From NCBI GenBank assembly GCA_963966185.1, contig CAWZYM010000036.1:1-64000 (forward strand): a DNA stretch of 64,000 nt. Direction: 5' to 3'. Position numbers and translations under genes: made by a program. This DNA comes from Rhabditoides inermis (Eukaryota; Nematoda; Chromadorea; Rhabditida; Rhabditidae). Shown in pieces: positions 1 to 64,000 of the stretch; positions within the stretch are counted from its first letter, which is position 1, and every line of letters starts with the position of its first letter. Below the pieces are notes generated by a model. The model saw nothing but the letters and a program-made list of their open reading frames with translations, made no database searches and was not told where the DNA came from.

Positions 1-704
1 GATCTCAGCTGATTAGCCAACATCAGCCGGCCAAAGGAGAGAGAAAGAGGCACACTCGCAAACAGAGCAACAGTCCAAACGGACTATAACAGGGCAATAG
101 CAAGTGAAGAAAACAACGTAGCAATCATATAGCGAATAGATCACGTGCTTAAAAAGCGGACAACGAAGCATTACCTACCGCAAATCTATACTGGTTGGCG
201 CAGAAAGGGAGCGACAAAATGGGGGATAGCTGCCGGAAAGCGGGAATGAGGGCGGGTGACACCGAATACTGCAAACTGCGCGAATATCGAGTTACACAAT
301 CATGGGTCAGTCGGGCCCGTTATGGAAGACGAGGAGAGACTAGGATGGAAGGGACAAGAGCATGCAAGAGCATAATGCCTGCTCGGGAATGCTCGTCCCA
401 CGCACTCTCTCACTCTCGATACACACAACGCACTTGGCTGAGTCATCCCCCTCACTCGCCCGGCGGAAACGATTCACTCAGCACATAGCATATTATCAAC
501 AAGCAAAGCAACGAAAGAAAATGTATAATACTCACACTTCCGTCCATCGTGAACAGAGATGGGCGGTCGGTTGTTGGATAAGTCCTTGCTGAGACGGTTT
601 ATCATAGCCGCCACATTGCCTGCGCGCACTTCGGCCTCAAACCAACAGTGTACAATTGAGCGACTGGAGTAAGTTAGTACCTGTGCAGTAGTCACGGCCG
701 CCAT
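1..704 (-). CDS. Possible first coding exon of a leftward gene (partial)
   Basis: On the minus strand an ATG at 704 opens a reading frame (begins MAAVTTAQVLTYSSRS) that runs through W-, C- and R-containing, non-repetitive sequence to a good donor (GTGAGTATT) near 541. If real, this is the 5' coding exon of a gene whose remainder lies to the left, beyond the window or in bases 1-540, where I could not recognise a second exon. I do not recognise the protein. A GTACTA donor-like site also lies just after the first eight codons. The claim rests only on frame and donor quality, so it could be a chance open frame. Confidence 0.25.
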
Positions 705-1109
705 ATATGTGGATTAGTGTGTTCGACGGAGAGTCGAATCAGTGAATATAATCAATAATAAGTAGAAGTAGCAATACAATCGCCCGTCTTCACAAATCGT
801 CACAGCATACAAAATTACGCCCTGAAAGTGAAGATGGTATCAATAGTGATTTAATCGAATAAGACACGCAAACAATGTCACGAGATACAAACAGTAGTCG
901 CAATCGTCTGTTGGACGAATCTAGGAGAATAGAACACCTGTCGTTCAAGTAATGGAACACCGCTCGACGAAAACGCCAAGAACAGCTACATCCGAAACAA
1001 GCAATCGTCCTTCCCCCTTTCCTCCTCCCTCGCAGCGTCTCATTCAATTCTCAAATGTCAGAGCGCTTTTTCGGGTTCTCGCCATGCAAACCGTCTCCCT
1101 CTGTTGTGA

Positions 1110-1112
<3 letters not shown>

Positions 1113-1157
<45 letters not shown>
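1113..1157. repeat. (GA)n microsatellite
   Basis: Uninterrupted GA dinucleotides of about 22 units. The tract creates spurious open frames on both strands (Arg-Glu and Leu-Ser runs). Confidence 0.95.
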
Positions 1158-1161
<4 letters not shown>

Positions 1162-1948
1162 ACAAGGGAGCAGCGCAACACACAAACCACCCGACTCCCT
1201 TCTTTCAAGTACCCACCGCAGGGACCCGAGGACGAAGCGCAACCAACATCCACAACAACAAATAACAACAAGAGGAGAAGGAAGAGGCGCGGCTAGGGAC
1301 GAGGGAGACACGCACGTTGCTAGGCGCAGCCGTCACATGCCCCCCTTCCCCCGCACCCTCTTCCCTGCTGCCCAGCATGCAGTGTCCAATCGAAAGCTAT
1401 TAGAGAGATTAGCCAACCGACAGACGACCTTAGAATTCGAAAGTCACACAAACAATATTCGATTCGCATTCACCCCGTACACCTAGAGAGTACTCACGGC
1501 ATACCGGAAAGACGACTTCCGAGAGGGATAGAATGCAAATCCAAGAGGGCAACAGCTGGGCATAGATGAAATGACTGCCGGGGGCTGATTCACTTTATGG
1601 GGCGGGAGCAAGCGAGATAAAGAAGAAGAAGGGAAAGAATAAAAAGAGAAGAGAGAATGACTGGATAGATATGGAGCCATCAGTCAGCCCAGCCACTGCT
1701 GACAAGTTGCATTGTCAGCCATCATAGCCTGCATACAGACGCGGAAACACATGCATGACGACGTATCATATTTCACAATCTAATATTCACGATAGTCTAT
1801 AACGGATTTCACTATACAATCGACCATATTATGGTTGCAACTTGCAACATTAGTGGGCAGTGAACATTGAAAAGCCGGGTGAGTCATTCGTATTGCGTGC
1901 GATGGGACTATGGTCATTTGTGAAATGCGCCCGCCCAAATGACGGGAC

Positions 1949-1951
<3 letters not shown>

Positions 1952-1994
<43 letters not shown>
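1952..1994. repeat. (GA)n microsatellite
   Basis: A second near-perfect GA tract in the gene-free left part of the window, about 800 bp from the first and in the same orientation. Confidence 0.95.
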
Positions 1995-1997
<3 letters not shown>

Positions 1998-4735
1998 AGA
2001 GAGCAGTGAGAAGAAAGAGGGTATATCCCTCGGGCTGGTCCCTTACCCTCCTTCCTCCTCTCAAATCCACTCCACTCTCCACTACAGCCAAAACAGACCG
2101 TCTTGTGATATCCCACTCTATAAAAAGACATGTAGAATAACATGACAAACGCATGCTAGCAAAGCCTACATGGAGGCGAGGAGATGGGTGCGCAATGACC
2201 TGGATCTAACGAGCCGCACACCCGAAACTACAACAATCGCATCGCATCGCGCACCGGGTGAGAGGGGGGGAGACCATACATGATCAGGGGTGACACAATT
2301 ATATGCAGTCAGTCCCCCTATCCTCTCACTCCCGCTCGCATAATAGTGACGAGTGCGCAGTCAGAGAAAGCGAAACTAGAGATCCAGACCAGTTCAGAGT
2401 TGCGACACGATTCATTCACAAGGCAGATCGAGATCGAACGAGAGAAGACCAATGGTTTATACCCAGAAACAGAACGAAGCCAGGAGAGCACAAAGCACAT
2501 ACACCGATCTATATGTAAATTGAACCGTTGGTGAAAGGTGTGCAAACAGGGATAGGCGAGCGAGAAGGGAGGGGAAAGGAGAGACAGACTGCGAGGGAGT
2601 GACGATCGCGCAAGAGAACACACAAGGTGGAGGAGAGGAGAGGTGGAGAGGATGAGTGCACGCTGCAATCACACAGCAACCACTAATCACGCATCACCAA
2701 CTTTTTCAAAACTTGTCATATTTATCGTTGAAATTTATTACCAATAGACATAATTAACTATGTACGTAATTTCTAGAAGCACATACTCATCCTCAATTGA
2801 ACATAAGTTGACTGAGCTAATACGACGTATCGCTTGAGAGGAGAGCAATCAATCCCCACAATCCAGCCAGTGCGAAACGGAACCCTCAATACCGCATACA
2901 GACCACATGATTTCGCACCGATCGATGCCTGATATGCATAACCGATAACACGTAATACCCAACATGAAGAGGAGACCAATCCGAGCTGTCAAAAACGATG
3001 CATCAACGCGCTAGTGATACGATATCACGCTACTGATATCACACAGCCGCCACTCCCCTAATCGAGCTGGTGAAACAAAAAGGATGGCATGAGAAACCCA
3101 TACAGAACACGGGGAAAACTGTGATCGAATGGATAGTAGAGTGGCGGGTTGAGAACACCGTCCACCGTGTCTGCGCTCACTGTCCAAATACAATTCAAAA
3201 CTCGATTGTCTGCCGGCCGAGCAGGCACAGGCGAGCCGACCGACGACGCAAATAAACCCTCTATTCTCACTCTCATATCGGGTGCACATCACACGAATCG
3301 ATAGATCACAACGCGACAACGTCGAAAACACACATGGACATATGGAGAGGCGCGAAAGGGAAAGAGAAGACAAGAGGGACCTCGCCTCGACTCTCAACCC
3401 GCGCGGCATAGAGGCGAAGGAGGGCAAAAAGACGAGAGAAGAAGAGGGCAATGCAAGAGACACACAGCACACGCCAATCATCCCCCGCTTCCATTACTCA
3501 CACCACCCAAAAAACCATCCCCGACCCACCTAGACGAGAGAAGAAACCATCTGTCACCGCCACAGCGACATGCGGACTGCGGACAGGAAAGACATACTCT
3601 CTGTACTCCCTCCCCTCTCTCTCCTCTCTTACTCCCACTGCACTCCCATTACTTACTCACGAGATCGGAGACCAATCCGAGTCAATCACCCGGCTCTGCA
3701 AACCGACTACAATCAATGCGTATACTGCGCAGTAATCCATATCCAGTCAATGACGGCGAGATTGTTTCGATATGGCCCCGCCACGCATAATCCCATATGA
3801 ATGCGCGAGACGCGATGCGAACGCATCGGAGAGAGGGGAGAGAGAGGGAGAGAAGAGAGAACGGCTCTCCCCCGAATATCGCTGCGCCATAAACAGCAGT
3901 ATAGCTGCGCTGTCATGCATAGATTGCACCGCCTGTGATGAATGTTCATATCGGGAGGTCCACAACGGAAGCAACCGAAAGACAACAAAAATTGATACAA
4001 CAAATCATGATGAGTGATTTCGGAATGTAGTTTCGGAAAAGGAACTAGGTGAGATTTTAGAAAAGGAATGAGAAGTGATTTTGGAATTCTCCATAAATGT
4101 GAACCAACCTCACCTATAACAAACGTAAACTAAAGCAACTTAGGTAAACATAGAATGCGTTCAAACCAGGAATAGAATCACGCGTTATGACTCAAATGCA
4201 GTCAATTTCGTAACCGGTTCAGTGCACTTCTACTCCACAAATAAGGAAGAGAACAGAGAAAATGGGGAGAACGAGAAATTGGAGCTGAAGGTTAAAACGT
4301 TCCCATGTCGCATAAGCATCGACCAATCGACAAAGTGGGGTAGGGAGGGATAGTTAACACGAGGTTCGCATGCGTGTTAACAGTTAATAGCAAGAACGGG
4401 AAAGGAAATCAAAATGACACTCAGGTATCTCAACGACATGTTACGTCTCACCTCACTTCATTCCACACACACAACACTTTTCCATAAAATATTTTATAAC
4501 AAGCATTTCAAAACAGGGACAACAAAAAGAAAGAGACCGGAGAACGCGGTTGAAGCTGAATGAGATTGGAACATGTGTGCAAAATTCGACTAAACATCAG
4601 ACAACGATTCTCAGTTGAGAGAAGGCAGGGTCAATCTGAAACAAATGATACTTTATTCAAAAGTGTAATATAAAAAAAAACATTAGTTTTACCTGTATGT
4701 TGTGTGTGATGGGATGGGAGGTGAGCTGTGTCTAT

Positions 4736-7700
4736 CTATGCCTTTCCTCCGGCACGGGCCTTGACTCCATGGTTGTGGATGTGAGCGAGGTTCACCTCAG
4801 TAGTCGTGATTTGATCCTTCATGAACGCCAACTCGTTATCCAGCTCACTCACAACCTGAAATGCAACCACGTATTTTACCAGCTATTTTTTCCGGGCTTT
4901 TCTAACACTAATTAAAGGTAGTGTACCCTCTGATTCTGGTTATGAAACAAATCACGACAGCATATCGACGAATTTTTTGAATGTTTTGCCACAATAGAGC
5001 TTTTCAATTCATAATAAATATTTTAAAAATGCATTTCAACTTTTGAGTGAAAAATGCGAACCAAGATTCAGATTGGTTCTCGGCCTTCACAGGCCATTTG
5101 TAAACTACGATAATACGATATTGTAAATTGCGATACTGCGATACTCACTAATACGATACTGCGATATTATGACAATGTTGTGAATTCAATCCTCCCGCAA
5201 ACTTTCGAGATTGTGGTGAGATATTGGATTGCCATTTGATTCATGTGTGTTTCAATCAGTTTTTCATGAATCGATAGTATATTAATACGCAGTGTCGTGT
5301 ATCGCAATATCGCAATTTACAGTATCGCAGTATCGTAGTTTACAAATTGCCGCTTTCAAAAGTGCATAACTTGCCTCTGCTACACTACTCTGCTGCTAAG
5401 AAAGCCTAGTTCTATAATGTTGTCTTTGTATTTTTCTTATTCTTCTTCTTTTCTCCGCGGTTTGCGGTCGGGTCTTCATTTTACCCCATCGCCGCCGAAT
5501 GATCGGTCATCGACAAGAATCCTTCCCGAGTAACCAGTGAGGCGGCGGGAAGTACCCTCGTGTAGAAGCAGCTATGGCGCGAGGAGATACCAATTGGCAT
5601 GAAAGTAAAGGAAATCTCGGAGCTCTACACGTCAAGAATGGTACTCTAATGGCCCAGGAATGATTAGCGATCATGTTCAAGTATCGTCTTCTCGCCACTA
5701 ACCTCGTCAGTCTTCCTGTCTTTCCCCGGCATTAGATGCATCTAGCATCTTAGGTACTACTATATGCTTCATATCATCGTGAATATGTTGTCATATTCAG
5801 ATATAACGATTTCGGATAAACGATTGATTGATTGTCTTTTTATATTTCAGATAATAATAAGTGAAATAATAGACAAAAACTCAAAGCATTCGAGCAAACA
5901 GCTGACATTGAAATATCGCCGCTAAACGCCACAACCTCATAGTCTGAGATAAAAGATGTAAGACACAACAATAGGCGCTTTCGGTGAGAGATTCAATAAA
6001 TAATTTGTATCGTCTTTAAAGTGATTATTATTGAACGAAATATGCATCAATCATCATAAGTTGTTGCGGATAAGCGGATATAATAATTGATGTTTGAATT
6101 ATGATCTTTCACATAATGCCGGAAATATTAAATTATGAATATCAATTGATAAATATAAATATTCTGTACCTGGCTGATCTTGTTGGAGTTCTTCTCCATG
6201 AATTCCTTAGCTTTTTCCAGCTCGAACTCCACCATCACATTGGCACCCAGCCAGATGCACACCTGCAACACACAACAACCTACACAACCTGCCCCATTAC
6301 ACAGCGTATACGGTATCCCCCTTCCTCGTTCACGGTACGACAGTCATCTAGTAGTAATTATTGACAAAATTTCATCGCGTTTAGCGCTATCGATCAGAAT
6401 GATAGATTGTCATTGACAGCGCGAATCGATCATCTGGCGGCCTGATTTAGAAAAAAAAAGGATATTCGCAATCCAAAATGAACCATAATTGTCTTCTAGT
6501 GTGCATCGATGTCGATAGTACTCGCGTAACAGTGGTTTCTAGGATTTCTGCTTCTCTTATTTCAGAATTTCGCTTCTGTAATAATGGAATCGCTACCATG
6601 ATTTTCAGTCATTTTTTCAGTCACGAGAAAGCTTGAAAACTGTAAACTCCCTTCAGGAAAAAAACTTCAGAACAGTTCCTAGATTTTGAGGGGTCGATAG
6701 TCTTTAGAGAATTCTTTTTCACATTGCAATTTATTTCGTTTAAACCATGCCGGGCAAGACACCCTAATGGCGCTTAATTTGCAAAACGCTCGCTCGTAAA
6801 ACCGACGACAATTCGCGTACAGTTAAAATTGTAGTGTGGCTCACCTTGCTAGGGTCGTTTACGACTGCCTTCGTGTACACTTCCTCTGCAAGCAGATACG
6901 TCGTCTCAATCTTCTCATTCTTGTCCTAAAATACAACAAATAACCTCTGATATGGATAATGGAACAAAAGTGATATGAAATATGATATTGGAACTGACAT
7001 GGTATATGGAACCATTTGCCCGCATATTTGCTTTGCGTCATCACTCACCCTCTTCTCGATGAGCACATTGATCATCTTGAGACTCGCCTCGAACTCCGGA
7101 AGCTTCTCTGACATCCTAATAACCCACGTTAATATCAGAAATGTAAATTTCTTAAACATGGCTTATACTTACTTGATCTTCTGCTGGATCATGTCCTGCT
7201 CGACGTACTTGTACTTCTTGTAGCTCTCCTCCATCCTCTTGACTCCCTCCTCCGCGCTGATGTCACCCTCACGCTTCAGAAACGCCGCCACATCCTCCTA
7301 CAATAGTCATAATAATGCATTTACCATATTCACCGTTCACCCCCTCCCCTACTTCGAATAAGACGCTATACGGAAACCATAAACCACTCGACCTCATGCT
7401 TTCGAACTCTCTCATCTCAGCCCTCAATCGTACCATCTCGGAATAGCTGTACATTCTTGTGCATCCGTCCAATAACAAGGCATTCAGTCCGAATTCCATC
7501 CTGTCATTTCCACTAGTACTTATCATATCTCTTGGAGTGGGTGGCAGATACATAGTCGTGGAAATGCCAAGCCGTCATTAGATGACATTCCGCTACACCT
7601 TTAAAAAACCTATACACTATCAAAATGCAGTATAAATACAAGACACAAATATGACTTCTCAGTAGTGTGAGTAGCTAGGAGAATGCCAGTAGGGGTCGTC

Positions 7701-8744
7701 ATGAAACATTACCAATCACAGTATCATACAAAAAGTAAAGTAAACAAGGGTAAAATTTCCGAATTTATGCAAAATTTTAATTGAATTTACAGAGATGCAA
7801 CTCATTCCGCCATATATTGAGCGAAAGAGAGAGCCGGTAGGCGTTTCTCCGAGTATGTTTGAAAACACATTCAAATATGTACGTATATTTCTGTCGGCCC
7901 CCCGTTTGGCGCACCCCGACCGGTCGACCTCGGTCTACGCCGCGCAATTCCCTCGCCGCCAGCCCGCATCCGCATCCCGAATATGCTAATTTCCCCTCTC
8001 CTCTCCCCCCGCCTCGAATCGATGCCTGCCGCAGAGGACATCAGCCACAGACAGCCTCCCCCTCTACGCGATACGCCCGCCACGCGATACGCAGCAGCGA
8101 GATACGAGCGATACATCGCGCGATCGCAAGAGGAGCAGACAGATAAGGGGCGAGAGAGCGCGGTAGACAGGGAGGGTGCAGCGTGCACGGCGACTCTTGG
8201 CCGAGCGGGCGCCCGTATCGCTAAGAAGAGGGCAGACACCGGCCCGGCTTGTGCAACCCTGTCTGCGAATTCGATCCCGGTCAGGCGGAAAGGAGAGAGA
8301 AAACCCCTCTTGTCTTCGTTTCTCCAGAGACAGAGCTTACTCATCCACTCACTTTCCATCTCATCACATCACATCACTCACCGCTCACTCGTCCGAATAA
8401 GCACACATGCTTATATTTGTCCTTGTGCTCGTCTCTCCTGCGGGAGTGACCCCATTGACCCCTCCTTCCATCTAACCGCCCATTCGCTCCTCCTATTTCT
8501 AGACGACTAACAAATCGACAAAGCCTGTCTGTCAGTCACCGCCAAGCACACACCACCGCTATATAAACAACCCACCACAGCAACGGCCACCGTTCCGCAC
8601 ATTTACCACACAGTAATCAAATACAGTATTCTAAAACCGTTCGCGCAAGCAAACACTTCCACCCGCCTGTCGCCTACTATTTTTCTCACCCACCACAACA
8701 TCCATCTTGGGGATTCCGCGGTTCGAAACGAGCTCCTCGACCAT
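4736..8744 (-). CDS. VBP1: Prefoldin subunit 3 (VBP1)
   Basis: This is a subunit of the hexameric cytosolic prefoldin chaperone, which delivers unfolded actin and tubulin to the CCT chaperonin. Six exons splice to 537 bp (178 aa plus stop): 8694-8744, 7173-7297, 7049-7115, 6845-6925, 6170-6262 and 4736-4855; all frames and GT-AG sites agree. Diagnostic segments are IPKMDVVEDVAAFL near the start, YKKYKYVEQDM, the VCIWLGANVMVEFELEKA beta-hairpin core, and FMKDQITTTEVNLAHIHN followed by a basic tail. Human VBP1 is 197 aa, so the protein is full length. N- and C-terminal coiled coils flank the hairpins as in the family. TTGTAG lies 10 nt before the ATG and is a likely trans-splice acceptor. Introns 1 (about 1.4 kb) and 5 (about 1.3 kb) are unusually long for this window; intron 5 holds a foldback element. 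Confidence 0.95.
5093..5352. mobile_element. Foldback/MITE-like inverted repeat in prefoldin intron 5
   Basis: The left arm (GCCATTTGTAAACTACGATA...) is matched by the reverse complement of the right end (GGCAATTTGTAAACTACGATA...). Both arms contain short internal repeats of a GCGATACT / TACGATA type. The arms are imperfect and the interior has no coding capacity. The element lies wholly within a prefoldin intron and does not disturb splice sites. Family and target-site duplication are not clear to me. Confidence 0.65.
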
Positions 8745-9360
8745 TTTGTTCACTACAAGTATTCAACATTCAGCATCAAAGAAAAGGAGAAACACCACAG
8801 ATATCAAAAAAGTATCAAAACTTCTCAGAGCATCATCCACCACACGTTTCGACAATAGCATAAATGATTTATACTTGCTTTGCAATCGAGCGAAACGAAC
8901 CAAGACAACATCCAGAAAAGGAGACAACAACAATATAAAATCTTGCTTGAAATGATACATAAATATTCTATGGAGAAGTAGAGTTGCTCTGGAACGCGAC
9001 ATGTACACGGCACAGTGAATGAGAGGAGAGACAGGCAGCAGGCACACGGGAGCGACGCCCCACAGGAAGACGCGCACTGTGAGAAGAGGAGAAGAGGGGA
9101 AGGAAGAGTGAACAAGCACAAGGGCCGGCCGACAGACGCGGTCGAGCGGCCCGCACAACGCTACCACACAGTACACACACCACAGTACGAGCAACGAGCA
9201 CGAAAGAGTGAACAACATAGAACTCTCGGAACAAGCGAACAACAAGAAAAAATGCCCTCTTAAGGGAGCATGTGTGATGATTAGACGACCCGATGGGGTG
9301 GCGACTCAATTGCATAACCTAGAAGGAAGGGGTGGTGGATAGTTGATGACTAGTGGCTGG

Positions 9361-11311
9361 CTAGTCGACGATCTTGGCGCGGTCCGCGTCGACACGGCAC
9401 ACTGGGCACTTCTTGTTGTATCCCAGCCATCTGTCGATGCAGTCCGCATGGAAGTGGTGCGTGCAGTGCAGCTCTCGCACCCTCTCGCCCGTCTCCAGCT
9501 CGCACAGACACACAGTGCACTTCTCTATCTCGCTCTCGGGCAACAGCGGGTCCTTGACGTACTCCATCACCTGGCTGTTCTTCTCGATCTCGGCCGCACT
9601 CGCGCCGATCGGCTGCGGCTCCGAAGGAGGAGCGGCCGCGGCGGCTGCGGCAGCGAACACGTGGTGTCTCTCGAGCGAGGCGAGCGCATTCCTCTCAAGC
9701 ACCTCTGCCGGCACCAGGTTCACCAGCATGTTCAGCTCGATGGTGCGTCCGTTGTTCTGCATTGAGAGCGGGAAAGAGCGGGGCACGACAAACAGATGCG
9801 GAAGACCTCCCGCGGCAGCACGCAGCGCCATCTGACGCTGAGCCGCCTGCGCCAGAGCCACCTGCAACTGCAACACATTGAAAACCATATACTCATACAA
9901 CTATATAAGTAAATGTTACTCACAGTACTCTGCGCATCCATCATTTGTGATTGCCAGTAAGCATCGTTGAATGAGCGGATACGGGCAGCCTAAAACGAGA
10001 GAGTGAGGAGATGAATGAGGTTCGTGGTGAGGGTGAGGGTGAGGCTGAAGTGTCTCGGTGACTCACACTCATCTGTGCCAGCATATCGGATGCATTGGCA
10101 GGCGGGAGTACGGCAACGGGAGGCTGCGCTGCGAGAGGAGGCGGCGGCGGAGGCGCGCGGTAGTAGCCCGTCACCGTCTGCGTGCCCTGCTGTTGTTGCG
10201 GCTGAGGCAGCGAAGCCGACACGCCAATCTTAAAGCAACACAGTTAATGACAATAAATGATAACATATTGTGTCATAATGGATAACAAATAAAACAAAAA
10301 AGTCCCACCTGTTCTTGGGGAGTGTTGGTGGGGAGAGGGTGGGGTTGCTGAGGAGGGACGACGCGATAGTGTGCGTGTTGATGGCAATGCTGCGGGGGGA
10401 GGGCAAGACCGACGGCCGCCGCGGCGACGGCATGGGGACAGAGCGAGCACTGGCACGGCGGGTGCACAGCCTGCATCCCCATGCACGCCGCACACTGCTG
10501 GCCTCCGGTCAACAGCGCGCCGCATGCACAAAGCGTAGACTGCGAAGTAGAGGGGGCAGCCTCGGCGAGTAGTTGTTCCCGCGAGCCGGCAGACGCCACT
10601 CGCCGCAGTTTGGGCGCTCGCTCCCGCTCTCCCGTCGACCCCGCAACAGGCCGCTTCATACGCATAGTCACCGAGCGCATCGAGGGCATGAGTGTGGGAG
10701 GGAGGGACGAGGTTTGCACTGCCTGGCTGATCTGCTCGGCCACCGCGATGGCGGCCGCGTTAGGATTGGCGCCTTGCTGCTGTACTTGCTCGGTACGCTG
10801 TCTCTGATGTTCTTGTTGCTGGAGTCGCATGCGGGCACGTTCTTGATCGACGAGCAACTGGCTCGCCGAGAACTGACCAACCGGCAGGGTCGCACTGAAA
10901 TATACGCAGTTCGCATGACGATGGTCGGAGGAGAAAGAACAAGTGGATGTTACCTGGCATGATTGGATGAGGACGGCATGGGCGCTTGGTAGATGAGTGG
11001 TGTGCTTGTCGCGTGCATCGGACACGGCACCTGAGGAGACGCATACAAACACGTCTGACACACCGGAACCTAAATTCACACAATGAATATGCAAACTCGT
11101 GAAGAGTCAAAAATGTGTACAAATATATGATACTCACCATCTGGCAGGTAGACATGGAGGGATGAGGGTGGGCGTGGGCGTGTGCGTAGGGGTGGTATAC
11201 GACATCGAGAGGCACGGCGGCAGCCGGGGGCACGATGGCAGCTATGTGCGCAGACGCGGGGGGCGTCCCCGTCGCCGCTGCCACCGACGAGCCTGCGACC
11301 GGCACATTCAT
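9361..11311 (-). CDS. RING-H2 E3 ubiquitin ligase (Arkadia or RNF38/44 type)
   Basis: A predicted ubiquitin ligase of roughly 520 aa. The C-terminal exon (9361 to about 9870) has a complete RING-H2 finger: C-x2-C (CTVC), HFHADC, and a final CPVC, closing in [15 protein letters not shown]. The preceding sequence is disordered, rich in His, Pro, Ala and Gln. A His repeat (HAHAHPHP) lies near the N terminus. Two extra cysteine clusters lie upstream ([18 protein letters not shown], and a C-x-C...C-x2-C run near 10480-10560). Exons read in order from about 11133-11311, 10960-11070, 10310-10895, 10070-10230, 9923-9990 and 9361-9870. NKKCP(V/I)CRVD resembles Arkadia/RNF165, whereas the His/Cys-rich front recalls RNF38/RNF44; I cannot decide between them. 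TTACAG immediately precedes the ATG, consistent with trans-splicing or a non-coding first exon upstream. Confidence 0.85.
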
Positions 11312-14300
11312 CTGTAACCACAAGCTTACAAATACACAATAACAATACTACGCTACACACCTTCATTCCATCCACGCAATATAATAATCTCAAATCAACG
11401 CGAACAGGTGCCTATCATAAGATGAGTGCACTCACAAGCCATCATTTTCATATAATGACGCAATGCAGATTATAAAGCAGAACTCATCAAACATAAGAAA
11501 ATGGGGTGTCGGATGTATTGATCAGCAGAAAGAGAACGATCGATATACGAGAGCATAAAGGAACAGATTTTACAGCGACGAGCAGACTGCACAATGCATT
11601 GCACTGCACAGAGTGGCTGACTGGGGCTGCGTGAGAAAAGAAGGGAAGCAAAGAGCGGCAGACTCACTATCCACAACCGCTAAACCCACGTCCTTCAACG
11701 ATAATTTCGCTGCATAATTGAATGGTTTCATGCAATAAAAAGTATATACTGTGTTCACATTGAATATTGATTGATTAGAAATTAAAAATAACTGTGGCCT
11801 AATAGAAACAGAGAATCCGCGATATGAATACACATAAACACAGGGTAGGGAAGACGAACGATGAGGAAGGGTGGGGGGTGGTAGAATGGAATGCATGGTG
11901 CGCGCTCAAATTGCGCACACATGCCGGCTGGACGCTATAAGCGCGCCCGCCGTAACATTCACCAGCCGGCGAATGCGATGCGAAAGCGAGAGCGAGAAGA
12001 CAGAAAGAGGACGGAAAGGAGATGAAGAAAAGGACGAGAGAAGAAGACGTGCAGCGAGAAGGAAAGTCAGATCGCACGAACGGGGCGTCAGTAACCCCCG
12101 GCAACAGCTGATTCGCGGCGCCCGTACGTCGCCCGGTTGGGCTGCCTGTTTGCTGTTAGATACTACCTCCACCCCACTCCCCCACCGACACCCCACTCCC
12201 CCGTCCCCGTCGCCCTGGTCTACTCTGTCACAGAGCACAGAGTAGACCAGGGCGAATATACGACCGAGCTTCAGACTAATCGATAATCGGTCGCACCCGC
12301 GAACACATACCAGAGGCCAGAGCGAGCGAGACATACACGCAAGACCCTCTCTGCACCGACACCCCACTCCCCCGTCCCCGTCTCTCACCATAACACACCC
12401 TCATCCACCCTCTCGACCCATCATACAAACACTCACGCATCGCCAAATGTGTGCAGTGTGCATATTCGTCGCCATAGATCAGCGTTTATGTACACACTCG
12501 TAGTCTGTGTACAAATCGATCAATCAATAAGAGAAGAGAGACAGCTCGCTCACACAGCACAGCACACATCGCCGCTCAATAAACAGTGCTCCCGAGAACT
12601 GACGAAATATCAGTTAATAGGGGTTAAAATGAAGACATAAAAGCGAGCACAATTCGTCGATAGCTCATCGCTCAATCAACAGCGCGCGTTTCGAACAAGA
12701 GCGAGCAGAGGGCACAGAGGGTCAGCAAGAACAGTGTGCACCCAGTGTACAATGGCAGCCCCATACAGACGCCTCATGAGGCGAGGTCACAGCAGGGCGG
12801 CCGCGTGCCCTCACATTAGCATAGGCGATGAGGACATGACCGGAGAGAGACGCGCTGACCCCATTTACGGATAACATCACTAACGGCGCGACGAGGCAAG
12901 CGGAGCAGGGCGAAGGCGAAGATAGAGGCGCGATAGCAGGCAAGAGGCTGATGGCATGATAGGATAGCGGCATCCCGGCAGCAGTCGAGATACACGGAAG
13001 ACGAAGAGCTAGCCGATTACCCACAGATATGCGGACTCATATGACTACATATTATCCACAAGCAACACAAAGCGAGCATGATAAATAACGGCGCAACGTA
13101 AGATCAGTATAAGAAACGGTAGAAAATGAGCACAAGAAAGTACTAGCCAAACCCAAAATAAGCAACTGAATGTGAGCAAAACGCGACGAGCAAGACGACC
13201 AAGAAGAGATGAGAATGTAGGGGAAACGAGATGCGAGAAGCAAACGAGCAATGGGTGGATCGAATCGACTAGCGACAGACGAACGACTAAGCCAGCAAGC
13301 GAACAGCGAGCGAGCCAACCCAGCCACTCACTCCATACCCAATCAAATATTACCTGTTATCAGAAAAGGCGTTAAACAGCTAAACTCGTTGAAAATTATT
13401 GTTAGACATATAAGAAACCGAATTAAGGAACTATAATAAATGAGAATGAGGCAGACGAGGCCATGCGAGGCACATAGGGACAGGGGCGCCGGCTGCATTC
13501 GAGGACGTCTGTCGCGGGTCCTTGGCGACACACACCAGACCGGTACCAAGGCAGCAGCGCTCGCAGCGCTCCCACACTTGCCCCCCCCCACACACACACA
13601 CAGCCGGCTCACCTCGAGGCCGCTGCGCGCTCCAACCAAAAAAAAGTACAGTCAAATGAAAATGAAAATGAGAAGATATGAAACGTACGTGGGTAGGTCT
13701 GTAGGTGTGATCATAATAGACGATTAAACAGGTAAGAAGAACAGTGGAACCATATAAGACACTGGGTGGGACCATATTCCCACAAACCCCCTACTCACTC
13801 GCACACTCACTTAACCACTACCGGGTCAGAGGGAGATTATCCACACTATCTCTGTGAGCTCACAATTCGATCAATTCCAGACATCCACAGCCTGCGTCCA
13901 AGGCCAAATTCTATGCATTGTGGTTAGCATAGAGGCTATGAGCGGGAACACGCCTATTCATATCCAATATCGACAGGTGCTCAGAAAGACAGGGTGCCAA
14001 TCAATCATTCACTAACATCATTCTAATGGCGAGGAAAACATTTCCGTAATTCAATATAAATATAAAAACGTCTCAGCATACGTAAACTGAGGAGACAAGA
14101 GACAAAGGTTAAAATAGTGAAGGTGAGTGCGCACAACGGCGACCAGACTAGGTGTAGGTAGCAGATAGTGTGATAACGCAGGCGAACGAGACGCACCGCA
14201 GCTATACTGTGTAAGAAAACGCCACCGTAAACCACATAACGTTGTACAGTGTACGCAGTATACCGTTACTGTACCTAAGGGCGTGCGTGAATAAAACTGC

Positions 14301-15876
14301 CATTCAGGCAGTGATCGGTGAGCGCTAATCGAGCGATGAGAAGCAAGGCGGGCGTGACAAGCGTCGAGACGAGATATGCAGAGGAGGCGGGATGTGAACA
14401 CATCACTGGCGCCAACCACCACGCACAATCATACAAAATACGGGAACGGGTGATGATGCAAATTCAATAATAAGAGTAGTAATGATAATTGAATGTCAAA
14501 TGTCAATACACTGCATAAACATGCCGCGAAGATTAATAATAATAAAGCATACGCTGGTGACTGGTAAGTTCGATATAAAGACAGACAGATAACCCAACAC
14601 AGCACCGCACACAGCCCTCTCGCCGCACCCACTGCCGCCGCAGACCCACTCGCTCTCTCCCTTCCCACACCAGCGCCCCACTCGCTCTGTGTACGCTATC
14701 GATCGACGCCCCCTGCGTCTCTGCCTACATGCACTCACGCGCTCTCGTCATCTCGTCTCTGCACACAACAGCTGATCCTCGTTCGCCGCTCGCCGACTGC
14801 ACCCCCCACCCCCGTCGAACGAATACACTAAGGGACGTACCACCCATCAGACAACCATTACATCGATATATCGTAAAATAAGAGAATATTGCAGATGAAT
14901 CTATGGAGGCAGTTCGTCTTCTCATGAGAGCGATGAGAGACGAGAACCAGTCCGCAAATCGATCGGGGAATGCCACACCATCTATAGGCCATTCAGCGGC
15001 CAGTGACGAGATAGTGAGAACAACCACGAATTAGAGCGTAAGGGTCTCTAAAACCCCTACAAGTCTTGAGTGTTTCAATCTTTCGAACGAAACGGCGCTA
15101 GCAAGGCCAGTCTACCCGCTATCCACTCAAGTCGAGCATTATTAGATCACTAGCGACGATATTACTGCTCGCCATCGGCCGCTTTCAGTCGGGTAGAAGC
15201 AACAAGGCTGCGCTATCGAGCAAGTGTGCTTGGGGAATCGATATCGATCGATTCAAGTCACTGTCACATCATCATGGCCACGCAAACCAGATTCTGAGTA
15301 GTCATATCGTATCCGAATGAATACGCAAGGCGAGAGAGCGGGTCGGTGGTGATAGTGATAGGATAGTGATCCCAATACATTCGGCAGGCTAAACACGAGA
15401 GTGGCAGGGCTGATTTTAATGATCACAAACCCAATGTTGCGTTAGTATCATGAAGCGTGTCCAATTCACGAACCAACAGTCTTCCTAGCGCGTACTTCGC
15501 TGTCTCGTTCCGTGACACGCTCACCTTGGTACGAGCCTCATCATCTCTTCTGTTCAGCTCGTGGCCATACCACCATCATGCCTAAAAAGGTATGCAATGA
15601 AACCTTGATAATTAATATCGAGAGTTCAATCAAGTAACCATTGGAAATCCAATAAATCTCGAAAAATACCAAAAACTATACATGGTCGAACACATTTATT
15701 CAAAATGAAAACACAAAAAAAACGCAAAAAAACATGAAGACAATAAAAACTAATCTAAGAACACAAACTGAATGCAAAAAGGTGCCCAAAAAAGGAAGTA
15801 CGAATGTCAGCAACATGAATAACTAAACCTACAGCTGTCCAATATATAGCATGGTAACGGTGTCTGCGTTCAAGAT
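11312..15876. other. 4.5-kb stretch without a recognisable gene
   Basis: No supported coding exons. The stretch holds a duplicated C-rich motif (around 12189-12211 and 12359-12381), a perfect 18-bp hairpin between the copies (12211-12254), a C/CA-rich patch near 13572-13602, and a small ATG-CCT-AAA-AAG exon-like site at about 15579 followed by GTATGC with no partner exon that I can find. The right end near 15.7-15.87 kb is the 3' flank of TRMT61A, with a minus-strand AATAAA at about 15693-15698. Confidence 0.45.
12211..12254. repeat. Perfect 18-bp hairpin
   Basis: Arms 12211-12228 and 12237-12254 are exact reverse complements (CGCCCTGGTCTACTCTGT) around an 8-nt loop. The hairpin is too short for a usual pre-miRNA. 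It lies just right of one copy of a C-rich repeat whose second copy lies about 150 bp further on. Confidence 0.9.
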
Positions 15877-17482
15877 TCAATCAGCCCTGGGCAGCATGGT
15901 GCAACTGGTGAGGTATCCAGTGTGAGTAGGCTGCGTATGGGGGAAAGTGATGGCAGCGGCAGCAGTAGCGACACAGCCCTCTCCGGTCGCATCTTCTTCG
16001 TCGTCGCCCTTACGCTTCCTCTTGCTCGCCAGATCGCGTCCGCTTCTCGCACCGTCAACTGCACCTTGCTCGCCGTTTTCATTGAACGAGGCAAGCGACT
16101 GCCTGCGCAAATCGACCACCTGAAATAATAATGAAACACATATTATCATTGCTTTCCACAAACTTTCATCGAACGAGGCACAATCTCCACCGTCTCCACC
16201 TGACAGAATCCGGCTGTACGCATAGCCTCGCAAGTCCTTTGCACCTGTTCAATACACGGTGAAAACGACACGAAGCGACCACCACGGCTGCGCGAGAGAG
16301 CAGCAGCAGCAAACTCCACCTGAAAGCGAGTGATAAAAAAAACAAAAATATCATGATCTTATTATTGTTTTGAGAGCTTCTAAGAGATCTTGCGCATCTT
16401 TACCCACTCTTCCTTCCCTGTATGGCTTTCTTCTATGCCCCATATCTTGGTTGAGCAATTTTATGACCCCTTATTCCAGTAGCGAGAATTTTGAGGTGAA
16501 ATCACAAAATGAAAATTTTACCCTTATTTGACCCACAACTTTTTAATCTTGACCAGATTTCTCTTAAAAGACCTACGAGCCACATGAAAGAAGATCGGCA
16601 TATAACTATAATAAACAGACGGACCGCTTCCCACGGAGCCGGCACATCGAGAAACACAGCATCTGCCTCTCCATTCACGTGGAAACCATCCACACAAACG
16701 TTGCGCACAACCGCAGTGGTAACATCAGACAAGCCATGTTCCTAAAAAGAAATGTGACACAAATTTGATATAATTTACAAACATAATAAGAGCGACTCAC
16801 AGCGAACTCCTGAGTAACCTTAGTTGTCCTGGTAGGCTCGATATCATGCGTGTAGATGTGACCTGATGGAAAGACAGCCATAGCGAGCGCATGAGAAAGA
16901 CTTCCACTGCCAGTACCGCTCTCGCAAACGATCTGAAAATGTTCTGTAAACGTTTAAACATTCATAGATATCGTAACAATGCAATACCTTTCCAGGAGCG
17001 ACATCGAGCATGGAGAGAATGAGAGACACGTCGGGAGTGTAGAGAATCTGGGTACGACGAGGTAAGGCTCGCGTCCACAGCTCGGAAGAAGGACGAAGCA
17101 GATAGACATAACCTGCCGTAGCCGTGACACGACTGCCCCATCTAAGAGAAACAATGGCACGTAGATGTAAAAAAAACTGCTCAACTGTTTTAATTACCTC
17201 TTTCCGATAATGAACTCGTGCCTCAGTGCGCCATAACGCATAGTGAGAGTCTGACCACGACGCGCAACCACCGGATACGTACTGCCATAGTTGACATAGA
17301 CAATCACAGTGTCACCCTCCGCAATCACATCAGAGAACTCCATGAACGAATGAGACCCTTAAAATAAGAACTTCATAAGAACTATTGGAAGAATTCAATT
17401 AAAACAAAGCTAACCACGTACCAATTACCGTACTAGCAATGTCGACGGGAACCGCGGGTGAAGATACAACTGCAGCTGACAT
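15877..17482 (-). CDS. TRMT61A: tRNA (adenine-58-N1)-methyltransferase catalytic subunit
   Basis: Catalytic half of the TRMT6/TRMT61A heterotetramer that makes m1A58 in the T-loop of tRNAs. The N-terminal barrel begins MSAAVVSSPAVPVD and includes EGDTVIVYVNYG and RRGQTLTMRYGALRHE. The Rossmann domain follows: RTQILYTPDVSLILSMLDVAPGK, the SAM-binding loop ESGTGSGSLSHA, an acidic residue in YTHDIEP, and the family motif ADAVFLDVPAPWEAV. SFSPCIEQVQRTC comes next and a lysine-rich patch (KRKRKGDDEED) lies near the C terminus. The many short exons all join in frame. VPS25 ends only 78 bp upstream on the same strand, and CTTCAG lies about 30 nt before the ATG. This spacing fits a downstream operon gene. 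Confidence 0.95.
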
Positions 17483-17560
17483 GTTCGACCTCTTTTTGAC
17501 ACTGTTTACTGAAGAACTTTTTATATTTCCACCAAAATGTTATATTCCTACCAATATGCA

Positions 17561-18376
17561 CTAAGGCAGAAACTTGACTCCTTCGGCGTCGGTTCCGATG
17601 CCAATGAGCTGTGCACGACGCTGCTGCTCCAGACTACGCAATGACTTCAGCAAAACCTCCTTATCCAAACCGTAGAACGCTAAAAACAGAATGTTGCAAC
17701 AGTACATCAGTGTAATAAGCATACACTCGTTCTGGTTGTCGTCGTCCTGAGTGAGTTGAAACAATGTGCAAGGTGTGTTGAGAAGTCCGTTGCTGACGGC
17801 CCACTCGTAAATAAGAGCGCCCCACTCGTCAGGCTGACGCCAGTACACGTGACAACGACGCTTGTCGAGTGAACCCTCTAGCCACTCGACGTGTTCTTAA
17901 ACATTTCGTAATATTCAGAGAAACATATATTGATAACTAACTCTTCTTTTCAAGATTGTCAAAGACTGCCTGGATTCCGTCAGCGTTGAGACGACCTGAA
18001 AATATATGTTCAAAGTTGATATTGATTCAAATAAAAAATTCACACTAAAACAACATACGGCTATGAAACACAAATAATACAAAATCATCACGACCAACTC
18101 ACGATTAATCTTCGGGTTGTGAAATAGCTCCGATCCCGCAGCGTCTGCGACGTCGAGAGTGTACAATTTGTTGAACTGCGCGTAATCGATGACAAGTCGA
18201 GCCCACGCCTCCAACTGTTTCTCCCTAGTAGTTAACGTCTGCTGGAGACTGGAAATAAGCCAATGAATTTCACAAGCACCAAAAAGGAATGCCCCAGCTA
18301 ATATGAAATTCGCACATAACCTCACTCACGTGAAGAAGGGTGGAAAATCATATTGCCATGGCCATTTGAATGACAT
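17561..18376 (-). CDS. VPS25: ESCRT-II subunit VPS25
   Basis: VPS25 is a winged-helix subunit of ESCRT-II, recruiting CHMP6 and ESCRT-III to endosomal membranes for multivesicular body sorting. The first exon reads MSFKWPWQYDFPPFFT, containing the PPFFT signature that binds VPS22/VPS36. The next exons contain TREKQLEAWARLVIDYAQFNKLYTL and LFHNPKINR. The C-terminal winged helix contains MYWRQPDEWGALIYEW, FYGLDKEVLLKSL and a terminal GVKFLP. Length (about 180 aa) matches the family. A TTATTTCAG acceptor lies about 20 nt before the ATG. It is the probable first gene of an operon with TRMT61A. Confidence 0.95.
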
Positions 18377-19060
18377 TCTATTGGGTGCTCAACATCACCT
18401 GAAATAATCAAGCACATCAATAGTTGTCATGGCTTTGCAAGAACTAATAAGTTCACCATTCTCTACGACTGTCGCAATGAATGGTATAATGATAGTATCC
18501 CATTCACACACAACGTTGTCGACAAACATTCATTTGAACAACACCAGTTATCAGGTAGTGGTTGCACAGGGTTTCAAACCCAATAATGACAAACAAAATC
18601 AGCACATCATGAGTTTGAAGACATCATTTACAACAATTAACTTCAGTACAACAAAACAAATAAGAACATACAACGTTATGAACCACGTACAAATAAGGAT
18701 GGATGAACACACACATTGCAGAAAGACTACTAATTTCGAGAACATGAAAACTGAAATGACTATATATACATAGATAAATCAAGACATGAAAATATCATTA
18801 TCGCAATAGTCAATTGAAGAGAATCGTGTCGAGAATTTCCAATCGTTCATATTCAATATGCGTCGTTGTGAATAATATTCAAAATCACGCATGCGCAGGG
18901 CGCAGGGGCACGGGAGACATATGAGAATGTTGACGGGATAGGCATAGCGAGTCCTCTACTCTGCCAACCTCTCTCAAAAAACTACAACCCAATATTGCAG
19001 AGGGCGCGCCAGAGCAGGAAAGAGGAGGAAGCGCGGATGGCCGGTGCAACGCTGGCATCT

Positions 19061-19100
<40 letters not shown>

Positions 19101-19214
19101 TGTATTGGAAAACGCGTACATGTGCGCGCATGCGAGATAGTTGCTCCAATTGAAAGCGGGGCTATTTATAGAAAGACGAAATACATAAACTGATAAATGA
19201 ATTACAATTTCCAC
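18377..19214. other. Intergenic, with (CA)n tract
   Basis: This lies between the 5' end of VPS25 and the 3' end of the USP3-like gene, both on the minus strand. It contains a (CA)n microsatellite at 19066-19098 and otherwise AT-rich sequence. I see no gene. At 838 bp it is long compared with the other gaps in this block, so a separate promoter for VPS25 is plausible. Confidence 0.5.
19066..19098. repeat. (CA)n microsatellite
   Basis: About 16 CA units in the gap between the USP3-like and VPS25 genes. Confidence 0.95.
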
Positions 19215-21530
19215 TTATGATCCCAAGCGTGATTTGACGTAGAAGAGCAGATACGCTTTCTGTTTAAGAACAGATTGCTCGGAACATGCCTTGACGGTTG
19301 CATCGTTGTAGTGGTACCACCGCCCATCATGTTGAGCGTACGCAGTGTAGTGTCCAGAGCTCACCCTACCAATACCGATTGAGAACGTTGTTACAAAATA
19401 TATTGCTTCTCACCCAGATCCATGATGAACGACTAGCGACGAAAGATCAAAACTAGTTGAAATACCGTTACGCGCTGGGGTACTCTGACAATGAAATGAT
19501 TTAAAAAAAAAACATAAAAGTGATATACCTGAGGATCCACAAAAGAGGTCATGTCCAATCCAGAAAGAGGAAATTCCACCATGTTGTCCAGTTTGCCGCG
19601 ATGCACATGAGACCACCGGAATCGCTTGAGATGAAAGCATATTACCTTAAAAAACAACTTCAGCACATACCAGAAATAAATCACATTTAAATTACATTTG
19701 GTAAGAGCCGGATGAACAGTTGTTTTGTAGACGGCCGTTTCTCCAAACAACGAGGGCAGTTGTACTGCTCGCAACAGTCCAGTTGTTCCTTATCGAAGAA
19801 ACGCCGAACACAATCTTCCAACTTCACCGTTGCAGCCCGAGCACCAGCGGTTGGAATAAAGATGTCGAGAGACAGATCTTAAATAGTTTTTTAATGATAA
19901 AAATAGAACATATTCTCACCCATAAACGGATCGCACTTGTTGCTGATCGAATCACATGAAAGACATGTTACTTGAGACAGAAGAGCCCCCTCGAAAAGTC
20001 GAGTGACTATAGTTCCAATCGCCACATCTCCTCGTCCATCAGTAACGTGTTGTTCACTCTCAGCTGGGAGTCGACAACGACGTAGCTCGCCATGTAGGCG
20101 ATCCAGCATTCCGCGAAGCAACTCATGAGAATCTTGTTGTTGAAATCCCCTAAAAGAGAATCAAATATGATAGTAAACTATACCTTACCTAAATCGTGGA
20201 GAAATGGACCAAACAGCATTAAACAATGAATCCGGAGAAAAAGACTGAACGCTTGTTTGTTGCAGTTCGATTAAAACTTTTCGCAGTTCCTCCACGAAAA
20301 CTCTGTGAAAAGCGTAAAGTAAAACCCGCAGTATGACTCACATTGCGATAATATTCCGTTTGTCAACAGCATTGTCTATATTCTCTCCTGCAGCGCGTCT
20401 CGTCATGTATCGGGGAGTAGGAAGAGCAGAAGAAGAATCGGCGGTGCATTCCGGCTCAAGGATGGGTAGATTGACCATGTAATCGTGGAACACATCAATT
20501 CCACTAAAACAAATATATTCAGCTTAAACGGTTTAGCTCAAACCTACTTCAATGCTTGAACAACGGCATTCATGAAACATGTGTTTCCAAGATTCTTAAG
20601 TCCACGACGTTTTCCAACATCATTGTTACGGGTGATGGTATCATTATCATTCAAGAAAGCGATACCGCATCTATCGCCACTTGTCTGAATTTATACATAT
20701 ATTAAAGTAATATACATTTACAGACCATTTTTCGTTTACGGGACGGTGACAAGTGCTGTTCGAGATGGGGGACACCTTTCTTTGACATTTGTGAAGGAAG
20801 ATCATCCTCGAGAACAGATCCACACTCCTCAACCTCATCATGTGCACTAAAACAACTTATTAAATCTTGTGTTAATTATGACTTACCTATTTCTCACAGT
20901 GTCATCAATTACGTCAAGTGGGATCTTGTCTTCTTCTTCGGTAGACTCATCCACATTATCGTTAGTAGTCGATGAATAACAATGATCCTTCTGTCTAAAA
21001 AACAACAACAAATAAAACAGAAACATTAATCAAACAAACCTAGAAAGATTATGAAATGTGAGCGATGCCCTCACAGATGAGATCTTGAGATCAACAGTAT
21101 CAGATCCAACATATCCATCGCACTTGTAACTAAATGAAAAATATTATATCTATAATCTAACACAACTCACCAATAAACCTCGTATGTATAGCACTGGATC
21201 CCGATAGTATGACTAGGGTTCAAATTGAAATGAAACAATCCATCTCGATTGACGTAACGTCCACAATGAATCAATCCACATGACAAACACAACCAAGGTT
21301 CTTCCGAGGTACCGCATTCAACACAGTTCCATGAAGCAAGATTCCTGGCAAAGTAAAAATTGAAATACCAATATGCAAACTTACGATGTGCATGAGAAGT
21401 CAGAATCGAGTTTCGCTTGAAGAGGAACTCGGGGCGAAGCTCTACGTCTCTCCTTCGATCTGACGTTTTTGAGCTGATGCAAATCAAGACGGGATATGCA
21501 AACTGCCGCTAAGTGCGGACAGTCAACCAT
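19215..21530 (-). CDS. USP3: USP3-like ubiquitin carboxyl-terminal hydrolase
   Basis: A cysteine-protease deubiquitinase with an N-terminal zf-UBP domain; USP3 acts on ubiquitinated histones H2A/H2B. The start ([11 protein letters not shown]) supplies the first zinc ligands. [27 protein letters not shown] and a later YKCDGYV complete the zinc finger. After an acidic Ser-rich linker the catalytic domain opens with [18 protein letters not shown] (catalytic Cys). It continues through [21 protein letters not shown], a CPRC zinc pair and [14 protein letters not shown] sequence, to [20 protein letters not shown] with the catalytic His, then WYHYNDATV with the Asn/Asp. All catalytic residues are present. 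The order and zinc finger match USP3 better than USP22, but another zf-UBP USP is possible. AATCTTCAG directly abuts the ATG. RPS6 ends 151 bp upstream. Confidence 0.93.
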
Positions 21531-21681
21531 CTGAAGATTAAGTCTACCAAAAAAAATTAGTAAACCATAACAAGATATAAATCGAATGTTAACGAATTAT
21601 CGAAGAGACATAAAAACGAACGTATAATATCAACATTTTATGTTGCGAAACAAGTAAGACAACAACAAGAAACGTTAGTCT

Positions 21682-22590
21682 TTACTTCTTCGACTCGGAC
21701 TTGCGGGAGGACGAGAGCCTGCGGGCATCGTTCTGCTCCTTGTGATACTTGGCGAGCATCTTGTGGTAAGCAGCAGCCTCCTCGCGGTTCTTGACACGCC
21801 TCTTCTCCTTAGCGACGATCTTAGCGCGCTTCCTGTGCAGAGTAGCGGGAGTAACGAGCCTCTGGATCTTGGGGGCAACAATCCTGGGCTTCTTTCCTGA
21901 AAAGAACATGTACTTACCCAAATAAGACTGAAAAATAGTGTGAAGCAAATGACTCACCCTCCTTCTCCTTGGTCTGGCGAATAACGTACTTGCGGACGTC
22001 ATCCTCAGGGGAGAGGTTGAAAAGCTTGCGGATCTTGGAGGCCCTCTTAGGTCCGCGCAGGCGGGGAAGGACGGTATCGGTGAGTCCAGCGATGTCGTTG
22101 TCTCCTAAACTATCATTTAGAGAGGATACGATTACATCGAACGGACTAAACAATTTATGTTATATAACTGAACGCACCCTTCTTCACGACGACAGCAGAG
22201 ATAACGGACATGTTGGCGTCAACGATGCATCCACGGACGGACTTTCTCTTGCGCATACCGTTGCGAGCCCAGGTGCGGTAGCACGAGGATCCCTTTCCGA
22301 GGAGAAGACGGACGCGGCCGTTGGTGAGAACTCCCTGCTTCATGGGAAATCCCTGCTTGTCGTTTCCACCGGTGATGCGAAGAACGTATCCCTAACAATG
22401 CGCAAATTGTTTCGAAAAAATATTTTCTCGTAATATATATATGAACACCCACCTTCCACTCGTCTCCGAGGGAATCAGCGTCGACCTCCTGGGCCATGCG
22501 CTTCTCGAAGAAAACGCGGACCTTCTTCTCGTCCTCGAAATCGAACAGCTTCTGCTGACCCGTGGCGGGGTAGGCGACGTTGAGCTTCAT
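21682..22590 (-). CDS. RPS6: 40S ribosomal protein S6
   Basis: Structural protein of the small ribosomal subunit and S6-kinase target. The protein starts [20 protein letters not shown], contains [40 protein letters not shown] core sequence and [19 protein letters not shown]. It ends in a basic tail with [13 protein letters not shown]. The RRLSSS cluster corresponds to the kinase-phosphorylated C terminus of eukaryotic S6. Four short exons (the last from about 21898 to 21682) join in frame and length is near the usual 249 aa. A TTTTCAG lies about 27 nt before the ATG. It is the likely promoter-proximal gene of an RPS6-USP3 operon, and it is divergent from the long plus-strand gene at 23.4 kb. 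Confidence 0.97.
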
Positions 22591-23400
22591 CTTTGCAGAT
22601 GTAGCCTATATAACCCTGAAAAGTTACTCCATATTCATAAACAACGAATAATTACAACATGTAAACGATTTCGCCGATAACAAAATGATCAACATATACG
22701 GTATAATAGAATGTGATATACAAAAACCAACAAAATACATGAAAATATACACGGTAAATCAACAACTGGCCTAAAAAGAGCAGAAAATACAAAAAGAAAA
22801 TAGAAATAGTAGAGAAAATTTTTAGGATTCGCATAGGCTACGGTAGCCGCGAAGTTTGAAATTAATTTTCTAGCAAGGATGATCGTTTCAAGACCAACTA
22901 TTTTTGAAAAGTTAAACATTCAGCATTATCGAATCGTATTTTTTAATTAAGAATTTTTTATTATCTGAAAACAACAAATAATAAAACAATAATATAATAT
23001 AAATAATTAGAGTATGCTTCTAGAAATAAGTATTAATATATTTAAAAAAAAAGAAGAAAAGGTTGTGCATAATATGCAAATACTTACAGAACACGTTTAT
23101 TCTAATATCAGAATTCAACATTAAAAATATTTAAGTATATTATTCATTTCAACAATGTACTAATAAATTATGCCGCCTCAATCATTCTAGCTGTCCTCCT
23201 CATTATCTATGTTCAAAACATTTAAACATTAGTCTTTCTGTTTCTCTTCTTCTCTCTCCACGCTGTGATCCGATCTACGCTGCTCTAGCGCTAGGTTGTA
23301 ACACCCGTATCGCCTCGCGCGTTCGTTCGTACTTTACTAGCCAATGCATCTACGTCGCATTCAGGAATTCATTAATGCTATTTTAATTTGAGTTTTCAGG
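22591..23400. other. AT-rich divergent intergenic region
   Basis: This lies between the 5' ends of RPS6 (minus) and the long repeat-rich gene (plus). It is strongly AT-rich at 22640-23230, then drops into mixed sequence with T/C-rich runs (about 23225-23265) ending in TTTTCAG right before the next ATG. I see no gene. It presumably holds promoters for both genes and an outron for the plus-strand gene. Confidence 0.55.
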
Positions 23401-26400
23401 ATGTATAGTTTACGTGGTCGTAGTAGCAGTGTGAGTAGAGGAGACAGTGGCGATTGTGATTCATACGGAAGAGGTAGATGCTCAATTCGATCTACAACAA
23501 TTGGATCTTCGTCAGTACTTCCCGTGAGTATTTCTATATTTCTCTATTTTTAGTATACTGTATCATGCGTGGTAACTTTCTGTCACTGTTTCGCATATTT
23601 CTTTTCTTTTCATAGTTTCAACACCCGTGTTACACATTCACTGCAGCATAGTCAACGGCTGCACTCATCATTAAGTGAAACTACTTTTCTCTTGTCTGGC
23701 TATTTCACAACAACCCATTGATCCGATCACAACTAAAGTGTAATATGAATCGAATCAGCTCCTTTCCATCTTCTCACTCTCCGTCCATGTCATCTATTCA
23801 GCCTCGTCCGTCGCGAGCTTGTTCCGTCGATCCTACCCGCAACTCTTCCCTCTCCCTCTCCTCCTCCACCACAACCAACCGGCCTGCAATGTCTCGCAAC
23901 TCCTATTCTCGATCCAACTTCGCTCCGTCCATGACCAGCAGCTACAGTGGATCTGGAATATCATCCAGGCAAGTCCACAGAAACCGACTGTCAATGTTGT
24001 TTTCCAGATACGGAAACAGTGAGAATGTGATGTCTCGTTCTCTAACATCATACCGTCCTCCAGCTCCCTCTTCTTCAACTATATCTAGAACATTTACAGG
24101 TGAATATCATTATAGGGAGTGTACACTCTGAATTTCGAAATTGAGTTAGCACCGGGACGTGAAAATATGATAAAAACGATGCTTGTTTTGTCAGTACAAC
24201 TATTTGCTGAAAATGCCTGCAAGTCGATGAAAATTGAGCGCTAAATGTGTCCAAATGGTAAAATTGGTGCCAATTGGTGCCAATTTTCAATGTTCAGCAG
24301 ATTTTTTCACCGACTTATAGTTTTCGACACATAGTTGTATTGACAAAAGTGCATCATTTTCATCACATTTTCACATCATGGTGCTAACTCAACTTCGAAA
24401 TTCAGAGTGTACACTCCCTTTATTCGCAATGACAAACGTGAAACGTAATTACATATTCACATTACAAGGCTCGCTGAAAGTTTTGAATTGGGTACATCGT
24501 TGTTTGTTGATGTCATTTACAAATTGTCAATTAATTATAATAGTTCTCACTCCAAACAGGTTCGGATTCACGTTCTTCTTACCGTGCGCCGTCTCTCTCC
24601 CGAGACAGCGATGTCACTCGCTCCACTCCCAGTAGAGACTACTCCTCGATCTCATCATCCTACCGTCCACCCAAAGAGCACAGTGTGAGCCGAGACTTGT
24701 CTCGCCGAGACAGTGGAAGGGACTACTCTCGGTCCACCCTCTCCTCTTCTCGCGCCACTCCCACACGAGACTATACTAGTGGCAGTCGAGACTACAGTAC
24801 TCGGTCCACCACATCTGGGCTCGACAGATACCGCACTCCGGAGAGAACAATGAATAGGTGATCTAACCGCAGGCGTCTTAGACCAGCCTCTTTGTGTTCA
24901 GTTCGACTCGACCGCCGCTTCCTTCCTACTCCTCCCTCTCTTCCTCCACCACCACCACTTCTGCTGCCGCACCGCGAGTTCGATTCCAAGTGCGCAGCGT
25001 CACACCCACCTCAGGTAATATAACACATTTTCCGTGTTTATTATAGCTTACTAATAAAAATAAGGCCTGTACGATCGACCATCATCGCGCATTGACCGAG
25101 AGTATCGCAGCATGAGTCGATTCGACAGAGAGGACAGCACTCCTGTTACGGTAACGCATACACCATTCCATACATAACGACTTTATTATGTTGTCGATTT
25201 TCTTTATGTTATCGGTAATAATTCCATCTATCTAGGCTGATCGGACCGCACGGTCCCGGCCGTCTGCCGACCGCTTATCGACAGATCGAGAATTGGCGGA
25301 AGTCGAGAAGCGATTCCAGAGGCTTTACGACCGCTATGTGACTCCATCGAGAGAAAGGGACACAGATGGAGAGAGCGACGCTGAGATATCTATAAGGGGT
25401 GAGCACAGTCACACAAACACAAAACTATAATAGCACAAACTAATTCAGCTCCTACACGCAAGTTCATCTCGCACTCGGAAGCTGAGGAGGAGAGTACAGA
25501 CGATGAGAGGGGAGTGGACGATGCTTTCGCAGCGGAACTCAAGGCACTCGCGCTACAGAGAAAGGTATCACATGTTGTCAATGCGCGCTCTGATGTGTGT
25601 CCAGCACTCGGTGGTGTCTCCCGGGAGTGCGGACGCGACTCCGCTTCCATCTGCCGCGCCCTCTGCTGCCAACACTCCTTTAGTAGAGAGGAGACAAATG
25701 CCTCCGCAGAACACTCCCAACAAAGAATCCTCCACCGAAGTGAAACTCATTCCAGGTACGCATAACGCCCTCTCCCGTTTCGGTTTAGAAATTTCGTGTA
25801 CTGATTTTTCTTTCCAGCCTTTTCTCTCAAAAAGGAGAAATCCGAAAGTGAGAATGAAATGTCTCCCGAACCTATTGAAATCGAAGTGTCTTCAATGATA
25901 GTGCCTCCTGCGGTTGTGCAGGCGGGATCCGCTCCTTCCTTTTGCAAACCCACTGAATCCAAGACTGGTACTGTGAAGACTCGCACTGTCATCAAGACAT
26001 CCAAACAAGAGACGGGTTCTCCCGAGAAAGCTGAGATTGTCGTGGAGAAGACAGTTGCGAAGACTACTACGCTACAAAAGGAGAAGTATCAGAAGAAGGG
26101 CGAGCAGGAGGAAAAGGTGCAGAAAGAGAAGAAACAGAAGGAGAGAGAACACAAGGAGAAGGAGATGGAACAGAAGGAGAAGGAGGAGAAGGAGCGAAAG
26201 AAGAAGGAATATAAGGAGAAAGAGCAGAAGAAGAAAGAGCAGAAAGAGAAAGAACGAAAGGAGAAGGAGCGGAAGAAGAAGGAACATAATGAGAAGGAGA
26301 GAGAACAACAGGAGAGGGAGCAGATGAAGAAGGATAGGAAGGAGCAGGAAGAGAAAGAGAGACAACATAAGGAGAAGGAGCAGAAACTAAAGGAGCAGAA

Positions 26401-29400
26401 GAAGAGTCAACAAAAGGAGGAGAAGAAGCTAAAGGAGCAGAAGGAGAAGCTAAAGGATCAGAAAAGGGAAGTGTATGAGGAGAAGGAACAGAACGAAAAA
26501 CAACGGAATCTGAAAAAGCAGAAGGAGAAGGAACCGGAGGAGAAAGAGCTAAAAGTGGAGGACCAGAAGAAGCCGGAGCTGAAAGAAGAGAAGGAGAAGG
26601 AACAAAACATTGAGAATTGGAAGGAGCAAGATCCTAAAGAACGTGGACAGATTGAGAAAACGCTTGTGCTTGCTGACAAGAAGACTACGAGCACTGTGAA
26701 GCGCTCTCCCTCCCCCGCGCCTCTGAATAAGAAGATCAATAACAATCTCAGAGACAAAGGAGAGCTAGAGTTCGCGACTGTGAAGAAGCGATCTGCATCT
26801 CCTGTAACCAAAGACAACACTCTTTCACAACCTACTGCAACAACTTGTAACACATCTCCGCCTCCTGTTTCGCCAAAGATTCCTAGTCCAGTAAAAACGA
26901 AATCAGATGACCCGTCTCCATCGAAAGAGGCTGACAAAGGAGCAGACAAGAGAAAGTTGCCTGCCCAACTATCCGCGTATCCACACAAATCGACAGAAAC
27001 AACAACAACAACAACAACGAAGAAGAAGGAATCAACAATGGCCTCTGCCATTTCTGTTGTCGATTCTACTTCCGCACTTGCTCCTACTCCTCTCGCTCCC
27101 GCTCTTGCTCCTGCTTCTGCTCGTTCTCTTGCTTCTGCCCCCACTCCTCCCACTCCCACTCCTGCTCCTGTTCCTGCTCCCGTGAGCGCTCGCGATGCTT
27201 TCGTGGAGAAATTCGCTGGAGTGGACATGACTCCCGGTGATTAGCATGAAATAGAATAGTCGAAATCTAATGTTTTGAGTTGCATCGCTTCACTGTCCGG
27301 CTTGTTTTCATGTTTCTGATTAAAGTTATTGTTTTCTTTTAAGCGAAGATCGAGGCTCGCAAGTTGAAACCGGCAGCATCGGAAATGGAAAAGATGATGC
27401 GCCTCAACGAGATCATCACAAACATGGAGGTAACACATATGCTCATATATATTCAAAGCAATACCATACAATACGATACGTTTATTATATCTTTTCATCG
27501 ACACAATGAGTTTTGTGCAATGTGCAAGTGCGCATCTGGGCACTATTCTGCATTGAAGAGGCTCTTGTAATTATGAGTTTTTTCTTCTTTCTTTTTTTAC
27601 TCCTATTTCTATACGATAAAACTTCCTCTTCATAGGTGCGAGCTGTGGAGAAAAAGGAGGAGAAGGCGGCTGAGCCTAAGACAGTTGCCAACGGAATCAC
27701 AGGAAAGCCGATTGCACAGGTATTTTTTTTTGAAAAGTTATGATTTTATGCATGAAATTTCAGATCAAACCCAAAGAGCAAACCGTCGAAAAGCCGGCTG
27801 TGAAGAAAGTAGAAGAAGAGAGGGGAAAGGAGAAGTTGAAGGAGAAGGAGAAGGAGAAGGAGAAGGAGAAATCAGAGGAGCCATCTACGAGGAAGACGAG
27901 TGCTGGACAGAAAATCGTGAACGGAATAGCGAACACATTCCGAAAGTTCTCATTCGGAGGGAAGGCAGAGGAGAAAGAGGGGAATATCACCAAGGAGAGG
28001 CCACCGAAGAAGCAGAAAGCGGATGTGATGACGTCATCGACCATCTCGCTGCCCTCTCGGCCGTCTCTCGCCTCCCTCTCCTCTCTCGGTGCACCTCCTC
28101 CAGCTATCATAATAGAACCTCCCTCTCCCACTGAGAACCCGAAAAAGGTCCGCGCTCGCTCCCGATCTGTCAAGAAAATCAAGAAGGTAGTCGTAAAATT
28201 TTTTTAAATGACATCATCAAACTATGCTGTCAATCCAGAGCGAAGACCCATCGTCTCTTATCGCTGTTGACGACAAGAAGACTGGTGAGTCCCGCTGGCG
28301 ACTTTCGATCCCACTCACTTTTTGCGTGTTTTATTGGAGCGAGTAGTAATAGTAGAAACAGATGTCTCGCTCTCAATCGCCTCTGTTCAGGAGAGGAGCG
28401 GGCGAGTGCCGAGCCGGCAAACGAGGCGTCGGAGAAGACAGGTACACTCCCAATAACCCTCTCATATCTCATCAGATCTCGAGTCAGCTGTGCTTTCTCC
28501 CTCCCCCTTCCCTCCCCCTCTCTCTGTCTCTTCTCGCCTGCCTGCATGCGATCGCGCGTAGTACTCTGTTCCTCCCCGATCGATCGCCCTCCCTCCTCCT
28601 CTCCATGTGATTGTTGCAGACCGCCGCCGGAATCGCACTCTCGAGAATCTCAAGCAGTCACTCGAACCAATTCTGCAAGCCAAGAGGGCGCAACAGATCA
28701 AGTAAGCAACGATCTATTTTAAAATAATTAAATTTTCGTATTATCACACCTGTTGTTTAGAATGTCGGCTTCGGAAAAGGAAGAGTCGCCGGTGAGCGAC
28801 ACTGGCAAGAACGATGTCGAGGCTGAATCTACGGTGAGCACTGAAGTGTGTGACAGTAGATATTGATAGTGTTTCAGTTGTTCACGATCCTTCCCCGTCC
28901 TCCCCTCCTTCTCGTCACACATCCGGATGAACCTGAAACGAGTACTCCTTCCTCTCCCGCCACCACCTCCGCCAATATTGTTTTGCCATGGAGCAGGTAA
29001 AACTACATTATGTGAAGATTAAAATGCAACAATTGATATGTTGAGGGGAGCGCAGAACGGTTCGGAGATGGATGACGAGGAGGAATACACGGACGAAGAG
29101 TACACAGATGAGGAGTTCACGGACGAGGAATACAGCGACGAGGAAGAGTGTGAGTATTACAATTGGACAAATGGGTGTGCTTATGGGAACGCGCGAGTGG
29201 CAGATGTGGAGTAGGCAAGGTGGATTGCAGTCGAGTCCGACTTCGAGTACTCTGTCTCCGAGACCTTCAACATCGATCCTCTGCCCGTGCCGCCCGCCAA
29301 CCTTGCCACGCACTCCCCCGGGCTCTCACCCATGGTGTCTGACTATGAACATAGCGACCAAGAGGACGACAAGACGCCATTTCTCCCGGACAAAGCGTCA

Positions 29401-31335
29401 GTTCTTCCCTTTGCGTCTGTCCCACCTCCCTCTCGCATTGCAGTGAGGACTCCCGCAACCGAGTGGCTCGTCTCTTCGCCGTCCCTCCCCCGCCCGCACC
29501 CATATTCACTGCTTCCTTCATTGTCGATGGTCTGGACGACGACGAGTGGGACGAGAACGACGGCGGCCCAGCCACTTGTACGTTTCCATACTTTTCTCGT
29601 TCGCACAATACGTTTCAGACTCGTTTCGGCCTGGCTCGTCGATGTTCCTTTCGCCAGAGGTGTCATCGGATGAGGACTACGATGGAGAGGCGGTCGGGGC
29701 TACCCTGACACTCGTACAGAAGGCAGCAATGAAAGACGGAGAAGAGACAGACACGGATGAGTACTACGACAGTGATGAAGAGGTGAGAGACACACTAGGG
29801 ACGGGAGCATTCACGCATGTTACAGTACTCGGATGAGGAATACTGGGACGAGGATGAGGATGAGGAAGAGTATACGGATGAGGTGAGGAGGAGGGAAAAG
29901 AAGGGGAGTGAGAGAGGGACGGGAGAGAAAGAGGGAAAGAAACCATGCTTTCAGGAATTTACTGATGAAGAGTACACGGAGGAAGACGAGGAAGAGGAGA
30001 TGCATTCTATGGAGGAGAGCGGCGACGAGAGGGTCAGTCTCCTATAATCTTCTCCTTCTCTTCCCTCTATCTCTTCTCTCTCATTATCATTTCCCTTTAT
30101 AGTCTCCTTCTCCACTCCTCTCTATGGCGGCAGTCTTGGAGGATACTACCGAGTTTTCGGCAGTCGACGGCTCTTTCGAGACCGATGCCACATTCGAAGT
30201 CGCTCTCCCCGCGTCTGTCAAGGCTGAGACCAAAGAACAGACCGAGGTAATTCATAGCATAGTAACAATCAACGTATGCATATGTTTTGTTCAGGTCTCA
30301 CTGGAGCCGACATACACTAAAGAGTCAGCGTTGTGTGTCCCGAAGGAGGAGAGTGCGAGTGAGCTGGATGTGGTGGAGACAGGCAAGGCGGTCGCCAAGA
30401 GACTCAAGGCAAGCATCTTCCAGGCGCGCATTCATGCTCGCATGTTGCAGAAGGATGGCACGACGGGTAGACTGACGACGCAGATCACTGCCGCGCATGC
30501 CGCACCGGCTACCGAGGCAACGAGGCTGGAACACACAGCAGACCTTCCCTCACTCCATACGCACCAAGCAAACGTTTGTTCTATTTGGACATAACTCGTA
30601 TGATGAATCTGCAGATGGAGGAGCTGCCGCGTGCCGACGGCGCATCCAGTGTCTCCGTCGAGCCGACCTTCGTGCATCAACAGACTGAAAAGGCCACCGA
30701 TCAAATCGCCGACAGATTCAAGTCAGCGCATAGAAACGAGATTATGTATATATTTTCAATTTTCAGCGAGAAGAAACCGGCGACTGACTTTGCAAAGAAG
30801 GCAGTTATCCAACCGACGAAGCTCGACACCGCTAAAACCACCACTGTGGAGACAAGGGTCGCAGAGTGAGTATTACTTGTTTTGTTTGATAGCTGTGTTT
30901 TTTTCATTTGTAGAAAGCCAAAACTGGATGCGAAGAAAGCGGTGTCCCCGGCTCCGCCTGCTACGAAGACAGTAGCGAAGCCAGCAACTGCTCCTGCCAA
31001 GACAGCTGCGGTCGCAGTGGCGAAGCCTGCCGCTGCAGAGACGAAGACATGTGTGGGAGCGAAGCCAGCAGAGGCCAAGCCGTCCACTCCAGTCGCCGCC
31101 AAGAAGGAGCTGGAAGATAAGACGGCTGTCAGGAAGTCCGCACTCAACATGACTCTCACCGACGCCAAGAAGAAGGCCAAGGAGGAAGAGGTGAACATGT
31201 TACACGCTTACGTATTTTCTTACATTCTCATTCTAGGAAGCCGCCAAGGCGAAGGCGCGCCGGTCGGGCACTGTGTCCGCTATGATGGACAGATTCAAAG
31301 AGCCGCCCAAGGAAGAGCCCATCGTGTATGCAATA

Positions 31336-31378
<43 letters not shown>

Positions 31379-31669
31379 TTCTCCATCCCTATTCTTGTTT
31401 CTTCAGGTATAAGCGCTCCTCCCGTCTCACTCAGAAGGACGAGGACCGCCCGAAGCGCACCTACCAGGTCGTTAAGCCCGTCATCAACGACGACTTCGAC
31501 AAACAGGTGACGGGACATGACGTCATAATGTTTCATCCCTATCTTCAGATGGAAGAGCTGCGTCAGCAGATGAAGGCAGGGAGCAAAGCGATGCAGAATC
31601 AGATGTCTGAGATGCGGTCCGACATAAACCTCACGCAGGAAGAATTAAAGGTAGAGAGAGAGAGAGCGA

Positions 31670-31722
<53 letters not shown>

Positions 31723-32542
31723 TTTCAGGCGAAGGAGGCAGAGGAGAAGCGGAAGAAGACGCTGAACGCTGCGAGCGGAGTGTTCAGCAAGGCAGAGGAG
31801 GAGCGAGAGAGGTGGAAGAAGCAGAGGGACGCGGAGGCAGAGAAGGTAAGGGGAGACAGTGGGGGAAGGAGTGGACTGTTGTGTTGAGGACTACGCGCGC
31901 ATCGAGGCCGAGAGACACGTGCGCAAGAAGACAGTGGTGGAAGAGGCGCCGAAGGTAGTGGAACACGCCAAGCCCGCTCCCAAGAAGACTGTGCGCATGC
32001 TCAAAGACAAGTCGCCCGCCCCGCCCGCCCCGGCTGCTGCTGCTGCTGCTGCCACTACCACTGCGGATAAACCCAGGACAACACAGCCAGTCAACAAGCC
32101 AGCCACTGCCAATTCCAAGAAGGCAGAGCCCGCTGTGAAGAAGGTGGAAGAGAAGGCAGCGCCTGCACCCGCACCGTCTTCCACTGGCAAGTCGGTGGTC
32201 GCGGCACCGGCCGCTCCGGCACTGCCCAAGTCAGGAGAGGCAGTGAAGGGACGGCCGGCCGTTCCCCCGCCACCTCCCGCAGTCCCCGCCACCAGGGAAC
32301 CAGAACAATCAGACATCATGGAGAGCATGCACAAGGTACACACACTCGTACACATACACTTTTCATACAATAATTGTAGATGACGAAGCCGAAGTCTCCT
32401 CTTGTGAAGCGAGGTCTGATTGCCGGGAAGATCCGGATGCCAGATGCGAAGGTCGAAGTGAACGACGACAACTTTGAGCTGCTGGCAGCTGCCATGACAG
32501 CCACCAAGAGAAGAAAGAGCATAGCGGAGATCAAGGCAAAGG

Positions 32543-32573
<31 letters not shown>

Positions 32574-33483
32574 TGTTTCAGAAGGAGATGGCGAAGGAGA
32601 AGAAGGACGTCAAGTCGCGCGATCCCAGTAAAGAGACGGACAAGGTATCCCCACATTGCCCTCTCTCACACGTTTCCATCCCATAGTCTGCCCAATTTAG
32701 CGCACACATGGCTGTCTCAATTTTGCAGGCGTGCAGAGTGCAATTATTCATGACATGACCATCTCCTCACACCCATACTTCATTCGCTCGAAAAAGAATG
32801 GCTCGTTGCGGAATGCAATGTATGATTCATGTGTGTGTTTGACAGAAGGACGCGCTGGCCACAGCGATTGAAGGAAGCCAGGCGAAGACACCGAAGGGAG
32901 ACGGGGCCGCCGCCACAAAGATCAGGAATGTGAGTGGACACTTTCAAGTGGAGTTGGTATCTGACTGAAATGCTCAGGCTCTTGGAAATGCCACGAATCG
33001 GATTGCGTCTCCTTCTGAGAAATCGCCAGCCGCATCGGAGAGAGCGGCCAGACGCTACTCAGGAAGAAGGAAGACACAGGAACTCATGCACACAGTGGAA
33101 CAACCACAGGTAACAACCCCACCATCTTCTTTATTTCTCTCTCTAACTGCCTTTTAAGACAAAGAAGAGACGCATCATCCGGCACACACGTCATCGCTTT
33201 ATCGCTACCAAAGATGTAAGTGCCAAAAAGGTTAATCCAAATTACAAACTCTGTTTAGGTATTCGACATTGACATTGTGCTTGGCTGGGGCAGCGAGAAC
33301 TCGTTCGAAGCATTCGAGAAGATGATGGATGAGAAGGGGAAGGATCGTATCAGACGGGAGGAGAGGAGGAGAGGGCGGAGGGTGGAGAGCACTCGGGTGT
33401 GGATCAGTGAGCTGCAGGACATAGACAAGATCTACAAAGGAAGTGAGCTGCGAGACATCGAGAGAACCACCATGGAGGAGTAG
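23401..33483 (+). CDS. Very long low-complexity coiled-coil protein with acidic Tyr repeats
   Basis: I do not recognise this protein. About 35 exons read in frame across 10 kb, roughly 1900-2100 aa. The order is: (1) a Ser/Arg/Tyr-rich head with RDYS/RDYT repeats; (2) a linker with EKRFQRLYDRYVTPSRERD; (3) a long Lys/Glu stretch (about 26050-26650) built on EKEQKEKE-like repeats, probably one extended helix; (4) Ser/Pro/Ala regions; (5) an acidic block, 29060-30030, repeating YTDEE, FTDEE and YSDEE across several exons; (6) Ala/Lys/Pro-rich linkers; (7) a second coiled coil (MEELRQQMKAGSKAMQNQM...); (8) a more conserved-looking tail containing VFDIDIVLGWGSENSFEAF, ending at 33483. It looks like a cytoskeletal or sarcomeric scaffold, but that is inference. 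TTTTCAG directly precedes the first ATG. Joining of exon 1 to exon 2 is uncertain, so two genes are possible. Several introns are nearly pure GA or CT repeat; one (23969-24007) is a candidate GC-AG intron. Confidence 0.75.
24114..24419. mobile_element. 306-bp MITE with long terminal inverted repeats, TTAT duplication
   Basis: The left end AGGGAGTGTACACTCTGAAT is repeated as an inverted copy at the right end. Similarity between the arms extends about 70 bp, with only a few mismatches. Flanking TTAT at 24110-24113 and 24420-24423 is a candidate target-site duplication. The element lies in an intron of the long repeat-rich gene, just after a GTGAATAT donor. It has no coding capacity, so it is non-autonomous. 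Confidence 0.8.
31651..31728 (+). repeat. Intron composed almost entirely of (GA)n
   Basis: After the donor GTAGAG the 78-nt intron is GA repeat up to GGATTTTTCAG. The flanking exons (...QEELK and AKEAEEKRKK...) join in frame, so the repeat is intronic. A second, 40-nt intron of the same design is at 32542-32581, and CT-rich counterparts lie near 31337-31380. Confidence 0.85.
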
Positions 33484-34650
33484 GAAGAGGAGTGCACACA
33501 ACGCGCCGTATTTATTACCCAGTCTTTACCACTTATCCGGGTAAACTATGATTTCGTGCTTTACTGACTCGTGCATCATTCTTACCATTTCATCTTTACA
33601 CTGTGCCTGCATTGCCATGTTTTGTTTTGTTTCATGCTATAAACATTGCCGCTTAGTGAATAGTCCCTCGTTTCTTCCATACATGGCATACAATGCAACA
33701 GTGCCGGCCGCCTCTCGTCTCGTCTCCTCGCTCTCTCCCCTCTGCCCTTTTCTCTCGTTGCTCATCCGTCTGCGCCCTCTTCATATCGCGTGCTGGCTTG
33801 GAATTGGCTGGAATTTAGAGGGTCAATTTGTGGTTGTGTCCGGATGGGGTGTCCGCTGCTCAGCCTTCCTTCTCCTCTCTTCTCCTCCCTTCTCCTCCCT
33901 TCTCTTCCCTTCTCCTCCCTCACTCCTCCTTTTCACCACCCCAACCGCCTTTTTGCCTCAAATCAGATAAGCGTGCAATCTATGCCGGCATCCACTCAGT
34001 GCTGTCCGCTCCCAGTCCACTCGTTGTTCCATTCCAACTATGAACCATTTTCGTATAGTTGTGTGAATCTGAAGACCGAAAATCTCTGTCTGTGAGTGAG
34101 TATCTTCTCCCCTCTGCCCTCTCTTCTCTCATCTCTCATTCCGAGCACACTCTCCTTATAATAACGCCTCGTGGCAGATAATTTTACCGCAATATAGTAA
34201 ATTACTCTCGCACAACAAACCACCATGCCGAAATCTCGTGATGACATGATATTACTATATACATTTGCATCAAACATCGTCCATTCTACGTTTCCATTCC
34301 ATCATCACCACATCTGTCGAGATCATCAATTATAACACATCTCCATTACTGCAATCTTTTGAAACAATCGAAAGGCAACAAAATCGTAAAATCAATTGTT
34401 GACTCGTCACGACCTGTATATGACATTTCTCTCCACTCAACTTCATTGTCTTTGTCACATCCTCCCCCTCTCCCCCCCTCTCTGTCTGTCTCTATGTGCA
34501 TGTTTCAATCGGCCCCTCGGGAGTCTCACTGTTTCATCCACACACACGACAAAACACACTCCCGAAAAAGTTTCAGTCACGTTTCTTTTATCTCATAATC
34601 AATGTTGTTTCACGGACTGCACCCCTGCTCTCATCAACTTTTTAGCCCGA

Positions 34651-34681
<31 letters not shown>

Positions 34682-34734
34682 GTCTTTCTGTCTCTCTGTC
34701 TCTCTGTCTCTCTGTCTCTCTGTCTCTTTCTCTC

Positions 34735-34785
<51 letters not shown>

Positions 34786-35026
34786 CTCCGTGGGTGTTCT
34801 CTCCGGATTGCCCTCTGGCAATAGCGATAAATGTGTGTTTGAGCGTGAGTGTGATTGTTTCGAATGGAATTGTGCCGAGCACAACAAACATTCTGTCTGA
34901 TTGGCCTCCGTCGGCATTCCTCTGTCATCTCCGACCCAGCCACACGCTATTTTATCGTTCCTTCATTTATTATGCTTTCATCTTCGTAAATGTCCTATCA
35001 CTTCCGCGTTTGTTTTGTGTTTCAGA
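33484..35026. other. Intergenic, with long CT-rich repeat
   Basis: This lies between the stop of the long repeat-rich gene and the start of the seven-helix receptor, both on the plus strand. It holds C/T-rich sequence (33860-33925), a CTCTCTGT-type repeat at 34651-34782, and a TTTCAG acceptor at the extreme right end. I see no gene. It most likely contains a 3' UTR, promoter and outron. Confidence 0.5.
34651..34782. repeat. (CT)n / (CTGT) compound microsatellite
   Basis: About 130 bp of CT dinucleotides interspersed with CTGT and CTTT units, upstream of the receptor gene. Confidence 0.95.
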
Positions 35027-38000
35027 ATGCCAATTATCAATTGCAGGATGCCTCTTTTGCATACGGGTGTTTGGTTCTTTCTGCTTCTCCTTTCCCTTCC
35101 ATTGGCTGCTTCCCGATTTGCAGACTGGTTTCCGCCATTCAACGAAAGCAGAAAGGTACACGCACACTAACTATATATATATCTGAACACCGATTTTTTT
35201 TTAGATTTACGAGTTGTGCAACAATGAAATGGACAAAATTATACTATTGCACTCTGATCATGAAAAGGTAAGTTCTTTTGACAACGATCCAAAATGCATT
35301 AATTAGACTGTTTACTAATTAATTTCTGTTTAGGTGCAGTTTTATATGGAAAAGTACGTGATCTGCTACGATGACTTCCATGTGTACGTGTCTCCGAAGT
35401 TCGTTCCCCTCGTATGGTTCATGCGAGCACTGCGATTCTGTGAAATCAATCAGATCATCGATGCGAGAAAGTATGTATCGCCCTTCTTTATATGAAATAT
35501 GTTTTCTAACTCTCCTTTAGAAGTGGAATCGACTACAATCGTCGATTCCAGAAGGACTTTCTGCGATATGCGTATGCAATGGTTTGTTGAGTGGAAGAGG
35601 ATAGAATGGGCGCTAGCGCTAGCTCAATTTTGTCAGCATACCTTTTTCAAATGTCAGGAAGGTACAATTGGCAGACATATAAGATCATAGGACAAAAAAC
35701 CAATTGGTGGAAAGACGATTATTTGATGTTCACCATCTTGATTAAATGCATATTTAATTAAGGTTTGTTTCAGTTATGTGACAAGATCCACCTGCTTCCA
35801 CAGAGGGAACACTACAAGCTGAGTGTGTTCTCTGATATCATGGAGATCCTATACAAGCAGGAAGCTCCCGACAGAGAGTGAGTGCGATGGTCGCAGTCCA
35901 CACTTCATTACACCCATCCACTTCCTTCCAGCCACATCTGTAATAAGATCTCCAATACCTACGGCGACCTCTATGCGAGATGCTTCGTACCACACGTCGA
36001 CAAAAGACAACAGAAAATCAGAGACGTGAGCGTCATTATGACCACTCATAAAATTTGTATATTTCAGCGCTGTTCCGGTTTCTCGACGCCTATCGTCAAA
36101 TTTCCGGCGTTCTTCCAAAGGTTTTCCAGGTAAGCACTCAAAAATGAGGGAGATATTCATTAGTATTCGAGTGATGGTAGCGAGGACGTATGACGTACAT
36201 ACAATTTGAGGACTAGGAAATATCGAATACATTGTCAAATCAAATCAAATCAAATACTTTATCCGGAATCGCATTTCATGAACATATACAATAGTGTATG
36301 CATGGGTCCTCGGGTGTTATAATGAGAAGCGCCGGGAGATGATCTGATTCCAAACTGCAGGTTCCTCGGTAGCCAGTCGTTTCCATTCCTTTCGTGCCAT
36401 TGTAACATTCGAATACATTGTAACAACAGGAATGAACGTGGCGAACAACGTATTTCAAATAAATGATTTCTAGGGAATGTTCGTCTCTGGATGAGTTTCT
36501 ACAGCGCAATCCAACAGCCTACAACCACGTGGGAAACGCGCTCTCAGATGATATCGTCTTCATGAATCTACTCAGGCAAGTTCTTGTTTGATATAGTTTC
36601 AAACTCACTATTGTGTATTTACTTGATCCGTGTTCTCATCTCCAACTCCAAATACGATTAAAACATTGTAAATTGAAACGTTACATTATTTTCTAAACTC
36701 GCGTGTACACTCACTACCTCTACCTCACAAGCCCAGCGTATTTGTTTATGCATTTATATAGAAGTAGATTGCAGTTCAAATCTGGTGACAAACATCAATT
36801 CGGATTCCGAACTGCCTTCTCTTGTTCTGAAAACTCGTCTCATGTTGCAACACTTCTCTCTCGCAGCTGTCAAACTCTGGCGACAACTCAACTCCATCCG
36901 CAAGTGAGTTCTTAAAAATGTTATAAACAAAAATAAATGTGTTGAAAATGTTTGAAAATGTATATTCGTAGCAAAATTGATTGTAATCAGCGGTAGAAAA
37001 ATTACAAAAGAAATCCAACCAACCGGATTCGAACCAGTGACCTAAGGATAGCTGCGAACTCTACAGTCCTCCGCTCTACCAACTGAGCTATGGTTGGAAT
37101 GTGAAACGTGACTGCGAGAGCAATCTCACGCTGGCACATGCAGAGAGAGATACGCGCGCAACATGCTATCACCTAAACCTAATAATGGTAAAAAGTATTA
37201 TATAAATCTTTCAGATGTCGTCAGCAAATAAGGAAGGAGTTGGAGTTGGAGAGAGTGGAGACGAGTGGTAACGAAACAGTGTATGAGAACAAGGCGGGAA
37301 AGCTAGCCCGACTTGCATCACACAAGTGCTGCGTATATAGTAACAGCTACATATGCGACATTCCGAACGAAAGGAAATATAGGTGAGTTATGATTACAAA
37401 ATTACAAACATTCCATGGTATGGGAATGATGCAGGGACCTGTCGGACCGTGCGTTCCGTTGTTTCTCGGTGGAGGGCGTTCTTCTGTGTCTAGTCGCCCT
37501 ACACACTGTCCTTCTCACTCTTCTACTAGCCCAAACCAGCAGACATCTATCCACCGCCACCGTACTTTTCGTCAGTCTATTCCATTTTCACCTTAGTTTA
37601 TGCAACCATTTCATCAATCTACTAAATGAATTTCATACTAAATGAATCTAGGTGTTCAACATTGTCTTCTCCAACATTCTCTTTCTCTGCTCCTTCGCGA
37701 TTCTTTACTCGGATTTCTTTGACGAAACGCCGTATGGACCAGTGAATGAAGACGTGAGAATAACTCTCATCTGAACATGTACAGTTGATCACACATTGTA
37801 GTACGCGAACAAGTCACCCGAGCTGATAGTGGCGGAGACTCTCCAAACACACCTCTTCGCATCCACAGAGTTCCAGTGAGTCGTTTCCTATTTGTAGACA
37901 GGAACCTAGTTGATGATTGCAGGAAGCACCTTGTACAAGAGACGCTCTACTCCCTCGCACAGAATGGATCACTCATTGGACTCATACACCTACTCGTTCT

Positions 38001-38295
38001 CGTTCTAGTCGTCATCAACAGAAGCATGTCCGGGAAGAGCATACATCTGTCCAAGGCACAGGTTGTCAGGTAGGCAGAGGGAGAGGGAGAGAGAGGGAGA
38101 GAGAGGGAAAGAGAGAGAGATACTCTTTCAGTGTGTTCGCGTGTGTATGGGTGTTCCTGATAGGATCTCACATTCTCTTTTCCACCCTCCAGATATCAGC
38201 CATACAGAACCTAGACAATCTATTCGCCACGCTTGCTAAGGGGCGCAACTACCTGCAGTGCAATGTGTACGTCTTCTCTGTCTGTCTCTCTCTTT

Positions 38296-38335
<40 letters not shown>

Positions 38336-39462
38336 CACTTTCTCTTTTCCAGTTCTATTTCCTCTGACTACACCGAAATAGCCGGTCACTGCGACCGCAC
38401 AGCTATCTTCCACACGTTTGGAGCCTATCTGCTTCGAGGTACGCCTTTCTTTCTCTCTCTCTGTTCACATCTGTCCAGGTCACACCCTGTTCACTGCCCT
38501 GTTTCTCATCGCTTCCGTCCTCATCTTCACCATCACTATCTCGTACCACATCCGAGTTCGGAGACAGCACGACTTCCTCCACCATGGAATGAGGTACGGA
38601 AGGAGAGAGGGGAGAGGCAGACTGTTGTGTTGCAGGCTCAGCGAGAGTGGCAGCAGCATTTCGCAACCGTGAGTCCTCTCCCTCTCCCTCTATCCTCTTC
38701 TTTCAGTGATACGTCGCCTCATCGACGACGCGAGATGCTATTCCACACGCTTCTTCTCTCCATCGGTAACAATTCCGCCTATTGCACATGTCATTCTTGT
38801 TTTCAGGAGCATTCTTCATTTCGGTCATCGGTCAGACATACATCGAGATAGCAGTGTTTTGGATGGAAGACAGAGAGAACCTCGTGTCACTCACTAAATG
38901 GTACATCTCCATTCTGATATCTCATCTACTCGCATCTTTCAGGTACCACATCGCCCGAATAATCGCCTTCGTCGATCCAGTCTTTAATCCGCTCATAGTC
39001 ATCATACGAACGCCGGCTCTCAGAAGACAGGTATAACTCGCTTGCATCATCCCCTTATTTGTGTTTTGTGTTGTGCTCACCCTGTGCAGGTGCGCTCTCG
39101 TTGGTCTGAGATGCGTAGTCGGGAGTCGTCGCGTCGCGGGGGCCGCCTGGGAGTGCGGGCGCCGCGCAGGGCCAGCAGTATGGGAGACAGGGCACGACAC
39201 CCAGACATGACTGTGCGCATGGTCAAAGTCAAGGTGGGCATGGTGAGAGCTCTTTCCTTCCTATTCTCCACTGCTCTCCCTCCTCTCATCTCACAACAGC
39301 ACATGCAGGGTCGACCGGTCAGTTGCCCGAGCATCGACATTCCACTCAACAGAAACAAGGTATGCAGTGTCCTACTTGCATTTGCATATTCCACTTTAGG
39401 TATCTCGATCATCGGAACAACGCGCCGAGACAGATTCCAACACCAACAACTCTATCGTCTAG
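35027..39462 (+). CDS. Orphan rhodopsin-type 7TM receptor with large Cys-bearing ectodomain
   Basis: A predicted cell-surface G-protein-coupled receptor; I do not recognise its subfamily. A signal peptide (MPLLHTGVWFFLLLLSLPLA) is followed by about 300 residues of ectodomain with roughly a dozen spaced cysteines (ELCNNEM, YVICYDDFH, RFCEIN, ARCFVPH, HKCCVYSNSYICD). Seven hydrophobic segments follow, in exons from 37433 on: VLLCLVALHTVLLTLLLA; VFNIVFSNILFLCSFAIL; GLIHLLVLVLVVINRSMSG (NRS in the DRY position); VFACVWVFLIGSHILFSTL; LFLIASVLIFTITISYHI; MLFHTLLLSIGAFFISVI; and IIAFVDPVFNPLIVIIRTP with the class A NPxxI motif. The cytoplasmic tail is Arg/Ser-rich (RRASS, a possible kinase site). 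All exon phases agree once the intron at 36576-36774 is read as GC-AG. TTTCAG sits one base before the ATG. An antisense tRNA-Tyr lies in the intron after 36904. Confidence 0.8.
37014..37097 (-). tRNA. tRNA-Tyr (GTA) with 11-nt intron
   Basis: The cloverleaf is complete on the minus strand. The acceptor stem is CCAACCA paired with TGGTTGG and discriminator A. The D-arm is GCTC-AGTTGGTA-GAGC, the anticodon stem GAGGA/TCCTT with loop CTGTAGA (anticodon GTA), and the T-arm ACTGG-TTCGAAT-CCGGT. An intron of about 11 nt interrupts the anticodon loop next to position 37, as in nearly all eukaryotic tRNA-Tyr genes. Without it the length is 73 nt. The internal A box (TAGCTCAGTTGG) and B box (GGTTCGAATCC) are intact, so it should be functional. 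It lies antisense inside an intron of the 7TM receptor. Confidence 0.97.
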
Positions 39463-39712
39463 ATTATCATTCGAACCGACCAATCATATCACATCATGTC
39501 CTTCAAAACACACTCCATAAAGAAATTTTCGTGCAAACATTTATCTCTCTGTATATTTATATAAATAAACTTCATATCAGTCATCTCTAAAAAGAGCAAT
39601 GTCATCGAGGCGAGTTCTAAGAATGGGTTGACTCTAGTCGGGTACTAGCGTTCACTCACACACCCGTATACAGACAACAATCAAGCCTAACAAAGATCTA
39701 CTCTCCTCCCAT

Positions 39713-42058
39713 CTACCGGGTCTCCTTGTGGAAGAAAGCGGGCGCACACAGCGCGGCAGAATCGCTCAGCTTGCGTGCTAAATACATCACAGTAACAACA
39801 GTATCCGAAACCAGTACTCACAGAATGCGAGGTAGTTGTTGAGCAGCGTCCTCCTCCCCGCCTCATCCAAACCAGTATAGTCCAGGCGACGCAGATACAG
39901 GTGCTAAAACTGATAATGACAACCCGATCAATGCGAGGCTACTCACGAATATGATCTGTCTGTCGGTCATGGAACTGATCTCCCTCTCGAGTTTGGAGTC
40001 GAGGAGGCGAGTGGCAGAGGCACGGGTGGACAGTTTGCGAGACGCCGAAGGAAGGGGCCACATGGAGTAGAGAGAGCACAGCGGGGACTGTGACAGGACA
40101 TAGAAAAGGAAAGAAACCCAGAGACTCACCATCACGTCACTGGACAGCTCCGTCACCTGGGGCAGCTGCGCACTACGAATGTCCGACGACTAAAAGGGAG
40201 TTGGATTGATGTAGACGACACCTCGCGCGTACCTTGACAGCCTGTTTGAGTGCGTCCGAGTGCGCGAGTGCCTTCTTCACCTCGCCGAGGAAGTAGTCGT
40301 GTCTCTGCTGGTCACTCCAGAAGTGGCGGGTCAACACCAGGCGAGGGAAGAAGATGCTGAAATGGAAGAGAATGCAAGGGTGAGAAGACACAGAGAGCAC
40401 AAACATATCACGCAGACATGGTTAGACATAAAGAGGAGTCAGAGCCGAGGTGTTGGGGAAATGGATCGAAAGACGATTGCATACACTGCGAATCCGATGA
40501 CGTAGACGGTGAGTGGAAGGGGCAGCAGCACCATCACAACGCAGATCTTCGGCAGCTCCGTCGCGTTCTACAACCTACCATATTCCACCCAGCACTATCA
40601 TCATCCCCTATACAGTACCCCCTATCACACGCTGCTGCCGCCTCTTCCACTGCAACCTCGGTCAACGACACACAATCAACACGAGAGAAGAACGAGCGAG
40701 TGAATGGGTGGGTGGGAGAGACAAGTGGGGGTGTTCAAAGTATCTCAACGTGTAAACGTGCTCACAGCATGAGAATGAGGACGTCGCCGGGGCCGGGAAT
40801 CTGAAGGACCGCGAGGAGGAACGACGCCTTCACCAGCTCTCCGCCGTACTAGAGAAAGAAGGGTACTGTAGACAGATATCAGCAGAATACCACTACAAAA
40901 AACGTCTACCCTACCACTACTATCACACACAAGTACATGCGCGCAAGGCGATGCAAACTAAGGCGAGATGGACACAGGAGGAGGAGGAGGAGGAGGAGGA
41001 GGAGGAGGAGGAGGAGGAGGAGGAGGAGGAGTGCAGTGCGTACACACGAGACACGGGGTGCAGGGTGCAGTTGATTAGCGTACTGGTACTGGTGGCAACT
41101 CACAGTACTAGGATGAGTAGTTCTCCCAGCACAGGAGTCTCGAATACCAGCCACAGAATGGGGAACCGCCAGAGCTCCGGACCGCTCTGAGAAGACACTA
41201 CACAATATGTATGCGATAGATGAGGACCAAGTCGGACCGGTGCGGCAACCAGATGTGCAAGCAAAACAGTAAACAACACAAACACCATACAACAGACAGA
41301 GACACAAACAACATACACAGCGAGCACGACGAAGTTGCCAATCACCGGTACCCATGCGAGCGGTAGCAGAACACACAGCAAAGCACATTCATTCCTTGTC
41401 TAAACACAATGGGTGCAAGTGAGGGGGAGCGGGAGAGGGGGCGGGGCAGTTAGACAGGTGAGGAGAGTGATGGCAGAATGGCAGAAGGGCAGCAGCAACA
41501 GTCCCCACAAGAAGTGCACAGGCAGACACCGATGCACCTCCTTCCCTCTACCCTCCCCCAACCCACAACCAGCGCACCTGGATGAGAACCTCCAGCTCAG
41601 GTCGGCTCAGATCCGACAGCGTCTTCTTGCCCCCAGACAGCTCGCGCTTCACCCGAACAAACGTTTTCAGGTCGTCGAAACACCAACGACACCCTAAACG
41701 ATAGTTACTGTGACTTGCCAGTACATCGGTACATCAATTTTACAAAACGCACAATAAATAACGCACCGTCGACGACCATGGAGTGGACGGCGTGCACCTT
41801 GGGGTACTTCTTGAGAAACGTGTCCATCTTCTCCTTGAACGAACCAGGCTTGATCTGAAAAAAAACAATGGAAACGTGAATTTGATTCATTACTCTCTCC
41901 CCTCTCCTATAAATCAAAACCAAACGGGTTACCTCCTGGGGAGGAGGTCCGGCGGAGGTGTGTCGGACGACGGAGAAGAGGGCGGTGCGTGCGGGGAGGA
42001 AACGGGGGAGGGCGGGGGAGAGCCGCCGGCCCGCCAACAACACCAACGACGAGACCAT
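39713..42058 (-). CDS. LETMD1: LETM1-domain protein (LETMD1-like) with mutually exclusive TM exons
   Basis: A predicted inner-mitochondrial-membrane protein. The start MVSSLVLLAGRRLSPALPRF plus several Arg and no acidic residues looks like a targeting peptide. The matrix or intermembrane segment includes CRWCFDDLKTFVRVKRELSGG and RPELEVLIQ. A transmembrane segment comes next, then IFFPRLVLTRHFWSDQQ, matching the FPRxLLxRHFW signature of LETMD1. The C-terminal LETM-type helical region includes LYLRRLDYTGLDEAGRR and ends HKETR. Length is about 310 aa with one cassette (human LETMD1 is 360). The transmembrane segment is encoded four times in tandem, as separately listed 83-nt exons. Constitutive exons flank the array: the upstream one ends in phase 0 at about 41577, and the downstream one starts at 40356 needing two bases. 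GGTTGCAG lies about 15 nt before the ATG. The cassette array is the outstanding oddity. Confidence 0.88.
40485..40567 (-). other. LETMD1-like alternative TM exon, cassette D
   Basis: 83 nt, acceptor TTGTAG, donor GTATGC, phase 0 in and phase 2 out. It encodes 28 residues starting NATELPKICVVMVLLPLP and closing GFAV when joined to the exon at 40356. Pro at residue 18 is shared with the other three cassettes. Confidence 0.85.
40766..40848 (-). other. LETMD1-like alternative TM exon, cassette C
   Basis: 83 nt, acceptor CTCTAG, donor GTGAGC, phase 0 in and phase 2 out. It encodes a 28-residue segment beginning YGGELVKASFLLAVLQIP and ending LILML. Same length, phase and Glu-Leu / Pro-18 positions as cassettes B and D. 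Confidence 0.85.
40976..41031. repeat. (GGA)n trinucleotide tract
   Basis: About 18 GGA units (CTC on the coding strand) in the interval between LETMD1 cassettes B and C. It is not coding. Confidence 0.95.
41104..41186 (-). other. LETMD1-like alternative TM exon, cassette B
   Basis: 83 nt, acceptor TTCTCAG, donor GTGAGT (the strongest donor in the set), phase 0 in and phase 2 out. It encodes a 28-residue segment beginning SGPELWRFPILWLVFETP and ending LILVL. Confidence 0.85.
41317..41399 (-). other. LETMD1-like alternative TM exon, cassette A
   Basis: 83 nt, acceptor TGTTTAG, donor GTATGT, phase 0 in and phase 2 out. It encodes a 28-residue segment beginning TRNECALLCVLLPLAWVP and ending VLAV. 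It is the cassette nearest the upstream constitutive exon. A degenerate, hydrophobic fifth copy without a usable donor may lie at about 41458-41540. Confidence 0.85.
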
Positions 42059-42408
42059 GTCTCACTGCACTGCAACCACCCAGCCCTCACAATGAACACC
42101 TCTCACAATCACCCAACACAAACGATTATCAATTAGGAAAAAAGAATATAGGCACCGCGAGTGAGAGGCGAAGTGAGAAAGAACCGCTGACCAGTCGACT
42201 AGTGGCAATCGATATCCCACACCGCGCACTGCCTCGCAAGTCGACAAAATGCAACAAGTAATAAACGGTCAGCAACCGATAAATAGTGTAAAAACTAGAA
42301 AACAGCTTGTAAAACTATTTATATAATCGCACTGAAACAAGTAACATCAAATTCGTTATAATCTCGCAAGTAGTGGGGATAAATGGCGAATAGGCGGTTA
42401 AATGGTCA

Positions 42409-42574
42409 AGGCCTGTTTATAGTCGCGCATTTTTCCGCAATATTGCGCAATAATGCAATGCTTTAGGATACGTATCGATTTTGGTACAAAATTTTGCTGC
42501 AAAATCGATACATATTTTAAAGCGTTGCATTATTGCGCAATATTGCTGGAAAATGCGCGACTATAAACATGCCT
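42409..42574. mobile_element. 166-bp palindromic MITE
   Basis: Left terminus AGGCCTGTTTATAGTCGCGC and right terminus are near-exact inverted copies. The inversion continues inward through GCAATATTGCGCAATAATGC and ATCGAT, so almost the whole element folds back on itself. TCA at 42406-42408 and 42575-42577 is a candidate target-site duplication. No coding capacity. Confidence 0.85.
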
Positions 42575-42637
42575 TCAGAGCTGAGAGCAGAGAGACGGGT
42601 GAGAGAGATAAGATGGGACGATCAATGAACAAGAGAA

Positions 42638-42653
42638 GGGGGGGGGGGGGGGG
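42638..42653 (+). repeat. Run of 16 guanines
   Basis: Monotonic G tract, potentially quadruplex-forming; a second run of 14 G is at 46484-46497. Confidence 0.95.
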
Positions 42654-43068
42654 CGACTGAATAACATAATCGTGAATGCGACACACCGGGGCAAGACTTG
42701 ATCACTAAGCACCAAGTGAATATAATGCAGTGACACGGAATGGGGGTGGAATCAGTCGAATCGTGTACAAGTACAATCGGGGGGAGTTATGTATGTACAC
42801 ACAACAACTGATGAGAGTAGAGTGAATCTCTCCGATTCTACCGTCTACGCAAGGATACAATACCGCGTGAATGACGCATCTGCATGGCACAAACTGTACC
42901 ATACAAACAATAATAATAATAATAATCTATATAATACACAACTTAAACTATCAATATATCTCTGTAACCGGGGATGAAACAATAGTGAGTAATTGGGAAA
43001 GACTCGTTGTGTGGACACGGCACTGGTATACCCTCAAGGATCTCGACATCTTCTCTCCTTCCTCTCCC

Positions 43069-45228
43069 TCATAACCTCGTCATCTCCGGTCCGAAGTTGG
43101 CCTGGCTGTCGACTCGGATGAGGTGAGTGAGCGCCACCTTCTGTCCTTTGTCCAACGACGGCTGCGAGGTCTTGCGAGAGAAGCGCAGTCTGCCCGCGGG
43201 GGAAGCAGACGCCACTCTGTTCGTGCCTCGACTGCGAGACATCGAACACGCTGACACGATCGAAGAGCCAGAACACGTCTGAAACACATCCACTAGACAC
43301 TTGATATAATAATAACATCGACGATAGATCTAAATACTCAATGCGTAGTATATACCTCTGATGTTATCTATCATAGACGCAATCAGACATGACGAGCGAC
43401 TGGTCACAACAATTTCTCGATCGTAAGCAACGAACTATCGAATAGAGAAACGCGTCACTGAGAAAACGTAAAGAGCAGACACAAATTGATGTTCTCAACT
43501 TGGATGCAGTTCCGAGTGAGGGGAGAGTGGAGTGACTGTGTCCAGTCGAGTCAATTGAAGAGCGAGAAGGCAGCGAGGGGAGAGACGGGTGTGAGGGGGT
43601 GCGCATACGCGAGTGCGGAGTCTGAAAAGCAACACAATGAGTCGTCTATGTTATAAATCACCTACAGAGAATGGTAGATCAGGCACGTCGTCGTCGTCGT
43701 CGATACACAGAGAGGAGTGCTGCTTGCGGCGGGCACGATCCACAGCCACTGCAAACGAGAGGGGGATAGAGGCGAGAGAGGAAAGACACTCACGCTTCAA
43801 CAGCCTCTCCTCCTCTTTCTTCGCCTTCTCCAGAGCAAACTCTCGCTCGGCTAGAAGGTGCTGCAGTTTCAGAGTCCTGCAAACTCATAATAGACATCTC
43901 TTTCTCTTCAGTTTTACCCACCTGGCGGAGAGTTCGATGATTTTGACGACGTTCTGGAAGACTAGGACGACTCGCATGCTGACTTGCTGTTGCATGTTGC
44001 GAACGAGGGACGAGTGGGGAGTGCCGACGACGACCACGCCATTCACAGCCACCACCACATCGCCTGCAACATGTGCGTGCGCGTCTCTCCCCCCCTCGCT
44101 CCACTCACCCCTCTGCATGCCTGCTCGGCTGGCGGGGCTGCCCTCTCGCACATAGTCCACATACGTGATCCTCTCCGCGCCCTCCGACGACTTGCGCTTG
44201 AACACATACGACTGCAACCAATCGATACACATGGTGAGGGCAGGGCAGTGTTCACCTGGAGAGCGAATCCGAACGACTCGTGCAGGCCGGCGCGCTCGAT
44301 GACGACGGTGCGCCTGTGCTTGTTGAGGGATGTGTCCGGCAGCAGAGACTGGTCCACCTCGAACTTGGCAGACGCGTCCTGCACATGCAACATGCACACT
44401 TCACACTCTCTCCCCTGCCACTGTCCACTCACATTCACACTGCTCACAGTCGTCCTGGCCTCGTCCATAGTAGTCATAGTGTTGATGGAGACATCGTCCA
44501 TCTGTGAGTTGTAGCTCACACCAGGCCCCGCCCCTCGAGTCTCCGCCCCCAAAGCTGCTTTCGACGAGCAATCCGTGCTTAATAAATATTATTGGAAACG
44601 TCAAATACTGATTATTCTACGAATGGATGTATACTGGTTCAGCGCCAACGAATAAGTACTATATAGATTGTACCTGGAGGAGCGTTGTGACATTGGTGAC
44701 CAATCCATGTCTGTCACACTGCAGTCGGTTCGAATAGTGAGTGGGTCGACCTGCCGAGTCAAGTTCGCATCACACACCAATCTGTAACAAGCAAAACATC
44801 ATAAAAGCGAACCAAAATCCACTAAACTGCCATGAAATGAGATCGGAGCTCAACATGACGAGTATACACATAAGGAAAGAAAGGGCGAACTCGGCCCGAG
44901 TCATCAACAATGCAAAGGCGAGTGAGAGAAGAGAAACCATTCAAGATGTTGTCGCGAAACACAACGGGAACGACAACATTGAGAGTATCCGGAGACAGAC
45001 GAGAGCTAAGACAATGCATGCACACGCAGGCATAACCCAATCGGACGTGTGACGTCAATAGGAGATGCGTCGCGAAAGTAGCATGACCGGCACTGCTAGA
45101 TTTATTGGATTTGCGCGATAACTAGTAAACTGGTCAGCACAGTCAGTCACTACACATTCCTTACACGTATTCCGGAGAAGAAAGGGAGCGAGCCCGGCTT
45201 GCCAGTAATTCAATTCATTTCCACTCAT
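43069..45228 (-). CDS. TAMALIN: Tamalin/GRASP-like PDZ scaffold
   Basis: A cytoplasmic scaffold; tamalin links receptors to ARF exchange factors and trafficking machinery. The PDZ domain is clear: RRTVVIERAGLHESFGFALQ (carboxylate-binding loop FGFAL), ITYVDYVREGSPASRAGMQRGDVVVAVNG and a closing VRMRVVLVFQN-like strand. A leucine-zipper helix follows (IELSARTLKLQHLLAEREFALEKA), as in tamalin/CYTIP. An Asp run (IDDDDDVPDLP) and a Ser-rich tail ending in ANFGPEMTRL come last. The C-terminal exon join around 43290-43500 is not fully resolved. The start is inferred: a 62-nt exon at 45167-45228 (MSGNELNYWQAGLAPF, preceded by CAACAG) joins in phase to the exon starting LVCDANLTRQVDP at about 44781. 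The PDZ identification is firm, the start is not. Confidence 0.82.
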
Positions 45229-47104
45229 GCTGTTGCAATATAGAGAGAGGGTGCGTAATAAATGTAATTGACTTTATGAACGAGACGAAGATGAAGACAC
45301 AATCCGCGTGTCGCAATCGCTAGCCTAGCATTTCTCCATCGAGAAATCCGGATGCAAAATCGCTCGTTTATCACTGGGAGATGTGATAAGCAGGAGAGAG
45401 GTTGCATCGCAGTCATGCACGGCATAATTCCAAAAGATAATTGTATCGATAAGCTTACAAAAACAAACAATAATCACGCGAAATCAAAAATCTGGCTGAT
45501 AAATTCTTTGCGCGCGAAAATGTGATATCAGCTTGTGTCGCGAAAGCGAAATTGTATAAACAACAATGACGGCAAGGATAACGGATATCCACCAGTAATG
45601 TGAAATAGCTTCTCACACCATGTCAACCATCCTGCGATATATGTGCACTTACAGCTTATCGGATGTGTGGGAAATGCACAAGACCAGTGAGAGAGTAAGG
45701 AATGAGGAGAAGCAGAGAGCGAGGGAAACGAGGGAAACGGGAGGAATCGATTAGCACCTAGAGTGCACAGAGAAATAAGACAGCGCCGTGCCAAGACTGC
45801 CGTATCAGCGGTGTGAAGTGAGTAAGGGAGTCTTCGGGTACATCACCGCCTTTACATTCGCCCATCTCATTTTACCAGAGCCCATATGCAGAGATTTATC
45901 GCCCTATATCCGGGCAATCTTTATCCTTCTAAGAGGGCCGGGCGGCGTATCCACTAGGGTGTACACCGAACAACAAGCAGTGAATGGAGCGAGTGACGCG
46001 GATCGGACTGCGATCACCAATTCGAGATCGCTCAAATTGCTCCAATACCACACCAACCACACACAATACGATTCTCCTAAATGGGTGGATCGCGGGGTCG
46101 CAAATGAGAGCTGTAAATCAGCGGAGCACGAATTCGGGATTGCATTGGGAGGGAGTTGTTTGGGCTGCAGCCAGGGTGGGAGGTCGCAGCAGCTGCAATT
46201 ACCGACACGGGAGCAAGAGCGAAGGCGAGTCTCCTCTCCTCCTCCTCTCCTCTAGCCCTCAGAGACCAGGCCTTTAGCGGCGCGCAGAATAGAGTGTATA
46301 GTGCAATTCTAGAATAAACAATAAGCACAAAAAGTGTGTGGGAGAAGGATGTTTGTGTGGGACACCGATACACAATTGGGAGAGCGAGCGCCGGGGCGTT
46401 TTTTTGTTTTGCTTGCAGGTCGCAGTGGAAAGAAGGAAGAGAAGCGAGTCGCCCCGAGAGACATGCCTGCGTTGGCCGGAGGAGGGGGGGGGGGGGGTGA
46501 GAGGGACTAATGACCATCTCCAATCACGCACCCGATAACCGCGCCACTCTCACAAATCACGCACGTCAAAAAAGTTGCGGACGAAATTGAAACGGGCCAC
46601 GGATCGACCCCAATCCGAACCGGCGGAAACATAGACGGGTGAAACGCCCGCAAGAAAAAAAAGAAGCATATGGGAGTGTGACATGGACACGCGAACTGTG
46701 GTGGACCGGGGCGAGGCGAATGGCTACGGCGAGCGAGCGAGCGACGCAACCGAGATCCGGTTGACGACTGTGCTGCTATCACACCGGGTTATGCTATCCC
46801 CGATCGATCACACGCAGTATACACGTGCATTCACGCTCTGCCAACCGAACACTGCTCTCATCATCACATCAACAAATATCCAACTACCACCCAGCAGCAG
46901 CGTCGCAGTCCTTTTTATGCAACATAAAACAACTTCAACAAGAACAGTGTAACGTAACGATGCTGAAACAGCGGTAAGTGTAACGAGTGAAATAACCAAA
47001 TTCAATGTACAGATGTCCATAATACAGATATGTGTATATCCCTTTAGAGGTTTAGAGAGTCTTTAGCCGGATCATTTTATAAGTGATCTGAAAAACCTAC
47101 GCCT
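45229..47104. other. Intergenic region with G tract
   Basis: No supported gene. Open frames here are interrupted, with no splice-consistent partners. Contents are a 14-G run (46484-46497) and mixed-composition sequence. It probably contains the promoter of the tamalin-like gene. Confidence 0.45.
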
Positions 47105-47530
47105 CTAGTATTCCTTCATAAAGATGAACTCGGCAGTATGCCGAGGGTTCGCAATCTTAGCAAGTCAAGTACCAGAAGGAACATGGATCTGAAGCGTATA
47201 TGCCATTTCGTACGTCTTCTATGGATTTCCCCTTGGTAGATGCGATGCGAGTCGCTTTCATTGTGCACGATCATCGCATTCGCAGTCAATGTATAAGGGC
47301 GCCACTCCCAACATGAACTAAATAAGTAGTAAATATAATCGAACTCACTATTCACATCACCGTGACGATATTTAGAAAAAGCGCTGCCAAACGTCTTCGT
47401 GTTCGTCACTACGGGTTACGAAGATTTTCGAATAGAAATGCTCGTCAATCAACGTAACATAGTAGTGTTGACGTAGGAACGAAAACTCATGTCTTACTCG
47501 CTTCGAACCGGCTACAGAATACTGATAACA
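47105..47530 (-). pseudogene. Probable remnant of an unrecognised gene
   Basis: Minus-strand segments look coding but fall in different frames. One reads SVAGSKRVRHEFSFLRQHYY... up to DVWQRFF then a stop. A second reads TFGSAFSKYRHGDVN up to a GTGAGT donor, and after a TTATTTAG acceptor continues WRPYTLTANAMIVHNESDSH with IYQGEIHRR. A third frame gives YEMAYTLQIHVPSGT, a stop, then LAKIANPRHTAEFIFMKEY and a terminal stop at 47105. At least two frame changes and one internal stop are needed to connect them, so I call it a decayed gene. I cannot name the family. Missed micro-introns are an alternative. Confidence 0.4.
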
Positions 47531-47740
47531 CCACTCGCCGCAACAATTTTATTCAATTTAAACGATAACAGTGAAACAATAATGAAAGCGGAAGGTGAAA
47601 CTAGTGGATAAATCGTCGGTGAACAAAAGTAAATATTCAGTTAAACAAAGTTTGTCGACTTGTAAAACTAAACCAAAGGTAAATATATCAAAGATCGAGT
47701 ATGTGTATATGGGAATAGGAGACGCAGGTCGTCTGGCCGT

Positions 47741-49343
47741 CTAGTAGAGGCGCTGGCGGGGCGACGACGCCAGCGGGTTGCCTGAATCCATCATCCATCG
47801 CTTCAACATCCCATCCGACTCACGCTTGTAGTACTCCTTCATCTTGCGGACGAACTCATCGACCAGGGCGAAGCTGCACTGTCCGCAAGTGCAGCGAGGC
47901 ATACGCACGTGGAAGTTGGTGAGATGAGGGAACTTGGAGCGGGCGAGCGAGTGGAAGAAGGGGCGCACGTGCCAGATGATGTCATTCTGTCCGGATCCCT
48001 CAGCCAGCTCATCCGCACCCACGTAGTACACCAGAGACAGCTAGAACATGTTTTATCTGCGGGAATCATCCACATCTGTCAACGAACCATTCCATTAGCG
48101 CACTCCTCATCTGTCGGGCGGAGAGTGCCACTCTGATAGCCGAACACCGATGACGGAACACGCCACACTGAACCACACACGTTCAACCACGTTTCGTCCA
48201 AACAGAGAACGACACGTGAATTGACTGACCTCCGATAAAGGTCCATCCGGCGCGCACCTTCCAATACATCTCGCGATCAGGAGTGTCACGAGTGAAGTTG
48301 GTAGCACCGTGGCCAGGGATGTAAACAGCAGTATCCAGCTGACCGTCGTTGTGGTCGAGCTTGTGCTCGTGGTCCACGTCAAACGGCACGCCCAGCACCA
48401 TCTTTAATTAAAATGTTATAACTATCAAACAATCATACTACCGACCTCGAGGATCTCGGTCTCGCTCCAATCGGCGAATGCAGTCGGGGCGAGACGATCG
48501 AACGACCACGAGTCATTCTGAGACGACGCCAGAGCCTGCCACCTTGAATAGACATGAATATTGTACTACTAGGATTCTTCCTACTTGTTGATCTTCTCCT
48601 CGAAAATGCGCAGACGGACGTCTCCGTGCTCGGGCTTATCACCGCGGGTCGTACGCATCGTAGTATACCTATTATGTAAATATAAAAAAGTCGAACTAGT
48701 ATGTATAAAAAAGAATGGTTTACTTCTGGCTGTATTCCATGAATGTGGGGTAGATAGCGGACTGCGCATCCGTGAGCATCGTCTGGTTGACGAGCGGAGC
48801 GCCGAGGGGTCTAAAAAGCACACACAATTTTCTACTAACAGCAAGGTGAATGAAATCGCCTCACCCGGGAACGAAGAAGCTGGCGATGAGAGAGAAGAGC
48901 ATGCCGACCAGCACACAAACCAGATTCAGAGCACACAGAGCAAGAAGACAGCCACAAGAAGCCAAGAAGTATTCCAACAGGCTAAAAAAAACATTATACA
49001 ACTGATAATAATACACATACTTACGTCCTGCACATTCCCTGCTCGTTAATGAGACTGTTGTAGACGACCCAGTCTGAAAGTATGTTGCAAAACAATTTAA
49101 ATATATATTTAAAAGACTAATGTACGTTACGTACCAGTGGGAATGTTCGCGTCGTAGTTCCTGTTGAAATTGCTCAGATCATCACGCCTGTCGCGGAACT
49201 GCTGGCGAAGCTCTCCCTCACGCGACACTGAAAACATAAACATATACAAACAAGCAATTTTTACCATTCATACCTCCACCGGCCAATGGGTTGGTGGCTG
49301 ATTGGGTGGGACTCTTCACGTTGTGAGACGAGTAGGCAACCAT
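47741..49343 (-). CDS. Type II single-pass membrane protein, unrecognised
   Basis: About 370 aa in eight short exons joining in frame from an ATG at 49343 (preceded by TTTACCAG) to a stop at 47741. The N-terminal 75 residues are hydrophilic (MVAYSSHNVKSPTQSATNPL...). One strong membrane span follows (WLLVAVFLLCALNLVCVLVG). The rest should be luminal or extracellular, with NQT, NDS and NFT glycosylation sequons, a GHGATNFTRD segment and a CTCGQC cysteine cluster that could bind zinc or form disulphides. The C terminus is Lys/Arg-rich (KMKEYYKRESDGMLKRW). I do not recognise the family; it may be nematode-specific. It is divergent from the plus-strand gene that starts 298 bp away, so the two may share a promoter region. 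Confidence 0.75.
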
Positions 49344-49640
49344 CTGGTAAATACTAAGCAAGTGACCCACAACTAACAATGAAATCATAACAACGAAAGC
49401 ACAAAATAATCACTTGAAAAGAGAAAATAAAGAGAAGAACATTGTTCTCTGAATATCAACAAGAAAAAAGAATCCTAAAATTATTGAATGATATTAGTAA
49501 ATCACACACACTTTGACATATCTCACACACAGTTTTGGCGCCATTTTTTTCATTTTGATATTTTCCTAATCACTTTTTGAATGATAATTTTTGTATGCGT
49601 ATATTTATATTTTTGGTTGATCTTATCATATTCAGATGAC

Positions 49641-52600
49641 ATGTCGGTGAATTTTAATGAGTGTCGCATTCGACGCAGCACTTGGCTCCCCTTATCATCT
49701 ACACACATTCTATCAGGTTCAAAAAAGTTTTGTTGTGTGAATGATTATTACTATTGATTTAGCCCTCGGTCCCTATGTCGAGTCGTGGAAGATTCCTCGC
49801 AACGACTGCTCGGAGAAGTGGACCTGCCGCTCTCGCCTCACCATCTTCCTCGGATCTCAGCACATCACTCAACTATACCTTCTCCCATCAGGTACGTTGT
49901 TCCGTCTTGTTTACTGTTTTTAAATAAAAAAAATTGTTACAGGCCATTTGCTTGCGGTGAGCGCGTCTCGCTTGGCTCTCGTGCATGCCTCTCAGGTGGG
50001 ACGAGAGGGGTTCCTGCCAGCCTCGCAGACCTGCTCTATTCCCGGAGATGCCATCATTCACGTCGAGCCACTCACTCACAGCACAGCCAAGGTAATATAG
50101 ATTGGTTTCAAATATGCTGTAATGTGTATGTTGAGGACACTGTGCACGTGCTGGTGTGGTCGGCGCGCAGTCTGCGTGTGTTCGTGCTGCGCCCGGCCAT
50201 AGATGGAATGCGCTGCGAGTGCGAGGCGACTCTCGTCCACTGGCCGCAACTGTCAGTTCACTAGTGCTTACCACCCACCCCTTTCTCAGTGTGTCTCGTG
50301 TGTGGGCGTTCTGCTGCGAGCCGGCTCTGGACAGGTTCAGCTGCGCCCTTCTCTCCTCCCCCTCCGACGGAGACACAGACTCGCACACTCTCTACCAGTA
50401 TCACATCCTCTCTCCCGCAACTACCGGCAGTGTGAGAATGAAGAAGAACACTGACGTCAACTCCGGCTGTCCGGTGAGGAATTGATTTACAAAATGATGA
50501 ATGTGTGTATGTGAGGTGTTGCTGTATTCGCCCGCTTCGGAGACGTGGTCGGTGGAGGGCGAGTTGGCTGGCAATCCTATCTACTATCATGACCACCACA
50601 CTCAGACGGTAAATTCGTTAGATATAGATATAATATCAATAAACATGTTCAGCTTGTGTCTAGCGACAAGGACGGTGTGAAGCTATGGGATGTGTTGGAT
50701 GACAAGGTAAAGCGAGGGTTGGATTGCGAATATCGAAGTTTCAGTGTTCTCCCCGATGGAGCTGTTACTACCAGGTTGTCTCTATCTCTCCACCTGTCCA
50801 CCATGCCGACTGCTGCTACTCATACGTATGAGTTTCGCGCCTTCTGTGTGACCTATCACATCTTTCCAGTTCGTGGGAGGCTGCAATGGAGAAGTGTTCC
50901 GCGTGCGTGTCTCAGCTCGCCCTCCCACGCGCTCTTCCCTTCTCATCGCACCCGCTCCTCCCAGGGCCATCGCCCTTCTCAGCAACGTCAGCGGCACCGT
51001 CGCCATCGCCCACAGTAATGGGTTCGTATAGTACATAATCGCAAAGACCTTCTATTTGACCAGATACTTACAGGGTGCATCACTTCGGTCCCGATCCGAC
51101 TCGCGAGCACCCATGGGGTGCGTGGGAGCTGGCACTGGGCAGGGAGACAGCCGCCTCCGATGCCACCGCCGCACGCAACACCCGCATCGTTCCCACCAGT
51201 CACAGGTAGCATGCTTCTTTCATCGCGGTGTCATACTGATGTTTAGCTCCTCCATGTCGTGCTTCTTGGTATGTACGGATACGAGACTGGCGCTGCGTGC
51301 CTATGACCCCACAAGGAGTGAGTTGATGGGAGAGACGTAGACTGGAGATTGGAGAATCATTCCAGAGATCTACTTCGACTCTTCCTATGAGGCAGTGTTC
51401 GGATTTCGGCTCGAGCAAGTGTTGGGAGTTCGCTCCCTATTCAACGATGTCTGGCTCTGTGTTCTCAGGCCACTCAACGAACCCCGGCCGATCATGGTAT
51501 GATTCCAAACGACAGTATACATCGATTGTTGCTATCAGATGGCGGTGACTGGTAGCAACGAGTGGATGCGGATGGGGGAGCCTGAGCTGGGCTCGTGGAC
51601 GTCGCACCCTGTGCGTGCCGCGTGCGTCGTGTCTTTGTGCGGGGGAAGGGGAGTGGCGGTAGCGCTGAGAGGACGCGGACAGCTCGTACAGTTCAACATC
51701 AACGCCAACAAGGTACGCAACGAACTGGGGCGTCGTGTCATTGCTGCGTGTAGATTGTGTCGTCGGTGTGCGGCCTCTCGCATTCCACGCAGCTCAATCA
51801 GCACGGCTACATCGAGGCGACGCCCATCCAGCGACAGAGGGACATCATCGATCTGGTGAGAGCACACGCGTGTATCACTCTTTCTTCTAATCCAAAATGT
51901 GCCAGGCGTCGGAGTCGGAGTCGAGCCAACTGTGCGTGCTGGAGGAACACGGCCGAGTGCAGAAACTGCGAGTCGAGTACCGAAGGGAGGAGAAGAGGGC
52001 GCAGGTGTGTCTTGCTCTCCCACTCCTATTTCGTCGCTTTCCCTTTTCCAGCTGGGCGCACCGGATGTGTGTCAGCTGGGGGTGGACTGGGCGTGCCACT
52101 TCCTCTCCGATGGAGTCTACGTGGTGGGGGTGAAGGCCGGATCCCTTCTCATCCTACACACTGCCACTGGTGGAGTGCTCGCATCACTCAACAACACATT
52201 CACACGCTATCTTGCCGAGGTGTGCTTTCTTTCGCAGGCTACATCATGCATTGTAGACGCACGACGACTACCTTCCTCCTCCCGTTTGGAGTATGGCGAA
52301 GATGAAGGGCGAGATGTACCAGACAGCCGACACCATCCGCATCTACCACACCGAGGGCGAGAAGGTGTGTAGGGGGAGGGGAGTGTGGCGATGGAGTGTT
52401 GCAGTGTGTGGTGTCGGTGGACTGCGATCTGCCGGCCCTCCTGGATGTGTGGTACGTGGAGCCGGAACACCGCCCGCATCTCCACAACCCACGCCTCATC
52501 CACACACTCAACATGGCACACACTCAGGTACACGTCACTGTATCGTTGAGTGTTCTCTAATTGCTATTGTTGACAGGTTGTGTTCGAGGGGGAGCAGTTG

Positions 52601-54630
52601 CTTGAGGGGGAGAAGCGAATGCGACTCGTTGCTTTCCACGACTCCCCGGCTGGAGATGGTTGGTACTGGGCGGAGAGAGGCGGCAAGAGAAGTGGTTTCA
52701 GGCAAGCGCAAGATTGACCGCATCGAGCACACTGGGGCGATGCTGGGAGTCGACGACTGCAGCTTCCTCGAGGTAGACTTTCTTTTGCTGTATATGTTAA
52801 TCTCCGTTCCAGGTGGGTTCGAGGAACTGTGTGTGCGAGGGATCTCACAGCGTAGTTGTTCTGGTGGGCGGAAGCGACTCGTTCACATGGTTCATTTACT
52901 ACACCAACGAGGGCAGGAGTGAGTGGGGAGGGAGAGGAAGTAAGTGTCTCATCCATATGACATCTCGCAGGTATTCTGGATGTTGTGGACGCGCTGTTCG
53001 CACAGGGTGTGTCATCGAGTATCGCCGAGTCGACATGGACATACAAGGTGGGCACTGCTGTCGTCTCTTGTCATCCTTCCATTCAGTTAGTTGTGTTCGA
53101 ATTGATGCGTGCCGCCGCCCGCATCCGCTATGCCTCGCCCGTCAAATGCCGCTCCATCGTCACCAGTCAGTACATACTCTTACTCGAAACTCGTATAGCA
53201 TACCGTTATTATGATTGGTTTGTTTTCAGACCGCTCGTCTCTGCACACTCTGCGATACGCTGTTGTAGTCGAAGTATGTGAGGAGGTTGCGGACGGAAGT
53301 CTTTCTGTCGCATCACGAGCCCTCGGGTGAGTCGTGAGTAGGTATATAGGTGCAGCGTGTGTACGCGTATGATCAAGGAGATTCCGATCTGTTTTCTATG
53401 ATTGCATATATTTTTGTGTTTAGTGTGTTCGACATTCGGTATGGCTTTGTGAAGATGGAAATGGAGACTGAGTATCGCTGGCACGTATTGGGAGAACCTC
53501 AGCTGCGCATGTGGAGAGCCCTTCCCAATCACGCGCATAACCAAATCGTACGTTTTTCTTTTTCTTTCTTTCAAAATTGTGAAGAATTGTGTGATATGAT
53601 GTACTCCCTAGGTTTACGATAATAAGATAGGTTAATAGTTGGGAGTTTGACTTGTTGTAGGAGTTCTCGTTCGCTGGCAGTGAGGTGCTGAACGTGTGGT
53701 GCGATGGGTGGCGGAGTGCGGAGGCACACCGCATGCTCCCTCCCGACCAGCTCACTCGCGCACACTCCACCAGCGAGACGTTCGCCGTCCAGAAGATACC
53801 GATTGCCGACGCTGTGGTGAGTGGGATGGAAAGGGAACAATGGATCTATTGTAGTTCAGTCGGTCGTGCACCGCTTCTCTTCGATTGGTGCCCGCGTGGG
53901 AACGGGTGATCTGGTGGTTGTGTGTGGACTCAGTCGCGCAAACATGAGATGCGTCCAGATCGGATTCCAGGTACACGACACTCTAATATTACTTTCCTCT
54001 TCACTCTATCTCCTGTTCAGATGGAGGGTGCGTTCCACTCTCTGGGTGTTGCTCACCTTGGCGGGAACGAGGAGCAGCGGGTGCGAGGTACGCCGTCCCT
54101 CCGACCACCCACTCCATCTCTTTCAGCCCGCATCTGCGAGAGGGTCGTGTCGGCTCGCTGCAGTGTGGTGTGGCTGGTGTGTGAGGGCGGAGCGCGTGGG
54201 GGCGGGGCAGAGAACGCCTTCTCTGTCCACCACACTGTCGTCGTGTGGCGGGACGGCGCAGTCGAGTGGAGTCGAGGGGTGCGTACTTATCCCTATCAAT
54301 TCCCTTTATATTCTTTCAGCTCGAGCACTCGTTCGATGTCGACTGCGCCATTTCGTGGCAGAAGGAGAGAGTGTGGCACGTGGTTCCCGGCAGGTGAGAA
54401 TTACAGTGGTGGTTTTCTCCATCTGTGTCTTTGAGTGACCGTTTTCTGTCGGGTGTGCATGTGATGGGAGGGGGCGGGCAGTCGCAGCGCATTCCACTCT
54501 GCCAGTGCCACAAGCAGTTGATCGACAAGGTACATCTCCCCTAATCAATGCCCCTTCACCGAGTCTCTTGTAGGTTGAGGCGTGCGCCATCACTGTCGCT
54601 TCTGGAGCGCAACGCAAGAAGAGCAAGTGA
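49641..54630 (+). CDS. Large unrecognised protein, possibly beta-propeller
   Basis: About 25 short exons read in one consistent direction over 5 kb, predicting about 1200-1300 aa. It starts MSVNFNECRIRRSTWLPL (TTCAG five bases upstream) and ends SGAQRKKSK. Short beta-strand-like hydrophobic segments ending in polar turns recur throughout (for example LYLLPSGHLLAVSASRLALV, TVHVLVWSARSLRVFVLRP, VSSDKDGVKLWDVLDDK, VYVVGVKAGSLLILHTATGG). This is the texture of stacked WD-like propellers. No membrane span or catalytic motif is evident. I could not assign it to a known propeller family (nucleoporin, CPSF/DDB1, trafficking complexes were considered). Individual exon borders around 50.7 kb and 52.2 kb are ambiguous. 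Convergent with the F-box-like gene. Confidence 0.65.
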
Positions 54631-55109
54631 AACCAGCTTACTCTATTACACTATTACATGTTTGTTACAGATTGTTACTATTGTTCCGCATTGTTCTTTG
54701 TTATGCCGTTTCTGTTGCATAAAATGTTCTCGGTATGAAGTAACGGAACTGTTGGCATCCGCCCTTCTACTTCTCCCAGTGTACGGGGAAATGATGCCCA
54801 CCCCCTTGTTGGATCGCGTCGACTGCCATCCGCCTGCCCGGTCCCTTGAGTCGCTGGTGCGAGTGCTGGCGGCACAGACGAAATGTGTCCTCGCCATACA
54901 AATCATTCTTCTCTCCAGTCAACTCACAGACTACATAGCAATCTAGGGACTGCGTAAACTGTTTATTGAGAACAAGATTCAACATTACACAACAATATAT
55001 TCAAGATTCAACAATACACAACAACACAACAAAATTTGAAAAATATGAGTCGAGGGTTAACATTGCACAGAGTAAGTGAGGTATGGGCATGGAAGAGCGA
55101 AAAGTGTCT
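54631..55109. other. Convergent 3' flanks
   Basis: Lies between the stops of the plus-strand large gene and the minus-strand F-box-like gene. It is expected to hold both 3' UTRs. AT-rich with repeats of AACAATA/ACACAAC near 54975-55035. No gene seen. Confidence 0.5.
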
Positions 55110-57313
55110 TCACCAATCGTTCCATCGACACAGCTCACGGAGGGGATAGACGGGCAGCTCGTCTCTCTTCATGAACATCCCATTATCCATGTCGTTCCAG
55201 AACAACTGATACTCGTTCCGGAGATCCTGCAGGAACTTGTTCTTCGCTTCCCGCGCCTCCTCGCTCTCCTCCTTCTCCTCCTCCATGTCATCCTCGTCCT
55301 CCTGTTCCTGCATATCCATCTCCGCCTCCCTCTCCCTCCAGTCAGGAGGTGCACTCGTGAACGACACCTCGTAGGAAGGAAAGAAGCCGTCAGTGTCACA
55401 GACAAACCTCAGATGGCTGCAAGCAATGCATCAACACCACTCGAAACCATGTCGTCTCACCCGCACTTGTCGGCGACAGTCATCTCGTAGAACACGGAAC
55501 TCATTCCGGGTCGGTTGAAGGTGCTCGCCTGGCCGATCCCTCGCAGGCGCTCGCGAGTCGCCAGTCCGCCGATCGTCTCCCAGCCAGTGGGACGCGACGG
55601 CCAACGCAGCTGCACGTCGCTCAGCTCACGCTCCCCACCACACCACTCCTGCACACAGCTATATTGCCCCGCCCCATATGGACACGCCCACCTCGATGAA
55701 TGCGACCACATGCTGGATAGTGAGCAGTCTGGAGAGACACTCGATGTGAATGTGTGTGGCAGTGAGAGAGCGGAGAGCGGCGCTGGAGAGCTTGCAGCGA
55801 GTGTTCATCGCAGTGTTTTCGTCGAACTTGATGAGGAATCGAATAGACAGGTAGTCGCATGCTACCACCTCCGGAAGGGAGAAGAACGAGGCGGGCACCA
55901 CTTGTTTGTTGCAGATCTCCTGCAAGTAAACAATCAATTCATGCGGTAACCCTTGTATATCTTACAGAGTCGTCTGCAATGCGGATGGCTCGCGGGGCGC
56001 ACAACCGGACGAAGGCCTGTGCAGCAGCTCGCGTCTTCGAGAAAGTCAAAAGCGAAGGATGCTGACATCAAACAATCATCGATGCCATATGTACACGCGC
56101 TAACCAGCACAAGTGTGTCGACTTGAATGGGACGCGGGAGATGGAGCAGAATATCGAGCAGCGCCGGAGCATACCACGACGGACCCCTCTGAACGCATAC
56201 GCTTCAATAAATATGCTTCTTTCCACCCCACCCCGATGTCCTCTATGCGCAGCTCGCAGAGTCGCGCCCCGTCGAGGGCCGCCCGCGCGAACTCGACGAC
56301 TGCCGCGTAGTTGCGCTTGCTTTTCCAGCTGTCGCGCTTGCCCTGCACGTCACAGCTCTGGTCGTAGATATGATCCGTGTCGGCAGAGTAGAACGCGCGG
56401 CTGAAATGAACAAAGGGGATGGAGCGAGGAAGAGGCAATGACTGACAGAGGGCGGAGGGATCCGGTGTGGTGCTGCACATAGGCACCCCACTCGTTGCGC
56501 AGATGCATTCGCTCTTTGCGATCGCCACTGAAGCGCACCCAACGAGTGCGACCGTCTGCGTACGTCACACGAACCTGTATATAGATATACACCAATATTG
56601 ATAGCCTCAAGTTATCCTCACGTTGTCGTCGTCGATGAAGAAACAGTGTATTTTCTTCATCGAATATTCGAGCACCTCCTTCATTTGCGGAGAGGCGACA
56701 CAGCAGGCGAGTCGATCTCTCTGAGTGAGACGAGAGAGGATGCGAGACTGCAGCTCCACTGGCAGGTCAGACCACACACAGCTTCCAGGCTAGACAACCA
56801 TCTTCAAAGCTGGCATTACAAGCCGTCGTTACCTGATCACGCAACTTCCACATCTGCATGTATTGAATGTTAGGAAGGACATCGAAGATGCTATCGAAAA
56901 TTCGTGGCTCGTACTCATCCTCGTAGGCGTCGACGGTCCAATCCGCCTGCTTCACGCACGCTTCACAACCGGGATTCGCCTGACAATATAATTGTGAGAG
57001 AGGTTATATTGCAAAGTCAGCTAACCAGTCGGTTGTCAGTGGGAGAATCCGAAGCAACAGAGCGAGCCTCTTCGATAGCATCATTCACTTCTCGCATCGT
57101 CAACTTGCGATACGCCGCATCCTTTAAAAAATCGCAAGCTGCTATAATAATCTCGGTTACCTTGTCGTATGTGAGTGTGTTGTAGGTGAATGGAGGCGGA
57201 GGGAAGTTTTCTTCCTTGCCCATCTCCGTCACTTGCTCCTCCGTCAACTGCGGCCCAGTCTTCCGCCTCCGAGCCTCCATATCAAAGAAACGTACTAGTC
57301 GATGCACTCGCAT
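55110..57313 (-). CDS. F-box-like protein with acidic tail
   Basis: About 560 aa in some nine exons. The N terminus (MRVHRLVRFFDMEARRRKTG) leads into a polar helical region, and then a segment resembling an F-box: LELQSRILSRLTQRDRLACCVASPQMKEVLEY, which would bind SKP1 in an SCF ubiquitin ligase. A substrate-side region follows with RVTYADGRTRWVRFSGDRKE and a leucine-rich-like stretch (SIRFLIKFDENTAM..., LSRLLTIQHVVAFIE). The C terminus has an acidic patch (EQEDEDDMEEEKEESEEARE) and ends LRELCRWNDW. The F-box call rests on pattern resemblance only. TTTTATTAG abuts the ATG. CHMP2B ends 333 bp upstream on the same strand. Confidence 0.6.
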
Positions 57314-57646
57314 CTAATAAAACCAAACAATTAAAACAGTGAACATAAATTAACACACAAACAACAATAGAACCTGATATTATTACAGGTTTTACGCGCT
57401 GTATGTAGTAGTCTGTTTGATTACGAAATATACCGTAACTTAGATGATCGTTATGAGATAAAGAAGATAGCAATTAGTAGCAACGGTAAGCAAAATTATA
57501 CACAGCACGCGATAATTATTTTTGTTTTCAAAAAAATTACCTTTTATTGTTTCTTTAAACACATTTATATTTATATATATACAATAAAACACCAGTACAA
57601 CCATACAAGAGTATTCAATATCATTTCGAACAGAGTATTCCTAAGT
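57314..57646. other. AT-rich spacer, CHMP2B 3' flank
   Basis: The minus-strand polyadenylation signal for CHMP2B (AATAAA, read from TTTATT at about 57543) lies here, followed by AT-rich sequence up to the start of the F-box-like gene. Confidence 0.55.
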
Positions 57647-59221
57647 TCATCCTCTCAGCTGGGCGAGCATCTTCTCGAGATCATCGGATGTCTGAATGGA
57701 CGACGAAGAGCCGACAGAAGAAGGAACGGCGGGAATCGACGCCAACTGAAATAAATGTTATTGAAAAACAACGACGTAAACATCTAACCTTGCTGTTGGT
57801 CTCGATTCCGATTTCGTCGAGCACTTGCTTGACAATGGCGTCCTGCTCCTCCGCGTCTCCGGGCTCATCCAGGATAGCATCCAACGTATCCGACATCATC
57901 TGAACGAGTACTTGAAAAACCGCGAGATCGATAGAGAGACGAACCTCTTCAGTGATGCCCATCTTCTCCTGTTGCATTTGAAAGTCGCGCATCTGTTTCG
58001 CCAGCTTGTCCACTGGCATTTGCTGTAATCACGCAATCGATGATCGATTTTCCTTCCCGGTTTCATTCCCGGTATGTACACCCAGTTTTATATTTCAACT
58101 CACCTTCTGCATGGTTTTCATCGTGTCCACAGTGCTTCCCATTGCACCCGCCATCTTACCCATCGAATACATGTGGCTGAACGCATTGAGTGAATCGATT
58201 GTCATCATTTCATACTCACTTGTTCTGCATCTGTATACCGGTCATCTTGGCGCTCATAGCCTGGCTCTTGTTCCTCTGGTTCCGCAACTGCACCAGTTGT
58301 TTGGCGAGGACGCGGGCAGTCTCCGGCTGATTAGACTTGGCTGCCTTCTTGATCTCTGCCTCCTAAACACACCGTGGCAGCCACTGCTCCTCTAACACGG
58401 GCGGCCCACGCACTTAAGGTGGCCGATTCTTATGCAATTAAGCCACTATACACAACTTTTCACGCTGAATCCGAATATGACCATAACTTTCCCAAAATAG
58501 CACTTTGAAAGGAGTTCGGCCACGTGCCGAATAGACTACCCTTGAAAACGACCGGTGAAACAACAGCGGCGTGGCGGAATGGTTAGTGAGTTAGGAAATC
58601 GGAAATGACGGTCGGCGGTTCTATTCCCCCTGCTGTCACTAGTTTTTGCAGTGCGTCTAGATCAAAGCTTATAACAGTTTATTGTTGTTTTGTTAACAAC
58701 GATGTTTTTGCATAACCATACAATTGAAATTATGTAAAATCCAATTGGAGGGTATGGTGGCGAGGATAAAATTTGCAAAAAACCTGGTGACAGCAGGGGG
58801 AATAGAACCGCCGACCGTCATTTCCGATTTCCTAACTCACTAACCATTCCGCCACGCCGCTGTTGTTTCACCGGTCGTTTTCAAGGGTAGTCTATTCGGC
58901 ACGTGGCCGAACTCCTTTCAAAGTGCTATTTTGGGAAAGTTATGGTCATATTCGGATTCAGCGTGAAAAGTTGTGTATAGGTTCTTAATTGCATAAGAAT
59001 CGGCCACCTTAAGTGCGTGGGCCGCCCGTGTAAGACCTCTACCCTTCACCCACCAACTCCTTCTCCCTCCTATCCATCGCTCGTCTGTCCGTCTCCAACT
59101 CCCGGTTCGCCTTCCGGATATCCCGCTGATTGTCACGCATTTGTTCTGCAACGCAATCGAAAAGTTTTGTATGCAATAAATAAACTCACGTTTCGGGTCG
59201 GGCTTTTTGAACCAATCCATG
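57647..59221 (-). CDS. CHMP2B: ESCRT-III subunit CHMP2B
   Basis: A membrane-remodelling ESCRT-III subunit acting with VPS4 in multivesicular-body formation and abscission. It starts MDWFKKPDPKQQMRDNQRD (basic first helix), continues EAEIKKAAKSNQPETARVLAKQLV and KMAGAMGSTVDTMKTMQ. Then come EEMMSDTLDAILDEPGD and IVKQVLDEIGIETNSK, close to vertebrate CHMP2B rather than CHMP2A. The final DLEKMLAQLRG is a MIT-interacting motif for VPS4. Length about 205 aa, as expected. Exon 1 is 31 nt. The intron between EKEL and EAEIKK (about 58363-59063) carries a 635-bp foldback element. CTATTCCAG lies about 20 nt before the ATG. Confidence 0.95.
58396..59030. mobile_element. 635-bp foldback element with tRNA-like arms, in CHMP2B intron
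   Basis: Termini CACGGGCGGCCCACGCACTT are exact inverted copies. The two arms (about 240-250 bp each) are nearly identical inverted repeats around a roughly 130-bp AT-rich centre. TAA flanks both ends (58393-58395 and 59031-59033), a 3-bp duplication as left by PIF/Harbinger elements (TWA), or TA for Tc1/mariner. Each arm contains a tRNA-like stretch (58563-58637 and its mirror at about 58789-58863) with an A-box-like TGGCGGAATGG and a B-box-like GGTTCTATTCC. No coding capacity. Confidence 0.88.
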
Positions 59222-59885
59222 GTTGAATGAAGTAACACTGGAATAGTCCATATGAACATGTGATAAAACAAATATACAGAATCACGAACGAACCGGCGGA
59301 AAAATCACTTGATATGAATGGAATGAGTCATGCACGAAGACAGGCTAAGGCTAACCGAATGTGTGCTGTGATGTTATCAAAAAGCGATTTCGTAACTCTT
59401 CAAAGTCCATTCAAGTCTATCATGCTATCAACATGGAGTAAAAATTCATTATTATCATAACTATATGGTGAAACATCTCACACCTTTGCAACAAAAATAC
59501 AACAGCAAAGATAGAATTAATAAAAATAAGAGAAAAATCAGCTGATTCGTCGTTGCTAGACGTCGTTCTGCATTTCCGTGCGACACTTTACGCATCACCA
59601 ACTCGCACTACTCCTGCCACGGCCGCGATTTTGTTTATGTTACTGCGTTGTTGCGTTCGCCAGACGCTATTACGGCTAGTTGCGCGTTGCTAAACACGTT
59701 CAACTGATTCTCTTTGATTCACATTTTCGCATAATTTGAATATTCATACTGATATGGCTTAGGCAAGTTCGCTCTTCAGCGTCTGGACATGTTGATTGCT
59801 TCACTGAAAACGACTATTTTGATGTGAGTGTGAACTGAATGATTCTTGAAACGGGTATTCATCATTACAAAATGTTTACTTACAG
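59222..59885. other. Divergent intergenic region CHMP2B / PIGN
   Basis: Shared 5' region of two genes transcribed away from each other. It contains a possible non-coding PIGN exon (59790-59823 region, followed by GTGAGTGTG) and a TTACAG acceptor just before the PIGN ATG. I see no separate gene. Confidence 0.5.
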
Positions 59886-62800
59886 ATGAATTCGTGGACA
59901 CAGCTTGTCGTTTTCGGAGTTGCTCTCCACCTCATTCTAATATATTCCATATTTGGTGAGTTTGTTTGAGTTTTTAGTTGATGAGTTCGTTTGTTTGTTT
60001 TGTTTTGTTTACCCTCTTGTAGATATCTACTACACATCCCCTATTGTGAGCGGCGTCCCTGCCCACGAGATCACACAAGGCGACGCTCCTGCCAAGCGAG
60101 TCGTATTCATCTCTGCAGGTATCTCATTCCTAGCTGTTTACCGTACACCGTATCTAATGCAGATGGCCTGCGATCGGACACGTTTCTCCAAAACCCCGAT
60201 CTCTCGCCGTTTCTGCACAACATCATCCGGAACAGAAAGGTGTGTCATGCTTGTTCTTCTCCTTTCCTACTCTGTTGTGCAGGGTGTGTGGGGCGTCTCC
60301 CGCTCACACGTGCCGACCGAGTCGCGTCCCGGACACGTCGCCCTATTCGCTGGATTCTCGGAAGACGTCAGGTAAGTCGTCGTTCCATATCATCGATTGT
60401 TTGTGACTTGTAGTGCGGTTGCGCGTGGATGGAAGCACAATCCGGTGCCGTTCGACAGTGTGGTGAACAGATCGAAAGAGGCGTGGCTGTGGGGCAGCCC
60501 GGATATCGTCTCCCTGTTCGACCACCACCCACATGTACACTCATTCAGGTGAGCGCATTCTTCTACTTGTTCACAATCTTCTCCCTTTAGCTACTCTGCA
60601 GAGGAGGAGGACTTTGCGAGCGATGACGCGAGTCGCCTCGACACATGGGTGTTCGATAAACTAGAGGTGCGCAAGTGTGATCGAATCTATCGCCTACTGT
60701 ATAACTTTCCCAGTCATTCCTCAACTCTTCCTTGTCCGATCCATCCCTCTCGGAAAGCGTGCACGCCGACAGAAGACTCTTCTTCCTCCATCTACTAGGT
60801 GAGATCTTCTTTCGGTTATAGTTACAGTACTTACTACAGGTATCGACACGAATGGCCACGGCCACAAGCCGCACTCTCCGCAATACAAGGGGAACATTGC
60901 GGTGGTGGACAGTGGAGTGGAGAGAGTACAGGTGCGTAGAGTGCCCACTTTGAATGCACACTATGATTGCACAGGCTCTATTCGACGCTCACTTCCCTGA
61001 TGGCAAGACGGCTTTCGTTTTCACATCCGACCATGGTATGACAGACTGGGGATCTCACGGAGCGGGCAGTGACGATGAGGTGCGGGTGCCAGCTTTCTAC
61101 TCATACAACTTTACGAAACTCGTATATTCATAACAATCACTCATGTTTCATAAGAATGTGATCACTCGTTGCAGGTGCTGACTCCGTTGGTGGCATGGGG
61201 TGCGGGTGTGCAGAAGGGAGGCGCCAAGACAACCATAGCACAGGTATACATCATACACACCGCATCCCGCATTTGCATGTCATTGGTGTCAGGTGGACGT
61301 GGCTCCTCTCGTCTCGTCGCTGCTCGGCGTGCCAGTGCCAGTGAATAGCGTCGGCATCCTGCCCTTCTCACTCATCGATGCCACTCCCGCTTACCTGTTC
61401 CGCGCAGTGTGGGCCAACTTTCAGCAGGTACGGACGTCACCACGTCACTGGGGAGGAGTGTCATTGTACGTGTTGCAGCTGCGCGCGCAGATGGAGTGTG
61501 TGCGAGGGGAGAAGGCACACCGCCTGTGGTTCAGTGACTGGTCGCAGTTCGGGGACAGGGCAGTGTCGGCCCTCGAGGGAGAGCTGAGGAAGCTGGGACA
61601 TGCGAGGTGAGAGAGAGAGGAGAGGAGCTGGAAAGGGAAGATGGAGATGGGCTGCTTTGAGGCGGTATCCGGCGGCGGCGTCTCTGTTCCGACAGCACGC
61701 GCCCTCCCTCCGAGACGCCCTGTTCCACTACCATCGATATGACAGAGGGGTACGTACCTCCTCCATTTCTCAGCAAGTTTGTATTTCATATACCATTGTA
61801 GGTTCTCGGCGCTGGTGTGTCGTCCATCTTTGTTTTGTGGATTGCTGTTGTGTGGGTGCATCTCACAAGGTATGAAGAAGTGCGCGCTCTTCTCTCACCT
61901 TCTCTCGTTCAGCAACCCCTCCTTGGTGTTGCTGTCTCGGTCGGTGCTGCGTCCGAACCGCGTCTTCTCCCTCCTTCTCCTAGCCACGGCAGCATTCTGC
62001 GTCTACTGTCGCCTGCCCGCCACCAACTGGCTGTATCTCATTCTACCGGTTCCAATACAGTAGTAGTGTTTACTGTAATGTGGCTGTTTAGGTGTTTCTC
62101 TCTTCTGTGCTCGAGAATGCGACTTCGGCGAGTTCGAGACTGCACGCCTACGCACTAGAGGTATAATTTTTTTTATTCTGAATTCTTATAACTCGCCTCA
62201 TCGTCTTTGTTTAGGTGATGCTCAACTATGCTACCATGTCGTTCGCTCATCTACCGCCAATCTTCGCGGCCGCTGTTGCATTCTGTGAGTAGGCTTTTTG
62301 AGTATATTCGTTTCCTTCAATCAATTCTTGTGCTCACTTGTACCTCTGTGCAGGTGTGTTCCTTCTCGCCTTGGTTCTGGTGCTCCTGGAGCGTCAGTGT
62401 CTCTCGCTCATATTCCTCGTACTCCTCGCACTTCCCGCCTGCTATGCAAGAAGTGATCCTGTGTGGTGAGTTCCTATCTATTTGCTGAATCATGCCTCAT
62501 CATTCCAGGGCTCGTCGCTGGCGCATCTGCATGGTTCTGCTGCTGCCGTTCCCGTTTCTGCCGACTGTCGGCAGATTCGAGATCCCCTCCCTCTGCGTTC
62601 TCTCGCCCATTCTCACTGCATGTCTGCTGATTCACCTCAGGAGAAGAATACCCGCACTTCTCTCGCATCCCGTACACAGGTGTGTTTTAGAAGGGGTGAG
62701 GGGGAGATGATTTGTGTTTGAGATGGCTGGAGGGCGCTCACCTGGCGACCGCACTGGTGGTGTTTGTGTGTGCGTACGTGCTGCCCAAGTCGTCCCTGCC

Positions 62801-63738
62801 TCCCCTCCGCCTGCTGTGTTGGCTGTCGCTCGTGCTTCCCTTTGTCGCCCCGCCCCTCGCAGGCCCCCACACTGCCAGTCGAATGCTCGCCTTCGCAGCC
62901 GCTCTCGCCGTCCCACACGCACTCCTCAGCATCGCGTGAGTCGAGCCATCGAGAGGGTCTGTGCGAAACGGCATTGCAGATACGAGTCGCTCTTCTTCCT
63001 GCTTCTTTCCGTCTCGCTCTGCGTGCTGTTCCGGATGGAATTCGCGCATCTCTCGGACGTGGACCTTCTTCAGATGAGAGCCGTGCGACCGGCTGCCAGC
63101 GCCGATGGTGAGTGGATGGAGGTATTCGGATGGGACAGTGTGCTAGCAGGGCCTCGGAGTGTGTCGCGGGCGGAGTGGCGTCGCTCGCTGGTGTGCGTCT
63201 CCCTCCTCCTCGCTGCTCTCTTCGGCACCGGCAACTTTGCCTCCCTCAACTCGTTCAGCCCCGCCACTCTCGACAAGTTCATCTCCGTGTTCAGGTGAGG
63301 GAGGGAGAGGAGGGGGGATCACTCTGTTGCAGCCCGTTCACGATGGCGTTTCTGCTGGTGTGGAAGCTGCTGCTGCCTCTGCTGCTCGTGTGTCTGTGTC
63401 TGTCTTCCGTGCTCCGCTTCGATTCCTCGGCCATCCGTCGCCTCTCCGCACTCGTCCTCTTCACATCGGACCTCGTGGCCATGGTCGGTGGTTGTGATAC
63501 GAGTGCTCACCTGTATCTCCCGTTTCAGTGTCTGTTCCACCAGCTGCGGGACTCTGGTTCGTGGCTGGACATCGGTCTGTCCATCTCGCGCTTCCTGGTC
63601 TCCATGTGCATGTCTGTGGCGGCCCTTCTGCTCCTTCTCGTCAGCAGTCGCCTCGCCACTGCGCACCCGCACATTGTGGTGCAGTGGGTGTGGGAGAAGA
63701 CCAAGCAGCAGGAGAACGCCGACAACCACAGCGCATAA
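59886..63738 (+). CDS. PIGN: GPI ethanolamine phosphate transferase 1
   Basis: A multi-pass ER enzyme that adds ethanolamine phosphate from phosphatidylethanolamine to the first mannose of GPI-anchor precursors. A signal-anchor ([20 protein letters not shown]) precedes the luminal alkaline-phosphatase-like domain. That domain shows VVFISADGLRSD (metal Asp), [18 protein letters not shown] (nucleophile Thr), [15 protein letters not shown] and [14 protein letters not shown] (metal Asp/His). [17 protein letters not shown] sequence and [21 protein letters not shown] follow. The C-terminal half (61.8-63.7 kb) is a run of hydrophobic segments as expected of the PIGN membrane domain, ending in [17 protein letters not shown]. 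About 900 aa. Catalytic residues are intact. TTACAG directly precedes the ATG. A 3' AATAAA lies near 63930. Confidence 0.95.
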
Positions 63739-64000
63739 CCTTTCATATCCCCTCTCCTCGTAATAATCCCATCGTGCCATTTCGCTTTTCACTGTTGAAT
63801 CTTCCGTAATTGCTCTTCGATTGTCTGACAAAATGTGCCCGGATCTGTGTTACATGTACAACGTGCTTTAGCTATTTCGTTTTATGTGACGAGTTGTAGT
63901 AATTTATTTAATTTAATAACGTTTGAGAATAAAATGTTCTTTATAATACACGCAGAAATCGAAAACAAGCAAACAACAATAACAATGATGATCCTACTAC
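63739..64000 (+). other. PIGN 3' flank
   Basis: 3' UTR and downstream sequence, with GAATAAAATG (polyadenylation signal) near 63928-63937. Nothing else recognised before the window ends. Confidence 0.6.

Follow-up and report, generated by a model that had tools for sequence, protein, structure and literature searches.

A minus-strand gene of the nematode Rhabditoides inermis very probably encodes a LETMD1-like protein through an ancient two-way mutually exclusive exon switch that has here been widened to four alternatives. Each productive mRNA would carry one of four 83-nt exons (hereafter cassettes 1–4, in the direction of transcription), and hence one version of a 28-residue hydrophobic block situated just before the conserved motif FFPR..LTRHFW. 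The core of the array would be formed by two ancient cassettes, 3 and 4 (types A and B below), with cassettes 1 and 2 as further copies, the second of them probably derived from a type A exon. The locus lies in a 64-kb window (64,000 nt, the whole stretch of DNA analysed) that forms the start of contig C36, the genome totalling 172.6 Mb. That this LETMD1-like gene holds an array of mutually exclusive exons had been proposed in an earlier note on this DNA, and the proposal is supported by the equal length of the cassettes, by their reading frames, and by the finding that 4 of 16 possible cassette subsets yield a full-length product.

The gene runs from 42058 to 39713 and comprises eight constitutive coding exons, with the four cassettes placed between the third and the fourth. 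Exon 1 (41933–42058, minus strand, as are all exons of the model) carries the ATG at 42058, and of four donors tried for it the only one that keeps frame is that used in the model. It is followed by exon 2 (41767–41854) and by exon 3 (41578–41693), which was aligned with 12 nematode LETMD1-like proteins and ends in LEVLIQ in phase 0. Downstream of the array, exon D1 (40233–40356, a single occurrence in the genome) contributes one base to a split codon and then reads IFFPRLVLTRHFW, so that the junctions described in the earlier note on either side of the array are both as it had them. The remaining exons are D2 (40130–40189), D3 (39947–40087), D4 (39822–39903) and the last coding exon D5 (39713–39777), which runs through the TAG stop (stop included). 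Constitutive introns of this gene span 42–78 nt.

Family membership was established at the level of the domain: all four isoforms match LETM1_RBD (PF07766) at 43.1–50.1 bits (E 4.7e-11 to 3.4e-13; curated cut-off 25.3 bits). Arg, Leu and Ser abound in the N-terminus of the protein, and the hydrophobic block is followed by the motif FFPRxVLTRHFW, in which FFPR and VLTRHFW are invariant between the window protein and 12 aligned relatives. The same motif is present in human LETMD1, and the name LETMD1 as applied here is a putative one, based on motif position and on what is known of the human protein. Three protein searches gave 12, 36 and 29 matches, amounting to 45 distinct proteins (in the second and third, scoring was limited to the 7,995 candidates with the most words in common); 43 of these come with a named organism, in every case a nematode, and two (P0044, P0045) come without a name. 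Once the block is removed, the top-scoring relative is a Necator protein identical at 119 of 241 positions (49%). Within the PDB, a sequence search returned only yeast Mdm38 (3skq, E 0.029), matched through the C-terminal part with the cassette outside the match, and a fold search, for which the A-isoform model alone was used, returned nothing at E <= 0.001.

Cassette 1 (TRNECALLCVLLPLAWVPVIGNFVVLAV) occupies 41317–41399, cassette 2 (SGPELWRFPILWLVFETPVLGELLILVL) 41104–41186, cassette 3 (YGGELVKASFLLAVLQIPGPGDVLILML) 40766–40848 and cassette 4 (NATELPKICVVMVLLPLPLTVYVIGFAV) 40485–40567, all on the minus strand, which confirms the four tandem exons of the earlier note. Every one is exactly 83 nt long, is bounded as AG|exon|GT, and reads through in phase 0, with one or more of its other phases closed; all four are entered in phase 0 and left in phase 2, as had been claimed. 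Each supplies 27 full codons and a trailing GT or CT, to which D1 adds a C, making residue 28 Val or Leu. All four products are hydrophobic and share Glu 4 and Pro 18, with C/L/L/L at residue 5, a pattern that bears out the acidic-Leu/Cys pair and the proline noted earlier. The splice sites had been called good throughout; the AG and GT dinucleotides are indeed in place in all four, but the acceptor of cassette 4 (ggtggaatatggtaggttgtag) has few pyrimidines and is weak. Spacers between successive cassettes measure 130, 255 and 198 nt, that between cassettes 2 and 3 containing a (TCC)n microsatellite (~40975–41031, minus strand), and the 1,221-nt interval holds no fifth 83-nt cassette.

The reading frame demonstrates the exclusivity of the cassettes at the level of the full-length protein, since only single-cassette mRNAs keep frame. 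In silico splicing of each of the 16 cassette subsets gave the 294-residue product in four cases, each containing a single cassette; the remaining 12 met a stop after 124–163 aa with 4 to 7 exon junctions 3′ of it. The expectation that two cassettes together would break the frame, leaving one per productive transcript, is thereby borne out. Wrong combinations would presumably be removed by nonsense-mediated decay. Simple crowding is an unlikely cause of exclusivity, because the spacers are longer than the constitutive introns.

Such an arrangement could in principle reflect a misassembly or tandem-duplication artefact, or exon-like sequences arising by chance, a reading to which we give almost no credence and in whose favour nothing was found. 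Stretches of the form AG-83 nt open-GTRWG number four in the 1,221-nt interval, a count that exceeds every one of 1,000 dinucleotide shuffles (mean 0.144, maximum 3), and the hydrophobic subset of these stretches is also four (shuffle mean 0.031, maximum 1); across both strands of the whole 64-kb window the same pattern occurs 20 times. A scan of the window on both strands for adjoining exon-like stretches of equal length whose products resemble each other (score 30 or more) found a single pair, cassettes 2 and 3; it was specific but insensitive, missing the other pairs of the array at that threshold. Between pairs of cassettes only 32–42 of 83 bases (39–51%) and 3–11 of 28 residues are identical, so that the cassettes are no recent collapse or duplication and, from their sequence divergence, are old. 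Their products are similar, five of the six pairs scoring above 99% of composition-matched shuffles and pair 2–4 above 98.7%, and two of them match the blocks of other nematodes at z >= 10 (below). No second allele or paralogue turned up in the genome, where a probe of cassette 4 with its flanks matched this locus alone.

Comparison with the homologues places the switch in a wider context. The 28-residue block before the FFPR motif falls by eye into two main types, A (QIPGPGD; for example SGSELFKMLTLIVILQIPGPGDILILML) and B (LLPLPLxVY; for example MPVEGPKMAIVTALLPVPLSVYVFAFAV). Typing on a complete 28-residue block was possible for 31 of the 45 proteins, giving 11 A, 17 B and 3 of another kind (Globodera, Heterodera). 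The count omits 14 proteins, namely P0005, P0029 and P0037 (A and B joined), P0010 (an odd stretch followed by B), P0019 (A, 27 residues), P0045, five B proteins that are partial or redundant (P0023, P0031, P0034, P0038, P0043), and three with the block cut short (P0018, type A; P0025 and P0044, type B). This homologue set consists of gene predictions, several of them visibly mis-joined.

Both types occur together in six species (Caenorhabditis briggsae, C. nigoni, C. angaria, C. japonica, Aphelenchoides besseyi and Brugia timori). The C. briggsae locus L5515_001092 gives one A protein and one B protein under the same locus tag; C. nigoni B9Z55_001584 gives an A protein together with a model that, by eye, apparently reads A out of frame and then B; in models from C. 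angaria, A. besseyi and B. timori a joined stretch runs from A into B (A being truncated in the latter two); and C. japonica has one protein of each type, its A cut short. A precedes B in P0005, P0029 and P0037 (truncated by the gene model in P0029 and P0037) and also in P0010, where it is read out of frame by eye, so that the order is the same in all four species in which it can be read, as it is in the window. The species bearing A and B belong to nematode clades V, IV and III. Since both types are found in all three clades and the window keeps the same order, the two-way switch is probably older than the divergence of clades III, IV and V. The search of relatives called for in the earlier note thus recovers the array in part: its two-way version is found among predicted proteins of clades III, IV and V, with a maximum of two alternatives per species. 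The switch as such is not peculiar to this gene in R. inermis, a point absent from the earlier note. One of the unnamed proteins, P0045, is a raw reading frame that matches part of Pristionchus pacificus P0041 and by eye reads LETLIQ followed by an A-like block out of frame; P. pacificus may, on this sequence, carry A as well as B.

Profiles built from the by-eye typed block sets identify cassette 3 as a type A orthologue (z 10.6 for A, 2.1 for B) and cassette 4 as a type B orthologue (z 10.0 for B, 4.0 for A). Cassette 2 is A-like (z 4.4 for A, 0.2 for B), cassette 1 is unplaced (z 3.8 for A, 3.3 for B), and the human LETMD1 segment scores as neither type (z 0.6 for A, 1.5 for B). A tree of the four cassettes with 30 of the 31 typed blocks, in which 28 residues are too short for firm placement, agrees with these assignments at modest support: cassette 4 falls within the B clade (bootstrap 85), cassette 2 groups with A blocks (64, or 87 with the cyst-nematode blocks included) and cassette 1 is again unplaced.

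The unequal standing of the two pairs raises the alternative that splicing draws on the ancient cassettes 3 and 4 alone, cassettes 1 and 2 being copies that are in decay or seldom included; we regard this as unlikely. Third-position GC is lower in cassettes 1 and 2 (0.56 and 0.63) than in cassettes 3 and 4 (0.85 and 0.81), and lower also than in the constitutive exons (0.82, 0.77); to this can be added the weak profile scores of cassettes 1 and 2 and the lack of a clear counterpart for either among the 45 proteins of other species. A neutral exon, however, would be expected to lose length, splice sites, frame, Glu 4 and Pro 18, and cassettes 1 and 2, at identities as low as those given above, still keep exact length, splice dinucleotides, open frame and both residues, with pairwise protein scores above most composition-matched shuffles. 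The use of all four cassettes, as opposed to two, is for cassettes 1 and 2 a prediction from frame and splice sites in the face of weaker coding signatures, and these two cassettes may be little used.

How one cassette is chosen was considered in terms of the docking-site and selector scheme of Dscam-type arrays, outlined in PMC6071210, in which competing RNA base pairing would make the choice. An inverted repeat with 19-nt arms (89% complementary) at 40512–40530, within cassette 4, and 40633–40651, in the preceding intron (minus strand), encloses the acceptor of cassette 4, and one of ten spacer pairs, the cassette 2–3 spacer with the spacer after cassette 4, pairs better than its shuffles (z −2.3). 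The hairpin does not, however, clearly surpass its shuffles (z −1.15, with 24 of 200 shuffles folding equally well), the other nine spacer pairs lie between z −0.7 and +4.6, and one value of −2.3 in ten is unremarkable. These pairing tests used whole spacers with 100 shuffles per pair, at which resolution a short site could escape, and the fold of the entire interval was computed with no shuffles for comparison; across the spacer pairing and hairpin fold tests, no regulatory element or RNA structure explaining the choice was found. We consider selection by RNA pairing improbable. With crowding unlikely and RNA pairing unsupported in this crude test, regulated choice combined with mRNA removal remains as the putative mechanism of the four-cassette switch: splicing regulators would pick a cassette according to tissue or condition, and out-of-frame mRNAs would be cleared by nonsense-mediated decay.

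We also examined what the exchanged block might do. Mean hydropathy over the best 19 residues of the block plus 13 downstream residues is 1.97–2.46. In AlphaFold models built from 28-sequence alignments for the A and B isoforms of C. briggsae (mean pLDDT 77.4 and 78.9), one helix covers residues 96 to 118/119, a break at ~119–123 contains the invariant proline, and a second helix follows at 124–134, the block region being of low confidence (ten-residue pLDDT means 47–85) and no difference being seen between the two types. On these models, the block looks more like a re-entrant helix pair than a plain anchor. As it resembles two helices broken at an invariant proline, the choice of cassette could alter the seating of a mitochondrial protein in or against the inner membrane.

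The cassette position presumably corresponds to residues 139–161 of the mouse protein, an equivalence taken from the human sequence. In PMC10290150, TMHMM predicts a transmembrane segment at 139–161 of mouse LETMD1; the protein is nevertheless reported there to reside in the matrix and to lack a membrane span, both ends and a tag at P148 within the predicted segment facing the matrix. A re-entrant helix pair, as modelled, would fit the matrix-facing ends and the P148 tag, although PMC10290150 itself concludes against any membrane span; PMC12003058, by comparison, marks a TM domain of LETMD1 in the legend of a figure. The earlier description of the cassettes as alternative membrane anchors or helices accordingly survives as regards a hydrophobic block, while a plain membrane span is made doubtful by the low-confidence helix-break-helix models and by the mouse report in PMC10290150.

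We know of no alternative versions of this segment in mammalian LETMD1. The mammalian protein resembles the present one in its LETM1-like domain and differs in being reported as a matrix protein that lacks a span (PMC10290150). Closest to the array are the predicted nematode A/B proteins (P0002/P0004 and others), alike in family, position, 28-residue length and A-before-B order, and unlike it in offering at most two alternatives per species, cassettes 1 and 2 having no clear counterpart. Public gene models thus already carry both A and B.

Mutually exclusive exons that match in length are known from nematode mitochondrial and membrane genes. PMC7434440 describes exons 6a/6e of coq-2 in C. elegans and helminths, with usage shifting in parasite life cycles. 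Like the gene studied here, coq-2 is a nematode mitochondrial-metabolism gene in which exons are swapped in the protein core across many helminths; unlike it, coq-2 encodes a quinone-synthesis enzyme and has two alternative exons, against four in a LETM-family protein. Mutually exclusive exons of mrp-1, an unrelated ABC transporter gene, are mentioned in PMC7434440 and PMC9741552; the latter finds tandem duplicated exon substitutions enriched in ion transporters. A C. elegans survey (PMC13247117) reports that all its mutually exclusive exons keep frame, 40 having been analysed. Words starting LETM are absent from the main texts of PMC7434440, PMC5697891, PMC13247117, PMC12084633 and PMC9741552. 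Literature matches for LETMD1 or LETM with mutually exclusive exons concerned a liver-cancer splicing signature, MEN1 splicing, a BECLIN-1 review and splicing-factor recruitment to the nuclear lamina; no LETMD1 exon switch is reported among the matches listed, supplementary gene lists and most subscription journals being outside the scope of the search.

The switch is confined to the single hydrophobic block of the protein, and the retention of A and B across clades III, IV and V points to at least two distinct, selected versions of that block. This bears on a live dispute over the role of the segment and over whether LETMD1 crosses the inner membrane at all. It is conceivable, if on balance doubtful, that nematodes tune a LETM-family mitochondrial protein by an ancient splicing switch that exchanges its main hydrophobic segment, with four settings here, chosen by tissue, stage or oxygen as for coq-2. 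If true, nature would have supplied a set of variants in just the segment whose topology in the membrane is under dispute.

Several further features were observed. A LETM1-type paralogue lies on contig C384 (502837–503966) of the same genome; profile positions 8–58 matched it once, and as the same search also missed the present locus, this single match is weak evidence that LETM1 is without such an array. A PDZ-domain gene (43795–44378, minus strand) stands directly upstream of the LETMD1-like gene on the same strand, and its product, joined by hand, shares 48% identity with the PDZ portions of Nippostrongylus P0017 and Necator P0038, each of which is predicted as a single PDZ plus LETMD1 protein. 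The PDZ–LETMD1 gene order is conserved, and may reflect either an operon or a fused gene model. Between the two genes, at ~42413–42568, a long imperfect palindrome (TAGTCGCGCATTTT...AAAATGCGCGACTA, by eye) looks like a miniature inverted-repeat element. No related DNA was found in viral contigs. At the Rfam gathering threshold the window yields a single match, a tRNA gene (37014–37097, minus strand).
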